Assembly (NCBI GenBank): GCA_020628035.1
Contig: JAHDFS010000001.1
Location: 7,207-71,206 of the forward strand
Length of the DNA stretch: 64,000 bases
Direction of reading: 5' to 3'
Source of the DNA: Rhizobiaceae bacterium
Lineage (GTDB): Bacteria > Pseudomonadota > Alphaproteobacteria > Rhizobiales > Rhizobiaceae
Part shown: in pieces, positions 1-64,000 of the stretch
Position numbering within the stretch: position 1 is the stretch's first letter
Layout: the number at the start of each line of letters is the position of its first letter
Made by a program: the position numbers and the translations under genes
Notes under the pieces: model-generated
Database searches by the model: none
Told to the model about the DNA's origin: nothing
What the model saw: only the letters and a program-made list of their open reading frames with translations

Positions 1-721
1 TCACCGCGTCATCAAATGACGCGCGTTCCTTAAGTTGTGTCGTCCAACGATCCAGTGATAAAAATTGCTCACCCGCCCAGTCTGGTGTCAGCTGCAAAAA
101 CCCAATTCTGATGACAAATGGCAAAATGGCAAAGTCAGCGAGTGACAAGGTTTCGCCGCATAAAAACTCATGTCGCGCAAGCTTATGGTCAAGCTTGTGA
201 TAGATATTCTTCAAATAAAGGATTGCAGACGAGGCTGCAAAGCCTGATAAGCCATTTTGCACGACATCATGAATACGTTGAGCTCTGGCCGTATCCGGAA
301 TACGATCCAGCTTTAAGACAAGCTCTTCCCGCGGTAAATTTTGAAGTTTGGTGCGATTCAAGGCAAGCGTGGTCAGCACATGAACGGCCAAATGAAATCG
401 AACAGATTCCACCATCCAGTCTTTCATCACATCATCAACATTTGTGCTGAGAGAAAAACTGCGCCCCTCTTCTACTGTTGCTGCAAGATGCAGCATGATG
501 TCGTTTGATTCCGTTAAACAAATATCATGATCGATATAAGTTGGCACAGACGCCTTTGGATTGAGAGCCCTGTAATCTTTGGTAAATTGCTCACCCTTTT
601 TCAGATCAATCACTTGCCCCTGCCAAGCGATATTCAGCTCAGCCAGAACCAGCCGAACCTTTTGCGAGCAAACAGAAGTTTTAGAATGATAAAGGGTTGG
701 AATGTCCACATTATTGTTCAT
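1..721 (-). CDS. Glutathione S-transferase family protein, 3' end runs off the window edge (not in the ORF track)
   Basis: Reverse-strand translation from CAT at 719-721 is open to base 1: MNNNVDIPTLYHSKTSVCSQKVRLVLAELNIAWQGQVIDLKKGEQFTKDYRALNPKASVPTYIDHD...; thioredoxin-like GST N-terminus (NPKxxVPT) and GST C-terminal 'LADFAILPF'. Confidence 0.8.
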   Translation of the reverse strand, partial: MNNNVDIPTLYHSKTSVCSQKVRLVLAELNIAWQGQVIDLKKGEQFTKDYRALNPKASVPTYIDHDICLTESNDIMLHLAATVEEGRSFSLSTNVDDVMKDWMVESVRFHLAVHVLTTLALNRTKLQNLPREELVLKLDRIPDTARAQRIHDVVQNGLSGFAASSAILYLKNIYHKLDHKLARHEFLCGETLSLADFAILPFVIRIGFLQLTPDWAGEQFLSLDRWTTQLKERASFDDAV

Positions 722-746
722 ATGAACATTCCAATATCAATTAGAA

Positions 747-1979
747 CTAGGCAGCAGAGCTCGAACGTACGCCATCTACGATTGCCTTGAATTCGTGGTC
801 ATCAAGAATATCCCGTTTTTGAATACCAGCTTTCTTCACCTCAGCCAGCATTTCAGCGACTTGCTCATCGTCAGCTGCACCCAAATTGAGCTCTTCAAGT
901 TTATAAAGAATTGAAGCCTTTCCGCTTTTCTTGCCCAGAACAACTTCACCCACGCGACCCGTCAGTGCTGGATGTGTCCCAAACATTACAAGCGGATCAT
1001 GCATAACGAAATTAATGCCAATACCGGATTCTCGAGTAAAGTTGCCAGACCCCAAGATCGGTTTGTTGCGCTGGATTGGGATGTTTGAAAGCTTGGAAAG
1101 CAAATCACCCAGTTCAGGCAATTTGTCCATGCGATAACCCGTGTCATAGCCGTATAGAAGGTCAAGACCCAACATCAATTCTTCAAGTGCGGCATTGCCG
1201 GTGCGTTCACCCAAGCCATTACCGCATGAATGAACGCATTCCGCCCCAGCAGTCACCGCCGCCAATTCCGTGGCAACCCCCATACCAAAATCGTTATGCG
1301 TATGAATTTCAATCGGCAACGAGGTCATCTCTTTGACCCAACGCACCATATATTTAATCGCTTCAGGTGTCGCACATCCCATTGTGTCCACAATTCCAAT
1401 GGAATCCGGCGGCGCTTCAGCCATCACGCCTTTGCAGAGATTTTCCAAATCATCCGCACGCGCACGTGTCGTGTCATAAGGGAAGAACACTGCATGCAAA
1501 CCGTTTTCTTTCGCATAGCGAATGATCGGCGCACTCTTTGCCAAAACATCTTTCCATGTCCAACCAAATTGCGTGACGAGTTTTGGATAGCCAATCGGCA
1601 CCTCAATAATCACGCCATCAGCACCGCATTCAAGCGCCTTATCAATGTCAGATTTCATTGCACGGGCAAAAGTATAAATGCGTGATTTCAAACCCAGCTT
1701 TGTAATCTGTTTGATGGCTTCTTCATCTTGTGGCGATACAGCAGGCATGCCCGCTTCAATCCGCTCCACACCAACTTCATCGAGCTTTTGTGCAATCGCA
1801 ACTTTATCATCAATGGAAAACACCACACCTGGCGTTTGCTCCCCATCGCGCAGCGTTGCATCATGAATGTCTACTTTTTCCGGAAGGTCTAGGGACTTTC
1901 TAACCTCTGGCACGAAGTTATACGGACTTACCCAGTATTTTCCGTCTTCAAAATGATCTTCGCGCACTTTTTTCTCCAA
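747..1979 (-). CDS. HMGL-like / isopropylmalate-homocitrate-citramalate synthase family protein
   Basis: DATLRDGEQTPGVVFS N-terminal motif, IHTHNDFGMGVATELAAV metal-binding HxH motif, GNGLGERTGNAALEE. Confidence 0.85.
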   Translation of the reverse strand: MEKKVREDHFEDGKYWVSPYNFVPEVRKSLDLPEKVDIHDATLRDGEQTPGVVFSIDDKVAIAQKLDEVGVERIEAGMPAVSPQDEEAIKQITKLGLKSRIYTFARAMKSDIDKALECGADGVIIEVPIGYPKLVTQFGWTWKDVLAKSAPIIRYAKENGLHAVFFPYDTTRARADDLENLCKGVMAEAPPDSIGIVDTMGCATPEAIKYMVRWVKEMTSLPIEIHTHNDFGMGVATELAAVTAGAECVHSCGNGLGERTGNAALEELMLGLDLLYGYDTGYRMDKLPELGDLLSKLSNIPIQRNKPILGSGNFTRESGIGINFVMHDPLVMFGTHPALTGRVGEVVLGKKSGKASILYKLEELNLGAADDEQVAEMLAEVKKAGIQKRDILDDHEFKAIVDGVRSSSAA

Positions 1980-2251
1980 TATAATGTTCGTGTGACCTGT
2001 CAGGTGATTTTTCTGATACTATTTTTCACATATATTTTACTATTTCAACAAAAAATATCAATATTTTTAAATAATCTACATTATAATTTTTCCGTGAAAC
2101 TGATGAAAAAATTGGTGCAATCTATCGCTCAATTTTTCAATATAGTACTGAAAATAATGAATTATTTTCGGATACACCAACCACAACAGGGACTTTTAAC
2201 TCGACAAAATATCAACTTGTAAAGTCTCAAAAATATCGATATTATTATTTT

Positions 2252-3634
2252 ATGATGCCAAACTCTTTTGCAATATCTAACTTTTTATCTGCTGTGGCCC
2301 ATCGCGGGCGCACAATAATTGGGATGCCACACGAGGACCGAAAGAAAGTCACAAGCGATAAAGTCATCGAATTGTGCCACAAACTTTTGTCGAGCAAAGG
2401 TGAAGCATCGGGCATAGCATTGTCGTTCGAAATTCTCGATTGCTACCAATATTTGCCGCGACAGGAGAAGCTGCTCTTCTTCAAAGCATTACTGAGCGAG
2501 TTTTCAGCACCGCAAGAACAAGCGCTCAATGCGGCGCGCGCATTTTTAGAAAGTCCGTCTGACAGCAATCTCGCACTTTTGTCTGAAATGAGCGAACCCA
2601 TTCGCCGGCGTTTAATCTTACGGCTCAACCAGGCCGACAATGCCACGCTTTTGCTGATTAAGATGCGCGAAGATCTGCTTGAGTTCATGAGGGAGGATCC
2701 TGAACTTTCAGACGTAGACAAAGACTTTAAAAAGCTTTTCACCTCCTGGTTCAACGGTGGCTTTCTCAACCTAAAACGCCTTGATTGGTCAAGCTCTGCG
2801 TCAATCTTGGAAAAGATTATCCGCTATGAAGCCGTCCACAACATGTCTGGCTGGGATGATTTGCGCAAACGTCTTGATCCTCCTGATCGCCATATTTACG
2901 GCTTCTTCCATCCACGCCTTGAAGAGGAACCCCTTATTTTTGTGGAAGTTGCGCTCACCGCTGATAAACCGCAAGAGATTGGCTTTATCCTTGAAGATGG
3001 TCGAGAATTTTTAAATCCGGAAAGCGCAAAAACGGCAACTTTCTATTCCATCTCAAACTGCCAAAAAGGATTAAGAGGTATTCCTTTGGGCAGCTTTTTG
3101 ATTAAACAGGTCGTTGAGGATTTGCGCGAAACATTTCCAGCGCTTGAAGAATTCGTCACCCTCTCTCCCATACCTGGATTTGCAAGATGGTTGAATAATT
3201 TCTTAAACGACGAAACCAAGTTGCTGCCAAACGAAATCAGAAGCGCATTACTAGAGCTTAAAAACACGCAATGGCTCGAAGATGAAAATACCAAATCAAG
3301 AATCTCTGCCGCAGTGCATATGGCCGTCGCCTATTACATCACCTATGAAAAAGATCGAAACGAGTTACCGCTCGATTCAGTCGCAAAGTTTCATTTAGGC
3401 AATGGCGCACGGCTTGAACGCACCAATTGGCCCGCAGATTTATCCAATACAGGGCTTAAAAACTCATTCGGAGCCATGGTCAATTACAGCTATCGCCTCA
3501 ACGAAATTGAAAGAAACCACGAGCGCTTTGTTGAAAATGGTGAGATATCCACATCTTCAGCCATATCTCGCTCTGCAAAAGGCTTCATGAACAACGTGAC
3601 CTTGTTGGAAAGCACCATCGATGATATTGCGTAA
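2252..3634 (+). CDS. matA: Malonyl-CoA decarboxylase
   Basis: 460 aa; typical MCD C-terminal segment (FFHPRLEEEPLIFVEVALT, CQKGLRGIPLGSFLIKQVV, FVTLSPIPGFARWL, FHLGNGARLERTNWPADLS). Confidence 0.9.
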   Translation: MMPNSFAISNFLSAVAHRGRTIIGMPHEDRKKVTSDKVIELCHKLLSSKGEASGIALSFEILDCYQYLPRQEKLLFFKALLSEFSAPQEQALNAARAFLESPSDSNLALLSEMSEPIRRRLILRLNQADNATLLLIKMREDLLEFMREDPELSDVDKDFKKLFTSWFNGGFLNLKRLDWSSSASILEKIIRYEAVHNMSGWDDLRKRLDPPDRHIYGFFHPRLEEEPLIFVEVALTADKPQEIGFILEDGREFLNPESAKTATFYSISNCQKGLRGIPLGSFLIKQVVEDLRETFPALEEFVTLSPIPGFARWLNNFLNDETKLLPNEIRSALLELKNTQWLEDENTKSRISAAVHMAVAYYITYEKDRNELPLDSVAKFHLGNGARLERTNWPADLSNTGLKNSFGAMVNYSYRLNEIERNHERFVENGEISTSSAISRSAKGFMNNVTLLESTIDDIA

Positions 3635-3705
3635 ACGATCAAAAATGGTGCTTCACATTAATGTGGGGCAAAACCTAAAGATTTGACATAGATAAGAGCC
3701 AAAAC

Positions 3706-4434
3706 GTGAAAAACATAGACACAATGAGCGAAGAATTCGACAAACCAGCATCTGTCAACGGCAATGGCGAAGTCACATCTTCTGAGTCTATAACCAGTCG
3801 AGCTTACTCTCGTCTTCGCGATGATATTATCTCAGGTGTTTTAAAACCCGGCCAAAAGCTAAAAGTCGAAAAACTTCGTCAGGAATATGAAGTTGGTTCA
3901 AGCCCAGTTCGCGAGGCACTTAGTCTTCTCACATCAGATCATTTTGTTGAGCGCATGGATCAACGCGGGTTTCGTGTGGCATCTGTTAGCGCTTCAGAAT
4001 TTGAGGAATTGTTGAAAACGCGTTGCTGGCTTGAAGAACGGGCTTTGCGCGAATCCATCAAAAATGGCAAAAGCGGCTGGGAAGAACAAGTTGTTCTCGC
4101 AACTTATCGTCTATCGCGCGTGCCGCGCACAGAAGATGGCGATCACTTCATTGCAAATGTAGAATGGGAAAAGCGCCATAAGCATTTTCATATGACGCTG
4201 ATTTCCGCCTGCGAATCCAGTTTTCTCCTGAAATTCTGCGACCAGCTCTACGATCAAAATGTCAGATATCGCCAATTATCAGGTAAAGCGGCTTATCCAA
4301 AACGCGATGTAACAGCAGAACATGGTGCAATTTGCGATGCTGTTTTGGCGCGAGATGAGGATCTCGCAGCCAAATTATTGATTAGCCATTATGACAATAC
4401 TGGCAATTTTTTGAAGGAAAATATGGAAAGCTAA
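3706..4434 (+). CDS. GntR family (FCD-type) transcriptional regulator
   Basis: N-terminal wHTH 'AYSRLRDDIISGVLKPGQKLKVEKLRQEYEVGSSPVREALSLL', helical FCD-like C-terminus. Confidence 0.9.
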   Translation: MKNIDTMSEEFDKPASVNGNGEVTSSESITSRAYSRLRDDIISGVLKPGQKLKVEKLRQEYEVGSSPVREALSLLTSDHFVERMDQRGFRVASVSASEFEELLKTRCWLEERALRESIKNGKSGWEEQVVLATYRLSRVPRTEDGDHFIANVEWEKRHKHFHMTLISACESSFLLKFCDQLYDQNVRYRQLSGKAAYPKRDVTAEHGAICDAVLARDEDLAAKLLISHYDNTGNFLKENMES

Positions 4435-4436
4435 CC

Positions 4437-4453
4437 AACGCTTTTTTAGCGTT
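4437..4453. terminator. Short inverted repeat AACGCT-TTTTT-AGCGTT between convergent genes
   Basis: 6-bp perfect stem, 5-nt T loop, located between the GntR stop and the dioxygenase stop. Confidence 0.4.
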
Positions 4454-5328
4454 TAGCCAGCTTCCTTTCCAAGCACAAAATCAAAATCTACTGTGAAGAA
4501 CGGCATGGTGACATTATCACCAATTTCCAAACCTGCTGGGATTTTAGTTTTATCTGTCTGTTCAACATATTCCATGATGAGCTTTTCACGCACGCCAAAT
4601 ACCGCATCATTATCCAGGTAAGGATCATCACTTGGGAACACTTCGGTCACCAATGAACGATAGCCAGGTGCCGTAATAATGAAATGCAAATGTGATGGAC
4701 GCCAAGGGTGACGTCCCGTTGCTTTGAGCATCTCACCGACAGAACCATCAATTGGCACTGTGTAAGGCGCAGGCCGCACTGTTGTCAGCTTATAGACACC
4801 ATCATCGCCGACGACCATATGGCCGCGAAGATTATATTCTGGCTGCTCATTATCCTGATTGGAATAAAGACCATTATCTGCGGTTTGCCAAATTTCAATC
4901 TCAGCACCGGCGATTGGGTTGCCATCGGGATCTGTCACCTTACCTTCAACAATCACAGTCGCGCCATCATTATCACGCTTTAAATCACCGCCAACGGGCA
5001 GATCTGGTGCGCCCAGAATATGGAAAGGCCCCAACACACTTGATGGCGTCACACCCTCTGGCGAATGCACCATATCGACAAGCGAGGACAGCCCCAAAAC
5101 ATCAGACAAAAGCACAAATTCATTACGCTCATCATCGGTCATTTCTCCGGTAAAGCGTAAGAATTCAAGCCCGCGTCGCCACTCTTCATGGCTTAGATTT
5201 GTTTCGCGCACAAAATCATGTAGATGATGAACCAAACGATCTAGAATGAACTTTAGACGCTCATCCGTCTCCGGTTCGCAATAATCCAAAAATGCTTGGG
5301 TAATAGACTCTGTTGTTACGTTGCGCAT
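4453..5328 (-). CDS. Intradiol ring-cleavage dioxygenase (hydroxyquinol/catechol 1,2-dioxygenase type)
   Basis: Dioxygenase N-terminal helical domain; GLYSNQ..., VRPAPYTVP, RPSHLHFIITAPGY (Fe-binding Tyr and HxH). Confidence 0.88.
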   Translation of the reverse strand: MRNVTTESITQAFLDYCEPETDERLKFILDRLVHHLHDFVRETNLSHEEWRRGLEFLRFTGEMTDDERNEFVLLSDVLGLSSLVDMVHSPEGVTPSSVLGPFHILGAPDLPVGGDLKRDNDGATVIVEGKVTDPDGNPIAGAEIEIWQTADNGLYSNQDNEQPEYNLRGHMVVGDDGVYKLTTVRPAPYTVPIDGSVGEMLKATGRHPWRPSHLHFIITAPGYRSLVTEVFPSDDPYLDNDAVFGVREKLIMEYVEQTDKTKIPAGLEIGDNVTMPFFTVDFDFVLGKEAG

Positions 5329-5345
5329 TTAAGGCCTCCAATAAG

Positions 5346-6656
5346 TTAGTTCAAAATCCCAATGGATAGAACTGGGTATTTAATAATAAGAACAAGAACG
5401 AGCAGCATGATCACTGCAAATGGGAAGGCACCCATAAAGACGTCTTTGAGTGAAATTTTGGGATCGTTCAGTGTCGCTTTGATCACAAAACACGAGATCC
5501 CTAAGGGTGGTGTAAGCAGCCCGATTTCCGCACCGATCACAGTAACGATGCCGAACCAAACTAAGCTAAGCCCCATGGATTCAATCAAAGTCAAAAATAG
5601 CGGCACTACAATGAGAATGATCGAGGCCGTATCCAAAATGGTGCCCAAGAAGAGCATCAAAAGGACGTAGATGATCATGACGGTCACAAAACCAAAATTA
5701 TATTCTTGCAAGAACGCATTCAGCTCATTTGGCAAACCGGCATAACCAAGCATGCGGCTATAAAGCGATGCCATCAAAATGAGAAACAAAATAGACGCGG
5801 TGATATGACCAGTTTCAATGGCTGTTTGCCACAAACCTTTCCAAGTGATCTTCTTGCGCATGAAGGCAATGATCAACGCGACAAATGCGCCTGCAGCCCC
5901 CGATTCAACCGGCGTCAACCAACCAGTGTATATTCCGCCCAGCACAACAGTGATCAAGAACAAAATTGGCACAGTTTTATCAAACACCTCAAACCAGGTA
6001 AGTTCTTCAACCTCTGTGCTTTTCACATTTTTGCCAATAAATGATGGCCAAAAACGCCCTGCCAATAAAATGCCAATGATATAAGCGGCCGTTAAAACCA
6101 AACCAGGAACAATGCCGGCTAGAAACATTTCACCAACGGACTGCTCGGCCACAAAAGAGTAAATGATCAGCATCGCACTTGGCGGAATAATCATACCAAG
6201 AACCGATGATCCAGCGACCACGCCAACAGCAAAGCGCGGGTTATAGTTTAAGCGCTGCATCTCCGGCACTGAGATTTTGGTAAACACAGAAGCGGACGCA
6301 ATGGATGAACCGGTCACAGCAGCAAATACAGCATTTGCACCCACCGTTGCCATGCCAATACCGCCTGTGATCTTGCGGAACCCACGGCTCATAACCGTAT
6401 AAATATCGGTCCCTAATCCGGCCCTGGACACCAATAACCCCATGACGGTGAACAAGGGTATGGTGGCGAATGCATATTCCTCCACACCATCGCCCACCGC
6501 CACTTTTAAAAAGTTAAACGCTAAAATGGACTTGCCCGAAATCAACCAGATGGACACAAATGACACCAAACCCAAAGCGATCGGGATATACATGCCGATA
6601 TAGACAAGGAAAATAATTGCGACGACTGAAAACGCGCCAATTTCTACAGGTGTCAT
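5346..6656 (-). CDS. TRAP transporter large permease (DctM)
   Basis: 436 aa polytopic; GSSIASASVFTKISVPEM, GMIIPPSAMLIIY, LLTPPLGISCFVI. Confidence 0.9.
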   Translation of the reverse strand: MTPVEIGAFSVVAIIFLVYIGMYIPIALGLVSFVSIWLISGKSILAFNFLKVAVGDGVEEYAFATIPLFTVMGLLVSRAGLGTDIYTVMSRGFRKITGGIGMATVGANAVFAAVTGSSIASASVFTKISVPEMQRLNYNPRFAVGVVAGSSVLGMIIPPSAMLIIYSFVAEQSVGEMFLAGIVPGLVLTAAYIIGILLAGRFWPSFIGKNVKSTEVEELTWFEVFDKTVPILFLITVVLGGIYTGWLTPVESGAAGAFVALIIAFMRKKITWKGLWQTAIETGHITASILFLILMASLYSRMLGYAGLPNELNAFLQEYNFGFVTVMIIYVLLMLFLGTILDTASIILIVVPLFLTLIESMGLSLVWFGIVTVIGAEIGLLTPPLGISCFVIKATLNDPKISLKDVFMGAFPFAVIMLLVLVLIIKYPVLSIGILN

Positions 6657-6687
6657 AACAAGCTTCTTTTTTGGTATTTATTATTCA

Positions 6688-7338
6688 TTACGTATCGACC
6701 GATTTTGCATTTTCAGCCATGGCCTTTTGATGATTGCCGAACAAAAGGGCCTGTTCAGTATCGAGCAAGGCTTTGAGCAAAAATATGATGGCGCAGAGCG
6801 TGACGCTAAACGCGATCGCAAGCTTGACGGGCCATGTGGGTGCTGTGAAAATTCCCGGCGTTCCGGCATATTCACAACGTCCAAACGCGTCAGATAAATC
6901 GCGGAAAAAATCACCCGTTAATGGCGGCCCAAATTCTGGCGCCACAAAGAATGAGCATGTCTCATAGGATTCGACAAATTCTGGCCAAACGGTCCATGCG
7001 ATTAACACCATGAAAACCCCAGCAATAAAATCGATTACCCGCGAGATATTACACGCGACTTTGGGTTTTAACCCATGAATGAGATGCAAAAATCCATCTG
7101 ATCTCGTCAGGCGATTTGATCTGACCACATCAGGTAATTGCAAGAATACGATGAGTGCCAGAGAAAAGATCACAAGCTCGACGACGCCATTAATAGGGTC
7201 GTGCAAAATGCCTCTGGCAACCACATCCGCATTGAGGATCGCAACAAGTGCGAAGATCAACATGGTTCCGATGGTATTGGCAACAATGGCCACACTCACG
7301 GAACTGTTGAAAAACCGGCGAAAGAACGCGCTAATCAT
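6688..7338 (-). CDS. TRAP transporter small permease (DctQ)
   Basis: 216 aa, 4 predicted TM segments, between DctM and DctP genes. Confidence 0.8.
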   Translation of the reverse strand: MISAFFRRFFNSSVSVAIVANTIGTMLIFALVAILNADVVARGILHDPINGVVELVIFSLALIVFLQLPDVVRSNRLTRSDGFLHLIHGLKPKVACNISRVIDFIAGVFMVLIAWTVWPEFVESYETCSFFVAPEFGPPLTGDFFRDLSDAFGRCEYAGTPGIFTAPTWPVKLAIAFSVTLCAIIFLLKALLDTEQALLFGNHQKAMAENAKSVDT

Positions 7339-7365
7339 TAAATATTTCCTCCGCCGGTTAACGTC

Positions 7366-8469
7366 TTAAAGTTCTGCAGCCCAGTCACGAAGTGGCGTGA
7401 AGCCAGCATCTTTGAGCTTACCAATGTAAGCTTTGAGCATATCTGAACCTGGTGCACCTTCTGAATCAAGCTTCTTAGCCCAATCAACAGCAATATTCGG
7501 CATTGAATCTGCCCATGCTTGGCGTGCTTCAGCACTCATTTCAACAACGGTGCCACCACCAGCTTTATAAGCTTCAAGGGATTCAGCTGCGCGATCCATC
7601 GCAATACCGGCAACATGGTCACGATATTCAAGAGCAACCTTTTGAAGCACAGACTTCACTTCGTCGGGCAGTTTGTTCCAGACATCTTTGTTCACTGTCA
7701 CTGTTTTGGAATTCACAGCACCCAGGTCAACTTTGAGCATATATGGCGCAACTTCTGCGATCTTAAATGTTTTCGCAGCTTCTGGCCAAAGCATGGCAGC
7801 TTCTGTCACACCTGTTTGGATCATGTTATAAAATGTTGGCAGACCGCCACGTACACCGGCTGCGCCTTCGATGCCTTCAAGATATCTTAGGTTATAACCC
7901 GCACCAGCGACTTTCTTACCTTCCAAATCAGCCAGTGAATTGATCGGTGTTTTTGAGAACAACTGATAGGTATCCAGCACAACACCTGTTGCGAGATAAA
8001 CCTGGTTTTCGTCATCCAGCTCTTTCGCCATTTGTGGGAATTCGCGGGCAATTTCATCAACTGCTTGAGCGACAACGCGTGCATCAGCTGCAATAAACGG
8101 TGTAACGGCTGAGATACCTTGGCTAGGTAGTTTTGAGTTATGGAAAATTGTTGTGACAATACCGATATCGCCAAGACCAAGCTGGATGCCTTCAAGCACA
8201 CCGCGTGGCTTAACAATCGTTCCGCCATAACCTTCTTGCCATTTGATTTCATATTTGCCGCCTGCGGCGAGCTCTTCATTCACCCGTGGAATAAAGAAAC
8301 CTGAGAATTCTTTTACCCACATAGAACGCTCTGGATATCCGTCGATCGCAATCATATTGATTGTTTCAACGGCAGATGCCTCAGATGTGTGTAAAGCAGT
8401 ATTGGCTCCTAACGCCAATGCTGCGAGTACAACACTCGTAGTACTGATTTGTTTGACTAATTTTAACAT
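7366..8469 (-). CDS. TRAP transporter solute-binding protein (DctP type)
   Basis: Signal peptide; LADLEGKKVAGAGYNLRYLEG, MIQTGVTEAAMLWPEA; operonic with DctQ/DctM. Confidence 0.85.
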   Translation of the reverse strand: MLKLVKQISTTSVVLAALALGANTALHTSEASAVETINMIAIDGYPERSMWVKEFSGFFIPRVNEELAAGGKYEIKWQEGYGGTIVKPRGVLEGIQLGLGDIGIVTTIFHNSKLPSQGISAVTPFIAADARVVAQAVDEIAREFPQMAKELDDENQVYLATGVVLDTYQLFSKTPINSLADLEGKKVAGAGYNLRYLEGIEGAAGVRGGLPTFYNMIQTGVTEAAMLWPEAAKTFKIAEVAPYMLKVDLGAVNSKTVTVNKDVWNKLPDEVKSVLQKVALEYRDHVAGIAMDRAAESLEAYKAGGGTVVEMSAEARQAWADSMPNIAVDWAKKLDSEGAPGSDMLKAYIGKLKDAGFTPLRDWAAEL

Positions 8470-8575
8470 TTTCTTCCTCCCAAATTGTGTTTGAAACCGG
8501 GATAGATCTCAAACCTAATAGTTAACTTGATGAAACAGAGCCTCCTCAGACCACGCCAGCAATCTGTCGTTTCAT

Positions 8576-9040
8576 CTAATCGTCTTTGCGCACCCAACTC
8601 TCTTCAATTTCAGTTCCCGCTTGCTTGAAAAGTTTGGAAAGCGGGCAATATTTCGATACTTCTTCCGCCAATCTTGCCAATTCGGCCTCTGTCGCTGTGC
8701 CATCGGCTTCAACGGTCAGCTTAATTTTGACAAATGGGACATCAATCTCCTCCTGAAGCGTCACGCCCCGTCGGTCAAAATCGCAAACAGCTGAAATATC
8801 CAAATGACCAATGTCGATGAGCAATGATTCAGCGCATTTATGTGCAATCACATTCGTGCATCCAATGAGCGCAGAAATGGCTGTATCCGTAGGCGTTGGC
8901 CCTAAATTGGTACCACCTCGTGCCTCAGGTTCATCGATCGCAAAATTGAGATCGCGAATTGAAATATTGGACAATGAATGAGACGGGCTTTGTGCCTTTG
9001 CCCTTAATTTCACAGTCATTTGAGGCTTTAAATCAACCAT
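8576..9040 (-). CDS. OsmC family protein
   Basis: 154 aa; GPTPTDTAISALIGCTNVIAHKCAE, C-terminal KYCPLSKLFKQAGTEI. Confidence 0.85.
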   Translation of the reverse strand: MVDLKPQMTVKLRAKAQSPSHSLSNISIRDLNFAIDEPEARGGTNLGPTPTDTAISALIGCTNVIAHKCAESLLIDIGHLDISAVCDFDRRGVTLQEEIDVPFVKIKLTVEADGTATEAELARLAEEVSKYCPLSKLFKQAGTEIEESWVRKDD

Positions 9041-9723
9041 TAAACGACCTCACACACATCATCAAAATCAAAGCGCGGCAAACGCTGAAACAACGCAGTT
9101 TCATCGGCATAACCGATATTGCAAAGGAAATTTGATTTAACTGTCGTTCCTTTGAAAAATTCTTCGTCAATAACAGCGTTAGAAAATCCAGACATCGCAC
9201 CAATATCAAGACCAAGCGCGCGGGCAGCGATCATCAAATATCCACCCTGCAAGGTGGAATTGCGAAACGCTGTCTCTTCAGAATATTCAGGCTTGTCTTT
9301 AAAAAGGTGTCGTCTGTCTTCATGCGGGAAGAGTTTGGGCAATTCTTTCCAAAACTCAGTGTCATAAGCTACAATCACCGTCAGCGGTGCACCCATCATC
9401 TTCGGAACATTCGCAGGCTTTAACGATTTTGCCACGCGCGCCTTGCCCTCAGGTGTTTTCACAAAGATGAAACGCGCCGGGCAGCCATTCATGCTTGTCG
9501 AACCCATTTTCACAATATCATAAAGCTGATGGATGAGCCCGTCATCGATGGGTTTGTCTGTCCATGCATAGTGAGAACGCGCACCAGAGAGAATAAGCTC
9601 AATCGATGCATCATCCAATTGGTGAATTCTTGATTTAAGATCACGGGCATCTTGCTGAGCGGCTTCTCGCAACTTCAATAACTCTTCACCAGTGGGTGCA
9701 CTATTTGGCACATTCATATTCAT
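9040..9723 (-). CDS. Nitroreductase family protein (RutE/HadB-like)
   Basis: ARSHYAWTDKPIDDGLIHQLYDIVKMGSTSMNGCPARFIFVKTPEGKARVAKSL, NSTLQGGYLMIAARALGLDIGAMSGF; start moved to MNMNVPNSAP. Confidence 0.85.
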   Translation of the reverse strand: MNMNVPNSAPTGEELLKLREAAQQDARDLKSRIHQLDDASIELILSGARSHYAWTDKPIDDGLIHQLYDIVKMGSTSMNGCPARFIFVKTPEGKARVAKSLKPANVPKMMGAPLTVIVAYDTEFWKELPKLFPHEDRRHLFKDKPEYSEETAFRNSTLQGGYLMIAARALGLDIGAMSGFSNAVIDEEFFKGTTVKSNFLCNIGYADETALFQRLPRFDFDDVCEVV

Positions 9724-9880
9724 TCGACGTTTCCCGCACTTTAGGAATCTAGCTTCCAAACCTCTATAATTCAAAAATACCCACATTTATACCCATTCGT
9801 CAATAAATATCGATATTTTTTATTTGACCGGAGTTTATAATAAAGTATGGTTTTGTAGAGAATGTGGAGGAATTGAGAAA

Positions 9881-10273
9881 ATGCCAAGCTGGAAAGACTA
9901 CCGTCAGACATCAAAAGAACGCGGATCTCTTGCTTTTGAATTATATATTGTCGAATCAACACCAGCCATGCCGCCGGAACAAATGCTGGCCATCTTGCCC
10001 GAACATCTCGCCTACCAGGGTGAGATGGAAGCACAGGGCAAACTCTTTCTCGCTGGACCTTTGTCAGATGCGACGGGCGAAGAGATGAGTGGCGGTGGCA
10101 TGATTATCTATAATGCCAGCTCTTTAGAAGAAGCACGCGAAATTACTGAAAATGACCCAATGCATAAAAAGGGTGGCAGAACATTTACCATCAGACGCTG
10201 GCTCGTTAATGAAGGCTCTTTCTCGCTCAATATCGGATTATCTGGGCAGCGCGTGGAGCTGGCAAAGAACTAA
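9881..10273 (+). CDS. YCII-like domain protein
   Basis: 130 aa; HLAYQGEMEAQGKLFLAGPLSD...EAREITENDPMHKKGGRTFTIRRW; GGAGGA-type RBS upstream of ATG 9881. Confidence 0.75.
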   Translation: MPSWKDYRQTSKERGSLAFELYIVESTPAMPPEQMLAILPEHLAYQGEMEAQGKLFLAGPLSDATGEEMSGGGMIIYNASSLEEAREITENDPMHKKGGRTFTIRRWLVNEGSFSLNIGLSGQRVELAKN

Positions 10274-11082
10274 CTTTCCGGCATAGCACATCGTTTGGAA
10301 GAGGCTTTTGCGATCAGTTTTCCATCATCTCGATGAATAAAAACGTCTGATCCAGATGATGCGAGATTGATGGATGCACCGATATCTAGATTACCAAGGT
10401 AAACGACTTCTCGCCGCTTTAATGGCTGAGTTGTCTTTTGTATTTGATCTTCAAAACGCTCCGTAAATTTCGAAAAACTTGGAAAATATAAAAGCCCAAC
10501 CGCGTTAAAGTCGAGTGATCGGCATGGCGTGTAATCTTGGTTTCGATCGCACTTCATCTCCGGATTTGTATTTACGCGGGCGGTAGTTCTGGCGTGTTCG
10601 GCCAAAGTTAGTAATTCCTGCGGCGCCATATCTAAAGACAAGCTCGGCATATATTTATTGCGAACAATTGATGTATTCGCCTTGTCCTCACCATGGCTCA
10701 CAAAGGTCGAAATCATCAATAATGATGCGATCTCTTGCTTGGCTAACAGTATTTTATGAACCGAACCGATCTGGTGATGGCTGACATGATAAAGGCTGGA
10801 GGTGATCTCCACATTTTTCGCAAGCAATTTGGTTTGTGGTGAAAGCTCAATAGATGTCGCACAAAACGCCGCATAAACCTCTCTTCCATAGACATCTTCA
10901 AACACAGCTTGTTTTTGACCCATGGCTTGGGCAATCAACGACCAATGAATATCCCCACCCAGTTTCAAAAACCACTGCTCAGATATGCCATCTGGTTGTA
11001 ATTCAGCCATTCCGAGCGTGATCGAACGTGCGCAATCTATCTTTTGAATAGGATGTGTCTCAAATGCTGCGTGACTATTCAT
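10270..11082 (-). CDS. LnmK-related / Pnap_2097-type biosynthesis protein attached to the Nit1C cluster
   Basis: Motif LQPDGISEQWFLKLGGDIHWSLIAQAMG...FEDVYGREVYAAFCATSIEL recalls Pnap_2097/LnmK hot-dog proteins; stop/start overlap with upstream nitH. Confidence 0.65.
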   Translation of the reverse strand: MNSHAAFETHPIQKIDCARSITLGMAELQPDGISEQWFLKLGGDIHWSLIAQAMGQKQAVFEDVYGREVYAAFCATSIELSPQTKLLAKNVEITSSLYHVSHHQIGSVHKILLAKQEIASLLMISTFVSHGEDKANTSIVRNKYMPSLSLDMAPQELLTLAEHARTTARVNTNPEMKCDRNQDYTPCRSLDFNAVGLLYFPSFSKFTERFEDQIQKTTQPLKRREVVYLGNLDIGASINLASSGSDVFIHRDDGKLIAKASSKRCAMPES

Positions 11083-12356
11083 TCAGCTGCCACCACCGCA
11101 TCTTGATTTAAGCTCTTTTCAATATGGTCTGCGAGATATCGTCCATCTTCATTGATGGAAAGAAAACGCCCTGACCCCCATTTGTTGAGCCAACCCAAAC
11201 CAATGAAGTAAAATCCTGGCACATCACAAACACCGCGATTATAAACGGGTCGACCCTTTTCATCGAATACATCAGCATCAATCCAATCGTAATTCGGCCT
11301 AAATCCAATCGACCATATGACCGAAGTTATGCCCTGCTCCTTAAGATCAATTTCAGTGATCTCGTCTTTCGGTTCCCAAAGCTTTTCAAAAGGCGCTTCC
11401 ACGGGAGCAGAGATGTTATTTTTTGAAATATATTCGTCAATAACGTTGCAAATACCGAGATAACTATTATCCGCGTCATCCAGATTTTTGCGGAGGTCTG
11501 GAAGAAAACGCAGCTTCTCATCATCCATATCTGATAGCGAGCCATAAAGGCTGACATCGCTTTCAACAACAAAGCGCCTGAGATCGATTTCCTTACCGCC
11601 ATCACGCCCCGACATATAATGGTTGGTTTGCGTGAGCGCCTTATGTGGATCGGGGTGCTCTGCAATTGTTATATCATAATGCCCCATATCATAGAGCCAA
11701 TCCGTTGCATCGCGCCCACGATATTTCCGCGGACTACGCGGGGCAGGTCCAACAGCTAGATGAACTTTGCGTCCATCGCGCACCAGATCTTCCATGATCT
11801 GCACACCGGATTGTCCCGTCCCCACAATAAGGGAAGCACCTTGAGGAATTTGCGCCGGCCGGCGATAGTCTTTCGAATGCATCTGCATCACAGATGGATC
11901 AAGCTTTTCTGCATAAGGCGGAACAATGGGCGCATCATATCCACCGGTGGCAATCACGACCTGTGAACAATGCCAATGACCATCAGACGTGATAACATCA
12001 TAACCATCAGCTTCTTTGCTCACGTTTTTGACTTCGACATTTTCCAAAATAGGAGGTTCAAAACTTCGCGCAAAACCATCGAGATAATCAACAATCTCAT
12101 CTTTAAGCATAAAGCCATCTGGATCATCTCCTGAATAAGGAAAATTCGGCAATCGACATTGCCAATTTGGGGTCACAAGGCAAAAGCTGTCCCAGCGATT
12201 TTCACGCCAGGAATGGAACTTTTGATATTTTTCCAAAACCACATGTTCAATGCCTTTATTATGTAAGTACCAACTTACAGTAAGGCCGGCTTGCCCGCCG
12301 CCAACTATGACAACAGGAATTTGGATTTTGTTTTCATTGGTATTTGTTAAATTCAT
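11079..12356 (-). CDS. nitH: Nit1C flavin-dependent oxidoreductase (MSMEG_0569 family)
   Basis: PVVIVGGGQAGLTVSWYLHNKGIEHVVLEK FAD motif, IVGTGQSGVQIMEDL NAD(P) motif; start at MNLTNTNENK; gene order matches Nit1C. Confidence 0.85.
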   Translation of the reverse strand: MNLTNTNENKIQIPVVIVGGGQAGLTVSWYLHNKGIEHVVLEKYQKFHSWRENRWDSFCLVTPNWQCRLPNFPYSGDDPDGFMLKDEIVDYLDGFARSFEPPILENVEVKNVSKEADGYDVITSDGHWHCSQVVIATGGYDAPIVPPYAEKLDPSVMQMHSKDYRRPAQIPQGASLIVGTGQSGVQIMEDLVRDGRKVHLAVGPAPRSPRKYRGRDATDWLYDMGHYDITIAEHPDPHKALTQTNHYMSGRDGGKEIDLRRFVVESDVSLYGSLSDMDDEKLRFLPDLRKNLDDADNSYLGICNVIDEYISKNNISAPVEAPFEKLWEPKDEITEIDLKEQGITSVIWSIGFRPNYDWIDADVFDEKGRPVYNRGVCDVPGFYFIGLGWLNKWGSGRFLSINEDGRYLADHIEKSLNQDAVVAAE

Positions 12357-12367
12357 AAAAAGTTCCC

Positions 12368-12655
12368 CTATGAAGACATGCTTAAACAAGTGACCATCGG
12401 ATCGCTGTCTTGCTCAAACTTTGCAACCTGATGATTGATACGCTCCAATTGCCCCATCGCTCGGCTGCATGGATGACCATATATTTGCGCAACACGATTG
12501 GATGCAGATTGCAAAGCTGTCGTTGCTCGCAAACTGAAATCTGAAAGCGGGTAGGTCGTATTGGCCGAAAGGTGTTGAGTGACAATGGTTGAAGGCGAAT
12601 AACACCGCTCCCGACTGCCATCGGGCCATTTAAGCGTGAACCATACTTCAGGCAT
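12368..12655 (-). CDS. nitG: Nit1C small conserved protein (MSMEG_0570 family)
   Basis: 95 aa MPEVWFTLKWPDGSRERCYSPSTIV...NTTYPLSDFSLRATTALQSASNRV; position between nitF and nitH. Confidence 0.85.
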   Translation of the reverse strand: MPEVWFTLKWPDGSRERCYSPSTIVTQHLSANTTYPLSDFSLRATTALQSASNRVAQIYGHPCSRAMGQLERINHQVAKFEQDSDPMVTCLSMSS

Positions 12656-13619
12656 AACAGACCTCCGTTTTCCCCAATCCCAAATAAGCTGCTTCTTGAT
12701 AGTCCCAAAAAAGCGTCGAGCGACCTTCGAAACTCAAATCAATGGATGTGTTCTGATTAACCGAACCGATTGCATGTGCAGTAATACCCCGCGCCGCAAA
12801 CCGTTGCTGAACATCGGCCGCGTTTTCAGGCGTTGCGGACAACAAATATCCAAAACTTGGAAATGATCGCATCCAGCGCATGACGCCGATATGTTCTGGT
12901 GGTTTTATGCGGGAAATATCAATCTCGATACCGACACCTGAGGATTCTGCCAGCATCAGGGCTGTTCCGATCAGCCCGCCTTGGCTAATATCCTTTCCAG
13001 CACGGACCAATCCGTCGTCCGCCAATTGCGGCAGTAACTCCAAATCAGCACGCAATTCTTCAGGTGAACGATTGCTGGCCGCAAAAAAATTATCGAAATT
13101 CCGATAACTTCCGCGATGATCAATCGCTGCAATCAACACATCGCCGGGCTGTGCACCAAAACTTGTAATCAATTTATTTGCGCGTCCGAAGATCGAAACC
13201 GCCAAGTTCAATTCCGACGCTGAAAAATTTGTATGCCCACCCAGAATTGAAACGCCATAGGCCTCAGCTGCATCCCGTAATCCTTTTAAAAGTGGCTTGG
13301 CAAGTTCAGCATTGGGTGCCCAAATTTGATCAATCACACCAATTGCACGACCACCCATTGCAGCAATATCTGACGCATTGACCATGACGCCGCACCAACC
13401 GGCAAACCAAGGATCATCATTCACAAAGGATGGGATAAAACCTTCACCTGCCAACAAATCAAACCCACCATCTGAACGTTGCAGAAATGCCGCGTCATCG
13501 CCCGGATGCCCCGCACTTCCAGACCCTATCTGCAGCCCCTTTGCAGCGTCAGATATCGATAGTTTTGAAGTAATAGAAGGGTGCAATCTCAATTCAGATG
13601 CCAATTGCGAAATATCCAT
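12648..13619 (-). CDS. nitF: Nit1C AIR synthase-related protein (sll0787 family)
   Basis: GDDAAFLQRSDGGFDLLAGEGFIPSFVNDDPWFAGWCGVMVNASDIAAMGGRAIG; start set at MDISQLASELRLHP just after nitE stop. Confidence 0.88.
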   Translation of the reverse strand: MDISQLASELRLHPSITSKLSISDAAKGLQIGSGSAGHPGDDAAFLQRSDGGFDLLAGEGFIPSFVNDDPWFAGWCGVMVNASDIAAMGGRAIGVIDQIWAPNAELAKPLLKGLRDAAEAYGVSILGGHTNFSASELNLAVSIFGRANKLITSFGAQPGDVLIAAIDHRGSYRNFDNFFAASNRSPEELRADLELLPQLADDGLVRAGKDISQGGLIGTALMLAESSGVGIEIDISRIKPPEHIGVMRWMRSFPSFGYLLSATPENAADVQQRFAARGITAHAIGSVNQNTSIDLSFEGRSTLFWDYQEAAYLGLGKTEVCYA

Positions 13620-13623
13620 CTGA

Positions 13624-14166
13624 TCACGCCGCAATTTTGTGAGGGCGATGATACCAACCCTCTTCTGGACTGTAGTTCGGCGGGTAATGCGCAAGATCAG
13701 CCGACATCAACATATGCGCCACACCATGACAATCTACCTCTTCGACCGGTTTCCAACGCATGCGTCTGAATAGAACGACATTTTGCATTTGAACATGGGC
13801 ATTAAACAAACGGCACCCCCGCGCATTTGCGCTCCGAACGGCAAGGGAAATCAACTCAGCACCCAAACGACCAACATTGCGGTATGCAGGATCAACGGCA
13901 AGACGAGAGCCCCACCATACCCCCGGCTCTGCTGTGTGAATGCGCACTGTTCCAACAACCGAATGCGCTTCATGAGCAATGGTTGAAATTGCCACAAGAT
14001 GGGTCGCAATCTCGTCAACATCATCACGATCATGCTCTTTGAATATGCCTTGCTCACCCACAAAAACTTTATTGCGTAAATCAAACGCTCCCTGCCGCTC
14101 CCAATGCGTTGAAGCAGCTCGAATAAAATAACCCGGTGAGTGAAAAGGGATGACGTTTTTAGCCAT
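13624..14166 (-). CDS. nitE: Nit1C GNAT-type N-acetyltransferase (MSMEG_0567 family)
   Basis: RNKVFVGEQGIF, VVGTVRIHTAEPGVWWGSRLAVDPAYRNVGRLGAELISLAVRSANARGC. Confidence 0.88.
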   Translation of the reverse strand: MAKNVIPFHSPGYFIRAASTHWERQGAFDLRNKVFVGEQGIFKEHDRDDVDEIATHLVAISTIAHEAHSVVGTVRIHTAEPGVWWGSRLAVDPAYRNVGRLGAELISLAVRSANARGCRLFNAHVQMQNVVLFRRMRWKPVEEVDCHGVAHMLMSADLAHYPPNYSPEEGWYHRPHKIAA

Positions 14167-14168
14167 GA

Positions 14169-15272
14169 TCAGACCTTTAACTTCTCATATGTCGAAAGCG
14201 CTGAACATGCACCGCAGCGGCCACAACCCGCCTTAATGTCTTCAGATTTCATTCCAGAATTTCTGATCATCTCACTCAACGGCTTTAAGATAGCTGCCAT
14301 AAATTCAGATTTTGGTGCTGGCAGACTTTCAAGCGGCGTTCCTGAAATGGGGACAAAAGGAACTACAAACGGATAGACACCCATATTGCAGAGCTTTTCC
14401 GACATTTCTAAAATGGCGTCGGCGGTATCACCCAAACCTGCCAGAATATAAGTCGATACCTGACCATGTCCGAACACTTTAACGGCCGCTTCAAAAGAGG
14501 AGAAATATTTCTCTAACGGCACTGAGGCTTTTCCTGGCATCACATCAGCGCGAACTTCCGGAGTTACAGCTTCTAAATGCATACCCAAACTATCAATGCC
14601 TGCATCAAACATGCGCTGATGCCAAATATCATCTGCAGGTGGTTCACACTGGCCTTGGATGGGAATATCAACGGCAGCCTTGATCGCTAATGCACTTTCG
14701 ACCAACACCGACGCACCGCGATCATCACTGGCGGGCGTACCCGTTGTCATGACCATATGCTCAATGCCATCAAGTTCAACAGCCGCCTTGGCAACTTCTG
14801 CCAGTTGCTCAGGGGTTTTATGCGCGATTGTTCGACCTGCAGCCAAGCTTTGGCCAATGGAACAAAACTTGCAGGTCTTCTTACGGCTTTCATAGCGAAT
14901 ACAGGTTTGCAAAACCGTTGTCGCCAAAACGTTACGCGAATGCAAAGTAGCGATATGATTATATGGAATACCTTCAGCGGTTTTTAAATCATAAAATTTT
15001 GGTCGTCCCGGAAATTTGATCCGCGCAATTTCCTCACCGTTTTTGGTAACTTGAGATGAGCCATCTTGATCAGGCGCCTTTACCAAATAAGGACTTTTAA
15101 ATGCCGGTGCCGTATGTACAGGCACCATCACAGTGGTGCCATCTATCGTCAACGCCTTATGGTCCGAAGGCCCCGCCCCACCACGACGACTCTCGTGGCC
15201 GGCATTTGGGTCATCAAGGCGCATGCCTCGGGTTTGTAAATCATTGATGAGCTCAGAAATCGACATGTTCAA
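14169..15272 (-). CDS. nitD: Nit1C radical SAM protein (MSMEG_0568 family)
   Basis: [21 protein letters not shown] (CX9CX2C), C-terminal [16 protein letters not shown]; overlaps nitC. Confidence 0.88.
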
Positions 15273-16257
15273 ATTCCTTTTGTGCGATGTCTGCTAATTC
15301 GGGCATATTGGGTTCTAAAGTGTCGAGATTTGAAACCTGACGCACCTGCGTGGGGCGCTGATCATGCACCAAATGTAAAAGCTCTGGCCGCGCGTAATGG
15401 CCAACGCTATCCATCATCCGTTTGCGCTTTGTGATGAGCTTCATATCCAGATCGGCAATCAAAATGCCCTCACCTTCGGTGATGGGATCAACAACATGGC
15501 GTCCTTCGGGCGAAATGATGCACGTCATACAGCCATCTCTCAAACCCTTTTGCAGGGAAGGATCTGGATGGATGGATTGAATTTGTTCTTCCGTCAGCCA
15601 CCCGGTTGCATTGACGACAAAACAAGCGGCTTCAAGCGCATGGTGTCGCATAGAAACTTCTATTTGCTCACCAAATATCGGACCGACGAGACTCCCTGGG
15701 AAATGGGCAGCATGAATTTCTTCATGCTGAGCCATTAATGCGTAACGAGCCAGCGGATTGTAATGCTCCCAACAGGCGAGCGCGCCGACGCGACCAACTT
15801 TTGTCTCGACAACTTTCAATCCGGAACCATCGCCCTGCCCCCAAACCATGCGTTCATGATAAGTCGGTGTAATCTTACGGCGCTTGAGAACAATTTCTCC
15901 GCTCGCATCGAACACCAATTGAGTATTGTAGAGCGAGCCATGATCACGCTCATTAATTCCCACAACGATCACCGCATTGGTTTTGCGCGCCGCATTGGCA
16001 AGAGCCTTGGTTTCCGCAGATGGCACAACAACGGCTTCTTGATACAATTCAAGATGCGGCTTCCCCTGTTGGACGGGAGGCAGAACAAACGAAAAGTAAG
16101 GATAATAAGGGATAAATGTCTCGGGAAAGACGATGAATTCAGCACCTTTTGATGCAGCTTCATCAATCGCATTTAACACCCGTTCCATGGTTTTCTCGCG
16201 TCCTGAAAGATCAGGGGCAATTTGAACAGCTGCGGCTCTGACAGTATCGGTTCGCAT
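15253..16257 (-). CDS. nitC: Nitrilase (Nit1 / Nit6803 type)
   Basis: Glu-Lys-Cys triad context: [51 protein letters not shown]. Confidence 0.92.
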
Positions 16258-16296
16258 TAAATTTTAATTCTCCGCGGGGTGGATTTAAATCAGATT

Positions 16297-16325
16297 ATGT
16301 CAGGCCGAACGATCCGGCCTGACAT
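16297..16325. promoter_or_regulatory. Perfect 11-bp inverted repeat (ATGTCAGGCCG-AACGATC-CGGCCTGACAT) between nitB and nitC
   Basis: Read directly from sequence; lies in the 76-nt nitB-nitC gap. Confidence 0.7.
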
Positions 16326-16333
16326 GGTTGGGG

Positions 16334-16816
16334 TTACACAGTCCATGTATCCAAAATCACGGCATCGGCCTTTTTGTGGATGAGAATGCAATCGAGCACA
16401 TCTTGCGGTGCAATCGGCGTAATACCCGGCAAAAGTGATGGCTCACCATGGCCGTAAAGTGCTTGCAAAGCGAAACGACATGCATACACTTTGCCACCTT
16501 CACCCATGAATTTTTGCAAGTTCACGGCAAAGTTTTGGTGACCGGGAAATGCTTCATCGCCCAATGTTGGGAAACCACGTTGAATTCCCAATGTGACACC
16601 TGGACCATACAGCAATATCGATGTTTCGTATCCCTTACGGTTTAAGCGTATCGCATTGAGAATATTGACTAATCCGATAGACCCTTCAAAAGCAACGGTG
16701 TGAAACGTTACCAGTGCTTTCTCGCCTTCATCGGCTTTGACATCTTCAAAAACTTTTTCTTCGTAATCGACGAAATAATCTCCGTCTTTATGAGCTTCCT
16801 TAGCTACAGCTGGCAT
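16334..16816 (-). CDS. nitB: Nit1C leading gene (MSMEG_0572/Sll0783 family)
   Basis: [61 protein letters not shown]; first gene upstream of nitrilase. Confidence 0.88.
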
Positions 16817-17071
16817 TTTAAACTCCTTCTAAATGACAACATAAGGCTAAGTCACGTAAATTGTATGTGTCAATCATAAGTGCAATCTACATACAATAAA
16901 AAATCATTATAAATACAAAACGCATATTTCACGAGCAAAAACACATTAAATGTGCAGTGAATGACCTATAAGTAGTCAAAATATCGCTTCAAAACATCTT
17001 GATATGCGAAAAAAAATGATCCATACATTATGCAACAATTGTATGTAACAATTTTTGCGGGGCACTTTTTT

Positions 17072-18445
17072 ATGATCGATTGGAAACCGATTCTGAGCAA
17101 TGACGGAACACCGAGATATCTCGCGATCGCCGATGCATTATCTGAAGATGTACGAAGCGGTGTTTTAAAAGTGGGAACGCGACTGCCTCCACAACGAAAA
17201 CTGGCATCCCGTCTTGGTATCGATTTCACAACAGTCACCCGCGCTTATGCAGAAGCACAAGCACGTGGGTTAGTCCGAAGCGAAGTTGGCCGAGGAACAT
17301 TTATCGCCCGCAGCTCAAGGCACGGCGCACAGCCTGATCCTGAACGATCAGCGGCTGAAGATCTTTCAATGAACATGCCACCGGAAACAAAAGATCCAAA
17401 ATTGATTGAAGCCATGCAGCAAGGGCTGGACTATATCTCCACCAATATGCTTGGGCTTTTGCGCTATCAAACCGCCTTGGGTGGGGAGAAGGATAAAATC
17501 GCAGCATCGAGTTGGCTTTCCCTGCGCGGCATGGTGCCCAAACTTGAACGCGTTGCTGTAACCCCAGGTGCCCATGCGACCATGACAGCAATATTATCCA
17601 TGATCGCCGACAAAGGTGATTGTATCTTATGCGAAAAGATCACTTATCCAGGCATAAGGAATATCGCAAATTTGATGGGCGTTGCACTTATTGGCTTGGA
17701 AATGGATGAAGATGGTATTTTGCCAGATGCGCTGGAAAAAGCCATCAAACAACACAAACCAAAAGCACTTTACCTCAATCCAACGCTGCACAATCCCACA
17801 ACAATTACCATCCCAACGGACCGTCGTTTAGCGATCTCACAGATCATCAATAAACACGGCTTGCAACTGATTGAAGACGACGCCTATGGCTTCATCCCCG
17901 AAAAAGCACCAGCACCTCTTGCTGTGTCGTCCCCTGATTTAACCTGGCACATTGGCGGCTTGGCAAAATGCATTGGTGCAGGCCTGCGCATTGCCTATAC
18001 GGTGACCCCGTCAGCCAAACACACGCTTGCACTGGCTCAATCCTTAAGAGCACTAACGGTTATGCCATCACCCATGTCGATGGCACTGGCAACCTGCTGG
18101 ATTGAGGATGGTACAGCTGATCAAATCAGACGGTTTATTCGCTCTGAAACCGCGATCCGGCAAAATATGGCGACCAAAGCGTTAGATGGTTTGGATTTTA
18201 ATTCAGCAGAGAACGCGTTCAATATTTGGTTGCGCCTTCCTGAGGGGGCAGCACGCGCCGAAATCATTGCCAATATGGCCGGGCGACATATCGGCATTAT
18301 TCCATCTGATGCATTTACCGTCGGTGGCAACGCGGATGAACATGTCAGACTATGTTTGGGTGGCACAATCGACCGCGATAGGCTGCAGTCGAGCTTACAT
18401 TATCTCTCACATTTATTGATGCCGGGAAGTTTTATGACGGGTTAA
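17072..18445 (+). CDS. MocR-type regulator (GntR wHTH fused to PLP-dependent aminotransferase fold)
   Basis: N-term RYLAIADALSEDVRSGVLKVGTRLPPQRKLASRLGIDFTTVTRAYAEAQARGLV; C-term class-I aminotransferase (YLNPTLHNPTTITIP, IEDDAYGF, GGLAKCIGAGLRIAY); divergent from nitB. Confidence 0.9.
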   Translation: MIDWKPILSNDGTPRYLAIADALSEDVRSGVLKVGTRLPPQRKLASRLGIDFTTVTRAYAEAQARGLVRSEVGRGTFIARSSRHGAQPDPERSAAEDLSMNMPPETKDPKLIEAMQQGLDYISTNMLGLLRYQTALGGEKDKIAASSWLSLRGMVPKLERVAVTPGAHATMTAILSMIADKGDCILCEKITYPGIRNIANLMGVALIGLEMDEDGILPDALEKAIKQHKPKALYLNPTLHNPTTITIPTDRRLAISQIINKHGLQLIEDDAYGFIPEKAPAPLAVSSPDLTWHIGGLAKCIGAGLRIAYTVTPSAKHTLALAQSLRALTVMPSPMSMALATCWIEDGTADQIRRFIRSETAIRQNMATKALDGLDFNSAENAFNIWLRLPEGAARAEIIANMAGRHIGIIPSDAFTVGGNADEHVRLCLGGTIDRDRLQSSLHYLSHLLMPGSFMTG

Positions 18446-18485
18446 ACCGTGCAAACCTCGAAATTACTTTCCGTTTGCCAGCCAT

Positions 18486-19202
18486 TCACGGCATCATTTG
18501 ATCAACCGCATCCAAAATGGAATAAACAGGTAGATCTGTCACCGATTTGATGGCCGGAATATAAGGTGGCAGATTTCCACATTCGATTAAGATCGCGTTG
18601 ATATCAGCATCAGATTTCAAAAGATGCGTGATTTCCTTTTTGAGGAACATTTCAATCTCATCGGTCTTTAAGATATCAGATTGCTTTTGCTTTTCTTGCA
18701 AAATCGCTTCCGAAAACGCCTGACATTTCTCCATGCCAATGATCTCAACTTCATCCAGCGCAATACTTTCCGAAAATTGGAGAAGTACGCTCAAATCTGG
18801 CTTGGAAGCTGTGAGAATTGCGATCTTTTTAGCACCCAAAACAGTCTTGATTTTCGCATAAAGTGAAAGCGAAGATACCATCACGGGCACATCAACAGCC
18901 AATGCAATTCTGTCCTGCTCTTTAAACAAAAATCCACAGGTAGAAATGATGGCTGACACGCCAGATGCTTCGAGCGATTTTGCAGCATCGATGAATTTCT
19001 GACGGACAACATCCGGCATCGCTTTATCATTGACGACATCAAGACTGCTGACGCCCTCTACAACATGAATGATGACATCATTAGAATAGGTATCCGGATT
19101 TCCAGCATCACCTAATATTCTGGGAAACTGGGTATCCAGCATCAATATGCCAAGCTTCTGATTGGTCACATCAAAGCCCCTCACCTTACGTTCTAGATCC
19201 AC
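18486..19202 (-). CDS. Aspartate/glutamate (hydantoin) racemase family protein
   Basis: LGILMLDTQFPRILGDAGNPDTY, SAIISTCGFLF and ILIECGNLPPY catalytic Cys contexts. Confidence 0.75.
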   Translation of the reverse strand: MDLERKVRGFDVTNQKLGILMLDTQFPRILGDAGNPDTYSNDVIIHVVEGVSSLDVVNDKAMPDVVRQKFIDAAKSLEASGVSAIISTCGFLFKEQDRIALAVDVPVMVSSLSLYAKIKTVLGAKKIAILTASKPDLSVLLQFSESIALDEVEIIGMEKCQAFSEAILQEKQKQSDILKTDEIEMFLKKEITHLLKSDADINAILIECGNLPPYIPAIKSVTDLPVYSILDAVDQMMP

Positions 19203-20103
19203 GCCTGGCGAAAATCGCCGGCGTTATATAGATGGGTATTTGCGCAACAGCGATAAAAACACTGAGCAGCGGATTAAACGGCAAGACTGCCAGATAGATT
19301 GAAACATTGCGATTACCAAACATAAAGCCCAGCGCGTCTGCCTGATCAGATGGCATCTTATGCCGCAAAACCCAGCGCATAAACACATGACCACCTAAAT
19401 TTAACAAAAGCGCCAGCAGCAGTAGATAAAAGGCCTGCCAAGGCGCATTGATAATCTGATCGATCACACCGTCAAAAAGTGGAAACAAGAATAAGATCAT
19501 GGTCAAAACGGCAACACCTGAAAACATATCCTTATTGGATGCAATTCGATCCTGACCCACAAAACGCTGGATGAGGATCGCCATAACAAAGCCTCCTGCA
19601 ATCATCATTGCAATGTCTAAACTCATGACCCAAAGCGCCACTGAAATTTCTATTCCAATGATGGCAAAGCACAAGGGCCCCAATATTGGGACAAGCAGCA
19701 TGCCCAAAAGCGCGACTTGTAGGGTCAGCCGCGCATCAAAGCCGATCAGCATGCTCAAACTAATTGACGAGCTCAAAGGCGGCGCTGCAATAAAAACGGT
19801 GATCAGCAAAAGATACTGGCTTGGAATTTCTACAATCTGAGAAAACGCTCGTATGATTATCGCAGTAATCAAAGTCCCAGCAATAACAATCAACAGTGTT
19901 CTCAGAAAGTGTCTTGGCTTGAGCAATTCAAAACTGGCTTTTTTAAAATCAAATTGCGCAAAGCCCACAGCAAGGATCAACGCGACAAGAAAAGGCAAAG
20001 CTGGCCGCATGACCGAAGATACTTCAGGCAAGAGCGCAGCAACAAACACCCCGGCAATTAAAAATATGCCGGACCGCTGTCCGATATAGGATAGAAGTTG
20101 CAT
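19186..20103 (-). CDS. BASS-like (bile acid:Na+ symporter family) membrane transporter
   Basis: ~9-10 TM segments, FMFGNRNVSIYLAVLP, overlaps racemase gene. Confidence 0.55.
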   Translation of the reverse strand: MQLLSYIGQRSGIFLIAGVFVAALLPEVSSVMRPALPFLVALILAVGFAQFDFKKASFELLKPRHFLRTLLIVIAGTLITAIIIRAFSQIVEIPSQYLLLITVFIAAPPLSSSISLSMLIGFDARLTLQVALLGMLLVPILGPLCFAIIGIEISVALWVMSLDIAMMIAGGFVMAILIQRFVGQDRIASNKDMFSGVAVLTMILFLFPLFDGVIDQIINAPWQAFYLLLLALLLNLGGHVFMRWVLRHKMPSDQADALGFMFGNRNVSIYLAVLPFNPLLSVFIAVAQIPIYITPAIFARRGSRT

Positions 20104-20129
20104 CCCAGTCCTTAGATTATGTTGGCCAG

Positions 20130-21440
20130 CTATCCAGGCGTTGCACGCATATTATCTGGTAACCACGTCGCCAATTCAGGCCAGGTCACCAAAATAACCA
20201 CCATCAACACCATGAGTAACACCATTGGTATGGCTGTTTTGGCAATATAGGAAATCTCATGTGAGGTCATGCCTTGAAGCACAAAAAGATTAAACCCAAT
20301 CGGTGGGGTTACTTGTGCCATTTCAACAACGATCACAATGAAAATGCCGAACCATATCACATCAATGCCAGCTTGACGGATCATCGGTTCAACAATGGCC
20401 ATGGTCAAAACAACGGATGAAATTCCATCCAAGAACATGCCAAGGATAATGTAGAACACCGTCAACATCGCAATGAGTGCGATGGGCGACAAACCAAGCC
20501 CATCAATAAAGGATGCAAGCGCCCGAGGAATTCCGGTAAAGCCCATAGCAAGCGATAAGAATGCAGCGCCCATAAGAATGAGCGCAATCATGGCAGAAGT
20601 CCGTGTCGCGCCCATCAAGCTCTCGTAAAAGGTACTCAAGTTCAGCGATCTTTGTGAGGCTGCGAGTACCAATGCACCGATCACACCAACAGCTGCCGCT
20701 TCGGTTGCTGTTGCCCAACCGAAATACATAGAACCGATCACCGCAAAGACCAAAACCAATACCGGAATAAGGAACCTACTTTCCCGGAACATATCACCAA
20801 GTCCCATGGCTTTATCGGCTTCTGGGCGTTCGCTCTTGCGGACAAAATGCCAAGCGACGATATAGCTCATAAAGAGGCTGGCAAGCACAAGACCGGGGAT
20901 CACACCGGCTAAGAATAATTTGGAGATCGATTCATTAATCGTCACACCATACACAATCAGCGTCAACGACGGCGGGATCATCAGTCCCAAAGTCGCAGCA
21001 CCCGCTAGCGTGCCGATTATCATATATTCTGGATACCCACGACGACGTAGCTCCGGAATGGACATTTTGCCGACGGTTGTCAGCGTCGCTGCAGACGAAC
21101 CAGACACGGCTGCAAAAATTGTGCAGCCCGCAATGTTAGTGTGCAGCAATCCGCCGGGTAACAACCTCATCCAAGGCGCAAGCCCACGGAACATATCCTG
21201 CGATAAGCGTGTGCGATAAAGGATTTCACCCATCCAAATAAATAATGGCAAGGCGGTGAGCGTCCAGCTGGATGCGCCTGTCCAAATCGTGGTGATCATG
21301 GCGTCCCCTGCCGGACGAGATGTAAATAATTCAAGTCCAACCCAAGCAACGCCCATCAGCGCGAGCCCAACCCAAACCGAGCTCCCCAACAGGCCAAAGA
21401 GGACGATCAAAAAGATAATTGTTGCATAAATTTCTGTCAT
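20130..21440 (-). CDS. TRAP transporter large permease (DctM)
   Basis: AVSGSSAATLTTVGKMSIPELRRRGY, LGLMIPPSLTLIVYG, TPPIGFNLFVLQGM. Confidence 0.92.
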   Translation of the reverse strand: MTEIYATIIFLIVLFGLLGSSVWVGLALMGVAWVGLELFTSRPAGDAMITTIWTGASSWTLTALPLFIWMGEILYRTRLSQDMFRGLAPWMRLLPGGLLHTNIAGCTIFAAVSGSSAATLTTVGKMSIPELRRRGYPEYMIIGTLAGAATLGLMIPPSLTLIVYGVTINESISKLFLAGVIPGLVLASLFMSYIVAWHFVRKSERPEADKAMGLGDMFRESRFLIPVLVLVFAVIGSMYFGWATATEAAAVGVIGALVLAASQRSLNLSTFYESLMGATRTSAMIALILMGAAFLSLAMGFTGIPRALASFIDGLGLSPIALIAMLTVFYIILGMFLDGISSVVLTMAIVEPMIRQAGIDVIWFGIFIVIVVEMAQVTPPIGFNLFVLQGMTSHEISYIAKTAIPMVLLMVLMVVILVTWPELATWLPDNMRATPG

Positions 21441-22147
21441 CAGACCATCTCGCCTTTGATATTGCTTTTATCCAGAACAACAAACCGAATGAGATTGTCC
21501 CACAATGCGATCGCAAGAAGTGTTGTGCCAATGGACATTGGAATTTGCGGCAGCCATAACGGCGTATAAACCATTTCAGAGCTTGTTGCCTCCCATAACG
21601 CTGCCCATTGCGTGGGGCTCGTTACAATGGTTTCAAACAAGGTCAACAACCATTCAGGGACCGTGTCCTGTCCTTGAGTTCTATCATTGAGCATTTCGGA
21701 AAATATATTGGCTTTAATGGCATATCTCGCAAAATAGGTGGCGATAATTGCAGCAACAAAAAGCGCGAAAATATCGACCCATCTCTTGGTGAAGTTGTTG
21801 AGATTCAGAAGAATTGAAACCCGAATATGAGCGCCGCGGTTCAGCGCATGTGCGAGCGCAAAAAACGATGTCGCTGCCATGGCATAACCGGCAAATTCAG
21901 TCGATCCATGGAAGGTAACGCCCGTCCATCGGGCAATCATTTGCGCCACGATAAGCAGCAAAATTATCACCATGAAAACGGCGGCAATAATGCCGCTTGT
22001 TGTGTAAAGCACATTGAGAACACGCCAAATGGGCGCCAAGATTTTTTGCGCTTTGTCTTTTAAATACCAACATGCAATGGTCAAAATCGTTGGCAAAACA
22101 AATAGCCAAAACCAAAGCGGCAAACCAATAAATGGTTTCCAATCCAT
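21440..22147 (-). CDS. TRAP transporter small permease (DctQ)
   Basis: 235 aa TM protein adjacent to DctM; RWTGVTFHGSTEFAGYAMAATSFFALAHALNRGAHIRVSI. Confidence 0.88.
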   Translation of the reverse strand: MDWKPFIGLPLWFWLFVLPTILTIACWYLKDKAQKILAPIWRVLNVLYTTSGIIAAVFMVIILLLIVAQMIARWTGVTFHGSTEFAGYAMAATSFFALAHALNRGAHIRVSILLNLNNFTKRWVDIFALFVAAIIATYFARYAIKANIFSEMLNDRTQGQDTVPEWLLTLFETIVTSPTQWAALWEATSSEMVYTPLWLPQIPMSIGTTLLAIALWDNLIRFVVLDKSNIKGEMV

Positions 22148-22168
22148 TATATAACCCTCAACAAAATT

Positions 22169-22193
22169 CAGGCCCTTCGCAAGGAAGGGCCTG
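22169..22193. promoter_or_regulatory. Intercistronic hairpin CAGGCCCTTC-GCAAG-GAAGGGCCTG between dctP and dctQ
   Basis: Perfect 10-bp inverted repeat in the 53-nt gap. Confidence 0.75.
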
Positions 22194-22200
22194 GATAGTA

Positions 22201-23178
22201 TTACTTCATAGCTTTGTAAGCGTCGAGAATTTCTTGACCTTCGCTACCAGCTGTTTCAAGCCATGCCGCGGTCATTTTCTCACCAATAGCCTGAAGCTCT
22301 GCCAAGAACTCAGGACCAGCATCTTCAACTTTCATGCCATTGGCTTCTAGTTGCTCAAAATACCAGTCTGCAAGTTCAGCTGATTTCGCTGCACATGCTG
22401 CACCTGTTTCATCAGCAGCTTTTTGAATTCCAGCTTTCACATCATCTGCCAAACCATCCCAAACACCTTTATTGACGATGACAGAATTGCGCGGCAACCA
22501 AGCGTTCACTTTGTAGTAATGTGTCAAATGCTCCCAAACCTTACGGTCATAACCCGTTGAACCAGATGAGATGAAGGCTTCAGCCACACCCGTTGCCAAA
22601 GCTTGGCTCAACTCTGCAGCTTCCACTTGCACTGGCACCATGCCTAGTTCTTCAGCGAAAGTCGCCGTTGCCGTGTTATAGGAACGGAACTTAATCCCTT
22701 GCGTATCTTTGGATGATCCCACTTCTTTTTTGAAGTAAAAACCCTGACCCGGCCATGGGCATGTGTATAGTGAAACGAGATTGAGTGCTGCAAGCTGAGC
22801 ATTCACCTTAGGTGCAGCAGCTCTCCAAAGCATATCATTTTCTTCGTATGTTGTAGCTAGGAACGGCACATTGTCCCATGCAAGCAATGGAGCTTCATTG
22901 GCATGCGCTGACATAAAGCGCTCACCAATTGGAGCCTGTCCGGTTTGAACAGCACGCTTGATCTCGCCACCTTTAAAGAGTGAACCACCTGGATGCACAG
23001 TAATTTCAATTGCACCATTGGTATATTCTTTAACTTTATCAGCAAATACGACACCCATTTCACTGTGATAGTTAGTGGCCGCATATGCCATTGGCATATC
23101 CCATTTCTCAGCCGATGCTGCACTGCTCAGCGCGAGTGCCGCAACACCTGTTGCTAATGCTAATTTTACATTTTTCAT
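22201..23178 (-). CDS. TRAP transporter solute-binding protein (DctP)
   Basis: Signal peptide MKNVKLALATGVAALALSSAASA; KFRSYNTATATFAEELGMVPVQVEAAELSQALATGVAEAFISS. Confidence 0.9.
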   Translation of the reverse strand: MKNVKLALATGVAALALSSAASAEKWDMPMAYAATNYHSEMGVVFADKVKEYTNGAIEITVHPGGSLFKGGEIKRAVQTGQAPIGERFMSAHANEAPLLAWDNVPFLATTYEENDMLWRAAAPKVNAQLAALNLVSLYTCPWPGQGFYFKKEVGSSKDTQGIKFRSYNTATATFAEELGMVPVQVEAAELSQALATGVAEAFISSGSTGYDRKVWEHLTHYYKVNAWLPRNSVIVNKGVWDGLADDVKAGIQKAADETGAACAAKSAELADWYFEQLEANGMKVEDAGPEFLAELQAIGEKMTAAWLETAGSEGQEILDAYKAMK

Positions 23179-23198
23179 TTTCTTACTCCCGTTCATTG

Positions 23199-24446
23199 TT
23201 ATCGATCCGCTGCATATGCAGAAAGATCAGTGTTAATTGGTTGATTAGATGCAAGTCTCGCCAGCCACTGACCTGTTTTGGGCCCTGCCGACAAGCCTAT
23301 ATGCTGATGCCCATATCCCAAAATAATATTTTTCACCTTGGGACTAACGCCGATCACAGGAAGTGAATCGACCGTAGATGGACGGTGACCCATCCATTCT
23401 TCAATCCGGTCATATTTTAGATCCGGAAACAATTTGGCCATTTGTTTTTTCAAAAGCTCGAGCGGTGCTTTTGATGCTTTATTTTTAAGGCCACCAAATT
23501 CAACAACACCCGCACAGCGCATGCGACCATCCATCGAATTCACTACAAATTTTCCACTCGCCACCATGATGGGCGATTTCAAAGTTATCGACGGATTGTA
23601 ATATTCCAGATGATAACCGCGCTCTGATTCCATCGGCACCGATATCCCTAAAAGCTCATTCCATTGAGATGTCCAAACACCTGTCGTCATGATGTATTTA
23701 TCGGCTTTGAGCGGGCCATCACTTGTAATGATATGCTCGCAATGATCGCCTTGAATATCAAATCCGGTAATGGTCGCCTTGGAAATTGTGCCACCATTTT
23801 TTTCAAACTCAGCGGCAAGCGCTTTGACATAAGCGCCAGGATCAGAAATGCGACCGTGATTTGCGCATTGGACACCATAACCAAATCGCCCGGCTAAATT
23901 TTCATCATATTCAGCGATTTGTTCTGCGCTTCTGACCTTATAAGAATAGCCTCTGTTCTTGCGAATCTTCCAAACATATTTTTCAGCGTGAAATGCATCT
24001 TCATCATCATAGCCGAACCAATAATCTTCAGTGCCGATATATTTCTTTGCCTCGCTATCACCAGCAACAGCCAAATGCTGTTCAGGGCAATCATGCAAAA
24101 GCTCCTGTAATGCCTGCGAGATATGTTCGACCGAGCTATCATTGGCATTTTTCAGATAGCGCCCCAGAAATGGCAGCAGCTTTGGAAGATAAGACCATTT
24201 GACAAACAAAGGTTGGTTGGGATCAAACAACATGCCTGGCGCTTTTTTCAAAATGCCGGGGGTCGGCACTGGCACAACCGCAATTGAAGCTAATATACCT
24301 GCATTGCCATGAGATGTGCCTGCGCCCGGCCCGTCACGATCCACAAGCGTAACCTTATTTCCCAAGCGTTGCAGCCATATTGCGGTTGAAACACCGACAA
24401 TCCCCGCGCCAACAACAATGACACTTTGTTGATTTTCTTTCGTCAC
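23199..24446 (-). CDS. FAD-dependent oxidoreductase, D-amino-acid dehydrogenase (DadA)-like
   Basis: VIVVGAGIVGVSTAIWLQRLGNKVTLVDRDGPGAGTSHGNAGIL; IEEWMGHRPSTVDSLPVIG; GYGHQHIGLSAGPKTG. Confidence 0.85.
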   Translation of the reverse strand: MTKENQQSVIVVGAGIVGVSTAIWLQRLGNKVTLVDRDGPGAGTSHGNAGILASIAVVPVPTPGILKKAPGMLFDPNQPLFVKWSYLPKLLPFLGRYLKNANDSSVEHISQALQELLHDCPEQHLAVAGDSEAKKYIGTEDYWFGYDDEDAFHAEKYVWKIRKNRGYSYKVRSAEQIAEYDENLAGRFGYGVQCANHGRISDPGAYVKALAAEFEKNGGTISKATITGFDIQGDHCEHIITSDGPLKADKYIMTTGVWTSQWNELLGISVPMESERGYHLEYYNPSITLKSPIMVASGKFVVNSMDGRMRCAGVVEFGGLKNKASKAPLELLKKQMAKLFPDLKYDRIEEWMGHRPSTVDSLPVIGVSPKVKNIILGYGHQHIGLSAGPKTGQWLARLASNQPINTDLSAYAADR

Positions 24447-24502
24447 TCAAATTCTCCTAAAGGGAGTTTGACTTGACTGGGGTATAATTACAAATACTAT
24501 TA

Positions 24503-24523
24503 TTTTATGAAAGCATCATAAAA
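24503..24523. promoter_or_regulatory. Candidate LysR operator TTTTATGA-AAGCA-TCATAAAA
   Basis: Perfect 8-bp inverted repeat in the dadA-like/lysR divergent intergenic region. Confidence 0.5.
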
Positions 24524-24532
24524 AGTGATATA

Positions 24533-25429
24533 ATGATATTCAGACAATTACAGGCATTTCATGCTGTTGTAGAAAAAGGCACAGTTACAGCGGCCGCGCA
24601 AAGCCTGGGAATTTCCCAGCCAGCGATCAGTAACTTGTTGGCACAACTTCAGGCGAAAACCAATCTAGAACTATTTAAGAAAGACCGCGGTCGATTGGTC
24701 GCAACGCCAGAAGCCAGCATATTGTTTAGCGAAATTGACACGGTTGTGCGTGGTCTAAGCCGAGTCGATCATCTCATCTCCAATTTACAAAACGAACGCG
24801 TTGGCTCGCTGCAAATTGCTTGCACGCATGCCGTATCATTCGGGTTTATGACCGGCTTGGTCTCCGAATTTGTGCGCGATTATCCCAATATCGATGTGCT
24901 TTATCAAACCAGATATTCTCATAATATTCAGGAATGGGTGGAATCAGGCCTGGTTGAAATCGGCGTATCAGAGACACCGGTATTAAAGGAAAATCTTGTC
25001 AGTTATCCCTTGCGATTTATCTGCCAATTGGCAATTCCTGAAAACTCGCCACTTGTCGAACTTGATGAGATCACTGCCGAAGATCTCGACAATGTGCCAT
25101 TTATCGAAATGGGTGCCGACCATATCACGAGCCATAGAATTCGGCAGTTATTCCTAGATTCCAACGCGCGTCTGCGCATTAAGTGTCAATCCCACTTATT
25201 CAGATCATTGTTGGAATTTGTCAAAACAGGGTTGGGTGTTGCCCTGATTGATCCCTTCACCTTGGCAAATGATGATGGGAAAGGATATGTGGTGCGCCCA
25301 TTCAAACCGTCCATCTATTTCGACATGGCGATTATCCATCACAAGACCCGCCCTGTATCCGCGCTCGGCCTTAAATTCATTGAACAGGTCAAAGCCCATA
25401 TGTCAGTCTATAGCGTCCCAATTACGTAA
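24533..25429 (+). CDS. LysR family transcriptional regulator
   Basis: RQLQAFHAVVEKGTVTAAAQSLGISQPAISNLLAQLQAKTNLELFKKDRGRL. Confidence 0.92.
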   Translation: MIFRQLQAFHAVVEKGTVTAAAQSLGISQPAISNLLAQLQAKTNLELFKKDRGRLVATPEASILFSEIDTVVRGLSRVDHLISNLQNERVGSLQIACTHAVSFGFMTGLVSEFVRDYPNIDVLYQTRYSHNIQEWVESGLVEIGVSETPVLKENLVSYPLRFICQLAIPENSPLVELDEITAEDLDNVPFIEMGADHITSHRIRQLFLDSNARLRIKCQSHLFRSLLEFVKTGLGVALIDPFTLANDDGKGYVVRPFKPSIYFDMAIIHHKTRPVSALGLKFIEQVKAHMSVYSVPIT

Positions 25430-25534
25430 ATTGCGTCATCAATCCATCAGATATCTACCAGCGATAGATGGATAAGCGCGAGTTTCACAAACAGTTTGGT
25501 TGACGGATCAGGATGATCCCGCGATAGATGGGTC

Positions 25535-27130
25535 ATGACGCAAACAAAACAGCCCAATATCGTAATGATCCTTGCCGATCATGTCGCCTATGCCGGACAT
25601 TATGGATCGGAACGATATGACTATACTTGGCCACATTTAGAACGAATTGCCAAGGACGGGGCGAAGTTTAACAAAGCCTATGCCATTACGCCGGTATGTA
25701 CGCCATCTCGCGCAAGTTTTTTGACCGGGAAAAGACCCGATAAACACGGCATGCGATGGAATAGCGAATATCCAATCCCTTATAATAGAACCGAATTCAG
25801 AGACGATGAGCAATTGTATAATGCACATCTCACCAAGGTAGGTTATGAAAATTACTATTATGGAAAATGGCATTGTGGCATTGATAAAACAGCTGAAGAT
25901 TATGGCCTAAACGGCTGGAGCCTTGCAGAATATGGCAATCTTTATGCATCAGAACGCTACAAGGAATATTTAGCCAAAATCGATCAACCGCAACCCGTTT
26001 GTCGGATTGACCATCATTTGTTACGTCCTGAACTGGATGGCACCGAGGTTTTGATGAACCCGAACGAGCCATGGGATTTCATGGATGGCGCAGGCGTTCT
26101 ATTGGGATCAGCAGAAGTCCAAGAACAATTCTTTATCGCCAATCTTGCAATCGAACAAATTCAAAAGCTCGCCCAACGAAAAGATGACAAACCATTTTCC
26201 ATGGTGATCAGCATGTGGGGGCCGCATCACCCCTATTATCCAAGTGAAGAGTTTGCCAATCTCATCAACCCCGATGACATCCCGAAATATCCAAGTTTTG
26301 ACGAAAACCTGGACGATAAAGCCTGGCGCTATCGTATCCAACGAGATCTGCGCTGCCAGCATCGTGCCTTTGAACGCTGGCCAGACTGGAAAATCTGGCA
26401 AACGGTCATGGCACGCTGTTATGCAGCCGGTCTGCAAACCGATGCCGCGATTGGCAAAATTAGCGATGCGCTTGAAGCGGCTGGTTTAGCGGATGACACA
26501 CTTCTCATTGTTACGGCAGATCACGGAGATGGCATTGCCGCCCATGGGGCAGGATGGGATAAATATTCTTCTTTTACGGAAGAAGTTGGTCGTATCCCGC
26601 TCGTCATGCGCTGGCCTGAGGGTTTGACGAAAAACACTGAAATTGCTTCTCCCGTTAATTTGTTGGATGTGACGGCAACCATGCTGGCTGCTGCGGGTGC
26701 AACATCTCAATTCGATCAAGCGCTCAAACCTGATGGCGAGAGCCTTTTGCCGATGGTAAATGACGGCAAACAACGAGATCACATGATCTGCGATCATTAT
26801 GGTCATTCAGGCGATGTTTTATTCCAGAAAATTCTCTATCTGGATAACTGGAAATACACATCCGTTTGGGGTGATGATGATGAGCTCTATAACCTGAAAG
26901 ACGATCCTCATGAGCTCAACAATCTAATTGACGATGAGCCACAAAGAGATCGCGCTACGAAGATGCGTCAGATCATCTTAGATCATCTCACCCAACGACG
27001 CGATGAACGTAGCAAATGGCACAAAGCGGAATTTTGGGAGGATGGTATTGTATTTTCCTCACCAGAATGGCCGCGTGAAGAAACACTGCAAGTCTATAAG
27101 CTAAAGGTTCAACTGGGTTTACCGACGTAA
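25535..27130 (+). CDS. Sulfatase (type I, arylsulfatase-like)
   Basis: CTPSRASFLTGKRP formylglycine motif, GYENYYYGKWHCG, VTADHGDGIAAHG. Confidence 0.9.
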   Translation: MTQTKQPNIVMILADHVAYAGHYGSERYDYTWPHLERIAKDGAKFNKAYAITPVCTPSRASFLTGKRPDKHGMRWNSEYPIPYNRTEFRDDEQLYNAHLTKVGYENYYYGKWHCGIDKTAEDYGLNGWSLAEYGNLYASERYKEYLAKIDQPQPVCRIDHHLLRPELDGTEVLMNPNEPWDFMDGAGVLLGSAEVQEQFFIANLAIEQIQKLAQRKDDKPFSMVISMWGPHHPYYPSEEFANLINPDDIPKYPSFDENLDDKAWRYRIQRDLRCQHRAFERWPDWKIWQTVMARCYAAGLQTDAAIGKISDALEAAGLADDTLLIVTADHGDGIAAHGAGWDKYSSFTEEVGRIPLVMRWPEGLTKNTEIASPVNLLDVTATMLAAAGATSQFDQALKPDGESLLPMVNDGKQRDHMICDHYGHSGDVLFQKILYLDNWKYTSVWGDDDELYNLKDDPHELNNLIDDEPQRDRATKMRQIILDHLTQRRDERSKWHKAEFWEDGIVFSSPEWPREETLQVYKLKVQLGLPT

Positions 27131-27152
27131 CGACAATTGAAATACGACATAA

Positions 27153-28487
27153 CTAAAACTGGATAAACACCTCAAATCCATCCGCCTCACCTCGTCGGGG
27201 CGAGAAAATGGTGAGCTTACCACTACATTGCTCAACGATGGATTTTGCTATTGATAATCCTAACCCGGTACCTTCTGCACTTGTATCGCCGCGTTCAAAC
27301 GGCAAGCCCAGACGTTCTATTACATCCTGCGGAACCACTTCACCCTCATTGGAAACCGATAAAGTTTTTTCACTCTGAATATCAATGCAAACTTTTTGAT
27401 CTAAAGCGCCATGAATAAGCGCGTTCTCAATCAGATTACGTAACAAAATCGCAAACGCGTCCTTTGTAAGCTTTGCGGATAATTGATGATTTTCAGAATT
27501 GGTGAGCTCGACGCGGTCACTCATTTTCGAATTGGAGCGAAAGTCATTTATGATGAGCGACAAAACAGGCATCAAATCCACATCTTGATCGCTTTTAGCA
27601 AAGCCCGCTTCAAGACGAGAGAACTGCAAGAGCTTCTCTGATAAGTCGGATAAATGGCGCAGCGATTTTTCGATATCATCAGCACGCTGTTTGCCCGGAA
27701 TGTTCGCAAGCTCAATAGCAAGTCTTTGCGCTTGCGCGAGGGCACCTGCTAAAGGCGTTCGCAATTCATGCGCACTTTTTGCAGCAAATGCCCGCTCAGT
27801 ATTGAGTGCTCGACCCAAACGATCCAAGAGACTGGCAACTTCGTCAGCAATGGGTGCGAGTTCGCGCGGATAAAAATTTGATGTTAAGGGAGAAAGGTTG
27901 GTTCCGTCGCGCTCTGCGATATCTTTTTGCAATTGATTAACTGGCTTCATCGCGTGCTTGGCTGCAAACCATACACCCAAAACCATGAGCGGGATCAAGG
28001 CAGCAAGTGGCAACAATAATGCCAAAATACTTTCCCAAAGTGCGTGGCTGCGATGATTAGTCCGTTCGGCAATAACAATGCCATATCCAGTTTCAGGATC
28101 GGTGATCGCGAAATATCTGACATTATCAATATTGGAAAACCCATCTAGCACCCCTGAGGACGCAATATCGGCCTGTAAATCATCTGAAAGCGCAATGCGT
28201 TTCCCACTGGCATTACGAATATAATAAGCAAAATTTGCGTTATAGTTTTGAAGCGAAGCTATCTCATATTCGTTTTCTGGCAATTCGCCCTCAGCCAATT
28301 CTTCCAAATCATGAATGGCAAGTGGCAACAATCGAATGGCCGCCTGTTCAAGCGATTGATCAAAGGCTTCATTTAGCTCATGGCGAACGACAAGACCAGA
28401 AATCATCGCAGCTCCGAGCCAAAAGCAAACAACGCCAAAGACGAGACCGAGTGTAAGTCTTCTGGTAATTGAAAAGGATCTATTCAT
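27153..28487 (-). CDS. Sensor histidine kinase
   Basis: H-box AKSAHELRTPLAGALAQAQ, G-box GTGLGLSIAKSIVEQ, two TM segments. Confidence 0.92.
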   Translation of the reverse strand: MNRSFSITRRLTLGLVFGVVCFWLGAAMISGLVVRHELNEAFDQSLEQAAIRLLPLAIHDLEELAEGELPENEYEIASLQNYNANFAYYIRNASGKRIALSDDLQADIASSGVLDGFSNIDNVRYFAITDPETGYGIVIAERTNHRSHALWESILALLLPLAALIPLMVLGVWFAAKHAMKPVNQLQKDIAERDGTNLSPLTSNFYPRELAPIADEVASLLDRLGRALNTERAFAAKSAHELRTPLAGALAQAQRLAIELANIPGKQRADDIEKSLRHLSDLSEKLLQFSRLEAGFAKSDQDVDLMPVLSLIINDFRSNSKMSDRVELTNSENHQLSAKLTKDAFAILLRNLIENALIHGALDQKVCIDIQSEKTLSVSNEGEVVPQDVIERLGLPFERGDTSAEGTGLGLSIAKSIVEQCSGKLTIFSPRRGEADGFEVFIQF

Positions 28488-29140
28488 TTATTGACCTGAT
28501 AACCAATCCCACGCACAGTGTGGACGATATTCTTACCAATCTTTTTGCGCAATCGGCTGATATAAACTTCTACAGCATTGCTTTCGATCTCAGCGCCAAA
28601 CTCATAAAGCGATTCTTCAATATCCCTTTTGGGAACGATCGCCCCGCGATTGCGTATGAGCCTTTCAAGTACCGACCATTCCCTTGCCGTTAAAGTAAGT
28701 TGCCTGTGGTTTAACGACACTGTTTTGCGTGCCAGATCAATTGTAAGATCATCAATTTCAATGCTTGGAAGCGTATGAGATGAATAACGCCGTGCAACGG
28801 CAGTTAATCGGGCGGTGAGTTCATTAAGATCATAAGGTTTAATGAGATAATCATCCGCGCCTGAATTAAGCCCTTCAATCCTCATTTCGATCTGATCTTG
28901 CGCAGTAGAAATAATGACCGGAACATCGTTAGCCTTGGACCGCAGATGATTAAGAATATCCATGCCCTTGCCATCTGGAAGACCAAGATCGAGCAAAACA
29001 AGTTCATAAGACGTTGTTTGCATCGCAAGCATGGTCTCATCAACACGCCTCATCCAATCAACACTATGACCGCTGGCGACAATGTGATCACGAATGGCCG
29101 CACCAAGAATATGGTCATCTTCTACAAACAATACACGCAA
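28484..29140 (-). CDS. OmpR-family response regulator
   Basis: MRVLFVEDDHILGAAIRDH, VLLDLGLPDGKGMDIL, wHTH ...VEVYISRLRKKIGKNIVHTVRGIGYQV. Confidence 0.92.
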   Translation of the reverse strand: MRVLFVEDDHILGAAIRDHIVASGHSVDWMRRVDETMLAMQTTSYELVLLDLGLPDGKGMDILNHLRSKANDVPVIISTAQDQIEMRIEGLNSGADDYLIKPYDLNELTARLTAVARRYSSHTLPSIEIDDLTIDLARKTVSLNHRQLTLTAREWSVLERLIRNRGAIVPKRDIEESLYEFGAEIESNAVEVYISRLRKKIGKNIVHTVRGIGYQVNK

Positions 29141-29285
29141 ATGAAAATCCTTTCATGATCGCATTTGCGACACAAACCTTACAGGAAGCTGAACAAATAT
29201 TTCAAACCTTGTAAGCATACTGTCAGCTTTCTTGCCTAGCTCTAACACACGTCAATTTTTTGAGCAAAACAGGAAAGGACAAAAA

Positions 29286-29759
29286 ATGAGGAAGACTTTA
29301 GCTGTACTTGCAATTTCAACGACACTAATTGCGCCGGGCATCGTTCAAGCTAAAAACATTTCAGCGACCATCACCATGAAAGGTTTTCGAGGCCCACCTG
29401 CTTATGTTGCGGTTTATCTTACAAAGCCCAATGGCCAATTCCATTCCACTTTGTCCGTCCATGGTAAAAAAAGTAAATATCGCAGGCATCTGCGTGGTTG
29501 GATCAGAGGTGCATCGCGATCCAAACAAAGGCTCGATGGCTTAACCGGTGCAAGTGTGGGGTCGGGACGCACGCTCACCGTTAGCGCAAATGTTCAAGAT
29601 TCGCTGTTAAACGCAGGCTATCAAGTTCACGTCGATACCGCCGTTGAAGATCGCGGTGAGTTTCGAAGTGATGCAGCCATCCAAGTCAACACATCTCAAC
29701 CAAGTGCCGTCACCGCAGGCAAGGGCTTCGTAAAATCACTGAAAGTTCAACTTAATTAG
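29286..29759 (+). CDS. DUF2271-like periplasmic protein with ApbE-type flavinylation motif
   Basis: Signal peptide; TMKGFRGPPAYVAVYLTKPNGQFHSTLSVHG...RLDGLTGASVGSGRTL; operonic with PepSY flavoreductase and ApbE. Confidence 0.75.
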   Translation: MRKTLAVLAISTTLIAPGIVQAKNISATITMKGFRGPPAYVAVYLTKPNGQFHSTLSVHGKKSKYRRHLRGWIRGASRSKQRLDGLTGASVGSGRTLTVSANVQDSLLNAGYQVHVDTAVEDRGEFRSDAAIQVNTSQPSAVTAGKGFVKSLKVQLN

Positions 29760-29770
29760 GAACAACTAAA

Positions 29771-31972
29771 ATGCGTTCTATTCACTCGCTGTTTGGTGTC
29801 GCGACCGCCATTTTGATCAGCGTGATCGCAATGACCGGAGCTTATCTCGCCTTTGAACCGGTCATCAACCAGTTTTCTGTTGCACAAAATTCTGGGTTAA
29901 GCGTCGCTGATATTGCCGGCATAACTGTCGATCATAACCCGCAGGTTGAGCGAATAGAACGCAAAGCAAATGGAGAATTTATTATCCATGCTGTCAGCCA
30001 AGATATTCCCACAAGTTCGGTGTTAGATCTTCAAACCAATCAGCTTCTACCAAAAGAAAAACCATCAGAACTCACCCAGTTTTTCACAGAACTTCATCGT
30101 TCATTGTTTTTGGCTGACTTTGGACGCGGTGTCATTGGGTTTGGCGCTTTTCTACTCATATTGATCTCATATTCGGGTCTTGCTCTATTGGCCAAACGAA
30201 TGGGCGGTTGGCGCAAAATATTTGCACCAGCTAAAGGTACCCATGCCCAAAAACGGCACATCGATGTGGCGCGTTTTACTTTGCTTGGCTTTTTGATTTC
30301 TGCGCTAACCGGAATTTATATGTCGCTTGCAACCTTTGGCGTTATTCCAAGTTCGTCAGATGAAACACTGCCCTTTCCCGATCAAGTGGCAGTGGGCGAA
30401 AAAATGTCAGTCGCCCAAATGCAAGGATTAGCGAACATTCCGGCCGCCAGTTTACGCGAACTCATTTTCCCCTATCCGGACGATCCGATGAATGTTTTCA
30501 CTATCAGAACGGATCAAGGTGAAGGTTTTATTGACCAAGTCACAGGTAAGATAATCGCATTCCAACCCAACTCGCTTTGGCAAAACATATACGAATCCGT
30601 CTATGTGATACATACGGGCCGAGGAGGAATTGCAGCCGCCGCATTCGCGCTCATATTAGGTCTTTGCGCATTGGCTGTTCCTTATCTTTCAATAACGGGC
30701 ATGGTCATCTGGTGGAGGCGCCGGAAAACAACGACACGCGCATTCTCAAATACCCCTCTTTCAAAAGCAACAACTGTCATCTTGGTTGGTAGCGATAGCG
30801 GTTCGACATGGGGGTTTGCTTCTACGCTTCACGAAGCTCTGGCAAGACATGGTGAGAATGTACACACCTCTTCGATGAATGAAGTGACGCAAACACATTT
30901 TAACGCGAGCAAAATCTTTATTCTGACATCAACTTATGGAGATGGAAACGCGCCCACATCTGCCGATAAATTCATAGAAAAACTGGAAAGTTTAAAGATC
31001 AATTCAAATACTCAGTTTACCGTTTTGGGATTTGGCGATCGCCAATTTTCCAATTTCTGTGGCTTTGCACATTTGGTGGAAAATCAACTTTTGAGAAAAG
31101 GTGCACACTTCTTTTTCCCATTAGCCAAAATTAATCAGCAAAGCTCAAGTGCATTTAAAGTTTGGGGCCAATATATATCGCGTTGTTTAAGCTGCGAAAT
31201 AGTGCTTGAACATAAGCTTAAACGCCCAGACACTAAAAAGATCACGCTCGAAAAAATCGTTGGCCGCTCGGAAGAAACAGAGGAACAAACAGCGATATTG
31301 AGGTTCAGAACGCCGCGTCATCACCTGAACCTATTGGGGCATGGCATTAAATTCAAAGCAGGCGATTTAATTGGTATCCTCCCCCCTGGAAGTCATAAAC
31401 CGCGCTATTATTCAATCGCATCATCTTCAGAGGATGGTTTTGTCGAAATCTGTGTAAAGCGCCACAAATTTGGCCTGTGTTCAAACTATCTTTTGAACCT
31501 AAATGTTGGTGACGAAATCGATCACTTCATTAAAGAAAATTATAACTTCAAGCCAGCACCCAATACCAAACCACTGGTCATGATCGGCGCTGGAACTGGC
31601 ATTGCGCCCCTGACTGGTTTTGCAAGAGAAAATGCCAAGAAACGTCCCACATATTTGTTTTGGGGTGGTCGAAATCCATATGTCGATTTCATCTACAAAG
31701 ACACATTGATCGATCTGACCAGACAACGAAAACTGAGCAAGTCCTACTTCGCATTTTCAAGATTTGCCAACCGGCTCTATGTGCAGGACAGACTTAGATC
31801 TGAAGCTGAGCTCTTAAAAAGACTCATAAATGACGGTGCTCAGATCATGGTCTGTGGTGGACCGGAAATGGCGTCCGGTGTGCGCGCAGCGATAGATGGT
31901 ATTGCGTCTCAACTGGGACAGAGCACGACTTCCCTACAACAACAAAAAAGGTATTTAGAAGATGTCTACTAA
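29771..31972 (+). CDS. PepSY TM-domain / flavodoxin / ferredoxin-NADP reductase-type fusion (transmembrane flavoreductase)
   Basis: PepSY-type N-terminus (IHSLFGVATAILISVIAMTGAYLAFEP, FTELHRSLFLADFGRG), flavodoxin TSTYGDGNAPTSADKF, FNR: KPRYYSIASSS, MIGAGTGIAPLTGF, MVCGGPEMASGVRAAI. Confidence 0.85.
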   Translation: MRSIHSLFGVATAILISVIAMTGAYLAFEPVINQFSVAQNSGLSVADIAGITVDHNPQVERIERKANGEFIIHAVSQDIPTSSVLDLQTNQLLPKEKPSELTQFFTELHRSLFLADFGRGVIGFGAFLLILISYSGLALLAKRMGGWRKIFAPAKGTHAQKRHIDVARFTLLGFLISALTGIYMSLATFGVIPSSSDETLPFPDQVAVGEKMSVAQMQGLANIPAASLRELIFPYPDDPMNVFTIRTDQGEGFIDQVTGKIIAFQPNSLWQNIYESVYVIHTGRGGIAAAAFALILGLCALAVPYLSITGMVIWWRRRKTTTRAFSNTPLSKATTVILVGSDSGSTWGFASTLHEALARHGENVHTSSMNEVTQTHFNASKIFILTSTYGDGNAPTSADKFIEKLESLKINSNTQFTVLGFGDRQFSNFCGFAHLVENQLLRKGAHFFFPLAKINQQSSSAFKVWGQYISRCLSCEIVLEHKLKRPDTKKITLEKIVGRSEETEEQTAILRFRTPRHHLNLLGHGIKFKAGDLIGILPPGSHKPRYYSIASSSEDGFVEICVKRHKFGLCSNYLLNLNVGDEIDHFIKENYNFKPAPNTKPLVMIGAGTGIAPLTGFARENAKKRPTYLFWGGRNPYVDFIYKDTLIDLTRQRKLSKSYFAFSRFANRLYVQDRLRSEAELLKRLINDGAQIMVCGGPEMASGVRAAIDGIASQLGQSTTSLQQQKRYLEDVY

Positions 31973-32957
31973 TCCAGATATGGGCGTTATATTTATTCCA
32001 TCTATCCAACCAGAATTGAAGCACTACACCATCCACGGCCCCACAATGGGAACACGTTATTCAGCAAGTTTTTATGCGCCATCGTCCATAGATATCGCAA
32101 AGCTTCATCGCTATCTGCAAAGAGCCGTAGACAATGTGGATGATCAAATGTCTCCGTGGAAAAAGCAATCTGACTTAGTACGTTTCAATGCAGAACCGAT
32201 CGAAAAATGGATTGATATCCCCCTTGAAATGGCTGTTGTAATCAGCCAAGCCCTGAATATCAGCAATCTAAGCAATGGTGCTTTCAACATTGGTGTGGGG
32301 GATCTCATAAATATGTGGGGCTTTGGTCCTGACGAAGAATTTGTTGACGACCCTTCAACAGATACGCTTGTTGTTCCGCCTGCTCATCATGTATTTGAAC
32401 TGGATATGGAAAGATTTCAGTTAAAGCGAAATGCCGCCGTCGCGCTTGATCTATGCGGAATTGCAAAAGGCTTTGGTGTCGATGAATTAGCACGCGTTCT
32501 GATCAATTTTGATATCAATGATTTTTTCGTATCGATTGATGGGGAGATCAAAGCCTCAGGTTCAAAACCAGGAGATACTCCATGGAATGTGGGGATTGAA
32601 AACCCAGATCCGTTAATACGCGATGCCGACATCAGCCTTGAGATTGAAGACATTGCGATTGCAACATCAGGGGATTACCGTCATTTCAAAAACACCGGTG
32701 ATCACAAAATTTCCCACACGATGAACGCTGAACGAGGTCTGCCCGTTATGAGCAAAACCACATCTGTGACAATTGCTGCAAAAAACTGCATCTCGGCAGA
32801 CGCTTGGGCCACGGCGTTGATGGTTATGGAGCGAAAAGACGCGATTGCGCTTGCTGATCAGATAGGCATCGATGCATTTATCTGCGAGCGATCAGACGAA
32901 GGGGTAAATTCATACGCAGCGGGTGCTTTTTCCGCGTTAGCAAGTGAATTAAACTGA
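31962..32957 (+). CDS. apbE: FAD:protein FMN transferase
   Basis: GPTMGTRYSASFYAP, LSNGAFNIGVGDLINMWGFG, VALDLCGIAKGFGVDELA, ISHTMNAERGLPVMSKTTSVTIAAKNCISADAWATAL. Confidence 0.9.
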   Translation: MSTNPDMGVIFIPSIQPELKHYTIHGPTMGTRYSASFYAPSSIDIAKLHRYLQRAVDNVDDQMSPWKKQSDLVRFNAEPIEKWIDIPLEMAVVISQALNISNLSNGAFNIGVGDLINMWGFGPDEEFVDDPSTDTLVVPPAHHVFELDMERFQLKRNAAVALDLCGIAKGFGVDELARVLINFDINDFFVSIDGEIKASGSKPGDTPWNVGIENPDPLIRDADISLEIEDIAIATSGDYRHFKNTGDHKISHTMNAERGLPVMSKTTSVTIAAKNCISADAWATALMVMERKDAIALADQIGIDAFICERSDEGVNSYAAGAFSALASELN

Positions 32958-33116
32958 TACAGATTTCGCAGGTGCTAGCAAAGAATATAAAAGCCCTATG
33001 GGTCCGAAAACCACGCCCAAGACCGAATGTAATTTAACGTTCAAATTCTTGCGCTCGGCAATTTGAGAACTCAAAATGCCACACGCCAAGGAAACAACTA
33101 ACGCGATCACCAACAT
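32949..33116 (-). CDS. Small 55-aa membrane protein (below ORF-track cutoff)
   Basis: Reverse strand GGGAGAG RBS then ATG: MLVIALVVSLACGILSSQIAERKNLNVKLHSVLGVVFGPIGLLYSLLAPAKSVSV*; two hydrophobic segments. Confidence 0.55.
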   Translation of the reverse strand: MLVIALVVSLACGILSSQIAERKNLNVKLHSVLGVVFGPIGLLYSLLAPAKSVSV

Positions 33117-33222
33117 AAATCTCTCCCACTCAAAATCTCACCTTATATGTGGGATGCAGCTTTCTAATTTCAAGTTCCATAGAACGTTAAGTAATATTTC
33201 TAAGCTGAATTCCAAAAAGCGC

Positions 33223-33253
33223 TTGACCCTGACACTAGTGTCAATGCTCTAGA
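33223..33253 (+). promoter_or_regulatory. MerR-type promoter: TTGACC, 19-bp spacer with palindrome TGACACTAGTGTCA, TCTAGA
   Basis: -35-like hexamer 33223-33228, palindrome 33230-33243, -10-like hexamer 33248-33253; upstream of SDR with a merR gene downstream. Confidence 0.6.
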
Positions 33254-33301
33254 AGATCATTCGCATCAAATTTTGCAGCATTAATAAGGAGCATTATGCG
33301 A

Positions 33302-34066
33302 ATGACTAATCAGAATAATTGGCAGGATAAAGTAGCAATCGTAACCGGGGGCAGTTCGGGTATTGGACTGGCAACAACAAAAGCGCTTATTGAACAAGGC
33401 GCAAAAGTTCTCATTACCGGCCGTAATGAAGACAAGCTCAATGAAACCGCTGCGTCTGTAGATGGCATTGTAACTCTTAAGATTGATAGCGCTGATCCCG
33501 ACAGTGGCAAACGCATCACCGAGATGGCGCTTGAAAAGTTTCAACATATCGATCTAATCGTCAATAATTCTGGTGCTGGTCAGCCAATGCCAATGGCGGC
33601 CTATGACGCAGATGTCATCAACAATATGTCGGCTGTGAATATCATTGCGCCCTCCATTTTGATCAAAGAAGCAAAAACCGAATTGAGCAAATCCAAAGGA
33701 GCCATCGTCAATATTGGCACAGCTGTATCACGAAACGCGGTTCCAATGATCGCCCATTACGCAGCAACAAAAGCGGCGCTGGAACATCTGACAAAATCCT
33801 GGGCGATCGAACTGGCAAGCGATGGCATTCGCGTGAATGCTATTTCGCCCGGCCCCGTAAAAAGCGGCGCGCTGACTGGTATGATGGGCTTGCCCGAAGA
33901 GATGGCACAACAAATTGAGGAACAGGAAGCCAAGCAGGTTCCCTTGGGTCGCCGTGGATTAACATCAGATATTGTGCCTTGGATCCTCCGACTAGGCCAT
34001 ACCGAAAATGAGTGGCTAACCGGACAAGTCCTTACAATCGACGGCGGTTGGTCTTTACGAGATTGA
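33302..34066 (+). CDS. SDR family oxidoreductase
   Basis: AIVTGGSSGIGLATTKAL, IVNNSGAG, HYAATKAALEHLTKSWA, ISPGPVKSG, LTIDGGWSL. Confidence 0.92.
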   Translation: MTNQNNWQDKVAIVTGGSSGIGLATTKALIEQGAKVLITGRNEDKLNETAASVDGIVTLKIDSADPDSGKRITEMALEKFQHIDLIVNNSGAGQPMPMAAYDADVINNMSAVNIIAPSILIKEAKTELSKSKGAIVNIGTAVSRNAVPMIAHYAATKAALEHLTKSWAIELASDGIRVNAISPGPVKSGALTGMMGLPEEMAQQIEEQEAKQVPLGRRGLTSDIVPWILRLGHTENEWLTGQVLTIDGGWSLRD

Positions 34067-34167
34067 TGTGATGATACGTCTGGGCGGGTCAATTGCCCAC
34101 CCAGCGACCACTTGATCAATACTCAGACCACACCCACATAAACTTGAACAAATGAGTGAGGACAAAA

Positions 34168-34590
34168 ATGCAGGCAAAAGAAGCAGCTAATTATTTGGGC
34201 ATATCACAACGGATGTTGCGGCATTACGAAAAAGTTGGGCTGCTCGACATTCGCCGCAACGATAATGGCTACCGCATCTATACCGATGCTGATTTAAGAC
34301 GTGCGCGGCGCATACGCGACTTTATCGCGACTGGTTTTTCAACACGCGAAATCCATTTGATGAGCGCATGTTTGTCAGATGAAGGCGACGGACCTTGCGA
34401 AGGCGGCATTACGCAGATGATGGAAAAGCTCGCTCATATCGACCAATTAATGCTGGATCTAAATCAGAAAAGAGAAGCCGTACTTGCGCGTATTTCTTCA
34501 TTGAAAGCGGCTTTTCCTGAGAACAATTTAGATGCCGATATACAACCAGCCAAAACCGATAATCGGGTGCTCGAACACGAGCTAAACTGA
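34168..34590 (+). CDS. MerR family transcriptional regulator
   Basis: MQAKEAANYLGISQRMLRHYEKVGLLDIRRNDNGYRIYTDADLRRARRIRDFIATGFSTREI. Confidence 0.92.
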   Translation: MQAKEAANYLGISQRMLRHYEKVGLLDIRRNDNGYRIYTDADLRRARRIRDFIATGFSTREIHLMSACLSDEGDGPCEGGITQMMEKLAHIDQLMLDLNQKREAVLARISSLKAAFPENNLDADIQPAKTDNRVLEHELN

Positions 34591-34744
34591 CGCAAAAATC
34601 GCAATTTTTAATCTGTATCTGCGTCAAATCAGCGAATTCCATCGCGGATTTTCGTGATATTTTTGATGAAAACCGGACATTAATCCTGGTAATTATCCCA
34701 AAATGAGACTTTTTTGCAAAATTTTTTTTCGAGGAAGTGATTGA

Positions 34745-34787
34745 TTTTGCACGCGGTTTCAAAACGGTTTTGCATCCGCGTGCAAAA
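34745..34787. repeat. Nested inverted repeat TTTTGCACGCGG...CCGCGTGCAAAA with inner CAAAAC-G-GTTTTG
   Basis: 12-bp perfect outer arms, 6-bp perfect inner arms, upstream of MCP gene. Confidence 0.7.
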
Positions 34788-34944
34788 GTTTATTTTTGTT
34801 TACCTTTTCTTATCCAAAATAAAATGTACTCGAAAAACGGGAAGGTCGAACCTTGTGGGGAATACAATTTAGCTTCGACGTGCATGATGCCATCTTCGCT
34901 CATTAACTGAGATGTTTTATTGGTTGCTTGGATGGGAGGTTCGT

Positions 34945-37212
34945 ATGCGAATTTCAAAAAAATTACCCTTAGCCGCGGTAAGCTTAACACTATTTGCAAT
35001 TCTAGTCGGTGCGGCCACGAGCCTTTCCATCAGTACAAAATTTTTACAAGAAAGTGCGCAGGAAAAACTGCAGGCCATTGCCGATGGCAGACGCAACCAG
35101 CTTGAAACTTATCTTCAGTCGATTAAGGACGATGTCCGATCCATTTCCACCAATGCCCTTTCCATTCGGGCGGTCGATAAATTTGCATTTTATTTTCCAT
35201 ATGCAGGTGACGATCCAAAGGTAGAACTACAACGACGCTATATCACCGACAACCCTCACCCATTGGGCGAACGACATAAATTGGATTCAGCTGGGACTGA
35301 TGGATTTGAAGGACAGCATGGCGAAGTGCATGGATTTTATCGCGATTTCGTTCAAAAGCGCGGATATAACGATTTGTTCTTGATCGCAATGAACGGAGAC
35401 GTGGTTTATTCGGTCAACAAAACCGATGAATTTGCCACCAATCTTGTGGACGGCGAATGGAAAGATACAGGCCTTGGCGACGCATGGCGATGGGCCATGG
35501 AATCCGAAGAAGGCACATCATTCTTTGTCGATTATTCCAAATATGGACCAAAGAGCGATATGCCGGCGTCTTTTATCACCCAGGCGATATTCAAAAAAGG
35601 TCGTCTCAAAGGCGTTCTCGTCCTCGAACTCCCAAGCGATAATATGAAGCGCATTGTTAGCAATGCCACAGGTTTGGGTGAAACAGGTGAAACACTTTTA
35701 CTTAAATCTGATGGAACGATGATTTTTGATTCTGCAAAGACAGATGAAAATGACGCCCTGGCCACAAAACTAAATCTAAGCCAAACACTCCTTGAGCAAT
35801 CATTCGATAAACAACCCGTAGATCAACTTGAAGGTTACCGCGGCGAGAGCTTTGAAATTTCAACAGCGCGTGTAGATTTTGCCGATGCAAACTGGATCAT
35901 TGGTGCATTGATTTCAAGCGATGAAGTATTTGCAGGTGTCGCAACATTACGAAATTATACATTTGCAATTTCGCTCGTGCTCATTGCCATATCAATGGGT
36001 CTGGCACTTCTCGTATCTGGCTCCATTACACGACCGATCAGCAATGCAATTGCCAGCATGAAGGACTTGGCTTCCGGCAATACAGATATCAATCTTGATG
36101 GTGCCGATAGAAAAGACGAGATCGGAGAAATTTTCCAATCCGTCGGTGTGTTCCGCGATGCAGCGCTTGAAAAAACTCGTTTAGAAAATGAAAGCGAGAA
36201 AACCCGCGCTAAAAACGAGCAAGAGCGTCAATTGGCGGAAGATTTAAAGGCGCAAGATGCCGCTAAGATCCAGGAAGCTGTAGCACAATTAGCTACAGGC
36301 TTAACCCGACTATCTGATGGCGACTTAACCGTCCAGCTCAACCAACAATTTGACGGAAGTTTAGATCAAATTCGAACAGACTTTAATTCGTCTGTTGGCA
36401 AGTTAAGCGCAACTTTGGCTCAGATCAGCCAAGTATCTAAAGGCCTTAGCATAAACTCCAACGAAATCAGCAATGCGACCAATGATCTCTCGCACCGTAC
36501 TGAAACCCAAGCCGCGTCCCTTGAAGAAACCGCAGCTGCCTTGGACGAGATTACTGCAACCGTTCAAAGAACGGTCGAAAAAGCCAAAGACGCGTCCAAG
36601 AAGGCCAATGATGCACGTCAGGATACTGCAGCTTCCAGCGAAGTTGTTGCCAATGCCGTTGCCGCAATGAATGGCATTGAAAAAGCCTCCAATGACATTA
36701 ATCAAATCATCAATGTGATTGATGAAATTGCATTCCAAACAAATCTGCTTGCGCTGAATGCGGGCGTCGAAGCTGCACGCGCTGGTGAAGCAGGAAAAGG
36801 CTTTGCGGTGGTTGCACAAGAAGTGCGTGAACTCGCAGGGCGTTCTGCTGAAGCTGCAAAAGAAATCAAAATTCTGATTTCCGCGTCAGAAAATGAAGTT
36901 TCCAATGGTGTTCGTCTTGTTCAAGGTGCGGGTGAAGCGCTTGAAAAAATCTCCAAACATGTCACCGAAATTGATGACAAAATTGGCGATATCACCATGG
37001 GCGCGTCCGAACAATTGGCTGGCATTCAAGAAGTCAACAGCGCGGTAAATTCTATGGACAAAGTCACGCAACAAAATGCTGCCATGGTTGAAGAAAATAC
37101 GGCTGTGACACACGAAGTCTCCTCGCAGGTCAATGATCTCAACCAGTTGATTTCAACATTCCGCACAAATTCTGAAACGGCTCCTGAGGAGCAAAATCAA
37201 AGTGCAGCATAA
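34945..37212 (+). CDS. Methyl-accepting chemotaxis protein
   Basis: N-terminal TM plus extracytoplasmic sensor domain, HAMP, signalling hairpin [52 protein letters not shown]. Confidence 0.95.
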
Positions 37213-37780
37213 TGAAATTCGCAACGAACAGTACGAGGCAAATCTGTTGGGGCCAAAAGAGCTCCTTCTCAGATATCGTCCGAAGTGAATTCGCAGCTTC
37301 TTGGATCAGGTTCTTACGCATTAAAGATCGCGATTATCCCCTGACGTAAAATCGCCAATTGATTTAACCCAGATCAAGGTCCAAATTTTCACTTCATTTT
37401 TCACAGTAAAGTGATGGATTACACAGGCGGATCTGACGCTATATCCCGACGTCTTGCAACCAGGTTTTTTTACAATTTGCTCTTTACAACTATATGCAAT
37501 CTAGAATAGAAGAGCAAAATTAGTGGTAAAAATTATCTAAAATGCCATCATTAACGATATTTTTTTATGCACAGCTTCAAATTGTACTTTGCAAGAAAAG
37601 TATCAGCAAGCTATCGAATTATACATGTTAACGTTACTTCAAGTATTATTACTAGTAAAAATCGGTAATATTTGATTTAGAAATAAAAATATTATTCTTT
37701 ATTTTACTCTATATTTGAAGTATTTTTCCTGCTGACAAATAAATATGCAATCGACTTAAAGTTGTGCATTTGTAAAAAAA

Positions 37781-37795
37781 TTAACGAAACCTTAA
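37781..37795. promoter_or_regulatory. Candidate CtrA box TTAA-CGAAACC-TTAA upstream of bcsA
   Basis: Exact TTAA-N7-TTAA, ~105 bp upstream of the likely bcsA ATG at 37900. Confidence 0.45.
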
Positions 37796-37899
37796 AAAAA
37801 ACAGTTGCATCCCCCAAAGATTTCCAATCACAATCTCAACCTGTAATTGATTATTCTGAATTTCTTAAATTAAGTATTTTAGTAAATTGGGGATCTACT

Positions 37900-40140
37900 A
37901 TGCGTAACTTAGTTGGTTTTTTCTGGTTGTTTTTAGCGATTGCCGCTGTTGTCATGATCGCTCAACCTGTCGGCATTGCCGCGCAAAGTTTCATATCACT
38001 GGCGATCATCTCATTGCTCGCAATCATCATGTTTATCCGTACCCAAGGTGTGTGGCGGCATATCTTTTTAGCATTAGCATCAGTCTGCGTGCTTAGATAT
38101 GCTTTCTGGCGTGCCTTTAACACACTGCCACCCGCAGATGATCTTTATTCTTTCATTCCTGCCGTCATATTATTTGCAGCCGAACTTTACTGCATGTTGA
38201 TGTTGGGCATGAGTTTGTTCGTATCCTCAGATCCCATTGCACGGCCGAAAGCGCCAACCTTTGATGATCACATCTTGCCGTCAGTCGATATTTTCGTCCC
38301 AAGCTATAATGAAGATGCAAAAATTTTAACGCTCACTTTAGCTGCCGCCAAGAAACTTGATTACCCAAAAGATAAGCTTACCGTTTATCTCCTTGATGAC
38401 GGTGGCACAGATGAGAAATGCAATGGCAGCGATAGAGCAGCTGCCATTGCAGCGAAGGCTCGACGCAAAGAACTGCAAGATCTCTGTGCAAGATTAGGTG
38501 TCATTTATCATGCGCGCGAAGAGAACACCCATGCAAAAGCTGGCAATCTCAATGATGGTTTAAGTGTATCAACTGGTGATTTGGTTGCAGTATTTGATGC
38601 TGACCATATCCCAAGTCGAGAATTCTTAACCGAAACCGTCGGGCATTTTGTCAGCAATGAAAGACTGTTTTTAGCGCAAACACCGCATTTCTTTTCAAAC
38701 CCCGATCCGATTGAAAAAAATCTCGGCACATTTGGCAAAATGCCATCAGAGAATGACATGTTTTACCAAAGGATCCAGCTTGGTCTGGACCGCTGGAACG
38801 CGTCGTTCTTTTGTGGATCAGCAGCCATTTTGCGACGCGATGCGTTAGAGCGTGTTGGCGGATTCTCTGGCATTACAATCACAGAGGATTGCGAAACGGC
38901 ATTGTCATTACACGCACGTGGATGGGAAAGCATCTACATCAACAAACCAATGATTTCCGGCCTTCAGCCTGAAACACTCTCAAGCTTCATTGGTCAGCGT
39001 TCTCGTTGGTGCCAAGGCATGATCCAGATCATGCTTTTAAGAAACCCTCTCTTTCAGGCAGGCTTATCTGGTGCGCAACGCATTTGTTACCTGACCAGCA
39101 ATCTATTTTGGATGTTCCCTCTCGCTAGGATCGCCTTCCTGATTGCGCCATTATTGTTCATCATATTCGACATGAAGATATATGTGTCTTCCTCAGATGA
39201 GTTCATGGCCTATGCCTTAACCTATCTGATCGTTGGCGAAATGATCAGAACATATCTCTATGGTAAAGTTCGGTGGCCCTGGATTTCAGAGATCTACGAA
39301 TATATCCAATCGATATATCTCATTCGTTCAATCATCGCGGTTATGCTGTCACCACGTTCACCAAAATTTAACGTGACGGACAAATCATCAGGCAATACTG
39401 AACGAGCCTATCTATCCAATTTAGCACCCGTTTATATCATTTTATTTGCGATATTATGCGCCTCACAAATCTACGCAATTTATCGTTATCAAACAGAACC
39501 TGAAATTGGTGGACTGCTCCTTATCGTAGGTGCATGGAACCTTCTTAATCTCACCGTAGCAGGCGCTGCTTTAGCGGTAATCATAGAAAAACCATGGTCA
39601 AAAGATCCGCAAACATTGCCTGTTTCTCGTGAGTGCGAGATGCATTTAGGTGACCGAACAATCCCGGTGCTTCTAACATCCATCTCAGGAACAACTGCAA
39701 CGATCCGACCGCTCAATGGAGAGATCATTGGCGCCGACGAACGAACCAGCGAAAAGAAGCGACTTTGGGCACAAAATGAAGCCACAGCAAACTTGATTTC
39801 TTTCATTGATTTCACCTTTAAATCCGGGATCAATCGCAAGGGTGAGGATATCGAACTTGAACTGGATCCATCAACGGAAGAGTTTGAACTCATATCAAAT
39901 CTCATGATGGCAGATATGAATATTGCAAGAGACCAACGCGCGGCTCTCCAGAAACGAAAAAGTTTCATTCTGATGACATTTAAGCTCATTGGTTGGGCAA
40001 TTACATCTCCGGTCAAAGCCATCTCCATGTGGATTTTTGACCGAGGCAACGACGATCTCAAAATGGAGCAGTCGCGTTCAAATATAGGCTTAAAAGACAA
40101 AAAAGGTTCGACGGTGCAACACCAGGTCGAGGCGGTATAG
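37900..40140 (+). CDS. bcsA: Cellulose synthase catalytic subunit (UDP-forming)
   Basis: GT2 motifs: LLDDGGTDEKC, AVFDADHIPSREF, ITEDCETALSLHARGW, GQRSRWCQGM; polytopic; start at MRNLVGFFWLF after a GGGGA RBS. Confidence 0.93.
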   Translation: MRNLVGFFWLFLAIAAVVMIAQPVGIAAQSFISLAIISLLAIIMFIRTQGVWRHIFLALASVCVLRYAFWRAFNTLPPADDLYSFIPAVILFAAELYCMLMLGMSLFVSSDPIARPKAPTFDDHILPSVDIFVPSYNEDAKILTLTLAAAKKLDYPKDKLTVYLLDDGGTDEKCNGSDRAAAIAAKARRKELQDLCARLGVIYHAREENTHAKAGNLNDGLSVSTGDLVAVFDADHIPSREFLTETVGHFVSNERLFLAQTPHFFSNPDPIEKNLGTFGKMPSENDMFYQRIQLGLDRWNASFFCGSAAILRRDALERVGGFSGITITEDCETALSLHARGWESIYINKPMISGLQPETLSSFIGQRSRWCQGMIQIMLLRNPLFQAGLSGAQRICYLTSNLFWMFPLARIAFLIAPLLFIIFDMKIYVSSSDEFMAYALTYLIVGEMIRTYLYGKVRWPWISEIYEYIQSIYLIRSIIAVMLSPRSPKFNVTDKSSGNTERAYLSNLAPVYIILFAILCASQIYAIYRYQTEPEIGGLLLIVGAWNLLNLTVAGAALAVIIEKPWSKDPQTLPVSRECEMHLGDRTIPVLLTSISGTTATIRPLNGEIIGADERTSEKKRLWAQNEATANLISFIDFTFKSGINRKGEDIELELDPSTEEFELISNLMMADMNIARDQRAALQKRKSFILMTFKLIGWAITSPVKAISMWIFDRGNDDLKMEQSRSNIGLKDKKGSTVQHQVEAV

Positions 40141-40143
40141 ATC

Positions 40144-42528
40144 ATGAAAAATTCAAAAAAATATTTGCTCACGCTAGCAACTTCTAGCGCAATCTTCCTC
40201 TCTGCTTTTACTCAGGCGCATGCAAATGCTCCGTTTAAACTGGCACAGGACACTGCAACAAAATCGCAAGCGAGCAACGCGATTTCAGGAGCTGAAAATC
40301 TCGTCCCATTTGCAGCAAACTCAAAGGAGTTATTTTTCTCCGGCGAGCGAAATGTACGCGAGTTTCCATTTTTCGCTAAGCCTGAAGATATCTCCGGTGA
40401 TGTAACATTGGTCATCACTCAAAAAAGCGCCATTTCAAATGTTCCTGAATATTCAAAGGTTTCAGTCTTTGTAAATGACAACAATGTGGGAACGTTGCCA
40501 ATTGTTTCAGGCGACCCCAATACAACTGAAATCAATATTCCCGCAGGGATCATTCAGCCAGGTTTTAATTCTATCGCATTTGATGTCGATCAGGCTCACC
40601 GTGTTGATTGCTCAATTGATGCCACCTATGAGCTGTGGACCCAAATCGACCCTTTACGCAGCGGATTTAAATTCTCGTCTGCAACAGGTGGCATATCTAC
40701 AATTTCTGATCTCACAGCAATCGCCCGCACAAACAATGGAAAAACCTCCATTACCGGGGTCACAGATGAGCTTGATACAAAGCTTATGGATGGTCGCTTT
40801 CTGTCTGTTATTCAAGCAGTCGCAATCGCTGCGGGTCTCGATTACCCCGATGTTAAAATCTCTAGCACTATGGGCGAAGGCCCAGGCATCGATATTGCTG
40901 TTGGAGATAGAAACAGGCTGTTATCGCAATTCCCTCAATATGCTGAAATTATAACGCAGCAATCAGGTCTTGTTGTAACCAGCGATCCGTCTGGCAAACG
41001 CGCCCAGGTATTTGTCATAGCGGGAACGGATCAAGAATTAGATCAAATCAAATCTGGTCTATTATCCGTTGCCAATGACATTCATAATACTGGAACTGCG
41101 GCTGGTTTGAGAGCCTTACGAAAGTTTCAAGGCATCACGCTTGAAGCAAACCAACAAATCGCACTGACTGAACTTGGCTTAGACAATGGACTGTTTAAAG
41201 GCAGACGATTTTCACAAGCCATGCAGTTCCAGCTGCCCGATGATTTTTACCCAGGTGATTATGGCCGCGCTGAAATTGTTTTAAACGCGTTATATGCCCC
41301 CGGCCTGTCAGACGAAGCGAGAATGGTCATTACGGTTAATGACCTTGTTGTTTCAGACATCTCATTAGGAGAGTCAAAAGAAGGCATTATTGATGATCAA
41401 CAACTGCCCATCCCCTTTAGCGCTTTTAGACCTGGAGAAAACTCAATTGAGATCACCGCCAGACTGCCTGCGCCAATCGACAAGGCTTGTGAAGTCTTGC
41501 CCGGCACACAGACCGCCGGTCGTTTCCAAATCTTAAGAAACTCATATTTGAATCTACCAGGCTTTGCGAAATCAGGTCATTATCCGGATCTTGCAACAAC
41601 CGGGCGCACATTCACCGAGTTTCAAAACAAATCAAATGAAAACCGCATCAATATCTTCGCAAATCCTTTGAACGAAGATACCATCAATGCGGCGGCAACT
41701 TTCATGACCAAACTCGCTTATGCAAACAATGTCATCTACGACACTCAGTTTGTTGACGCGCTACCTGAAAATTCCAATGACCCTTTGCTTGTTCTTGGGT
41801 CTTTTGCAGAAATTCCTTTCAATTTCACACAAAAAATGAACATCGATCTATCCTTTGGCGTGGGTAGTTTCGAACGATTAAACAATGAAAAACCCGACCC
41901 ACAAACCGGTCTTCTGTCGTTGACGCCTGATCTAGGTGTCGACAAAACTCAAGAGACTGAAAACGCCTTTGAAGAAGTGAATATTTCTTTCGTCGTTGAG
42001 CGAACAAAAACCCTATTCAGTACTAGCTTAAGGACCGTCAATAGCGCCATCTCAGAGCTTAAAAACGGCTTTATCTCCCTTGCCAATCTGCCTCAAGAAA
42101 AAGGGATACAAAGTGGTGAATTAGAATTTGAAGAAAGAGCTTACTTCCCGCCTGTTCGCGCTGACTTTGTGTTGGCGCAACGCATGGAACCCACCCGGAT
42201 GATCGCACCTTGGATTATGATCGCAGCTAGCCACCCCGATAAGTTAGACGCATCCGTATCCACCATCACACACCCGATAGTGTGGCGAAAACTGGGGGGT
42301 TCCATTCAGGCGTTCGACTTTAAAGGAAATGTGTTGGAGCAAAAAGCCGCGAAGCAGCAAATTTTCTTCAATACTGTTGACCCAACTGATTTTACAAATT
42401 CCAGGCTCCTGGCCGCGGGTTGGCTCTCCAACAATTCAAACATGTACACAATCATCACAATATTTGTGTTTGTCCTTTTAGGTTTGTTTACCCACCTAAG
42501 CCTTAAAAGCGGACGTAAAAAACCATGA
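40144..42528 (+). CDS. bcsB: Cellulose synthase periplasmic regulatory subunit BcsB
   Basis: 794 aa, signal peptide, C-terminal TM anchor, repeated carbohydrate-binding segments, RVDCSIDATYELWTQIDP, IDKACEVLP. Confidence 0.9.
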   Translation: MKNSKKYLLTLATSSAIFLSAFTQAHANAPFKLAQDTATKSQASNAISGAENLVPFAANSKELFFSGERNVREFPFFAKPEDISGDVTLVITQKSAISNVPEYSKVSVFVNDNNVGTLPIVSGDPNTTEINIPAGIIQPGFNSIAFDVDQAHRVDCSIDATYELWTQIDPLRSGFKFSSATGGISTISDLTAIARTNNGKTSITGVTDELDTKLMDGRFLSVIQAVAIAAGLDYPDVKISSTMGEGPGIDIAVGDRNRLLSQFPQYAEIITQQSGLVVTSDPSGKRAQVFVIAGTDQELDQIKSGLLSVANDIHNTGTAAGLRALRKFQGITLEANQQIALTELGLDNGLFKGRRFSQAMQFQLPDDFYPGDYGRAEIVLNALYAPGLSDEARMVITVNDLVVSDISLGESKEGIIDDQQLPIPFSAFRPGENSIEITARLPAPIDKACEVLPGTQTAGRFQILRNSYLNLPGFAKSGHYPDLATTGRTFTEFQNKSNENRINIFANPLNEDTINAAATFMTKLAYANNVIYDTQFVDALPENSNDPLLVLGSFAEIPFNFTQKMNIDLSFGVGSFERLNNEKPDPQTGLLSLTPDLGVDKTQETENAFEEVNISFVVERTKTLFSTSLRTVNSAISELKNGFISLANLPQEKGIQSGELEFEERAYFPPVRADFVLAQRMEPTRMIAPWIMIAASHPDKLDASVSTITHPIVWRKLGGSIQAFDFKGNVLEQKAAKQQIFFNTVDPTDFTNSRLLAAGWLSNNSNMYTIITIFVFVLLGLFTHLSLKSGRKKP

Positions 42529-43607
42529 AGCGCCGGAGAATATTAACAATGTTGGGCGTCCTAATGTCCACAAGTGCCTTGCCTTCATTGGCGGTTAACA
42601 CCGCCAACTATGCCGCACAAGATATCGTCATTGGCGCATGGCATCTTTACAAAGCACGATTTCTGGATGAGAGCGGTCGTATTGTCGATAATGTCAACGG
42701 AGATATTTCGCATAGCGAGGGGCAAGGCTATGCCATGTTGCTTGCAGTTGCGGCCAATGACAAATCCGGCTTCGACAAAATTTGGCTTTGGACCCAACAG
42801 GAACTTTTCATAAGAGACGACCACCTGGCTGCATGGCGGTGGGACCCTAATGAAAGCCCGAATGTAACAGATATTAACAACGCCACAGACGGTGACTTAC
42901 TCATTGCCTGGGCACTTCTAAGGGCCAGACTGGTTTGGCGTGAAGATAGATACATCCAGCATGCTCGTAATATCTTAAAAGATATCCGGCAAAAACTGAT
43001 CATAAAAACAAGTTTTGGAAGGGCTTTGTTACCCGGTGCAAATGGATTTAAAGCAGAAGACCAAAGTGATGGTCCATTAATCAATCTATCTTATTGGGTC
43101 TTCCCCGCAATTAGTGAGCTGGGATTGATAGACCCGCTCTTTCCAGACCGGGAGCTTATCGAAACAGGCTTATCCTTGGTTAGAAAGGCATCTTTTGGAC
43201 CAAGTGGCTTGCCCGCAAATTGGCTATCTCTTGCAGATAACACAGTAAAATTAGCCGAAAATTTTGATCCATTTTTCGGATATGATTCCATCCGTATACC
43301 CTTATATCTCGCATGGTATTCAAATGAACACATGGATCTTCTCACGCCTTACGCCAATGAATGGGTGAAGGAACGGGGATATTCTCTCAAAGTCGTTGAT
43401 CTGCAAAACGGAAAAGCCGTCGGCGCAATGACCGATGCAGGCTATCGGGCGCTTGCAGACATGGTTGTTTGTTCCATGAACGGCGTTGTTTCAGACAATC
43501 TGATCAATAATTTTTCACCAACCGATTACTACCCATCGACACTTCATATTTTAAGTTTACTTGCCATAAGTGAAAGGTACCCGACATGCCTAATCAATCA
43601 ATATTAA
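42525..43607 (+). CDS. bcsZ: GH8 endoglucanase BcsZ
   Basis: HSEGQGYAMLLAVAANDKSGFDKIWLWTQ, AWRWDPN, INNATDGDLLIAWALL; ATGA overlap with bcsB. Confidence 0.9.
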   Translation: MKRRRILTMLGVLMSTSALPSLAVNTANYAAQDIVIGAWHLYKARFLDESGRIVDNVNGDISHSEGQGYAMLLAVAANDKSGFDKIWLWTQQELFIRDDHLAAWRWDPNESPNVTDINNATDGDLLIAWALLRARLVWREDRYIQHARNILKDIRQKLIIKTSFGRALLPGANGFKAEDQSDGPLINLSYWVFPAISELGLIDPLFPDRELIETGLSLVRKASFGPSGLPANWLSLADNTVKLAENFDPFFGYDSIRIPLYLAWYSNEHMDLLTPYANEWVKERGYSLKVVDLQNGKAVGAMTDAGYRALADMVVCSMNGVVSDNLINNFSPTDYYPSTLHILSLLAISERYPTCLINQY

Positions 43608-45304
43608 AATACATCGCGGTCGCGGTTGTAAGTGCATCCTCGATCGCCGCTGCGCAAACTGTTTATTCGACAAATTCTGGCGCATTCATGCCGGCAAATC
43701 CATTGCCCGACTTCAGCCAACCACAGGATAATCGATCAGGTTCAAATATCCTTGGATTGAATAAGCTGGTTATGCCGGGACAAACGCCAACGCATAATCT
43801 GGCGCTTCAACAACAGACCAATATCTTGCCGGATCAGTATGGCAAGCCTCAGCAATTGCCAGTTTCTCAAGGGCAATTATTGCCACCGCCTCAAAATCAA
43901 AATATTGCACCGCTATTGCCGCAGCAAACAAAGGTGAACCCTGCCGGTGCAATCAAATTTGATAGCCAGCAGGCTAATTTAAACAACAATACAGCTAGCT
44001 TTAATTTCGGCAATAACGAAGAGACAAACTCGTTAAAGCCGGCATTGAGACAAGATAAATCTTTGGAAGTCGACACATCTGCATTACGGTTTTATGCAGC
44101 GCAACGGGATCTACAACGCGTTGGTATCGAAATGCGGAGATTACAAGCAGCGCATCCTGGATGGGCTCCCCCACCGGATCTATTTTCCCCGCAACAAAAA
44201 ATTGATGAGCAACCATTATGGGATCTATTTGCGACAGGTAGTTACGACCGGGTTCGAGCGGAGATCACGGAAATAAAATCGCTTCACCCTGAATGGCTTC
44301 CATCTGAAGACCTAATGCAAAAACTCAAAGTTGCTGAAGCCAGAACAAGCCTTGAAAGAGCTTTTGGATTTGGAGATTGGGCGTCCGTTATTTCCATTGC
44401 GTCGCGCGAGCCCAACCTTCTGGTTTGCGAGGAACTTCAAAGTCTTTGGTATTTAGGAGAAACCCTTGCACGCGTTCAGGACTATCAACGCTCATTTGAT
44501 CTTTATAAATATATATTATCAACATGTGACAACACAGAAGAACGTTTCGCAACTGTGCAAAAAGCAAGCCTTGTTCTCCCGTCTAACGGATTTCAAGCCT
44601 TAGTACAACTAGGCAAAACACTGCCAAATGGTTTGTCTGAATTTGAAGATATCAGTTACGATATCATGCGAAGACAACTCGGTGAAATCACAAAAAATGG
44701 TCGAGATCTTTTTAATCAAGTCGATCAGACACAGCTTCAAAAATATGCAAATTTTGCCGTTAAATCCGGCAACCCGAACGACCTTGGCTTGTTGGGTTGG
44801 TACTATTATTCGCAAGAAGAATATGAAGCGGCAAAGGCATGGTTTTTAACAGGTGCACGCATTAACCGCGACCCCAAACTTGTCGAAGGTTTGATATTAA
44901 GTTTGCGCGGTATGGATGATCATATTTCTGCGTTTGACATCGCCAAAACCCAACGCAAAACATCCGACGAGATTAACGACCAATACATCCAGATCGTGTC
45001 TTCATCACTTACGGATGAGGACATCGAACTCAAGTTATCAGAAAAATCGATGACACAATTTGAAGACATTGTCATGGATGCTGAATCTGCCTTAGGCGCA
45101 CAATCTATCGGTTGGCACTTACTCGATGAAGGCGAATTGGACGACGCACGCGACTGGTTCTCTCAATCCATTAAATGGGATGTCAATGAGGAAGCAGTTA
45201 TTGGACTTGCTGTGAGAGCCGCCCGTGCAAAACACCACCGAACTCTGCGATCAATCATCCGTAAATACGGAGATGAATACGCATCTTTGAAAAAATTCAG
45301 ATAA
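43586..45304 (+). CDS. TPR/Sel1-like cellulose-cluster protein (BcsK-like), no evident outer-membrane barrel
   Basis: 572 aa, signal peptide, Q/P/N-rich linker, repeated AA..D..R...E...L...HP and YY...EYEAAKAWF repeats; overlaps bcsZ by 22 nt. Confidence 0.6.
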   Translation: MPNQSILKYIAVAVVSASSIAAAQTVYSTNSGAFMPANPLPDFSQPQDNRSGSNILGLNKLVMPGQTPTHNLALQQQTNILPDQYGKPQQLPVSQGQLLPPPQNQNIAPLLPQQTKVNPAGAIKFDSQQANLNNNTASFNFGNNEETNSLKPALRQDKSLEVDTSALRFYAAQRDLQRVGIEMRRLQAAHPGWAPPPDLFSPQQKIDEQPLWDLFATGSYDRVRAEITEIKSLHPEWLPSEDLMQKLKVAEARTSLERAFGFGDWASVISIASREPNLLVCEELQSLWYLGETLARVQDYQRSFDLYKYILSTCDNTEERFATVQKASLVLPSNGFQALVQLGKTLPNGLSEFEDISYDIMRRQLGEITKNGRDLFNQVDQTQLQKYANFAVKSGNPNDLGLLGWYYYSQEEYEAAKAWFLTGARINRDPKLVEGLILSLRGMDDHISAFDIAKTQRKTSDEINDQYIQIVSSSLTDEDIELKLSEKSMTQFEDIVMDAESALGAQSIGWHLLDEGELDDARDWFSQSIKWDVNEEAVIGLAVRAARAKHHRTLRSIIRKYGDEYASLKKFR

Positions 45305-45321
45305 GTATTGGGGTAACAATT

Positions 45322-45729
45322 ATGCTTAAGAAAATTTTCTCTCAGACACTCAAACAACTGTTTATCGTAACGACTTTTGCAGCGTTGATCCTACCAATAA
45401 GCGTTGCAGACTCGGTCGCTGTCACCCCTGTATCAGCGGCCGAGCTTCAAACAAGCCTATCGGGTCGTTCTTGGCTATGGAAAGCTGAAGGTGTTGGTGC
45501 TGGAATCTACTTTGGTCCCGGCGGGCAAGGCACCGTTTCTTATCGTGGCAAAGTGAAGAAAATCCGTTGGTACACGCAAAACGGAAAGGTTTGCTATAGC
45601 GGTAGTGGAAGTTCTTGCTGGCTGGTTTATAAAGTTGGACGGGACTATTACTCTAGGTCAGCCCGCGGAGGACAGCCATATAAGTGGCACCCTCGACGTT
45701 CCACCCGCAAAGGAAATCATGTCTTTTAA
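45322..45729 (+). CDS. Small secreted protein (DUF995-like)
   Basis: 135 aa, signal peptide, YFGPGGQGTVSYRGKVKKIRWYTQNGKVCYSGSGSSCWLVYK; follows cellulose genes. Confidence 0.5.
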   Translation: MLKKIFSQTLKQLFIVTTFAALILPISVADSVAVTPVSAAELQTSLSGRSWLWKAEGVGAGIYFGPGGQGTVSYRGKVKKIRWYTQNGKVCYSGSGSSCWLVYKVGRDYYSRSARGGQPYKWHPRRSTRKGNHVF

Positions 45730-45750
45730 AATCTAAGCTGCATCAATTGG

Positions 45751-46377
45751 CTAATCCGGCCTAGCCCTCACAAATGCGGGAACTTTGTCGCAGAGATTTT
45801 CGACTGTACAAATGCGTTTAAGATCTGAGTAATCGACTTTCCAGCGGCGCGCATTATATAGCTGCGGAATGAGGCAGATATCCGCCAGACCTGGTTCCTC
45901 GCCTGAGCAAAATGGCTTGTTATTTGAACTTTCAAGCAGCTTTTCAAATGCGACTAAACCGGGTCGGATAAAGTGATGCATCCAATCTGTTCGCGCAGGA
46001 TCTTGCCCGCCTGTTGCATGACGCATCACTGATAAATTGCAGATGGGGTGCACATCAACAGCTATAGAATAGGCAAGCGCTCGGCTGATCGCCCTTTCTT
46101 TCGGATCTAAAGGTAACAGACCAAGATCGCGCGTATCATTTAAATATTCCAATATCGCCAGTGACTGTGTGAGACATATGCCATCGATATCCAGCACCGG
46201 CACCAAACCTTGCGGATTTCGTTTAAGATGGGCATCTGATTTTTGGTCACCGTCGAGCAGATCGATATTCACAATTTCAAAATCTATGCTCGCCAAATGA
46301 AGTGCAATCCGCACCCGATATGAGGCCGAGGATTTTGGATAATCATAAAGCGTGACAGCTGCCATGATAAACTTCAA
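45751..46377 (-). CDS. maiA: Maleylacetoacetate isomerase
   Basis: TLYDYPKSSASYRVRIALHLASIDFEIVNIDLLDGDQ, NPQGLVPVLDIDG; in homogentisate operon. Confidence 0.9.
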   Translation of the reverse strand: MKFIMAAVTLYDYPKSSASYRVRIALHLASIDFEIVNIDLLDGDQKSDAHLKRNPQGLVPVLDIDGICLTQSLAILEYLNDTRDLGLLPLDPKERAISRALAYSIAVDVHPICNLSVMRHATGGQDPARTDWMHHFIRPGLVAFEKLLESSNNKPFCSGEEPGLADICLIPQLYNARRWKVDYSDLKRICTVENLCDKVPAFVRARPD

Positions 46378-46386
46378 TACTTTCGA

Positions 46387-47394
46387 TTAGATCTTTTGAA
46401 CCTGCTGCTCAATCTTGCCAAAAATACTGTGCCCTTCGGCATCCTTCATCTCAATTGAAACCTGATCACCAAATCGCATAAATGATGTAGAGGGCTTTCC
46501 ATTTGCAATGGTTTCAATCATCCGAATTTCAGCGATGCAAGAATAGCCAACTCCACCCTCTTCGATCGGTTTGCTTGGCGCGCCATCGACTTTGTTCGAG
46601 ACTGTCCCCGAACCAATAATGGCACCAGCGCGCAATGGCCGCGTTTTCGCAGCATGAGCAACCAATTCACCAAAGTCAAAAGTCATATCGACACCCGCAT
46701 TGGCCTGCCCAAATGGCTGGCCATTATATTCGACCAACAATGGAAGATGGACTTTTCCATCACGCCACTCATCCCCCAATTCATCTGGCGTCACGGCAAC
46801 GGGAGAAAAAGCCGAAGATGGTTTGGATTGGAAAAAGCCAAAGCCTTTGGCGAGCTCTGCGGGGATCAAACCACGTAACGACACATCATTAACCAGCATA
46901 ATGAGGCGAATGGCTGAAAGCGCTTCTTCACGACTTGCACCCATTTCAACATCATCAACAATAACGGCGACCTCACCTTCCATATCAATGCCATAGGCTT
47001 CGTCTGCAGCGAGGATAGGTTCACGCGGTGCTAAAAAAGCATCTGACCCGCCCTGATACATCAACGGATCTGTGTAAAAACTTTCTGGCACTTCAGCACC
47101 CCGCGCTTTTCTAACTAATTCCACATGGTTGATATAAGCTGAACCATCTGCCCACTGATAAGCTCTGGGTAACGGAGATAATGCGTTACGTTCATGAAAT
47201 CTCTGCTCAGGTTGTGACCCGGTTTCCAAGGTCTCAGAAACACGTTCCAATCGTGGCGCAACATCAGCCCAATCATCAAGAGCTGCCTGTAGTGTTGGTG
47301 CAATATGACCAACCGCTGAACATTTTGTCAGATCTTTTGACACAACAACAAGCACGCCATCACGCGTGCCATTATCAAGTGTTGCTAATTTCAT
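46387..47394 (-). CDS. Fumarylacetoacetate hydrolase family protein (fumarylacetoacetase)
   Basis: MEGEVAVIVDDV, LMLVNDVSLRGLIPAELAKGFGFFQSKPSSAFSPVAVTPDEL, AGAIIGSGTVSN; operon context. Confidence 0.88.
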   Translation of the reverse strand: MKLATLDNGTRDGVLVVVSKDLTKCSAVGHIAPTLQAALDDWADVAPRLERVSETLETGSQPEQRFHERNALSPLPRAYQWADGSAYINHVELVRKARGAEVPESFYTDPLMYQGGSDAFLAPREPILAADEAYGIDMEGEVAVIVDDVEMGASREEALSAIRLIMLVNDVSLRGLIPAELAKGFGFFQSKPSSAFSPVAVTPDELGDEWRDGKVHLPLLVEYNGQPFGQANAGVDMTFDFGELVAHAAKTRPLRAGAIIGSGTVSNKVDGAPSKPIEEGGVGYSCIAEIRMIETIANGKPSTSFMRFGDQVSIEMKDAEGHSIFGKIEQQVQKI

Positions 47395-47441
47395 TTCGGT
47401 ACTTTCTTAATACTCAATTGCCCAATTATGTTTGACTACAC

Positions 47442-48797
47442 TCATTTGGGGTCTGGTGTGCCGTCAAATTTCTTTTCAATATCAACCCAACAGTCGATAT
47501 AATCGTCCTGTAAGGGCGCTTCTTTTGCAGCAAAATGAGTAAGATGCTGCGGAAAACGTGTTTCAAACATAAACGACATCGTATCACCAAGCTTTTCAGG
47601 CGCAAGTTCGGAATTGCTGGCACCTTCAAACGCTGTTTTGTCAGGACCATGCGGCAACATCATGTTGTGCAGCGACATTCCACCAGGCGAAAAGCCATTG
47701 GGTTTTGCATCATATACACCATGAATATTACCCATCAGCTCGGACATCACATTTTTATGGTACCAAGGCGGACGGAAAGTATCTTCCGCCACCATCCAGC
47801 GATCTCGGAACAATACAAAATCGATATTGGCGGTACCCGCTTGCCCAGATGGTGCTGTTAACACGGTAAATATTGAAGGATCGGGATGATCAAATAATAC
47901 CGCGCCGACTGGGCAATAGGTTCTCAAATCATATTTGCAAGGCGCGTAATTGCCATGCCAGGCAACAACGTCAAGTGGTGAGTGATCGATCTTAGTCTCA
48001 TGGAACTGACCACACCATTTCACAGTGACTTTGCTCGGCGCATCCCTGTCTTCAAATGCGGCAACCGGTGTTTTAAAATCACGGCGATTGGCCATGCAAT
48101 TGGCTCCGATAGGACCACGTGATGGCAACTCAAACTTCTGACCATAATTCTCACACACAAAGCCGCGACAAGGGCCATCTATAACTTCAACGCGATAAAC
48201 CAAACCACGCGGGATAATAGCGATCTCTTGTGGCTCAAGATCAATCACACCAAGTTCGGTACAAAACCTTAGTGTACCTTCTTGCGGCACAACCAGAAGC
48301 TCAGAATCTGCGGAGTAAAAATATTCATCCACCATAGATTGGGTGACAAGATATATATGGCTGGCCATGCCAATTTGCGTATTCACATCTCCTGCCGTCG
48401 TCATTGTGTGCATACCCGTAAGCCAGGTAAGCTTATCTTCGGAATGTGGGAGCGGATCCCATCGATATTGACCAAGAGAAACAATATCAGGGTCGATATT
48501 TGGCGCTGATTGCCAATAAGGTAATTCAGTCTTGGTAAACTTATGCGTATGCTTGACTGACGGCCTTATGCGGTAACACCACGTACGTTCGTTCTGGTGG
48601 CTGGGTGCTGTAAAGGCTGTGCCTGACAGCTGCTCACCATAAAGACCATAGTTACATTTTTGTGGGCTGTTCATCCCTTGAGGCAAAGCATCCGGCAAAG
48701 CTTCCGTTTCAAAATCATTGCCAAATCCTGGCATATAACCTTTATGCGGGCCATCAAGAGATGGTGCAAAGGTCAATGTCGAAAACTTGGATGTCAT
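47442..48797 (-). CDS. hmgA: Homogentisate 1,2-dioxygenase
   Basis: [72 protein letters not shown]. Confidence 0.96.
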
Positions 48798-49900
48798 TAT
48801 GCTGTAACCTTATCGCCATAATCACCATTTGCAATTTCTTCGGCCTCAATACTTTCAAACAGGGCTTTGAAATTTCCTTCGCCGAAACCATCATCGCCCT
48901 TGCGTTGAATAAACTCAAAGAAGATGGGACCGATCACGGTTTTTGAGAAGATCTGCAAAAGGATTTTGGTTTCCCCTCCATCAACAACACCTTCACCATC
49001 GATCAAGATACCATGCTTTTTCATCTGATCAATTGGTTCATCATGATTGGCGACCCGCTCATGCGATAACGTGTAATATGCATCTGGCGGACCCGGCATA
49101 AAGGCAACGCCTCTGTCAGCAATTGCATCCACAGATTGGTAAATATCATTGCTGCCAACTGCGATATGTTGGATCCCCTCGCCTTTATACTTTTTCAAAT
49201 AATTGACGATCTGACCCGTCTCACCGCGGTCTTCATTGATCGGGATGCGAATGCGCCCGCATGGAGATGTCAGCGCGCGCGAAAACAAACCGGTATATTT
49301 GCCTTGGATATCAAAAAAGCGAATTTCTTTGAAATTAAACAGATCGCCATAAAAGCGAAACCAGACATCCATATTGCCTTTAAAGACATTATGGGTCAGG
49401 TGATCAAGATAGTAAAAACCAACACCACTCGGATGTGCATTGGTGATCCAATCAAACTCGTCATTATAGGCGCTTTGATCATAATATTGATCAATAAAAT
49501 ATATAAGCGAACCGCCAATGCCAACAATTGCGGGAACATCCATTACTTTGCCTTCACCGGTATATGGTTCGGCGCCGTTTTTGACTGCATGTTTGAAAGC
49601 ATGTTCTGCATCCACAACGCGCCATCCCATAGACGGTGCACAAGGGCCATGTTCATCAATAAAGCCAGCAGCATGCGTGCCAGGCTGCGCGTTAATCAGG
49701 TAAGACACATCACCTTGTTGCCAAAGTTCAACCGCCTTTGTTTTGTGGTTGGCGACATGGGTATATCCCATTTTGGAAAAGGTATCCCGAAGACATTGCG
49801 GATCCGGATGAGCAAATTCGACAAATTCAAATCCATCCGTTCCAGCTGGATTTTCGAGTGTGATTGTGGCGCGCGGCGCATCATGCGGGAAAGGACCCAT
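48797..49900 (-). CDS. hpd: 4-hydroxyphenylpyruvate dioxygenase
   Basis: [69 protein letters not shown]; start at [10 protein letters not shown]. Confidence 0.95.
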
Positions 49901-49935
49901 AAGACATCTCCAAGTTTTGTTCTTGGATATTGTAA

Positions 49936-49952
49936 AACGCATCTGATGCGTT
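49936..49952. promoter_or_regulatory. Perfect palindrome AACGCATC-T-GATGCGTT in hpd/lrp intergenic region
   Basis: 17-bp inverted repeat read directly. Confidence 0.6.
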
Positions 49953-49984
49953 GGGGTTGCATTCTAACCCTTTTTTGATGTATT

Positions 49985-50003
49985 TTTGCGTAAATTTCGC
50001 AAA
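49985..50003. promoter_or_regulatory. Inverted repeat TTTGCG-TAAATTT-CGCAAA, candidate Lrp operator
   Basis: 6-bp perfect arms overlapping the lrp promoter region. Confidence 0.5.
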
Positions 50004-50015
50004 CTTTGGTAAAAA

Positions 50016-50462
50016 ATGACATTAATAACTCTTGATACTTACGATCATGCAATTTTAAACGCATTAGTTGCTGATAGTACGCAGACCAGCGCGCAACTCT
50101 CTCAGATCGTCAACTTGTCCGCGTCGCAATGCGCGCGGCGCAAAGCCCGCTTAGAAGAAATTGGCATCATTTCGGGATACAGCGCACGCACCAATAACGA
50201 GGCTTTGGGATATACGTTGCGCGCGATCACACGCGTTAATCTGATCAAGCACAATGAAGATGTGGCCAATAAATTCGCACGATTTTTAGAAACCACACCT
50301 GAGATCGAAGCCGCATGGTCTGTTTCGGGAGATGCCGATTACGTACTTAATGTCTTAACTCGAGATTTAAACGCATTTGCAGAATTCATTCACACCAGAT
50401 TATTGCCGCAGCCGAATGTCACCCAGGTCAAATCCGAGATCGTGTTAACGACGCTGAAATAG
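50016..50462 (+). CDS. Lrp/AsnC family transcriptional regulator
   Basis: TYDHAILNALVADSTQTSAQLSQIVNLSASQCARRKARLEEIGIISGYSA, C-terminal RAM domain. Confidence 0.93.
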   Translation: MTLITLDTYDHAILNALVADSTQTSAQLSQIVNLSASQCARRKARLEEIGIISGYSARTNNEALGYTLRAITRVNLIKHNEDVANKFARFLETTPEIEAAWSVSGDADYVLNVLTRDLNAFAEFIHTRLLPQPNVTQVKSEIVLTTLK

Positions 50463-50473
50463 TCGCACCAACA

Positions 50474-51160
50474 TCATACGCCCACATATTTCTCGGTAAT
50501 ATCGCGGGTCAGCTTATCGATTTGACCGTTCCAAACGGATGCGCCTCGTTCGATGATATAAGCGCTGTCGCAAATAGCCTTGAGCTCCTTGATGGATTTA
50601 TCAATCAATAAAATCGCCATGCCTGTTTCAGATTTTAGCTTGGCAATCGCCGCCCAAATTTCTTGGCGCACAATCGGTGCAAGACCTTCGGTTGCTTCAT
50701 CGAGTATCAGCAGTTTTGGATTGGTCATAAGTGCCCGCCCAATTGCAAGCATTTGCTGTTCTCCGCCGGACAAAGATGCTGCGATCTGATGTTTGCGCTC
50801 TTCCAACCTTGGAAACAACTCTGCGACATTTGCAAAATCCCAATGCCCGTCTCTTGATGCAGCTTGCAGATTTTCAATCACTGACAAATCACGAAAACAA
50901 CGCCGCCCTTCGGGCACAAGACCAATCCCAAGCCGCGCAACCTGATGACTTGGCAATTTGCTAATATCGCGCGCAGCAAACGTAATCTTTCCTTGTGAAG
51001 GCAACATCCGGCAAATGGATTTCACAGTGGTTGATTTGCCCATACCGTTTCGCCCAAGAAGGGCAATGACCTGACCCTCATCAATTTGCAATGACACATC
51101 AAACAATGCCTGACTTGAGCCATAAGATGCGGATAGATTTTCAATCTCTAAAAGACTCAT
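50474..51160 (-). CDS. livF: Branched-chain amino acid-type ABC transporter ATP-binding protein
   Basis: Walker A GRNGMGKST, LSGGEQQMLAIGRALM, LILDEATEGLAP. Confidence 0.9.
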   Translation of the reverse strand: MSLLEIENLSASYGSSQALFDVSLQIDEGQVIALLGRNGMGKSTTVKSICRMLPSQGKITFAARDISKLPSHQVARLGIGLVPEGRRCFRDLSVIENLQAASRDGHWDFANVAELFPRLEERKHQIAASLSGGEQQMLAIGRALMTNPKLLILDEATEGLAPIVRQEIWAAIAKLKSETGMAILLIDKSIKELKAICDSAYIIERGASVWNGQIDKLTRDITEKYVGV

Positions 51161-51906
51161 TCCGCATCTCCCAAATAGGCTTCTTTGACGCGTTTATCTG
51201 CCCGGATTTCATCAACAGTACCCGTGGCAATCACTTTGCCATAAACTAAAACGCTGATCCGATCAGCCAGGGCAAAAACAGCGTCCATATCATGTTCGAC
51301 CAGCAATATCGGCGCTTCTTTGCGCAAATCATCTAAGAAACCTGTCAGCCTCTTTGAACCTTCTGCCCCCAATCCAGCCATTGGCTCATCCATGATAAAG
51401 GCTTTCGGCTTAAGCGTTAAAGCAATTGCGACCTCGAGCTGGCGTCGTTGTCCATGGGACAATTCAGACGTTTGCATATGTTGCATATCTTCAAGCCCAA
51501 CGCGCCTGAGCGCATCTTCTGCCGTTAATAAAAGTGTTTTATCCTCGAGTGCTTTTTGAAAGAAACGCCACGGCTTTTGTGACGCGCCAAGTGCACCCAA
51601 AACAACATTTTGCAAAACGCTATCTTCCATGGCGAGTTGCGAGATTTGAAATGTGCGTCCTAGCCCCATTTGCGCACGCTGTTGTGGTCCATCATGTGTG
51701 ATGATCTGCCCAAGCAGCTCAACTTCGCCCATATCCGGTTTTAATGTCCCGCATATTTGCGCAATTAATGTTGATTTTCCTGCCCCATTGGGACCGATGA
51801 TAGCGTGGATCTCTCCTTTATATAAATCAATCGACACATCATCGCTGGCCTTCAGCGCACCAAAGTTTTTGGTGATGTTGTGGGTGGATAATATTGCGTC
51901 AGCCAT
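51157..51906 (-). CDS. livG: Branched-chain amino acid-type ABC transporter ATP-binding protein
   Basis: Walker A GPNGAGKST, LSHGQRRQLEVAIAL, FIMDEPMAGLG; start at MADAILSTHNITK. Confidence 0.9.
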   Translation of the reverse strand: MADAILSTHNITKNFGALKASDDVSIDLYKGEIHAIIGPNGAGKSTLIAQICGTLKPDMGEVELLGQIITHDGPQQRAQMGLGRTFQISQLAMEDSVLQNVVLGALGASQKPWRFFQKALEDKTLLLTAEDALRRVGLEDMQHMQTSELSHGQRRQLEVAIALTLKPKAFIMDEPMAGLGAEGSKRLTGFLDDLRKEAPILLVEHDMDAVFALADRISVLVYGKVIATGTVDEIRADKRVKEAYLGDAE

Positions 51907-52882
51907 GTTTGACCTCCCGCCCGGATAATATTCCGATAATGCCACCTTTGCCGAATAGCACAATCGACAGCAACAAAAGACCCAAATAGATATGCCAAAA
52001 CTCGCTCAATCCACCCAGAAAATGTTCAAGACCCACAAAAACAAGCGCGCCGATTACCGGACCAAATAAACGTCCGACACCACCAATAATGATAAAAATC
52101 ATAATCTCACCGCTCAGCTGCCAGCTAAACATGGAAGGGCTGACAAAGCGATTGAGATCAGCAAATAGCGCACCTGCAAGACCAGTGATCGCACCGGATA
52201 TAACAAAGGCAATGAGCTTAATGCGCATTGGGTCAAGACCGACCGTCACAACACGCTGCGGTGTTTGCCGTGCCGCATTGAGCGCCAAGCCAAATGGCGA
52301 CCGCGCAAGTCGGTGCACAAAAAATAAACCCGCACTCAAAATAATGAAACAAATCGCATAGAACTGGATGGGATCAAGCGTGTTTAATCCGGGAAATCCA
52401 TTGCGCACATAAATCGATAATCCGTCTTCACCCCCATATTCTGACCAACTGATGGAAAAGAAAAAGAACATCTGCCCAAAGGCGAGCGTGATCATGATGA
52501 AATAAACGCCTGAAGTGCGAAGCGATAAAACACCAATTAAAAAGGCAGCCAGTGCCGATATAACCACAGCGACAAGCCAAATGATGGGCATGGATTTCGT
52601 GCCGTCAATTAAAAACGGCCATTCCATAAAGGGCGTATAATTTTGCGCATGATAGGCAAGAATACCCATGGCATAACCACCCAGGCCGAAAAACACCGCA
52701 TGACCGAAACTTACCAACCCGCCATAACCCAGCGCAATATTGAGGCCTAACGCGGCCAGTGCAAATATTGCTGCACGTGTCATTAAAGTGATGGTGAAAG
52801 GCTCATCCACAAAAAGTGCATAGGCTGGAATGAGCACAAACAAAGCCAGAATGGATAAATTTAAATAGCGTTCTTTGATCAT
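51899..52882 (-). CDS. livM: Branched-chain amino acid-type ABC transporter permease
   Basis: LGLNIALGYGGLVSFGHAVFFGLGGYA, GPVIGALVFVGLE. Confidence 0.9.
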   Translation of the reverse strand: MIKERYLNLSILALFVLIPAYALFVDEPFTITLMTRAAIFALAALGLNIALGYGGLVSFGHAVFFGLGGYAMGILAYHAQNYTPFMEWPFLIDGTKSMPIIWLVAVVISALAAFLIGVLSLRTSGVYFIMITLAFGQMFFFFSISWSEYGGEDGLSIYVRNGFPGLNTLDPIQFYAICFIILSAGLFFVHRLARSPFGLALNAARQTPQRVVTVGLDPMRIKLIAFVISGAITGLAGALFADLNRFVSPSMFSWQLSGEIMIFIIIGGVGRLFGPVIGALVFVGLEHFLGGLSEFWHIYLGLLLLSIVLFGKGGIIGILSGREVKHG

Positions 52883-53799
52883 GCGCGCGCTCCAAACAAA
52901 CCTGTTGGTCGCCAGATCAAAACTGCGCCCATTAAGATATAAATCGCCATGGAAGCAAGTGATGACCCCACCGATGTAGCAGCAGAATTATCCAAAAACA
53001 GCGCAAAAAACCTCGGCAAGAAAACCCCGCCCAATGTGTCGGTTAACCCAACCAATATGCCGCCAACAAGCGCACCCTTAATCGAGCCAATACCGCCGAT
53101 CACAATCACGACAAAAGCCAAGATCAGCACCGGCTCGCCCATGCCAACTTCCACCGATTGGATGGTACCGACTAGCGCACCAGCAAGACCCGCAAGTGCC
53201 GCACCCAATGCAAAGATGATCGTGTAGAGCTTAGAGATATCCACACCGAGCGCAGCAATCATTTCACGATCATTTTCGCCGGCGCGAATTTGGATGCCAA
53301 TCCGTGTCTTTGTAATGAGAAACCCAAGCCCCGCCGCGATCGCAAGCCCCACAACGATTAATACAAGCCTGTAAAGCGGATACTCGATGCCGCCCGGTAA
53401 GCTGACTGGTCCCGATAAATATTCCGGAATATCAAGGAATAGAGGGAAAGATCCAAAGACCCATCGAGTTCCTTCTGAAAAAATCAAAATCAGGGCAAAT
53501 GTTGCCAATACCTGATCTAGATGGTCTTTGTTGTAAAGCCGCCGGATCACCAAAATTTCAATCAATGCACCTGCAGCAGCTGCAGCGATAAGTGCGGAAA
53601 TGAGAGCTAATAAAAATGATCCAGTTGCACCTGCAACGGCGGCGGCGGCAAACGCACCCACCATGTATAGCGAGCCATGCGCCAAATTGATCAGCCCCAT
53701 TACTCCGAAAATTAATGTCAGCCCAGCCGCCATCAAGAACAGCATAATGCCAAACTGAAGACCGTTCAAAATCTGTTCTGCGATAAGAATAAAAGACAT
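52879..53799 (-). CDS. livH: Branched-chain amino acid-type ABC transporter permease
   Basis: GLQFGIMLFLMAAGLTLIFGVMGLINLAHGSLYMVGAF. Confidence 0.9.
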   Translation of the reverse strand: MSFILIAEQILNGLQFGIMLFLMAAGLTLIFGVMGLINLAHGSLYMVGAFAAAAVAGATGSFLLALISALIAAAAAGALIEILVIRRLYNKDHLDQVLATFALILIFSEGTRWVFGSFPLFLDIPEYLSGPVSLPGGIEYPLYRLVLIVVGLAIAAGLGFLITKTRIGIQIRAGENDREMIAALGVDISKLYTIIFALGAALAGLAGALVGTIQSVEVGMGEPVLILAFVVIVIGGIGSIKGALVGGILVGLTDTLGGVFLPRFFALFLDNSAATSVGSSLASMAIYILMGAVLIWRPTGLFGARA

Positions 53800-53999
53800 T
53801 AAATAACCCAAGCTTTAATTGAGACCGGAGCAATCCGAACCCAGAAGAAAGCACCCCAAAGAACACGAACTCTAAAGCTCTATAACGTACAAATAGCTGC
53901 GTAAAAACCAGAATGTTGTGTTAAATCAGAATTTTGATTTTTAGATGGATCTGATTTAGCAGGAGATGCTGCATCGATGCGTGTCAAAACTGATAGAGT

Positions 54000-54608
54000 T
54001 TAGACAGCACCTTCATATTCAAATTTTCGCCAAGAGACCACCAGCCAGATTGCAAAGCCGATGGCAGCAATCAACGCAATACCAACGATTAACATGCTCG
54101 CGACCAAATCAGAGATTTGCGGAAGATTACCGGCAAACAAATAACCGATGAAGCAATAGCTGAGCGTCCAAAGCAAAGATGAAGGCAAGGCCACACTTGT
54201 AAATTTTGCCCAACTTGTTTGCACCGCACCACTGACATAAGACACATATGGTCCTGTCGGGCTGATGATCGTATGGCTGAGCAAAATAGCGAGCCATCCA
54301 TGTTTGGCCAGCATGGCCTCACTTCGTTCAATTGTTGGAGTGATGCTCTGAAAATTTTTGAGCTTTATCAGCAAACCGGGTCCTAAAAACCGCGCAAGCA
54401 AAAACGCAAATTGGTCCCCAATGACATAAGCTGCGGCGACGATAAATACGACTTGCCAAATAACCAAATCACCTGCTGCAGCCAATGCACCAGCCGTCAA
54501 AACAACAATTGAAGATGGCATGGGTATCCCCATACATGCGGTCATAACAACGAAGAAAATAACATAAAGACCATATTGTGGAATGAGGTTAAGAACGATA
54601 TCAGTCAA
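54000..54608 (-). CDS. DedA family membrane protein
   Basis: GIPMPSSIVVLTAGALAAAGDL, AYVIGDQFAFLLARFLG, ISPTGPYVSYVSGAVQTSWAKFTSVALPSSLLWTLSYCFIGYLFAG. Confidence 0.75.
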   Translation of the reverse strand: MTDIVLNLIPQYGLYVIFFVVMTACMGIPMPSSIVVLTAGALAAAGDLVIWQVVFIVAAAYVIGDQFAFLLARFLGPGLLIKLKNFQSITPTIERSEAMLAKHGWLAILLSHTIISPTGPYVSYVSGAVQTSWAKFTSVALPSSLLWTLSYCFIGYLFAGNLPQISDLVASMLIVGIALIAAIGFAIWLVVSWRKFEYEGAV

Positions 54609-54975
54609 CTTGGTTCTCCCGATATTCTTCGGTCACACTTCTTATTTTTTCAGTCAATTCCGTGAGCGAATATCCCTGTTCCGCAGCTATATTTTCAAGC
54701 CGCAATCCTTGTCCAATCACACTTTCATCCAACCCGAGGGCATCTAACACCAAGGGCATTGGGATATCATAAGACAACATGATGTAACGCGGTGTCATCC
54801 AGCCTTTCAGGTCAGAATCTTGGTGCCTTGGATCATTGAAGTAAATCGCATCCGCCATAAAGGTAAAACCGAAATATAATGCCAATCCTGTCGAGGCGAT
54901 AAAACCTGAAATCGGCAACCAGTGTTTGCGCGCAAATTGTTTGAGTTTTTCCTGTTGGATGTTTTTAAGGAACAT
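54601..54975 (-). CDS. Hypothetical membrane-anchored protein
   Basis: 124 aa, one N-terminal TM, overlaps DedA gene start. Confidence 0.6.
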   Translation of the reverse strand: MFLKNIQQEKLKQFARKHWLPISGFIASTGLALYFGFTFMADAIYFNDPRHQDSDLKGWMTPRYIMLSYDIPMPLVLDALGLDESVIGQGLRLENIAAEQGYSLTELTEKIRSVTEEYRENQVD

Positions 54976-55020
54976 TCTCTAACCGCTCATAAAAGGAAAG
55001 TTCGTGGGTTTCTTGAAAAT

Positions 55021-56322
55021 TTAATTATCAGTGGCCAACAGAGATTGCCGCTTAGACATCAAAGCTTGTGAGATCGCCTTTGCCTGATCAGATCCCCCAC
55101 CTGCTAGCAAATTGGTTTGCTCAAGCGGATCACTTTCTAAATCATAAAGTTCGGCCGGCTGACCTTTCGGACTAATAATCTTGAAATCACCTTCCCGCAG
55201 CGACCAACCATAAACACCCCCACCACGCGTTTGCAGATTGGTAAAATGTTCGACATAAACATAATCTCGGCTGCCTTCGCCACCATAGAGAACCGGGCTG
55301 AAATCAATTGAATCAGGTGCATTTGTTGACGTTCCCGCCAATTTTGCAATTGTTGTATTGAGATCGGTTGTGTTGATAAACGCTTTACTGCGTCCTGGAT
55401 TAATTCCCGGACCGGCGACCACCATCGGCACACGCGTACCACTGTCATAGATCGTACCTTTGGCTCTATGATTGCCATATAAATCGCCGATCACCTGATT
55501 TGGTGTCCCGTTGTCGCCAATGAAAATGACAATAGTATTGGCGCGCTGCTGAGCGTTTAAAGAAGATAATAGTCGCCCAACTTCTGTATCCAACGCCTCA
55601 AGCATTGCCTGATAATAAGGAAGCGGATTTTGTCTCACAGCCGCGTCGCTGTCGTCCAAATCATCAAAATTGTGCAACTCTTTTGGCGGCAAATGAAAGG
55701 GTGAATGTGGCGCGTTATAAGCCAACCACAAAAACCAGGGTTTGTCTTGATCTTCAATCCAGTTAATCGCGCGATCAGTTAAAACAGTTGTTGAATAACC
55801 TTCGATCTGAACTTCCTGTCCATTCTCAATCGCAGGCCAACTGAAATAATCGCGAATACCGCCGCTATAAAGGCCAAAATAATCTGAAACGCCCATTTGT
55901 TCCGGCGCATCATATCCTGAGCGGCGACCAGTCACGTGCCATTTTCCAATAACATTTGAGGCATATTCCGTTGCATTGAGCGCGTCAAACAAAGTCGGAG
56001 TATCAACCGATAATTCATCGCTGCCATCGGGCGCAACTGGCGCTCCAACGCCAGTTCTAAAACCATATTGCCCACTTAAAATGGTCGCACGTGTTGGCGA
56101 ACATGTGGGCGCCGCATATGCGTTTTCAAACACGATGCCTTCTGCGCACATCTTCTCAAGGTTCGGCATTGGCGCTTGTTGGTTCCCAACCGCATAACAA
56201 TTGGATGCGTCTAATCCCATATCATCTGCAATGACCAACAAGATATTTGGTTTTGCAGACGCAGAGACCGGTGACAACAAAAACCCAATCATCAATAACG
56301 CAGCTGTGAGAAAGCTTTTCAT
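55021..56322 (-). CDS. Sulfatase (type I, secreted)
   Basis: Signal peptide MKSFLTAALLMIGFLLSPVSASA; APTCSPTRATILSGQYG formylglycine motif; VIGKWHVTG. Confidence 0.9.
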   Translation of the reverse strand: MKSFLTAALLMIGFLLSPVSASAKPNILLVIADDMGLDASNCYAVGNQQAPMPNLEKMCAEGIVFENAYAAPTCSPTRATILSGQYGFRTGVGAPVAPDGSDELSVDTPTLFDALNATEYASNVIGKWHVTGRRSGYDAPEQMGVSDYFGLYSGGIRDYFSWPAIENGQEVQIEGYSTTVLTDRAINWIEDQDKPWFLWLAYNAPHSPFHLPPKELHNFDDLDDSDAAVRQNPLPYYQAMLEALDTEVGRLLSSLNAQQRANTIVIFIGDNGTPNQVIGDLYGNHRAKGTIYDSGTRVPMVVAGPGINPGRSKAFINTTDLNTTIAKLAGTSTNAPDSIDFSPVLYGGEGSRDYVYVEHFTNLQTRGGGVYGWSLREGDFKIISPKGQPAELYDLESDPLEQTNLLAGGGSDQAKAISQALMSKRQSLLATDN

Positions 56323-56368
56323 TGCTCGTCCTTTGATCTTAAAAAGCCCAAGAGTATTCATAGGCGCA

Positions 56369-57910
56369 TTACACCACTTCGACAATTTGCATCATACCCA
56401 TATCCTCGTGACGTAAAACATGACAATGGATAACAAACCGTCCTTTGAATGTCTCAAAACGCGTCTTATAAGTTATCGAACCCGCACCATTGCCAGAGCG
56501 CACGGGCACACCAATTGTGTCTTGCCATCGTCTAAGCGGATTTATTTCATCCAATTCTTCACCATTGATATGCGTAATGTAAAACGGGTTCACATGAATA
56601 TGAAATACGTGAAGCTGAGCAGCAGCATTTGTTATATGCCACTCCTCTTCGCTATCAAGTTTCATGCTCTGTTTTAAATCGCCATCATAAACTTCGCCGT
56701 CGATTAAATTTCTGCCAGAAAAATTAACCTCGCGCCTGTCTAATTTTGCGTTAGAAAATGGTTTCAACCGACTTCCGGGCAGCTCTTCAAGTTCCGACCA
56801 AGCTGCATCAACAGGTTCGCCAGAGACCTCGACATTGAGATCGAAAATATTGGCAAATTCTGCCCCATTTGTGATGTCTGAAAGTGCATTTCGGATGGTT
56901 TGAGCGAACGGTTTTGATGTAGGTTCCAAAGGTGCGCGAACAATCAAATCCATGCGATTGCCAGATGCAAGTGAAGCAGGGTTAAGCCAAGGCTCTTCTA
57001 GATTTTCCAGATCAATTGCAATGCGGCGTTCTAAGGTAAATCCGTCATATGCGATTTGATAAATCTCAAGATCTGGCTGACTTGCGCGAACAAAACCATA
57101 TTCTGTGGCATTACCCAGTGCATTAATAATACGCCATCGCTGAACTTCACCAGGGCGCATTTTTATAACCGGATCGACAGCTCCGCCACCATCTGGTTCA
57201 GCGACCACCACACCTTGGTTCATCAGCATGATGATTTTCTCATTTGCCGCTTCGATATAGTCCGGCATGGTTCCTGGTTTATCTTCAACAATTAGAGGAC
57301 CCGACAAACCTGCACCCACCTGCTGCGCTGTCGAACCATGTTTATGCGCATGATACCAATAAGTGCCCGAAGGATGTTCATCGCCCAATTCAAATCGATA
57401 TTTGGTTTCCTTCCAACGAAATGTAGATTTCACACTTTCACCACATACATCAGAACAACTCACCAGCTGTCCTTCGGGTACAACGCTGACAAAGACATTA
57501 TCGGCATCAAATTCACCTGACGAATCTGTTGTGGGCGAAACGTGCAATCCATGCGTATGCAAATTCGTCGTATTGATGCCATGAAAATTGTTGGGATTAT
57601 CAGTGCAGTCATCGTGGAGCGGTGGCAGACTATTTGTGAAATCCACGTCAATTGTCTCATCAGGATTAACGCGTATCGTCGGGCCTGGAGAAACGCCATT
57701 ATATGCCGGCCGGCCATCTACTGATCGCACATCAAGTTTAACATTGATGATGTTTGACACTGAAGCATTCGCATGTCTGGTCAAAATCGGTGCAATGCTT
57801 AATGACATCGTTGCAAGCAAACCTGCACCGAGTTTTATAGCTGATCTGCGTGTCCACCCAGACGCAATCGGAGACGTGTTTTGTTTTTTGCTCAATTTCG
57901 CACCATCCAC
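56369..57910 (-). CDS. Multicopper oxidase (Tat-exported)
   Basis: TRRSAIKLG twin-Arg signal; Cu motifs LHTHGLH, YWYHAHKHG, HVFHIHVNPF, HCHVLRHEDMGMM. Confidence 0.93.
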   Translation of the reverse strand: MDGAKLSKKQNTSPIASGWTRRSAIKLGAGLLATMSLSIAPILTRHANASVSNIINVKLDVRSVDGRPAYNGVSPGPTIRVNPDETIDVDFTNSLPPLHDDCTDNPNNFHGINTTNLHTHGLHVSPTTDSSGEFDADNVFVSVVPEGQLVSCSDVCGESVKSTFRWKETKYRFELGDEHPSGTYWYHAHKHGSTAQQVGAGLSGPLIVEDKPGTMPDYIEAANEKIIMLMNQGVVVAEPDGGGAVDPVIKMRPGEVQRWRIINALGNATEYGFVRASQPDLEIYQIAYDGFTLERRIAIDLENLEEPWLNPASLASGNRMDLIVRAPLEPTSKPFAQTIRNALSDITNGAEFANIFDLNVEVSGEPVDAAWSELEELPGSRLKPFSNAKLDRREVNFSGRNLIDGEVYDGDLKQSMKLDSEEEWHITNAAAQLHVFHIHVNPFYITHINGEELDEINPLRRWQDTIGVPVRSGNGAGSITYKTRFETFKGRFVIHCHVLRHEDMGMMQIVEVV

Positions 57911-58416
57911 TGCTTTCGCTCAGGGGACAGATTTTCACAATTTTCGATGATCAGGTCGCGAGACATAAACGGGCCCGCACTTCTGCTTTGCGCGCCAACA
58001 CCCACACAAATTGCGTCATCGAGGTTTAGTTTAATAAGGCCGGTATCATTGGTAACGACAAATTGCTGCGCTTGCTCACCTATGTCACAATCCTCAAGCC
58101 CCAAAGGTATTTGAGCATTGCTTTGATCAATAACCGTTACGCATTTGTCTGGAAACGCGACCGATTGAATTTGCCCTGTATCTTCAAGAAATGTGAACTG
58201 CACATCCCCGCCTTGCGGCTTGCAAGAATGCGCATGCAATTTGTCGTTATAGCCCCTTCCCACGGTATCGATACACCAACCCAAATTTTGATTTTCATCG
58301 AGATTATCTGCGAGATAAATGACCGGGGAAGGTGTTTTTAAGTCAGGTTCAACAGCCAATGCACTCACGCATGAAAGTAAAAAACCAGCCAATAAAAGTG
58401 TCATATATTTCATCAA
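57892..58416 (-). CDS. Secreted ricin-type beta-trefoil lectin-domain protein
   Basis: 174 aa, signal peptide, GWCIDTV...LHAHSCKPQGGDVQFTF...KCVTVIDQ...LGLEDCDIGEQAQQFVV repeats; overlaps MCO start. Confidence 0.65.
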   Translation of the reverse strand: MMKYMTLLLAGFLLSCVSALAVEPDLKTPSPVIYLADNLDENQNLGWCIDTVGRGYNDKLHAHSCKPQGGDVQFTFLEDTGQIQSVAFPDKCVTVIDQSNAQIPLGLEDCDIGEQAQQFVVTNDTGLIKLNLDDAICVGVGAQSRSAGPFMSRDLIIENCENLSPERKQWMVRN

Positions 58417-58506
58417 ACCGCTCCGAACATGAATTTTGGGTCAATTTGTATCGCCTAACTCATTGCATGACTTAGAAGAATTGGCGAATGCTGCTTTGTC
58501 GCGGAA

Positions 58507-58541
58507 TGTCGCAAAGTTTAACATTGATACAATTTGCGACA
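58507..58541. promoter_or_regulatory. Inverted repeat TGTCGCAAA-N17-TTTGCGACA in the divergent lectin-operon / TCS promoter
   Basis: 9-bp perfect arms; additional partial half TTTGTCGCGG just upstream. Confidence 0.55.
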
Positions 58542-58610
58542 ATTAATTATGCAAGCGCTTGGTTTTAAGTTGTATTGATGTGATAAAATTGAGAAATCAA
58601 AGAGGTAGGC

Positions 58611-59324
58611 ATGCATCAGCTACATCACATTCTTATCGTTGATGATGCGCGCGATATCCGCGAACCACTTGCACAATATCTTAAGAAAAATGGTTTTCGC
58701 GCAACGATGGCAGCAAATGCTAAAGAAGCGCGCCAGCACCTCAAAGAAACAAAATTTGAACTCGTCATTCTCGACATTATGATGCCTGGCGAAGATGGTC
58801 TCCAACTTTGCCAATGGGTTTCAAACAATGATGGACCTCCGGTAATACTTCTTACCGCCGTGGCTGATGACGTTAGCAAAGTCGTTGGATTGGAAATCGG
58901 TGCTGAGGATTACCTCACCAAACCGTTCAATCCCCGAGAATTGCTGGCACGCATTAAAATCATTCTTCGTCGTTTTCCAAAGCAAGATGACACTATCACT
59001 CCAATTCAACGCAAATTCGCCGGCATGCTGCACGACCCCCTTCATCACAAAATCACACGCGATAACGGAACTGAATTGGAACTGACCACGGGAGAAAGTC
59101 GACTTTTATCAGTTTTGTTAGACAATCCTTTTAAAATATTGGATAGATCGAAACTTCTCGATTTGGTCGCGGGTCGGGAACCAAAGGCATATGATCGAGC
59201 CATCGACAATACCGTCAGTCGCCTGAGAAAGAAGATTGAACGAGATCCCAAATCACCAGAATTAATCGTCACCAAGTGGGGCGGTGGATATATGCTCGCA
59301 TGTGACGTTGAGACTTTGCTATGA
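58611..59324 (+). CDS. OmpR-family response regulator
   Basis: ILIVDDARDIREPLAQYLKKNGF, LVILDIMMPGEDGLQL, wHTH IDNTVSRLRKKIERDPKSPELIVTKWGGGYML. Confidence 0.93.
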   Translation: MHQLHHILIVDDARDIREPLAQYLKKNGFRATMAANAKEARQHLKETKFELVILDIMMPGEDGLQLCQWVSNNDGPPVILLTAVADDVSKVVGLEIGAEDYLTKPFNPRELLARIKIILRRFPKQDDTITPIQRKFAGMLHDPLHHKITRDNGTELELTTGESRLLSVLLDNPFKILDRSKLLDLVAGREPKAYDRAIDNTVSRLRKKIERDPKSPELIVTKWGGGYMLACDVETLL

Positions 59325-60628
59325 AATTTGCCGATTTCATCCAAGCAGGATTGTCACGCAAATTCATTCTGCTTCTTCTCATAACGGTATCTGCCTCGAT
59401 GGCGATATCGCTCGCATTTATTTACCTTGAGCGAGATCGCATAGATTTAGGTGTCCTTGCCGAGCGGAACAATCAACGCATATCCGCAATCATTATGGCG
59501 ATGGAAAGCATGGACAAACAAAGCCGCACCGCAATTATAAACAGTGTCACCACGCACCAGTTTAAAATAGCTATAGCGGATCGTCCCATTGTATCGCAGC
59601 CGCCTCTTTCAAAACGCGCAAATCGTCTGGTGGAGCAACTTCAAGCCATCTTACCAAATCACACGGTTTTGGCGGATCATGCATCAGCAGATGGGAAAGA
59701 ACGTCGCCCCAAGCGCATGCGTATATTTTCTATCAAATTGAATTCAGACGAAAGCTGGGTCAATGTGGATTCCCGATTAAACAAATCCCTTGCATCAGAC
59801 GACGATACATTGGTCGGGCTAATGGCCGCATCACTAGTAGGTGTGCTAATCGTGGGGCTGTATTTCATAGCACAATTGGTTCGTCCCCTTTCCGATATTG
59901 CACAGGCTACGCGTTCCGCTGGAAGTGGCAATAGATCAATTCGTCTGCCCGAAGAAGGTCCCATTGAACTTAAAGACATTGCCGTTGCTTTTAACGAAAT
60001 GCAGGACCAGATTTCCCATTTTGACGACGAACGAAACCGTACACTTGCCGCGGTGGGGCACGATCTAAGAACCCCCATCACTTCGCTGCGCATCCGCGCA
60101 GAAATGATGGATGAAGCGGAGAGCGCTGATTTTATTCGCATTCTTGACGAGATGACTTTATTGGCAGAAAGTTTGATCTCCTATTCAAAGGGAACTTCAG
60201 ATCAAGAAGAAGCCATTACAATTGATTTTTCAGGCTTATTAAACAATCTCTGTCAAGAACGTGACATCAAAATTCTAGGCGATGGTGAGATCAATATAAA
60301 AGGCAAACCATTTGCCTTGCGTCGTGCATTTGTAAATCTCTTAGACAATGCCATCCGTTATGCCAAAGACATATCGGTTAAAATAAATCGCCAACCCCAT
60401 CTGGTTGAAGTTCAAATATTAGATCATGGGCCTGGCATTCCTGAGGACAAGCTTGCCACGATTTTCGACCCCTTCGTCAGAGTTGATGATAGTCGAGATA
60501 AGGAAACAGGTGGGCACGGGTTGGGCCTTGCAATCGCAAAATCAATAATAATATTACATGGCGGCACTATTGAAATTGCCAATCGATCACCAAATGGTTT
60601 GACGGTTACTGTTAAGCTACCCCTGTAA
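59321..60628 (+). CDS. Sensor histidine kinase (HAMP/HisKA/HATPase)
   Basis: AAVGHDLRTPITSLRIRAEMMDE, DNAIRYAKD, GGHGLGLAIAKSIIILHGG. Confidence 0.93.
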   Translation: MKFADFIQAGLSRKFILLLLITVSASMAISLAFIYLERDRIDLGVLAERNNQRISAIIMAMESMDKQSRTAIINSVTTHQFKIAIADRPIVSQPPLSKRANRLVEQLQAILPNHTVLADHASADGKERRPKRMRIFSIKLNSDESWVNVDSRLNKSLASDDDTLVGLMAASLVGVLIVGLYFIAQLVRPLSDIAQATRSAGSGNRSIRLPEEGPIELKDIAVAFNEMQDQISHFDDERNRTLAAVGHDLRTPITSLRIRAEMMDEAESADFIRILDEMTLLAESLISYSKGTSDQEEAITIDFSGLLNNLCQERDIKILGDGEINIKGKPFALRRAFVNLLDNAIRYAKDISVKINRQPHLVEVQILDHGPGIPEDKLATIFDPFVRVDDSRDKETGGHGLGLAIAKSIIILHGGTIEIANRSPNGLTVTVKLPL

Positions 60629-60718
60629 TGGATCAACTTGGATCCGACAAAGATAGGCGTGATTTGCATTTAATAAAGCTGACTTGCGAGCCATAAACCG
60701 CAATGATATTTTTGTTCA

Positions 60719-61462
60719 ATGACAGCACAAAATTCCGACACTCAAATTGAGCTCTTACATAATATCATCATCAAAGATCTCCAAGCTTTGGGCGAGCAAT
60801 CAGCTTATAAAGCAGATGCCGATGAAATCGATCCCCGTTACTTAAGCTATGGTGTCCGCGCGCCTGAAATGAAGCGTTTTATCTCACAGATTAAACCTGA
60901 ACTTAAAACACTTGAACGAAATCAAAAAATTGAATTAGCCGGAAGATTGATCAGTTCAGGCTTCGGAGAACAAAAAACTGTTGCTTTAGCGATTTTGGAA
61001 CGGGAGGCAAATTATTTTACACCCGAACGTTTCAAATTATTGGACGAGTTCATAAGAGGTCTTTGCGGGTGGAGCAAGATCGATGCCTATACCGGATTGT
61101 TTTTAAGGCAAATTTTGAAATCGCATGAAGCTGATTTAATCAAACTGCTCAAATCTTGGAACTGTGATGACGATCTATGGCTTAGAAGAGCAAGCGTCGT
61201 ATTATTCACGCGGCAAGTTGCCAGATCACAACAATATATAGATGTGGCATTGGCCAATTGCGAGACCTTAATCCATGACAAAGAGCACTTAGTTCAAACC
61301 GGTGTCGGCTGGTGTCTGCGAGATCTTATGCGTTGGCACAAAAAAGAAATACTGCCCTATGTGATTAACCTGCGCGCAAATGGAATTAGCAGCAAGATCA
61401 CGCTCTATGCACTGCGAGATATTAAGGGTGACGAACGAAAAGAGATCCTTGGCAAAAAGTGA
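60719..61462 (+). CDS. DNA alkylation repair family protein (AlkD-like HEAT repeats)
   Basis: YGVRAPEMKRFISQIKPEL, RGLCGWSKIDAYTGLFLRQIL, LWLRRASVVLFTRQVARSQQY, TGVGWCLRDLMRWHK. Confidence 0.82.
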   Translation: MTAQNSDTQIELLHNIIIKDLQALGEQSAYKADADEIDPRYLSYGVRAPEMKRFISQIKPELKTLERNQKIELAGRLISSGFGEQKTVALAILEREANYFTPERFKLLDEFIRGLCGWSKIDAYTGLFLRQILKSHEADLIKLLKSWNCDDDLWLRRASVVLFTRQVARSQQYIDVALANCETLIHDKEHLVQTGVGWCLRDLMRWHKKEILPYVINLRANGISSKITLYALRDIKGDERKEILGKK

Positions 61463-61618
61463 TTTCATACTTGTTATTAGATTCATCTCAATCAAAATTG
61501 AACTGAATGTATATCGCTTGGCCAGCTCCAAAAACAGGCGTTGATTTGATACGCATCCGCGCAAATTCAAACAATCCTCGCTGTTGCAATACTGACAATT
61601 TATAAATAAAATGATTTT

Positions 61619-62530
61619 ATGAAAATTCGAAATCTTGATACATTTTATTGGGTCGCAACATTAAAGAGCTTCAGAGCCGCATCTGAACATTTACATCTCA
61701 CACAACCTGCCATCACAGCGCGAATTCAAGTCCTGGAACAAGATCTCGGTACAGATGTTTTTGTGCGCGAAACCAAAAAGGCTGAACTAACTCCAAGTGG
61801 CCGCAGGCTCATGCCATATGCCGAACAACTCATGAAGCTGGATCAATCCGTTGTCGATGCATTTTCAAATTCCGTCACCGTTGAACAAAGCATTCGCTTA
61901 GGATCATCTGAAACCATTATCGCAAGCTGGCTGCCAGACTTCATGGCGCATTTCAGCAAATCGCGTCCAAGTCTGAATTTTGATCTAACTGTAGACGCGA
62001 CCAATAATCTGCGTGATGCCTTAGTGGCGCGCGAAATCGACCTCGCATTTTTGATGGGACCAGTAGCAGAAGCGAGTATTGAGAATATTGAACTATGCAG
62101 CTACGAAATGGCCTTTGCCGCAACACCAGATATTGAAAAACAACATAAAGTCTGGTCCCTTAAGGACATAGCTGAGAAAACAATACTAACCTTTTCGTCC
62201 AACACCCGACCCTATCGACACTTAAGGGAATTGATAGAACCGCATGCGATTGGCGAGGCAAAGATTACCAGCTCCGCATCCTTGGGCGCGATCTCACGGC
62301 TGGCTCAAGCAAGCTATGGGATTTGCGCTCTGCCAAAAGCAATTATCCAAACAGATCTTAACGCGGGCGATCTAGTAGAGTTAAAAACAGATTTTGATTT
62401 ACCGCCAATTTCCTTCACCGCTAGCTTTGTATCTGGTGCTGCATCCTCTAGCCTCGCAGAAGATATCGCGAGAAGCGCTGTTGGGTTTATTCAGCCAAAT
62501 TTGATAAAAAATATTTATCAAACACGCTAA
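61619..62530 (+). CDS. LysR family transcriptional regulator
   Basis: NLDTFYWVATLKSFRAASEHLHLTQPAITARIQVLEQDLGTDVFVRETKKAELTPSGRRL. Confidence 0.93.
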   Translation: MKIRNLDTFYWVATLKSFRAASEHLHLTQPAITARIQVLEQDLGTDVFVRETKKAELTPSGRRLMPYAEQLMKLDQSVVDAFSNSVTVEQSIRLGSSETIIASWLPDFMAHFSKSRPSLNFDLTVDATNNLRDALVAREIDLAFLMGPVAEASIENIELCSYEMAFAATPDIEKQHKVWSLKDIAEKTILTFSSNTRPYRHLRELIEPHAIGEAKITSSASLGAISRLAQASYGICALPKAIIQTDLNAGDLVELKTDFDLPPISFTASFVSGAASSSLAEDIARSAVGFIQPNLIKNIYQTR

Positions 62531-62590
62531 AATATTTCGATTTGATTTTATGAAATGACTTCGCTGTAATGGTCAGCGAAGGATATTTAC

Positions 62591-63454
62591 GTGGCTGAAA
62601 TCAAAATGCATCGAGATGGAAAACAATTAAGACAGGCAATACGCGCTGGGTCATTTATGGACCAAACAGCGGGGCAAGCGCCGCACCACCTGCAAGGCAA
62701 TGTGGTGATCCTCCCCAAGACCTACGCGCAAGATTTCTTGTTATATTGTTTAAACAATTTAAAGCCCTGCCCGCTCATTGGTCTTGGTCTACCGGGTGAC
62801 ATCCACCTACCTGATCTTGGTGACATTGATATTCGAACTGACGTTCCGCGCTATCGCGTATTTAAGAACGGCGAATTCGACCAGGAAGTTGAAGATATCC
62901 GATCCGTTTGGTCCGATGATATGGTGACCTTCGTGCTCGGATGCTCCTTCACATTTGAAGAAGCACTCATTGATAATGGCTATCCTGTGAGGCACATCGA
63001 ACAAGGTTCGAATGTGCCCATGTTTGTGACCAATATCCCCACCATACCGGGCGGTATTTTCAGCGGGCCATTGGTTGTGACGATGCGATCCTATCGCAAG
63101 GAGCAAATTCCTGCGGTGTTTGAGATCTCATCGCGATTTCCCCACGCTCATGGCACGCCCATCTATTGGGGTGACCCATCTAAGATCGGCATCAAAGATT
63201 TGCAAAAACCTGATTATGGCGACGCGGTTGTTGTACCTGATGATGAAATACCTGTGTTTTGGGCCTGTGGGGTTACACCCCAAGCAGCGCTAGCTCTGGC
63301 TAAACCCTCAATATCTATCACTCATGCGCCCGGCTGCATGTTGGTGACCGACTGGACATCGGTTGACGCACCGAAAATCCAACCCTCGCTCAGTTCTTTT
63401 GAACAAACTGAAATGAAACCTCGGCAACATCCTATCGATGCGGCCCAATTATAA
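62591..63454 (+). CDS. Putative hydro-lyase / D-glutamate cyclase-like family (DUF1445)
   Basis: GTG start; GNVVILPKTYAQDFLLYCLNNLKPCPLIGLG, VTFVLGCSFTFEEALIDNGYPVRHIEQGSNVPMFVTNIPT, FWACGVTPQAALALAKPSISITHAPGCMLVTD. Confidence 0.85.
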   Translation: MAEIKMHRDGKQLRQAIRAGSFMDQTAGQAPHHLQGNVVILPKTYAQDFLLYCLNNLKPCPLIGLGLPGDIHLPDLGDIDIRTDVPRYRVFKNGEFDQEVEDIRSVWSDDMVTFVLGCSFTFEEALIDNGYPVRHIEQGSNVPMFVTNIPTIPGGIFSGPLVVTMRSYRKEQIPAVFEISSRFPHAHGTPIYWGDPSKIGIKDLQKPDYGDAVVVPDDEIPVFWACGVTPQAALALAKPSISITHAPGCMLVTDWTSVDAPKIQPSLSSFEQTEMKPRQHPIDAAQL

Positions 63455-63479
63455 TATAGTATCATCAACAGGGAGAACC

Positions 63480-64000
63480 ATGATGAAAAAGATTTTGCTT
63501 ACATTGACGCTCTCAACAGCAATCGCGGTTCCGGCCATTGCTGAGGAGCTTTCCGTTGTCGGTAGCTGGTCAAGCTTGCCACTGCACAAAGAATATGAAG
63601 CACCATTTTGGGGTGAAACCCTGCCAGCTGCATCCGGTGGCAAACTCACCACATCAGTCACAACGCACAATCAGATGGGTCTCAATGTTGGTGAGTTTTT
63701 CCGTCTTTTAGAAGCAGGCGTATTTGATGTCGGCATGACAGTCGGTGATTACGCTGTTTCTGATGCACCCGAACTTGAAGGCCTTGATGTGCCGCTGATT
63801 GCAATGGATGCCGGTAAAGCGCAAATGGCAGTGGAAGCAGCGCGTCCGATGGTCGAAGAGATTTTCAAAAATCGCTTCAACTCCGAAGTTTTAGCCATCG
63901 CGCCTTATCCGCCGCAAGTCGTTTTCTGTAACAAAGAAATTTCAAATCTCGATGATTTGAAAGGTGTCAGAGTTCGCGCATCTGGCCGCATGACCGCAAA
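63480..64000 (+). CDS. TRAP-type solute-binding protein (DctP-like), truncated by window end
   Basis: MMKKILLTLTLSTAIAVPAIAEELSVVGSWSSLPLHKEYEAPFWGETLPAASGGKLTTSVTTHNQMGLNVGEFFRLLEAGVFDVGMTVGDY...LDDLKGVRVRASGRMTA, open to window edge. Confidence 0.8.
   Translation, partial: MMKKILLTLTLSTAIAVPAIAEELSVVGSWSSLPLHKEYEAPFWGETLPAASGGKLTTSVTTHNQMGLNVGEFFRLLEAGVFDVGMTVGDYAVSDAPELEGLDVPLIAMDAGKAQMAVEAARPMVEEIFKNRFNSEVLAIAPYPPQVVFCNKEISNLDDLKGVRVRASGRMTA

Follow-up and report, generated by a model that had tools for sequence, protein, structure and literature searches.

Exported redox carriers are assumed to acquire their flavin outside the cytosol, and this raises the question of how FAD is supplied there. 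The locus described here puts that question directly: in the window, the whole 64,000-nucleotide stretch of Rhizobiaceae DNA that we analysed, a gene for a secreted DUF2271 protein bearing an ApbE flavinylation motif shares a cassette with a gene for an ApbE that has no signal peptide. We asked where such a carrier would receive its flavin, what would reduce it, and what controls the system.

The candidate carrier is a 157-aa protein (29286..29759, + strand) that matched DUF2271 in Pfam (PF10029, E 3.3e-29, 101.8 bits vs a cut-off of 27.3, profile positions 3-135 of 136). Its residues 1-22 (29286..29351, + strand; MRKTLAVLAISTTLIAPGIVQA/K) read as a Sec-type signal peptide by sequence and a hydrophobic-core heuristic, with no twin arginine, and A22 was invariant in 27 diverse relatives. 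Codons 29535-29555 (+ strand), GAT GGC TTA ACC GGT GCA AGT, encode D84-G-L-T-G-A-S90, with Ser90 as the predicted FMN acceptor. The preliminary description had placed this motif in a secreted DUF2271-like protein, and the sequence, the family match and the signal bear it out. Since D..[ST]GA[ST] arose in 0.15% of shuffles of this protein and [ST]GA[ST] in 4.7%, the motif by itself is only moderately surprising. A chance origin was ruled out by conservation among DUF2271 homologues, on which the preliminary description had made its reading depend: G88-A89-S90 was invariant in all 27 diverse relatives, and G-I-[TS]-G-A-S was found in 80/80 relatives from named genomes. The leading D is N or S in some relatives, which leaves GAS as the fixed core. 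An AlphaFold2 model (mean pLDDT 69.5) gave a beta-sandwich with the motif inside a low-confidence loop (residues 79-90), a position compatible with a flavin that is accessible and mobile, although this is weak evidence. A fold search with the model returned weak C2/Ig-like matches only, none at E <= 0.001.

Directly downstream lies a gene for a 733-aa fusion (29771..31972, + strand), a predicted transmembrane haem reductase in which Pfam recognized PepSY_TM (residues 3-317), Flavodoxin_1 (337-459), FAD_binding_6 (501-584) and NAD_binding_1 (604-705). The nearest matches of the ferredoxin-reductase-like (FNR) part are diflavin reductases, for example P450 reductase and sulfite reductase alpha. 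Histidines H5, H109, H163 and H281 were each at least 97% conserved across 131 sequences, matching, at the level of sequence, the pair of bis-His haems described for the PepSY reductase class (PMC11334425). A second flavinylation site in the fusion was considered and rejected: [ST]GA[ST] was absent from 42/54 PepSY fusions and stood at scattered positions in the other 12, with none conserved. The apbE gene (31962..32957, + strand; PF02424, E 1.1e-68) overlaps the fusion gene by 11 bp. Near-invariant positions of its product include G113, D163, K169, H252 and D280, and His252 (32715..32717, + strand) aligns with the histidine of PDB 6NXI that is replaced by glycine in 6NXJ. The fusion and ApbE are therefore the next genes, as first described.

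The preliminary description had also proposed an electron chain from cytosolic NAD(P)H through a membrane PepSY flavoreductase to a covalently flavinylated periplasmic DUF2271 protein. This chain is supported by the domains, the four haem-type histidines, the intact ApbE catalytic histidine and the biochemistry of a DUF2271 homologue, and its core has already been published: Méheust et al. 2021 reported DUF2271 as an ApbE substrate, flavinylated at [S/T]GA[S/T] on coexpression, with a Thr-to-Ala mutant of a homologue losing flavinylation (PMC8238504). Their survey counted about 3,200 PepSY-like clusters, of which 2,833 have DUF2271 and 1,500 have DUF4198, found PepSY/DUF2271/ApbE clusters across some 3,000 genomes, and proposed iron reduction as the function (PMC8238504). 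In the window PepSY_TM is likewise clustered with ApbE and DUF2271, an arrangement conserved in relatives, and the cassette belongs to this published kind of system rather than to a new kind. What is new, as far as our literature search reached, is a distinct branch (type II) with its own sensor and regulator, an operator, a signal-less ApbE and recurring VIT1 and P1B-type ATPase genes in the neighbourhood.

To define this branch, we sampled DUF2271 loci within the order, class and phylum to which the window belongs and added 80 from named genomes. A profile built from the window's relatives split them into type II, at ~130-243 bits and including the window, and type I, at 24-38 bits. A kinase and regulator accompanied 121/134 type II loci vs 0/25 type I loci; in the broader draw alone the two-component system was present in 48/54 type II loci. 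The counts for the branches are biased by sampling, since the loci from named genomes are close relatives and some cassettes are cut off by the end of a contig. PepSY was found in 133 and ApbE in 126 of the 134 type II loci. DUF4198 and a TonB receptor were each found in 0/134 type II loci, the window included, vs 25/25 and 14/25 type I loci, respectively. No DUF2271 was found in the other sampled genomes of the window's own family (16 listed), which suggests horizontal acquisition. Type II cassettes are also plasmid-borne, and many of the plasmids are conjugative. Two such cassettes, on a Salmonella Cubana plasmid (L172, 12001-15541) and a Marinobacter plasmid (L173, 12001-15544), carry a ferric-reductase-like gene and VIT1/CCC1, and neither has an annotated ApbE; Klebsiella and Citrobacter gave matching hits.

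Divergent from the DUF2271 cassette, at 27153-29140, lie genes for a QseC/PmrB-like sensor histidine kinase (2CSK_N + HisKA + HATPase_c; 27153..28487, - strand) and a PmrA/QseB-like OmpR-family response regulator (28484..29140, - strand), both identified with Pfam and NCBIfam. Against the NCBIfam equivalog cut-offs for QseBC and PmrAB, the kinase scored 140 of 475 and 135 of 314 bits and the regulator 205 of 330 and 190 of 345 bits; by these sequence scores the pair is related to QseBC/PmrAB and is not equivalent to either. An iron-sensing ExxE motif in the kinase was considered and dropped, as the window's sensor region is acidic (LEELAEGELPENEYE) and this acidity is not conserved. A sulfatase-like gene (25535-27130) adjoins the two-component genes on the other side and shows no sign of belonging to the cassette; TRAP transporter and LysR genes lie further out.

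OmpR-family regulators bind direct repeats with an 11-bp period. Among 118 divergent intergenic regions, YTGAM-N6-YTGAM with an exact 11-bp period was found in 116, at most 200 bp upstream of the regulator, vs a mean of 0.4 in shuffles, and every other repeat period occurred in at most 11 loci. In 78 loci the repeats were present on both strands, and those with listed positions start 33 bp apart, forming a 49-bp palindrome. Allowing one mismatch, 43/48 genomes had the full palindrome, with 1-4 sites per genome that nearly all lie at the cassette, while a reversed control pattern gave zero matches in the same 48 genomes. The window's putative operator (29178..29226, no strand assigned), recognized from its repeats and from relatives, lies between the regulator and DUF2271 genes and comprises Box A, CTTAC-N6-CTGAA (29178-29193), and Box B, GTAAG-N6-GTCAG (29211-29226), both of them direct repeats with an 11-bp period, with starts 33 bp apart. 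This copy is slightly diverged: it is missed by the strict pattern and is perfect to a relaxed one, which matched once in the 64-kb window, where 0.01 matches were expected, and once in the window's own genome. That chance figure is optimistic because the relaxed pattern was designed to cover the window's copy; independent support for the operator, again from sequence comparison, is provided by the relatives. The regulator would presumably bind these repeats. A Kaistia genome carries extra operator copies (L287, 4431-4479; L288, 4074-4122); downstream of the first come a PepSY_2 gene and then VIT1 and a P-type ATPase gene.

The neighbourhoods of type II loci bear on the likely acceptor. VIT1 was nearby in 46/134 type II vs 0/25 type I loci and a P1B-type ATPase in 48/134 vs 1/25; cytochrome b561 was found in 39/134 and ferric-reductase-like proteins in 28/134 type II loci, and some type II operons include small PepSY_2 and Asp-rich secreted proteins. 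One very Asp-rich small secreted protein, encoded just upstream of DUF2271 (L200, 5518-5964, and similarly in L192 and L198), ends in NPAPAGTVAPPxNGLFG and is a possible metal-binding protein. In the window's own cassette, VIT1, P-type ATPase and small PepSY genes and the other extras named here are all absent, so the metal link rests on relatives. Alternatively, the cassette could serve iron acquisition in the manner of the Fur-controlled clusters of Caulobacter and Shewanella, reducing ferric iron or ferric siderophores for uptake. The frequency of VIT1 is in keeping with this, as is the Caulobacter type I cluster, which is iron/Fur-regulated and needed under EDTA (PMC3751524, PMC12004947). 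However, the absence of TonB receptors and DUF4198 from all 134 type II loci and control by a putative private two-component operator argue against it, and the nearby P1B-type ATPases fit metal stress as well as uptake; we regard an acquisition role as somewhat unlikely. The comparison of branches instead points to metal chemistry under two-component control for type II, rather than iron uptake of the Fur/TonB type.

We then considered where flavinylation takes place. Using a hydrophobicity heuristic rather than SignalP, we found an export signal on DUF2271 in 134/134 type II loci vs a signal peptide or lipobox, as typical extracytosolic ApbEs carry, on 0/124 cognate type II ApbEs, the window's included, whichever start codon was allowed. 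Type II ApbEs usually start M-S-T-D-x-x-R-H-A-L-N-G-P-T-M-G-T, ~14-20 residues before the domain. A missed upstream start was ruled out for the window's ApbE: its frame opens at 31959, one codon ahead of the ATG, which leaves no room for a longer N terminus. Only 1/17 type I ApbEs exceeded the heuristic threshold for a signal, and the mismatch of compartments between DUF2271 and ApbE may thus be general for DUF2271 systems. The cassette ApbE was the sole ApbE in 14 genomes, 13 of them at least 93% complete. A natural fusion of PepSY-TM, flavodoxin and ApbE in an 848-aa frame (L171, 4197-6740, - strand) places ApbE behind the flavodoxin, on the cytosolic side, and the adjoining type II DUF2271 reads DGITGAS; the same genome also has a normal cassette. 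Collectively, the signal counts, the sole-ApbE genomes and this fusion suggest that flavinylation precedes export. Twin-arginine export of a pre-folded carrier was rejected as a route, with no RR in the DUF2271 signal peptides read.

The same electron chain could operate with periplasmic flavinylation, if ApbE were exported by an unrecognized route or if an exported ApbE from elsewhere, for example one associated with Na+-NQR, modified DUF2271. The window's own genome does encode a second ApbE, near Na+-NQR genes, with an RR and lipobox signal (MANKLSISRRNILAASAILPLGLTACSS). That region (L074, G000:C18:1-13782, positions 4743-11793) also encodes NqrC with DALSGATLTS and an NqrB-like protein with DGFSGATALS. 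Yet the signal on this second ApbE, and the lipoprotein-like character of the non-cassette ApbEs in three other genomes where they could be read, also set the signal-less cassette ApbE apart and speak for flavinylation before export. The Salmonella plasmid DUF2271 retains DGLTGAS with no ApbE annotated in its cassette, so a periplasmic host ApbE may serve it. The cited sections of a 2025 ApbE review have exported ApbEs serving secreted targets and pair cytosolic ApbEs only with cytosolic targets (PMC12052999), and one report, in its own example, describes the cognate ApbE as 'signal peptide-truncated' (PMC8238504). Set against these points are the 13 near-complete genomes holding a signal-less ApbE only, the unrecognized export route that would be required for all 124 type II ApbEs, and the ApbE fused behind a cytosolic flavodoxin, and we therefore consider periplasmic flavinylation unlikely. 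Signal-bearing fusions of ApbE to DUF2271 were examined as possible support for it and set aside: the five with both domains have lost the motif, reading TKPSRQPG (L137), SGPT (L160), TRPT (L161), SRPT (L162) and ARET (L164) at its site, and have no bearing on active carriers. A more diverged sixth protein (L163) reads AGAT and did not match the ApbE model.

A further reading, in which the substrate of ApbE is a cytosolic protein and the motif in DUF2271 a relic, is highly improbable: the enzyme appears cytosolic and cytosolic ApbEs with cytosolic targets exist, as for Klebsiella fumarate reductase in the cited sections of the review (PMC12052999), but GAS is invariant in DUF2271 while 42/54 PepSY fusions lack [ST]GA[ST] and 12 have it only at scattered positions, and a DUF2271 homologue is a proven ApbE substrate (PMC8238504).

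We therefore favour, as reasonably probable, the reading that the window encodes a dedicated periplasmic reductase cassette, under two-component control and belonging to the PepSY-like flavinylation class, in which ApbE loads DUF2271 before Sec export and the acceptor is most likely a metal. In this model the kinase would respond to a signal in the envelope, probably one of metal or redox state, and the regulator would bind the paired 11-bp-period repeats of the 49-bp operator to drive its own gene and the DUF2271-PepSY-ApbE operon. With cytosolic FAD as donor, the signal-less ApbE would attach FMN to Ser90 of the DUF2271 precursor, and Sec would then export the flavinylated protein. Electrons would pass from NAD(P)H to FAD, to FMN in the flavodoxin, to two haems and on to DUF2271-FMN, which would in turn reduce an acceptor in the periplasm, a metal, for example ferric iron, being the likeliest candidate. 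We found no precedent for a flavinylated chain crossing Sec in the literature searched. That there is a two-component-controlled class whose carriers receive FMN in the cytosol from an ApbE that is not exported and cross Sec with the flavin attached, so that loading uses cytosolic FAD and no periplasmic FAD is needed, we put forward tentatively, as a possibility that falls a little short of evenly balanced.

With signal-less ApbEs across the whole DUF2271 branch, and some genomes holding no other, 'flavinylate first, export second' becomes directly testable. The dedicated operator offers a handle on signal and acceptor through the inducer and the regulon, and the repeated presence of VIT1 and P1B-type ATPase genes nearby suggests that metal reduction is coupled to metal transport.

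Among known systems, the PepSY-like systems of Méheust et al. (PMC8238504) share with the type II cassette a DUF2271 protein with [S/T]GA[S/T], ApbE and a PepSY-TM protein with a cytosolic NAD-binding domain, and a minority of their clusters also have VIT1. Type II differs from them in its two-component system and private operator, in having no DUF4198 or TonB receptor, in an acceptor that is always the Ser of GAS, in the flavodoxin within the fusion and in an ApbE gene directly after PepSY. The Caulobacter crescentus cluster CC_3059-3063 / CCNA_03155-03159 likewise combines DUF2271, ApbE and a flavoprotein/PepSY reductase, but it is Fur/iron-regulated and includes DUF4198, and a linked two-component system is not listed for it (PMC3751524, PMC12004947). 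The Pseudomonas aeruginosa PepSY reductase FoxB (PDB 7ABW, cited in PMC11334425) shares the PepSY-TM core and has two bis-His haem sites where the window's protein has four near-invariant histidines, whereas here PepSY is fused to flavodoxin and FNR domains. The cytosolic Klebsiella ApbE that acts on fumarate reductase is, in the cited sections of the review (PMC12052999), likewise signal-less and accompanied in the same cell by an exported ApbE, but its target is cytosolic, whereas the target here is exported.
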